This document shows, piece after piece, positions 1 through 11,254 of a stretch of DNA of 11,254 nucleotides. The stretch spans positions 1-11,254 of the forward strand of contig JAJRCS010000128.1 of assembly GCA_028678815.1 (NCBI GenBank). The letters run 5' to 3'. The first letter of the stretch is position 1, and each line of letters starts with the position of its first letter. The stretch comes from Methanomicrobiales archaeon (GTDB lineage: Archaea; Halobacteriota; Methanomicrobia; Methanomicrobiales; JACTUA01). A program made the translations under genes and the position numbers. Under the pieces are notes generated by a model, which was not told where the DNA came from, made no database searches, and saw nothing but the letters and a program-made list of their open reading frames with translations.

Positions 1-1608
1 CGTGAGACCTGCCGGATCGACCGGATGGTGGTGCTCCCTGACGTACTCTTCAAGGCTCGGGAAGGAGAGTGTATCCGGCTTCGAGACCTGGAACACATGC
101 GATACGGGAGCGTTCCTGACCCTGAGAAGGCACGGGTACACCGCCGAGTCCTGGAAGACCGGCAGGTTCCCGAGGTCCACGATCTCCTCGATCTGCTTCT
201 CCTTCAGCCACTTCCGGAGGGGTGTTCCGGCGCCTGCCCGGAGCCACCTGTTCACAACAACGGCGGAGAAGGTCCCCCCCGGCCGGAGGAGGGAGATCCC
301 CTTCTCCATGAAATACACGGAGAGGTCTGCCTCCGCGTGGTAGGCCTGGTAATGCGTCTGGAAGTACTCCTCCACCCCTTTCACAGGCCGTTCCAGAGTG
401 GAGGGCGGGTGGCCGATGACCGCGTCGAACCCGGCGGCATCCATGATACCGGGGAACCCGGCCATCCAGTCGAAGGGGTTGATCTTCCGCTCCTCCCTGA
501 AGTTGTATGGGGCGACCTGTTTCTGCCTGAAGTAGTCGGGCCCGACAAGGGAGTTGCCGCACCGGATATTCAGGTGCAGGCACCGGAGCACACGATCCGC
601 AACGGTGCCGGCTTCTCCCCCGGGCATCTCCCTGCCCGCCTCCCAGAGGACCATGAGGAGAAGGAAGAGCCGGGCTGCATCCACGGCCCGGAGATCGATG
701 TCCACGCCATGGATGATATTCCGGAGAATGCGCTCCCGCTCGGCGGTGGTGAGCATCCAGCCCGGAGCTCCCCCCGGTTCTCCACCGCCTGGAACCCTGC
801 AGATCGGGAGCTCCCGTGGCACTCCCTCTTTCCCCTTATCTTCCCCCGGGCGTGCGGGGATGAGTGCCTGTATTTCTGGTGCCCCGAAGGAGCCCTCCGT
901 GGTGAGAACAGGGACGAGGTTCCCGATGTACCAGTCCAGGTGCCAGTCGAAGAGGAACCGGCAGGCACCGATGAGGAAGGAGCCGGAACCGCACGCCGGG
1001 TCGAGGATCCTGAGCCACGAAGCCTCCCCCGGCGTCTTCCCCTTCACCAGCTCGCCGATGGTCTTCCTCACGACGTACTCGATGGCGAACTGCGGTACAT
1101 CATGAAGGCCGCCACCCGCCTTTACCCCCGGCTTCTCCTCGACCCGCGCATGGTGTCCTCCCCTGAGTCGGAGCGTTTTACCGAGGAACTGATCGTACAC
1201 CTGCCCGAGGACAGACGGCGTTATTGACGAGAATTCCAGGGATGATCCCGGGTTGTACAGCTGCTCCCTGATCTCGTCGAGGATGTTCCCGTCGATGGTC
1301 AGGTCCGTCGCGATGATGACTGGTGGCTCACTGTCCTCGTGGCCTTCGGAATCGGGGAGGTGATCCAGGAGCCGGCGGTACCACCCCTCTCCTTCGAGGA
1401 GCCCCCTGAGGGTCCCGGGCCTCTCAATTCCCCTGTTCTCACAGATACGGAGAAAGATCATCCGGCTGATGATCCCGTGGACCGCGGTATCCAGTTCCCT
1501 GCTTCCGAGAGTCGGGTTCCTCAGAGCGATGTGCTTCCCGAGCCTGTCCCGCCATGCCTCGATCATGGCGAGGAGCTGATCGGTGACTTCACCGGTGCCG
1601 TGGGTCAT
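1..1608 (-). CDS. Eco57I/type IIG-like DNA adenine methyltransferase, 3' end outside window, N-terminally short
   Basis: I translated this frame myself because it runs off the left edge. It is open for 536 codons from ATG 1608 to base 1. The protein opens with a helical segment (EAWRDRLGKHIALRNP, then FLRICENRGIE) that in Eco57I-class enzymes lies just before the methylase domain. SAM-binding motif I is intact (ILDPACGSGSF, residues 201-211). A second methylase stretch (VIGHPPS, then ADLSVYFMEKGISLLRPGG) follows. The product would transfer a methyl group from SAM to adenine N6. Two oddities stand out. The catalytic motif, normally NPPY/F, is HPPS at residues 400-403. The nuclease region that usually precedes the methylase domain is absent: a longer GTG start at 1656 adds only 16 residues and has a TGA directly before it. 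The target-recognition region lies beyond the window. It may be an inactive or decaying remnant, or a divergent orphan methylase. Class assignment is firm; activity is doubtful. Confidence 0.85.
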   Translation of the reverse strand, partial: MTHGTGEVTDQLLAMIEAWRDRLGKHIALRNPTLGSRELDTAVHGIISRMIFLRICENRGIERPGTLRGLLEGEGWYRRLLDHLPDSEGHEDSEPPVIIATDLTIDGNILDEIREQLYNPGSSLEFSSITPSVLGQVYDQFLGKTLRLRGGHHARVEEKPGVKAGGGLHDVPQFAIEYVVRKTIGELVKGKTPGEASWLRILDPACGSGSFLIGACRFLFDWHLDWYIGNLVPVLTTEGSFGAPEIQALIPARPGEDKGKEGVPRELPICRVPGGGEPGGAPGWMLTTAERERILRNIIHGVDIDLRAVDAARLFLLLMVLWEAGREMPGGEAGTVADRVLRCLHLNIRCGNSLVGPDYFRQKQVAPYNFREERKINPFDWMAGFPGIMDAAGFDAVIGHPPSTLERPVKGVEEYFQTHYQAYHAEADLSVYFMEKGISLLRPGGTFSAVVVNRWLRAGAGTPLRKWLKEKQIEEIVDLGNLPVFQDSAVYPCLLRVRNAPVSHVFQVSKPDTLSFPSLEEYVREHHHPVDPAGLT

Positions 1609-1694
1609 CAGGAATGTTCCCCGAGGGTCTCCAGGTGAAACCCCCGGGGTCCTCACTCAGAGTACCCTTTCGTTCAACAAGGGAAGAGCTCTCC

Positions 1695-3470
1695 CTACAC
1701 CCCCCTCCTCGCATCCGTCTCCACGTCCACCACGACCACCGTATCAAGGTCCATCGCCCTCCTGATGGCCGGTTCCAGCTCCTCCGGCCGGCTGACCCGG
1801 ATCCCCTTCCCCCCGCAGGTATCCCCGTAGGCCGCGAAGTCGGGGTTGAGGAGGTCGGTCCCGAAGTTCGGGTAGTGCTCCATCTCCTGCTCGACCCGGA
1901 TCATCCCGAGCTCCCGGTTATCGAGGACCACGATCACCATGGGGAGGCGGTACTTGACGGCGGTTACCACCTCGGCCATGGCCATGGCGAACCCCCCGTC
2001 GCCCGTGATGCAGAAAACCTTCTTCTCCGGATGCGCGAGCTTCGCGGCGATGGCGGCCGGGAGCCCGAAACCCATGGTGGCGAGGTAGCCCGACATGGCG
2101 AAGCGCTGCCGCTTCATCCGGAAGTTCCGGCCGAACCACCAGCCGTTCTCCCCGACGTCGATGGTGATGACCGCGTCCCCGGGGATGGTATCGGAGAGGA
2201 CCTTCATGATGAAGGGCGGGCGGACGGGGACCGCCCGGGGGTCTGCCTCGGCGTCCAGCCGGTTCCGGATGGCCTCCTTCATGGCCGCGATCCGGGTGAG
2301 GGCGCCGGGGTCGTCCCTCGGCTGGAGCATCCCGATCCACCTCGGGAGGACCGCGTGGCAGTTCCCCCAGAGGTTCACCGCCGAAGGGCCCCTCCCGAGC
2401 TTCAGGGGGTCGAGGTCGACCTGGACCATGGGCCGGCCGCGGGGGACGTTCGTCTGCTTCGAGAACCCGACCCCGAGGCAGATGAGGGGGTCGGCCTGCT
2501 GCGCGAGGGCCCGGGCCTCGGGCATCCCCACGGTCCCGAGGACCGAGACGAGCCAGGGATTGTCATCGGGGAGGATCCCCTTCGCCCGGAAGGTGGTGAT
2601 GACGGGCGCCCGGATCCGCCCGGCGAGGGCGAGGACCAGGTCCCCGTCCGGGAAGGCACCCCACCCGGCGAGGATGACCGGCCTTGCCCCCCGGGCCACG
2701 AGCTCGGCCGCCCGGCGGAGTTCCCCCTCGTCCGGAAGGATGTTCCGGTCCGGGATGCAGGTCTCCGGCCGGCAGAAGCCCGCCGCGAGGGGCTCCTTCT
2801 GGACGTCGTTCGGGACGGAGACCTGGGAGACCCCCCTGCCGAGGACGGCATGCCGGAGGGCCTTCTCGAGGATGGTCACGGCCAGTTTCGGGTCGGCGAT
2901 GGTGTTGTTGAAGACGGTCACCGGCCGGAAGAAGGCATCCTGGTCGATCTCCTGGAAGCCCCCGGGCCCGGTGTACTGCATCTCCACCTGGCCGTTCAGG
3001 GAGATCACCGATGCGCTGTCCTCCCTGGCATCGTAGAGGCCGGTGGCAAGGTTCGTCGCCCCCGGGCCCGCGATGGTGAGGCAGGCGGCGAGGCCCCCGG
3101 TGAGCTTGTTATACGCCGAGGCTGCCATGGCGGCGTTCTCCTCGTGCCGGACCACGATGTACCGCATGTCGGGGCGCTTCCTCACCGCGTCCACGAGGCC
3201 GAGGGAGGAGGTGCCGGGGATCCCGAAGACGAGGGACACCCCCCAGGCGGCGAGGTTCGCCATGATGACGTCCGAGACCGTGGTACCACCACCCGCAGGG
3301 GCAGGCCCCTCCTCCATCAGGACGAAGGAGTCCTTCCCCGCCTGGCAGACGGGGCAGAGCCAGTCTGCCGGGAGGTCCTCGAACCGGGTCCCCGGTGGGG
3401 TCTTCGTCGCCTTCTCCCCCAGCGCCTCGTCGTAGATATACCCGCAGACCTGGCACTTCCACCTCGCCAT
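1695..3470 (-). CDS. Rubredoxin fused to pyruvate oxidase/acetolactate synthase-like ThDP enzyme
   Basis: This 591-residue cytosolic protein has two parts. Residues 1-50 are a complete rubredoxin with iron ligands Cys6, Cys9, Cys39 and Cys42 (CQVCGY and CPVC). A short Gly/Pro/Ala-rich linker (about 53-62) leads to a full ThDP-dependent enzyme. That part has a pyrimidine domain with catalytic Glu110 in RHEEN, a central domain at about 245-400, and a pyrophosphate domain with GDG at 490-492 and Asn518 completing the Mg/ThDP motif. The RHEENAA segment and the spacing resemble PoxB-type pyruvate oxidase more than biosynthetic acetolactate synthase, and no regulatory subunit gene lies nearby. The likely reaction is 2-oxo acid decarboxylation, perhaps oxidative, with electrons leaving through the attached rubredoxin; substrate and flavin use are inferences. 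ATG 3470 is chosen because rubredoxin begins there. The nearest Shine-Dalgarno-like bases (GAGGG) directly abut the ATG, so initiation may be unusual or near-leaderless. Confidence 0.88.
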
Positions 3471-3510
3471 CCCTCATGCACCCCGCATATGGAGCGTACA
3501 CCCCTGCGCC

Positions 3511-3520
3511 GATATATAAT
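3511..3520. promoter_or_regulatory. TATA-like box between divergent genes
   Basis: GATATATAAT is the strongest A/T-rich element in the 126-bp gap between the rubredoxin-ThDP gene and the CysRS-like gene. It is nearly symmetrical, so it could place the preinitiation complex on either strand. On the plus strand a start about 25 bases downstream would give a leader of roughly 50-60 nt before ATG 3597. On the minus strand it would give a leader of about 15-20 nt before ATG 3470. Which direction it serves cannot be decided from sequence. Confidence 0.5.
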
Positions 3521-3596
3521 GGCTCCGGCAGGTTTCAGGGGATGGAGAACGGGCAACCTATTATGGAGGGGTGGTGCAACCACTCTTGGAAGCCCC

Positions 3597-4847
3597 ATGC
3601 TCCGCCTCTATAACACGATGAACCGGCAGAAGGAGGTCTTTTCCCCCAGGGACCCGCCGGTCGTGAAGTTCTTCACCTGCGGCCCCTCCGTCTATCTCCG
3701 CCCCCACCTGGGGAACTTCCGCACCTTCCTCTACGAGGATATCCTCGAGCGGTACCTCCTCTCCCTCGGCCTCCGGGTCGAGCGGGTCCTCCCCTTCACC
3801 GACATCGAGGACAAGGCCATCGCCCAGGCGGAGAAGGAGGGGATGAGCCTTTCGGACCTGACCGGGAAGGTGGCCGAGGAGTTCTACCGGGAGGCCTGCC
3901 TCCTCCGGATCCGGCCCCCGACCTGGAATCCCCGGTCCTCCACCACGGTGGAATACGCCGTGGAGATCATCGAGCGGCTCCTGGAGAAGGGGATCGCCTA
4001 CCGGCACGGGCCGGACATCTTCTTCGACCCCCTGAAGGTCCCCGGGTTCGGGAGGCTCGCCAGGATCGACATGGCCCGGTGGCCGGGGAAGAAGCGGCGG
4101 TTCCGGAAGGACACCTACCCGGGGATCCGGTGGAACTACGGTGACTTCATCCTCTGGCACGGGGCCCGGGAGGGGGACACCGCCGTCTGGGAGACCCGGA
4201 TCGGGCCCGGGAGGCCCGCGTGGAACGTCCAGGACCCGGCCATGGCCCTCCCCTTCCTCGGGACCTCCCTGGACCTCCATGCCGGGGGCATCGACAACCT
4301 CTACCGGCACCATGACTACAACCTCGCCATCGTCGAGAGCCTCACGGGCAGGGAGTACTCCCGGTTCTGGCTGCACGGGGAGCACCTTCTCCTCGACGGG
4401 AGGAAGATGTCCAAGAGCCGGGGGAACATCCTCTACCTCGCGGACCTCCTCGCGGAGGGGTGCACCCCCGAGGAGGTCCGGTTCTTCCTCGTGTACGGCC
4501 ACTACCGCGACCGGATGAACATGACAAAGAAGAACCTGGACGCGGCGAGGGGTGTGCTCGGGGAACTCCGGTCCCTCGCCGGGCAGGTGGGGGAGGCAGC
4601 GGAGGGGGCCCGGGTTCCTTCCCGGGCATCTCCCCCGGCTCCGGGTCTCGAGGAGGTCTTCAGGGAACGGATGGATGACGACCTGGACGTGAAGGGTGCC
4701 GTCGACGGGGTCCTCCGGTCCCTCCAAGGGCTTGCCGATCGCCGGGCGGGGAGGGACCTGCCTCCCGGGGAGGCCCGGGCAGCCCTCGATGCTCTCCGCC
4801 GGATCGATGCGGTCCTCCAGGTGATCTTCCCCCGTCAGGAGCCCTGA
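3597..4847 (+). CDS. Cysteinyl-tRNA synthetase homologue with altered zinc site and short C-terminus
   Basis: A 416-residue class I synthetase-like protein of the CysRS family. It opens like CysRS (MLRLYNT, then CGPSVY with Cys28), has the HIGH-equivalent HLGN at 37-40, KMSKS at 270-274, and a DALR-like helical stretch near 357-380. CysRS uses a zinc bound by Cys, Cys, His and Glu to read the cysteine thiol. Here Cys28 and His238 remain, but the second Cys is Asp213 (in WNVQDPAM) and the Glu is Asn242 (in HHDYN). The tail after KMSKS is about 140 residues, roughly 50 shorter than in bacterial CysRS, close to the size of the CysRS-derived ligase MshC. It could be a divergent tRNA ligase, a ligase for another small amine or amino acid, or a pseudo-synthetase. 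I withhold the symbol cysS for this reason. ATG 3597 is chosen because conservation starts there; no clear ribosome binding site precedes it. Confidence 0.85.
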   Translation: MLRLYNTMNRQKEVFSPRDPPVVKFFTCGPSVYLRPHLGNFRTFLYEDILERYLLSLGLRVERVLPFTDIEDKAIAQAEKEGMSLSDLTGKVAEEFYREACLLRIRPPTWNPRSSTTVEYAVEIIERLLEKGIAYRHGPDIFFDPLKVPGFGRLARIDMARWPGKKRRFRKDTYPGIRWNYGDFILWHGAREGDTAVWETRIGPGRPAWNVQDPAMALPFLGTSLDLHAGGIDNLYRHHDYNLAIVESLTGREYSRFWLHGEHLLLDGRKMSKSRGNILYLADLLAEGCTPEEVRFFLVYGHYRDRMNMTKKNLDAARGVLGELRSLAGQVGEAAEGARVPSRASPPAPGLEEVFRERMDDDLDVKGAVDGVLRSLQGLADRRAGRDLPPGEARAALDALRRIDAVLQVIFPRQEP

Positions 4848-5021
4848 ACTCCCAAGTGTCCTTCCCCGCGGCCCGGCCAGGGCGGGTTCTCCGACGGCCG
4901 GCCACAAAGGTTTTCAGCACCTCCGGGCCGGATAAAGAATGCTTATCTCCCGAGAAAACGCATATCTCAGGTAGCGACGGGGAGAGGGGATACCCTCGCC
5001 TCCGTTCGAAGGGGGTACAAG
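4848..5021 (+). promoter_or_regulatory. Leader region of the zinc-ribbon gene with weak TATA candidate
   Basis: This 174-bp gap has no convincing small open frame. An A-rich run followed by CATATCTC (about 4954-4968) is the best BRE/TATA candidate and would give a leader of roughly 30 nt before ATG 5022. A second candidate is TTATCT at 4943-4948. GGGGGT at 5011-5016, five bases before the ATG, is a plausible ribosome binding site. I see no T-run terminator for the upstream gene. Confidence 0.35.
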
Positions 5022-5477
5022 ATGGCACCACGGATCAATGCCCGGCATATCACCTGCCCCGGCTGCCAGGAGGAGGTCTTCATGGAAGAGCTCGTCGGCG
5101 GCCGGTGCCCGCTCTGCGGGTGCGAGCTGGACGGGAGCGAGGATGCCTGCGAGGGGTTCGAGGAGCTCCTCGACCGGTCCGACCTCACCTGGCTCGTGTA
5201 CCAGTACTTCCTCTTCCGGAAGTTCGAGGCCATGGGGGCAAGCCCGCTCCAGACCCTCCACCTCATCTCCCGGTTCGACGACCCGGGCGCCACGGGCCCC
5301 TCCTACCCCGAGGGGACCCCCTACTCCCTCGAGATCCCCCTCGGCTTCTGGGAGCGGATCGCCCCGAAGCGGTGCAGCCGGTGCGGGAGGCTCTTTGTCC
5401 GGAAGGGGCGGAAGCTCGTCTCGGGCGACCTGGGGAGCATCGCCCAGGACATCTCGTACCTCTGCCCCTCCTGCTGA
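5022..5477 (+). CDS. Double zinc-ribbon protein of unknown function
   Basis: I do not recognise the family of this 151-residue soluble protein. It has two zinc ribbons at its ends. The first uses CPGC (12-15) and CPLC (29-32), with extra cysteines at 34 and 43. The second uses CSRC (118-121) and CPSC (148-151), ending exactly at the C-terminus. Between them lies an acidic, then aromatic-rich, probably helical segment (about 44-75, containing DLTWLVYQYFLF) and a Pro/Gly-rich stretch. The middle has no enzyme signature I can name. Such an architecture suggests a nucleic-acid-binding or protein-contact factor, but that is only inference. A GGGGGT box five bases upstream supports the start. The gene ends 8 bp from the stop of convergent proS. 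The track of in-frame GC-rich codons resembles its neighbours, with no sign of recent transfer. Confidence 0.8.
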   Translation: MAPRINARHITCPGCQEEVFMEELVGGRCPLCGCELDGSEDACEGFEELLDRSDLTWLVYQYFLFRKFEAMGASPLQTLHLISRFDDPGATGPSYPEGTPYSLEIPLGFWERIAPKRCSRCGRLFVRKGRKLVSGDLGSIAQDISYLCPSC

Positions 5478-5479
5478 TG

Positions 5480-5491
5480 TTCTGATCAGAA
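5480..5491. other. Perfect 12-bp palindrome between convergent stops
   Basis: TTCTGATCAGAA reads the same on both strands. It spans the 8-bp gap between the zinc-ribbon gene and proS and includes the proS stop codon. It has no T-run on either side, so it is not a typical archaeal terminator. It could simply be chance in a very short gap. Confidence 0.4.
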
Positions 5492-6925
5492 ACTGCGGGA
5501 GACGAGGGTGGGGGTCCCTTCCTTCCCGCAGACGATACAGTCCTTCGGGATCGCGGGAAGCTGGTTGCCCCCCACGTCCGTCCCGAGGATGCTTCCTTCG
5601 GTCTGCTTCTCGAGGAGGTCCGCGCATTCCCGTGCCCCGCACCAGGAGACGACGGCCACGCCCCTCCCGACGGCTGCCTTCGCCCCCTCCATATCCTTTG
5701 GCGCAGCGACCCGGCCCCGCATCTCCGCTGCCGCCTTCCCGAGGAGGGCATCCGAGAGCTTCGCGAGGATCCCCTGGACGGCGTCGACCACCGATGGAGC
5801 GGGCGCCTCGCTCTTCTCCCCGAGCCGGGTGACGAGGGTCACGACCCCCCGGTCCAGGTCCCGGGGCCCGACCTCGAGCCTGAGGGGCACCCCGCGCATC
5901 TCCCAGTGATAGTATTTCGCCCCGGGCCGGATCTCCCGCTCGTCCACCCCGGTCCGGATGCCGGCCGCGGCGAGCCTCTCCTTCAGGCTGCGGGCGGCCC
6001 CGAGGACCTCGTCCTTCCGCTTTCCAACGATGACCGGGATGACGACCACCTGGACGGGGGCCACCTGCGGCGGGAGGACGAGGCCCCGGTCGTCCCCGTG
6101 GACGGAGAGAACCGCGGCGATGGATCGCTCCGAGATCCCGTAGCAGGTCTGGTGGGCGTACTGCTGCTCCCCCTTCTCGTCCTCGTACCGGATATTGAAA
6201 GTGCGGGAGAAGTTGTCCCCGAGGTGGTGCACCGTCCCGATCTGGAGGGTCCGCCCGTCGGGCATGATGGTATCGATGGCGATGGTGTAGTCGGCCCCGG
6301 GGAACTTGTCCCAGTCGGGCCGTTTCGAGACGAGGACCGGGATGGAGAGCCGCTCGTAGAAGGACCGGTAGAGGGCGACGGCCAGCTTCGCCTGCTCCTC
6401 CGCCTCCGCCCAGGTCGCGTGGACGGTGTGGGCCTCCTTGAAGGAGGTGATCTCCCGGGCCCGGATGAGGGGCTTCGTCGCCTTGGTCTCGTACCGGAAG
6501 GTGTTCACGACCTGGTAGTACTTCAGGGGGAGGTCGGCATGGGACCGGACCCAGAGGGCGTACATCGGGTAGATGGCGGTCTCGGAGGTGGGCCTGAGGG
6601 CGAGGGGGACGTCGAGGGGGGTCCTGCCCCCCCGGGTCACCCAGTACACCTCGTCCTCGAAGCCCGCGATGTGCTCCGCCTCCTTCATGAACTCGTGCTC
6701 GGGGATGAGGAGGGGGAAGAGGGTCTCCTGGTGGTCCCGGTCCAGGAGTTCCCGGAGGATCCCGTAGACCTGCTTCCTGAGGGTGAAGCCATAGGGGTAC
6801 CAGACGTAGAGCCCCTTCACCGGGTACCGGTTATCGATGATCCCGGCACGCCAGAGGATCTCGGTGTACCACTCTGAAAAGTCCGTTTTCTGCGGGAGCG
6901 GGCCTGATTCGGGGTCGCCGGGCAC
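5486..6925 (-). CDS. proS: Prolyl-tRNA synthetase, archaeal/eukaryotic type
   Basis: A 479-residue class II synthetase that joins proline to tRNA-Pro in the cytosol. The order is a class II core with [17 protein letters not shown] and the motif 2 region [17 protein letters not shown], then motif 3 around [10 protein letters not shown], then an anticodon-binding domain, then the C-terminal zinc domain typical of archaeal ProRS with Cys429, Cys434, Cys463 and Cys466. It lacks the insertion domain of bacterial ProRS, and the length fits the archaeal type. Archaeal ProRS usually ends in Tyr; this one ends in SRSF, a conservative Phe change at the residue whose end reaches toward the active site. 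The start is GTG 6925, supported by GAGGTGGA seven bases upstream. It lies 12 bp after the SpoIIM-like gene, so the two are probably co-transcribed. Confidence 0.97.
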
Positions 6926-6930
6926 GGGAA

Positions 6931-6938
6931 TCCACCTC
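6931..6938 (-). promoter_or_regulatory. Ribosome binding site of proS, overlapping the upstream stop
   Basis: Read on the minus strand, GAGGTGGA begins at the G of the preceding gene's TAG stop codon and sits about six bases before GTG 6925. It decides the GTG start and suggests translational coupling with the SpoIIM-like gene. Confidence 0.7.
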
Positions 6939-7504
6939 TAAGACACCAGATGTATGATCTGCGGCGTGATAAAGGCCTCGATGAGGGCCGCGATGGCGAC
7001 GAGGGGCACGACAACGAGGAGGAAGGTCCGGCCGTGCCGCTCCGCCGTCCCCGCCATGTCGCCTCCGCCCTGCCACTCGGCGAGGAGGGCGGCCCCCAGG
7101 ATGAACCCGAGGGCCCCGGAGATGATGAAGGAGGGGATCTCGAAGATCCCGTGGGGGAGGATGGCCGCCGCGACGTAGAGGAGCCCCTTCTCCTCCCGGA
7201 CGAGCTCCATGATCCCGCCGATGATCACCCCGTTGCTCGCGATGATGAAGAGGGTGAGGAGGCCCACCGTCACCCCGCCCAGGAAGAGGAGGATGCAGGC
7301 CTGGAGGTTGTTCGCGAAGATGAAGGCCGAGAGGGAGACGGGATCCTGTGCATCGACCTTCCCCACCACCTCCTCCTGAATGATCCGGATGAACTCCTCC
7401 CCCGCCGAGGGGACCACCCGGACGACGATGACCCCCGCGATCCCCGTGAGGAGGAAGGCAATGATGGCGATGGCGGCAGCGGTCCGGAAGGGCAGGTCAG
7501 GCAT
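6938..7504 (-). CDS. SpoIIM/DUF95-like integral membrane protein
   Basis: A 188-residue hydrophobic protein with about five membrane segments: near 8-30, two between about 70 and 100 (FANNLQACILLFLGG and GLLTLFIIASNGVIIGG), one near 115-140 (GIFEIPSFIISGALGF), and one near 160-182. The paired segments with the central HGIFEIP stretch are typical of the SpoIIM family, which in archaea occurs without sporulation and has no settled function. ATG 7504 is preferred over an in-frame ATG at 7522: a strong GGAGGTG lies just before 7504, and the 7522 start would put that box inside the coding sequence. It is followed after 12 bp by proS and preceded by the hairpin array and DUF63, so DUF63, this gene and proS may form one transcript. 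Confidence 0.9.
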   Translation of the reverse strand: MPDLPFRTAAAIAIIAFLLTGIAGVIVVRVVPSAGEEFIRIIQEEVVGKVDAQDPVSLSAFIFANNLQACILLFLGGVTVGLLTLFIIASNGVIIGGIMELVREEKGLLYVAAAILPHGIFEIPSFIISGALGFILGAALLAEWQGGGDMAGTAERHGRTFLLVVVPLVAIAALIEAFITPQIIHLVS

Positions 7505-7508
7505 GGAG

Positions 7509-7515
7509 CACCTCC
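7509..7515 (-). promoter_or_regulatory. Ribosome binding site of the SpoIIM-like gene, partly inside a hairpin
   Basis: GGAGGTG on the minus strand, four bases before ATG 7504. Its GGAG lies in one arm of the hairpin at 7512-7533, so folding of the leader could hide it. Confidence 0.75.
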
Positions 7516-7602
7516 TTTCCATCAGGAATGGAGGGCTTCATGCCATCAGACATGAAGCACCTCCTGCCGGAGGCGGAGGGCTGCATGTCATCAGACATGC
7601 AG
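7512..7602 (-). repeat. Array of three TGAT-loop hairpins in a 45-bp tandem repeat
   Basis: Three stem-loops each have 9-bp arms and a 4-base loop, ATCA on the plus strand and TGAT on the transcribed minus strand. They lie at 7512-7533 (8 of 9 pairs), 7536-7557 (8 of 9) and 7581-7602 (9 of 9). Stem sequences differ while pairing is kept: the GCAT/ATGC step in one becomes TCAT/ATGA in the next. The two right-hand copies sit in a direct repeat of about 45 bp that begins GGTGCT on the minus strand; a partial third copy holds the start of the SpoIIM-like gene. The loop of the last hairpin contains the DUF63 stop codon. Confidence 0.8.
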
Positions 7603-8436
7603 CACCATCCGCACCATGTCCCGGACCCCGGGGGCGAGGCCGACCGTGATCATGGCGAGGAGGACGAGGTTCGCGAACTCCCGGTTCCCCTCTTTTTTAT
7701 ACATCTCGAGGATGTAGATGGCCGGGATGACCACGGCGAGCTTGAGGGGGAAGAGGGAGAAGGCGGTCCCGGTCCACCGGATGAGGGCCGACCCGACGAC
7801 GTGCACCTCCTGGTAAGGGATGGGACCGAGGTCGATGCCGTACCCGGTTGCCGAGGCATCGAGCATCTGCCCGATGATGAGGAGCCGGTAGAGGGGATCC
7901 GCGGCGAACTCCCACCTGAAGACGTACTGGAGGAGGCCCATGACTCCGAGGGAGGTGGCGGCGGCGATGAGGAGGATGCTCCCGAGGACCACGAGGTCGA
8001 TGGTGGTGTAGGTGAGGCCGTACCAGGTGAGGAGGAGGGCGGCCGCGGCCGAGAGCCCCGCACCGATCCCCCCGTAGAAGGGGCGGAACCGGGGGATGAG
8101 ACCCTTCTTCTCGAGGAACCGGGAGAGGACGAGGGCCGCGGCCGCTATGAAGAAGACAAGGAAGAAAATCAGGGGGGTGATGAGGAGGAACCGGAGGTCG
8201 GAGCTGATCATCCCCGTGTCCTCAACGACCCGGAGGAGCCCCCCCAGGACGACGTAGGGGATGGTGGCGAGGATGAAGGGGCCGTCCAGGGAGATCCCGG
8301 AGTGCTTCAGCCACCGGTACACGAGGTAGACCGAGAGGACGAGGATGAGGGCGTAGGTGAGGGTATCCACGACGTTATAGGGCTCCCCGAGACGGATGGG
8401 ATCGATGTAATATTTGTATAGGAAGTCGCTAATCAT
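7591..8436 (-). CDS. DUF63 family integral membrane protein
   Basis: A 281-residue archaeal membrane protein with about eight hydrophobic segments. The clearest are near 22-43, 54-68, 83-108, 121-142, 145-172, 184-200, 229-247 and 255-272. Conserved-looking polar patches sit between them: RVVEDTG, the GQMLDASATGYGID loop, and a Glu-rich connection (YQEVHVVGSAL). These fit the DUF63 family, whose function is unknown to me. The short charged N-terminus and the ATG at 8436 are consistent with the family; no good ribosome binding site precedes it, so a short leader is likely. It diverges from egsA with 31 bp between start codons. That pairing with a lipid-backbone gene may hint at a membrane-lipid role, but this is guilt by association only. 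The stop (TGA TGA, doubled) falls in a hairpin loop. Confidence 0.88.
   Translation of the reverse strand: MISDFLYKYYIDPIRLGEPYNVVDTLTYALILVLSVYLVYRWLKHSGISLDGPFILATIPYVVLGGLLRVVEDTGMISSDLRFLLITPLIFFLVFFIAAAALVLSRFLEKKGLIPRFRPFYGGIGAGLSAAAALLLTWYGLTYTTIDLVVLGSILLIAAATSLGVMGLLQYVFRWEFAADPLYRLLIIGQMLDASATGYGIDLGPIPYQEVHVVGSALIRWTGTAFSLFPLKLAVVIPAIYILEMYKKEGNREFANLVLLAMITVGLAPGVRDMVRMVLHV
8408..8420 (+). promoter_or_regulatory. TATA-like box for egsA inside the DUF63 coding start
   Basis: TAATATTTGTATA is unusually A/T-rich for this genome. A start about 25 bases downstream would leave a leader of roughly 25-30 nt before ATG 8468. It lies within the first codons of the divergent DUF63 gene. Confidence 0.45.
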
Positions 8437-8467
8437 GTCATATCAGTCAGGATCGGGCGCAGATGGT

Positions 8468-9532
8468 ATGAAAGTACTCAGGAATAAAGGTTTTGACAAG
8501 TCCAATTGGACGCAGCTCCCCCGGGACGTTGTCGTTGGCCACGATGTCCTCGCCCAGCTCCCCCAGGTCTGCGATGACCTCTCCCTGGGGGACTCCGTGC
8601 TCATCGTGGCGGGGAAGCAGACCATGGAGGTGGCGGGGCACCGGGTGGAGGAGCTCCTCTCCCGGGATTACACCGTCCGCACCTTCCTCGCCGAGAAGAT
8701 ATCTCCCGCCGTGATCCGGAGAGTGGAGGAGGAGGCAAAGAAGGTTCAGTTCCTCGTGGCCGTCGGCGGCGGGAAGAACATCGACACGGCGAAGGTCGCC
8801 TCCTTCAACACCGACCGGCAGTTCATCTCCATCCCCACCGCCGCCTCCCACGACGGCATCGCCTCGGCGAGCGCCTCGGTCCCGACACCGGAGGGGAACC
8901 TCTCCCTCAAGGTCCACCCCCCCATCGCCGTCGTCGCGGACACCGGTATCATCGCCTCCGCCCCCCACCGGCTCCTCGCCTCGGGGTGCGCCGACCTCAT
9001 CTCCAACGCCTCCGCGGTCCTGGACTGGGAGCTCGCTCACCGTCTGAAGGGAGAGCCCATCTCGGAGTACGCCTCGACCCTCTCCCGGATGACCGCCGAG
9101 GCCATGATCCGGAACGCCGACCTCATCCAGCCGAACCGGGAGGAGACCGCATGGATGGTGGTGAAGGCCCTCGTGGCCTCCGGGGTCGCCATGTCCATCG
9201 CCGGCTCCTCCCGCCCGGCGAGCGGCGGGGAGCACAAGTTCTCCCATGCCCTCGACCGGATCGCGCCGGGGAAGGGGCTCCACGGGGAGAAGTGCGGGAT
9301 CGGGACCATCATCACCCTCTTCCTCCATGGCGCCGACTGGCAGGGGGCCCGGGACGCCCTCCGGAAGATCGGGGCCCCGACCACCCTCCGGGAGATCGGG
9401 ATCGACGATGCCACGGGCGTCGAGGCCCTCCTCCTCGCGGCGACCATCCGGCCCGAGCGGTTCACCATCCTGGACACGGGGATCAGCCGCGAATCTGCAG
9501 AGAGTTTAATCTCGATGCTCTCCAAAGACTAG
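8468..9532 (+). CDS. egsA: sn-Glycerol-1-phosphate dehydrogenase
   Basis: A 354-residue NAD(P)-dependent enzyme that reduces dihydroxyacetone phosphate to sn-glycerol-1-phosphate, the backbone of archaeal ether lipids. The N-terminal nucleotide domain carries VGGGKNIDTAK (99-109) and the substrate-site segment TAASHDG (124-130). The metal ligands of this iron-alcohol-dehydrogenase-like fold are Asp176 (GCADLISN), His256 (GGEHKFSH) and His272 (LHGEKCG). Length matches the family. ATG 8468 is chosen because conservation begins near SNWTQLPRDVVVG and earlier in-frame ATGs (8414, 8435) would overlap the DUF63 gene. No strong ribosome binding site precedes it. It is followed after 6 bp by UPF0179, probably in the same transcript. 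Confidence 0.97.
   Translation: MKVLRNKGFDKSNWTQLPRDVVVGHDVLAQLPQVCDDLSLGDSVLIVAGKQTMEVAGHRVEELLSRDYTVRTFLAEKISPAVIRRVEEEAKKVQFLVAVGGGKNIDTAKVASFNTDRQFISIPTAASHDGIASASASVPTPEGNLSLKVHPPIAVVADTGIIASAPHRLLASGCADLISNASAVLDWELAHRLKGEPISEYASTLSRMTAEAMIRNADLIQPNREETAWMVVKALVASGVAMSIAGSSRPASGGEHKFSHALDRIAPGKGLHGEKCGIGTIITLFLHGADWQGARDALRKIGAPTTLREIGIDDATGVEALLLAATIRPERFTILDTGISRESAESLISMLSKD
8482..8489 (-). promoter_or_regulatory. TATA-like box for DUF63 inside the egsA coding start
   Basis: On the minus strand CTTTATTC is preceded by an A-rich BRE-like run. It would start transcription near 8460, about 24 nt before ATG 8436. It lies inside the first codons of egsA, mirroring the egsA box. Confidence 0.35.
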
Positions 9533-9538
9533 ATCGGT

Positions 9539-9988
9539 ATGCCCGAGGCAAAGCCCAAGGTCACCCTCATCGGCAGGCTCCTCGCCCGGCCGGGGCTCGA
9601 GTTCATCTTCGAGGGGGAGCTCCCCGAGTGCGAGCACTGCCGGGTGCGCAAGGCCTGCAATAACCTCCAGTCCGGGCGGAAGTACCGCATCGTCTCGGTC
9701 CGGACCACAGCCCCCCATGACTGCTCCATCCACGACGGCGGGACCTGCGCGGTCGAGGTGATCGAGTCCCCCATCGTCGCCCTCGTCGCCGCCGACATGG
9801 CCATCATGAACTCCCGGATCACCTTCGAGTTCTCCTGCAACAAGGAGGAGTGCAAGTCCTTCGAGCTCTGCCGTCCGGACGGGGTCATCGACGGCGAGCG
9901 GTACCTCGTGGGGGAGATCCTGGGGAACGCCCCTGACGTCTGCGAAAAGGGCCGCGCCCTGAAACTGGTTGAACTGCGGCCACTCTAG
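9539..9988 (+). CDS. UPF0179 family cysteine-rich protein
   Basis: A 149-residue soluble archaeal protein that matches UPF0179 from its KVTLIG start, the CEHCRVRKAC block and the LKLVELRPL end. It has nine cysteines in a spaced pattern: 31, 34, 40, 62, 70, 100, 105, 111 and 135. The C-x2-C-x5-C group and later cysteines suggest bound zinc or an iron-sulfur cluster, which is inference; the family has no established role that I know. ATG 9539 lies 6 bp after egsA's stop with no separate ribosome binding site, so translation is likely coupled. Its last codons recur 80 bp downstream in a diverged copy. Confidence 0.93.
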   Translation: MPEAKPKVTLIGRLLARPGLEFIFEGELPECEHCRVRKACNNLQSGRKYRIVSVRTTAPHDCSIHDGGTCAVEVIESPIVALVAADMAIMNSRITFEFSCNKEECKSFELCRPDGVIDGERYLVGEILGNAPDVCEKGRALKLVELRPL

Positions 9989-10016
9989 ATCCACTCATCC
10001 TCCCTTCCTTCCCACC

Positions 10017-10021
10017 TTTTT
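10017..10021 (+). terminator. T-run after UPF0179
   Basis: A run of five T inside a pyrimidine-rich stretch (about 9996-10024) begins 28 bases after the UPF0179 stop. Archaeal transcription often ends at such T-runs without a hairpin, so it is a plausible end for the egsA-UPF0179 transcript. Confidence 0.5.
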
Positions 10022-10026
10022 CCTCG

Positions 10027-10068
10027 CAAAAGAGGGCCCTGAAACTGGTGGAACTCAGGCCGCCCTGA
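10027..10068 (+). pseudogene. Duplicated, diverged 3' end of UPF0179
   Basis: An in-frame fragment reads QKRALKLVELRPP and ends in TGA. It repeats the end of the real gene (EKGRALKLVELRPL) at an offset of 80 bp. Over the ten shared codons the changes GTT/GTG, CTG/CTC, CGG/AGG and CCA/CCG are all silent. Only the last sense codon differs in meaning, Leu to Pro. No start or other part of the gene lies nearby, so it is a remnant and not a gene. Confidence 0.75.
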
Positions 10069-10083
10069 TTCCTCCATCAACCG

Positions 10084-10089
10084 TTTTTT
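10084..10089 (+). terminator. T-run after the duplicated 3' end
   Basis: Six T follow the duplicated fragment's stop by 15 bases and could act as a second terminator for the plus-strand transcript. The placement parallels the T-run behind the intact gene. Confidence 0.45.
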
Positions 10090-10151
10090 CCATCTTTCCT
10101 GTCTGTGAGTGGGATCTTACACCCTGGGGAAGGGCCTGTCCTCACGCGCAT

Positions 10152-10276
10152 GACGCCCCAGCGGCGGGGGCGTCCGAGGGGATGGCTATCCCCGGGGATG
10201 GAGCACCCATCAGGGTGCGACGAGCCATCGCGCGAACTCGCGACTTCGTCGCTCGAGGTCGGGTTCTGATGAACCC
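10152..10276. repeat. Cluster of palindromes with ATCA and TGAT loop hairpins
   Basis: This non-coding block between convergent genes holds several inverted repeats. There is an 8-bp stem GACGCCCC/GGGGCGTC (10152-10174), a perfect palindrome ATCCCCGGGGAT (10188-10199), and a perfect 6-bp stem with ATCA loop (10203-10218). A nested pair follows: an outer 7-bp stem GCGACGA/TCGTCGC (10217-10252) enclosing CGCG/CGCG (10231-10242). Last is a perfect 6-bp stem with TGAT loop (10261-10276). The ATCA hairpin begins with ATGGAGCACC (10198-10207), a sequence also found at 7503-7512 beside the hairpin array. It may be a dispersed repeat family, a structured RNA, or a bidirectional terminator region. Confidence 0.7.
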
Positions 10277-10309
10277 TCTCTCCCCCAGGAGCGTCCGGAT
10301 GTCCAGGCC

Positions 10310-11185
10310 TCACCCTCCCTTCTCCGCCGCCAGGGAGAAGAGGGCCGCTGCCAGCCTGAGAATCCCGCCATGGTCCCTCAGGCCCTGAATCCACCAGGGC
10401 GGGATGGCCCCCGCACCCCAGTGCGCCCCCGCAAGGGCGCCGGCGATGGCGCCGATGGTGTCGGCATCTCCCCCCATGTTCACCGCCCGGAGAACGGCTC
10501 CGGAAAAGGACTCCGCCCCCATGAAGACAGAGACTGCGCAATGGGTGGCGAGGAGCGCATCCAGGGAAGGATCAGGGGGATGAGCCCCGTAGTCCATGAG
10601 GAGATCGAGGACTTCCGCATTGCGGCAGGTGGTGCAGGCATGCCGGAAGGCATCCTCCCGGGTGGCCCCCCGCGCGAGGTCCGCGACCATCCGGTTCACG
10701 AAGGCCGAGCAGGCGCCCGCAACGGGATCGCAGTGGGTGAGCCGGGAGCAGGCGATGGAGAGCTCCTCCAGCAGCGGTGATGCCGTGAAGACCCCGAGCG
10801 GGGGGCCCCGCATCACCGACCCGTTGGACCGGCTCCCGCCCCGGGAGCGGTGGACCCGGAGGGCGGCCTCCCCGGGCGGCATCCCCGAAAGGACAAGGGT
10901 AAAGACCGCGCTGGAGGTCGGGCCGTAGAACTGCGGGTATTCCCGGAACCCCTCCAGGAGGCGGGCCATGCAGTCCTCAGGAGAGAACCCGCGGCAGACC
11001 ACCAGGGAACGGGCGATGGCCAGGGCCTGGAGAGTGTCATCGGTGTACGCGCCCCCGGGCGGCATCTCCCTGACCGGCTGCGACGGGGGCGGGTGACCCT
11101 CCAGGGGCGCACCAAAGGCGTCCCCTGCAGCGAGCCCCAGGAGCACCCCCCCAGCCCGTTCAATTTGCAATATAAAGATCACCAA
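10310..11185 (-). CDS. ADP-ribosylglycohydrolase family protein
   Basis: Up to 291 residues with the signatures of the DraG/ARH fold. They are GLAAGDAFGAPLE (17-29), the metal-binding TDDT (48-51), SNGSVMR (120-126), THCDP (150-154) and GGDADTIGAIAGA (238-250), which supplies further metal-binding Asp residues. Such enzymes use two magnesium ions to remove ADP-ribose from a protein residue, nucleic acid or small molecule; the target here cannot be told. No ADP-ribosyltransferase lies in the window, so it is not visibly part of a DraT/DraG or toxin-antitoxin pair. The start is uncertain. TTG 11185 is the outer limit, but a TATA-like box lies directly upstream, so transcription may begin near 11165. 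TTG 11170 or GTG 11146 are then better candidates, and 11146 would still keep the GLAAGDAFG motif. Confidence 0.9.
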   Translation of the reverse strand: MVIFILQIERAGGVLLGLAAGDAFGAPLEGHPPPSQPVREMPPGGAYTDDTLQALAIARSLVVCRGFSPEDCMARLLEGFREYPQFYGPTSSAVFTLVLSGMPPGEAALRVHRSRGGSRSNGSVMRGPPLGVFTASPLLEELSIACSRLTHCDPVAGACSAFVNRMVADLARGATREDAFRHACTTCRNAEVLDLLMDYGAHPPDPSLDALLATHCAVSVFMGAESFSGAVLRAVNMGGDADTIGAIAGALAGAHWGAGAIPPWWIQGLRDHGGILRLAAALFSLAAEKGG

Positions 11186-11197
11186 TAAATTATATGT
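11186..11197. promoter_or_regulatory. TATA-like box between divergent genes
   Basis: TAAATTATATGT on the plus strand, ACATATAATTTA on the minus strand. It stands out in this GC-rich window. It could serve the plus-strand gene starting at 11232 (leader about 10-15 nt) or the ADP-ribosylglycohydrolase on the other strand, or both. Confidence 0.55.
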
Positions 11198-11231
11198 AGG
11201 AACGGACAGTAGAGTTAAAGATGGTGATAGC

Positions 11232-11254
11232 GTGCAGAAGGAAGAGTTGCTCCA
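11232..11254 (+). CDS. Start of a plus-strand gene, possibly UPF0058, cut by window edge
   Basis: Only seven complete codons are visible. GTG 11232 gives MQKEELL followed by His or Gln, which resembles the KEEL opening of the archaeal UPF0058 family. GGTGAT at 11223-11228, three bases before the GTG, is a plausible if close ribosome binding site, and the TATA-like box upstream fits. An ATG at 11221 in another frame is the alternative start. The family call is tentative because of the short stretch. Confidence 0.45.

Follow-up and report, generated by a model that had tools for sequence, protein, structure and literature searches.

The window analyzed here, an 11,254-nucleotide stretch from a Methanomicrobiales archaeon (contig JAJRCS010000128.1), carries at positions 3597..4847 of the + strand a genuine coding sequence, translated into 416 amino acids followed by a stop codon. 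Translation, profile matches and an AlphaFold2 model (pLDDT 92.6) identify the product as a paralogue of cysteinyl-tRNA synthetase (CysRS) without the anticodon-binding domain. The Pfam catalytic domain tRNA-synt_1e matches it with 227.7 bits and TIGR00435 (cysS) with 271.7 bits, under the 340-bit cut-off of that model, whereas TIGR03447, the model of MshC (cysteine:GlcN-Ins ligase of mycothiol synthesis), gives 175 bits and does not reach its cut-off of 485.1 bits. Among the families listed by the fold searches, CysRS and MshC came first, followed by MetRS. Database entries related to the gene carry the label cysteinyl-tRNA synthetase or 'class I tRNA ligase family protein'. Both class I signatures, which the sequence-only reading had taken to be intact, are indeed in place: HLGN, corresponding to the HIGH motif, at residues 37-40 (3705..3716, +) and KMSKS at residues 270-274 (4404..4418, +). 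They are retained family-wide, HxGN (H37, G39, N40) in 193/193 members and KMSKS in 183-193 of the 193 depending on position (K270 183, M271 and K273 193, S272 192, S274 189). The ligase gene is in frame with a larger open frame of 1077 amino acids (1614-4847, +), the upstream part of which is antisense to a TPP enzyme gene and is probably non-coding. That enzyme (1695-3470, −), encoded divergently from the ligase, is TPP-dependent and pyruvate-oxidase/acetolactate-synthase-like, with an N-terminal rubredoxin domain; it is also found at loci L037, L038 and L040. The other neighbors are a 151-amino-acid protein (5022-5477, +) that has CxxC pairs but matches no Pfam family, ProRS, SpoIIM, DUF63, glycerol-1-phosphate dehydrogenase, UPF0179 and ADP-ribosylglycohydrolase, and the block from the ligase gene onward is conserved up to the contig ends in the Methanomicrobiales loci L037, L038, L039 and L043. 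The 151-amino-acid protein was rejected as a specific partner, being present in 46/60 Methanomicrobiales genomes versus 3/60 for the ligase.

Relatives of the ligase are encoded in 191 genome stretches, the best 80 of which span eight phyla (NCBI names): Thermodesulfobacteriota (33), Bathyarchaeota (12), Spirochaetota (11), Myxococcota (8), Methanobacteriota (7), Nitrospirota (4), Pseudomonadota (4) and Thermoplasmatota (1). The family is spread across numerous bacteria and archaea, most of them known through metagenomes. Within the phylum of the window the gene is present in 7/246 genomes, the window's own counted, and the three Methanomicrobiales carriers are G000, G002 and G020. Some genomes may hold two copies, since loci L098 and L104 come from one assembly, as do L075 and L090. 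A search of database proteins, in which the 7997 candidates sharing most words were scored, yielded 3180 matches that may include ordinary CysRS. Several loci are duplicates (L006 and L143 of L037, L007 of L039, L139 and L229 of L068, L140 of L056); the conservation counts are unweighted, with exact duplicates alone removed and near-copies remaining. No description of the family was found in the open-access literature searched, most subscription papers lying outside that search.

CysRS holds its zinc through Cys, Cys, His and Glu. Cys28, Asp213, His238 and Asn242 of the window protein had been proposed as their equivalents, and Asn210 as that of the usual GWHIEC His; alignment with E. coli CysRS agrees, placing them opposite C28, C209, H234, E238 and H206, with no shift in position. 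Conservation of this Cys-Asp-His-Asn set across the clade holds for C28, D213 and H238. It fails for Asn242, since position 242 varies across the family (N125, T51, V11, S5, I1), which makes Asn242 an unlikely metal ligand on sequence grounds. The four-ligand set of CysRS is therefore incomplete in the family. Invariant among the 193 members are C28, S31, T68, E71, D233, N234, R237, H238, H239 and Y241, and N210 (191/192), Q212 (192/192), D213 (192/192) and D240 are nearly so. The segment CGPS (3678..3689, +) contains Cys28, a candidate metal ligand, and Ser31, where CysRS and MshC have Thr. TDIEDK (3798..3815, +) contains Thr68 and Glu71, whereas in WNVQD (4221..4235, +) Asn210, Gln212 and Asp213 take the place of His206, Glu208 and Cys209. 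Asp233, Asn234, Arg237, His238 and Tyr241 fall in GGIDNLYRHHDYN (4284..4322, +), which also includes the variable position 242. Because TDxEDKA and RHHDY were part of the search patterns that yielded the 80 genome loci, these columns are to some extent selected; the patterns contain neither C28, S31 nor WNxQD, and the 112 database proteins by themselves lead to the same result. Counts out of 192, for the family-specific columns as well as for the charge and C-terminus comparisons below, exclude P0059, which has a garbled middle and gaps at the WNxQD columns. In L233, a distant archaeal member outside the main set (~44% identical), CGPS, WNVQD and RHHDY are kept, with Ser at 234, and a TGA flagged in the relative L231 was not seen in its aligned coding stretch. 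CGPS, WNxQD and RHHDY thus provide a diagnostic signature of the family. S31, E71 (also in 3/28 CysRS), N210, Q212 and R237 set it apart from both CysRS and MshC, and Y241 from CysRS; the former five residues may adjust the metal site or side-chain selection.

Loss of CysRS ligands had been read as casting doubt on cysteine specificity; that the ligand changes themselves abolish it is not supported by the comparison with other cysteine enzymes. According to PMC9736012, the zinc of MshC is bound by C43, C231 and H256 together with the substrate thiol, i.e., by three protein ligands, and in 120/120 close MshC homologues Ser occupies the position of the fourth CysRS ligand, Glu (HHE[FY]S, versus HHDY[NTVSI] in the family). 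Relative to MshC, the family keeps the Cys and the His, likewise has no Glu and has D213 for C231. Asp at the second zinc-Cys position is also found in L004, L005 and L129, CysRS of two lineages that are standard in other respects, with HIGH, KMSKS and the C-terminal domain all intact. Thus, by analogy, Cys28, Asp213 and His238 could still form a three-ligand metal site that holds zinc and reads a thiol, and cysteine may be the substrate. C28 is lost in 5/9 fusions of CysK with CysRS but in 0/193 family members, suggesting selection on this residue. The earlier suggestion that an amine might be activated fares poorly as well: the MshC contacts to the alpha-amine given in the same paper (T46, T83 and the G44 carbonyl; PMC9736012) align with S31, T68 and G29 of the window protein, which argues for an alpha-amino acid. 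A changed specificity is a less likely alternative: the metal would be lost or repurposed, and a polar pocket of N210, Q212, D213, R237, Y241 and S31 would read another small alpha-amino acid, for example serine, an acidic analogue or 2,3-diaminopropionate. H206 is replaced by N, E208 by Q and T31 by S throughout the family, at positions constant in CysRS (28/28) and MshC (9/9), P233 (27/28 CysRS, 9/9 MshC) is replaced by R, and position 238 (E. coli numbering) is unconserved. These second-shell differences from both CysRS and MshC (S31, N210, Q212, R237) count against cysteine and could mean another side chain. However, C28 and H238 are invariant, Asp209 occurs in standard CysRS, and MshC, itself a cysteine ligase, has lost Glu238 too.

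The short, MshC-like C-terminus noted from the sequence alone holds for the whole family. The chain of the window protein ends with a helical stem-contact domain (4527..4844, +), stopping where the anticodon-binding domain would start, and the latter domain is absent in all 192 usable members. Measured from E. coli residue 398, an extension longer than 30 residues is found in 0/192 members and 0/9 MshC, versus 27/27 CysRS, which continue for 48-78 residues. Consistently, the Pfam models CysS_C and DALR_2 (E 1e-3) do not match the window protein, and its structural model superimposes on 1u0b_B (461 residues) over residues 1-396 of the latter. A second property shared across the family is a basic connective peptide (CP). 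It includes the loop KKRRFRKDTYPGIRWN (residues 165-180; 4089..4136, +), which lies in family-specific columns and is basic at 166 (97%) and 171 (93%). Mean net charge of the CP is +6.8 in the family (192 members), −3.7 in CysRS (n=27) and −9.4 in MshC (n=9). In pairs drawn from single genomes, the family protein is more basic than CysRS over the whole chain in 21/21 (mean +17.8, Wilcoxon p ~6e-5) and over the CP domain in 20/21 (mean +11.4, p ~7e-5; G087 is the sole exception), the paired genomes being partly related, which makes these p values too small, and net charge being a crude proxy of RNA binding. The truncated CysRS of G064 (L128) was excluded from the charge and C-terminus counts and left that genome unpaired. 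As judged from sequence, the basic chain and CP point, indirectly, to RNA or another anionic acceptor rather than to a neutral amino sugar.

The family forms a single clade with support of 100/100 in a tree of 83 rows, into which 38 of 79 thinned family rows were taken. Its neighbors are Spirochaete CysRS, Bathyarchaeal CysRS and the CysK-CysRS fusions, so that the origin of the gene as a CysRS-derived paralogue is well supported by sequence. MshC groups elsewhere, with an actinobacterial CysRS (86/89), and a sister relationship of the family and MshC, a test chosen ahead of the tree, was rejected (p-AU 0.0087). This evidence is good but not final, since the nine MshC, the top matches of one M. 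smegmatis query plus Tsukamurella, are Mycobacteriales as far as named and sit on a long branch. Because MshC is not the sister group, the resemblance looks convergent, and the family looks like a second, independent CysRS derivative without the anticodon domain and without the fourth zinc ligand. It is unlikely that these proteins are MshC-like ligases whose product, formed from cysteine and a neutral or sugar amine, would be a low-molecular-weight thiol not yet described. Length and the missing anticodon domain are as in MshC, an aromatic and a small residue replace Asn-Glu, and Arg follows KMSKS in 103/193 members, as in MshC; but the family stands on a separate branch, has Asp for Cys231 and bears the opposite CP charge. 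Archaeal thiols have been reviewed, with no MshC reported from archaea (PMC7278568). PIG-L deacetylase was rejected as a mycothiol-like partner, since it is matched in only 7/13 distinct hosts searched, with one match scoring under the cut-off, and also in 1/3 relatives that lack the gene. Peroxiredoxin adjoins the ligase gene at six Bathyarchaeal loci (L070, L086, L099, L101, L111, L112) and one of Methanomicrobiales (L043), i.e., in 7 of the 150 adjacent genes, a pairing which would fit a thiol pathway but is confined to two lineages. Comparison of the 150 adjacent genes with 106 control genes five places away revealed no conserved partner among the 25 commonest families. Other recurrent neighbors are CNNM (8, in Desulfobacterota-type loci), MatE (4) and, in several lineages, ABC ATPase (3, versus 2 in controls) and ABC-2 permease (3); exporters and peroxiredoxin are weak functional leads. 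These counts come from 154 mechanically called neighbors, of which four in L233 and L140 were left unscanned, with L229 left out and the duplicates L007 and L039 both included.

Most hosts appear to make Cys-tRNA by another route. A standard CysRS accompanies the family gene in 22 of 28 host genomes searched, hand-picked among the 80 loci, that of G064 being only partly read. Among the 11 distinct archaeal hosts (12 handles, G002 and G060 being two names of one genome, in the PIG-L and SelB searches as well), SepRS is present in nine and SepCysS in eight. The same-genome check suggested by the sequence-only reading gives a similar answer for the window: its assembly (71% complete) contains SepRS, with standard CysRS and SepCysS not found, and the more complete genus mate G002 (98%) has both SepRS and SepCysS, the family gene being its sole full CysRS-type match. 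Three of the six hosts without standard CysRS (G060, G068, G072) have SepRS and SepCysS. G079 has only a CysRS fragment. In the Bathyarchaeote G080 the CysRS catalytic-domain match is divided between two places on contig C1, near 346572 and 1281284, which reflects either a split gene or an assembly fault. SepRS and SepCysS were both not found in G080, and in the Bathyarchaeote G073 the host search found neither these nor CysRS. Since standard CysRS or SepRS usually coexists with it, the family protein is not the main route to Cys-tRNA in most hosts, though a role in Cys-tRNA formation is conceivable in G073 and G080. In archaea with SepRS and SepCysS, the gene can pass for CysRS and distort the view of cysteine decoding. 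Of the proposal that this is a neofunctionalised CysRS paralogue, the paralogue part is backed by the fully supported clade, the fixed pocket and hosts mostly making Cys-tRNA otherwise, and it extends to the missing anticodon domain; a change of the amino acid is the part that does not follow.

We therefore favor, tentatively, a CysRS-derived ligase working outside ordinary cysteine decoding, which probably activates Cys and serves an acceptor other than anticodon-read tRNA-Cys. The intact HIGH and KMSKS motifs suggest that the protein would activate an alpha-amino acid with ATP, the likeliest substrate being L-cysteine or a close thiol analogue, recognized by a metal on Cys28, Asp213 and His238. 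Such a site would resemble the zinc site of MshC, with its three protein ligands, except that Asp stands in for one Cys. Because the sequence and model have no anticodon-binding domain and the CP is strongly basic, the adenylate would probably go to an anionic acceptor that is not anticodon-read tRNA-Cys; the end of an RNA acceptor stem or a nucleotide is the likeliest candidate, another anionic molecule a possible one. The family may then represent an undescribed aminoacylation system of bacteria and archaea, of an origin independent of MshC, in which a Cys-Asp-His metal site on a basic, anticodon-blind body delivers cysteine or a non-standard amino acid to RNA or to an unknown cofactor; this broader picture is offered with similar reserve. 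Synthetase paralogues have repeatedly been turned to cofactor synthesis, RNA modification and code expansion (PMC9437257).

The nearest published analogue, as described in the reviews PMC9437257, PMC7609411 and PMC11415595, is CysRS* of Desulfobacterales, a CysRS paralogue encoded in selC*-selB*-cysS* operons which also coexists with CysRS. That the family is likewise such an enzyme, charging cysteine onto a dedicated tRNA (selC*) or a minor tRNA-Cys, is improbable: in CysRS*, too, the anticodon domain is missing and the CP domain is altered (PMC7609411, PMC11415595), the latter being linked to acceptor-stem recognition (PMC7609411), and the CP of the family is basic, but no SelB was found in the 80 loci (1.18 Mb, many on short contigs) or the window, and ARAGORN, which can miss such tRNAs, detected no selC-like tRNA in the window and 43/80 loci, only three ordinary tRNAs. 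A selenocysteine link is thus unsupported. SelB is encoded elsewhere in 19/30 host handles, on the contig of the family gene only in G071 and the single-contig G083, at least 55 kb away, and among archaeal hosts searched only in two Bathyarchaeota. Compared by description, the family differs from CysRS* in having no selB/selC linkage in the loci examined and in occurring also in archaea without SelB.

The CysK-CysRS fusions of Desulfobacterota, some of which share genomes with the family, occupy a neighboring branch of the CysRS tree. Unlike the family, they form a separate clade, carry a cysteine-synthase-type PLP enzyme, have degraded HIGH and KMSKS motifs and, in the two fusions scanned, keep the CysS_C anticodon domain, both CysS_C and DALR_2 being matched. 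No paper on a fusion of a PLP enzyme with CysRS was found in the open-access literature search. In about 64 of 76 Desulfobacterales genomes, a CysRS-type match lies within an open frame of 730-930 amino acids, a count of matches not checked individually. The PLP part (PF00291) is present in 9/9 of the fusion loci (L145, L146, L148-L154), Pfam having been run on two of them.
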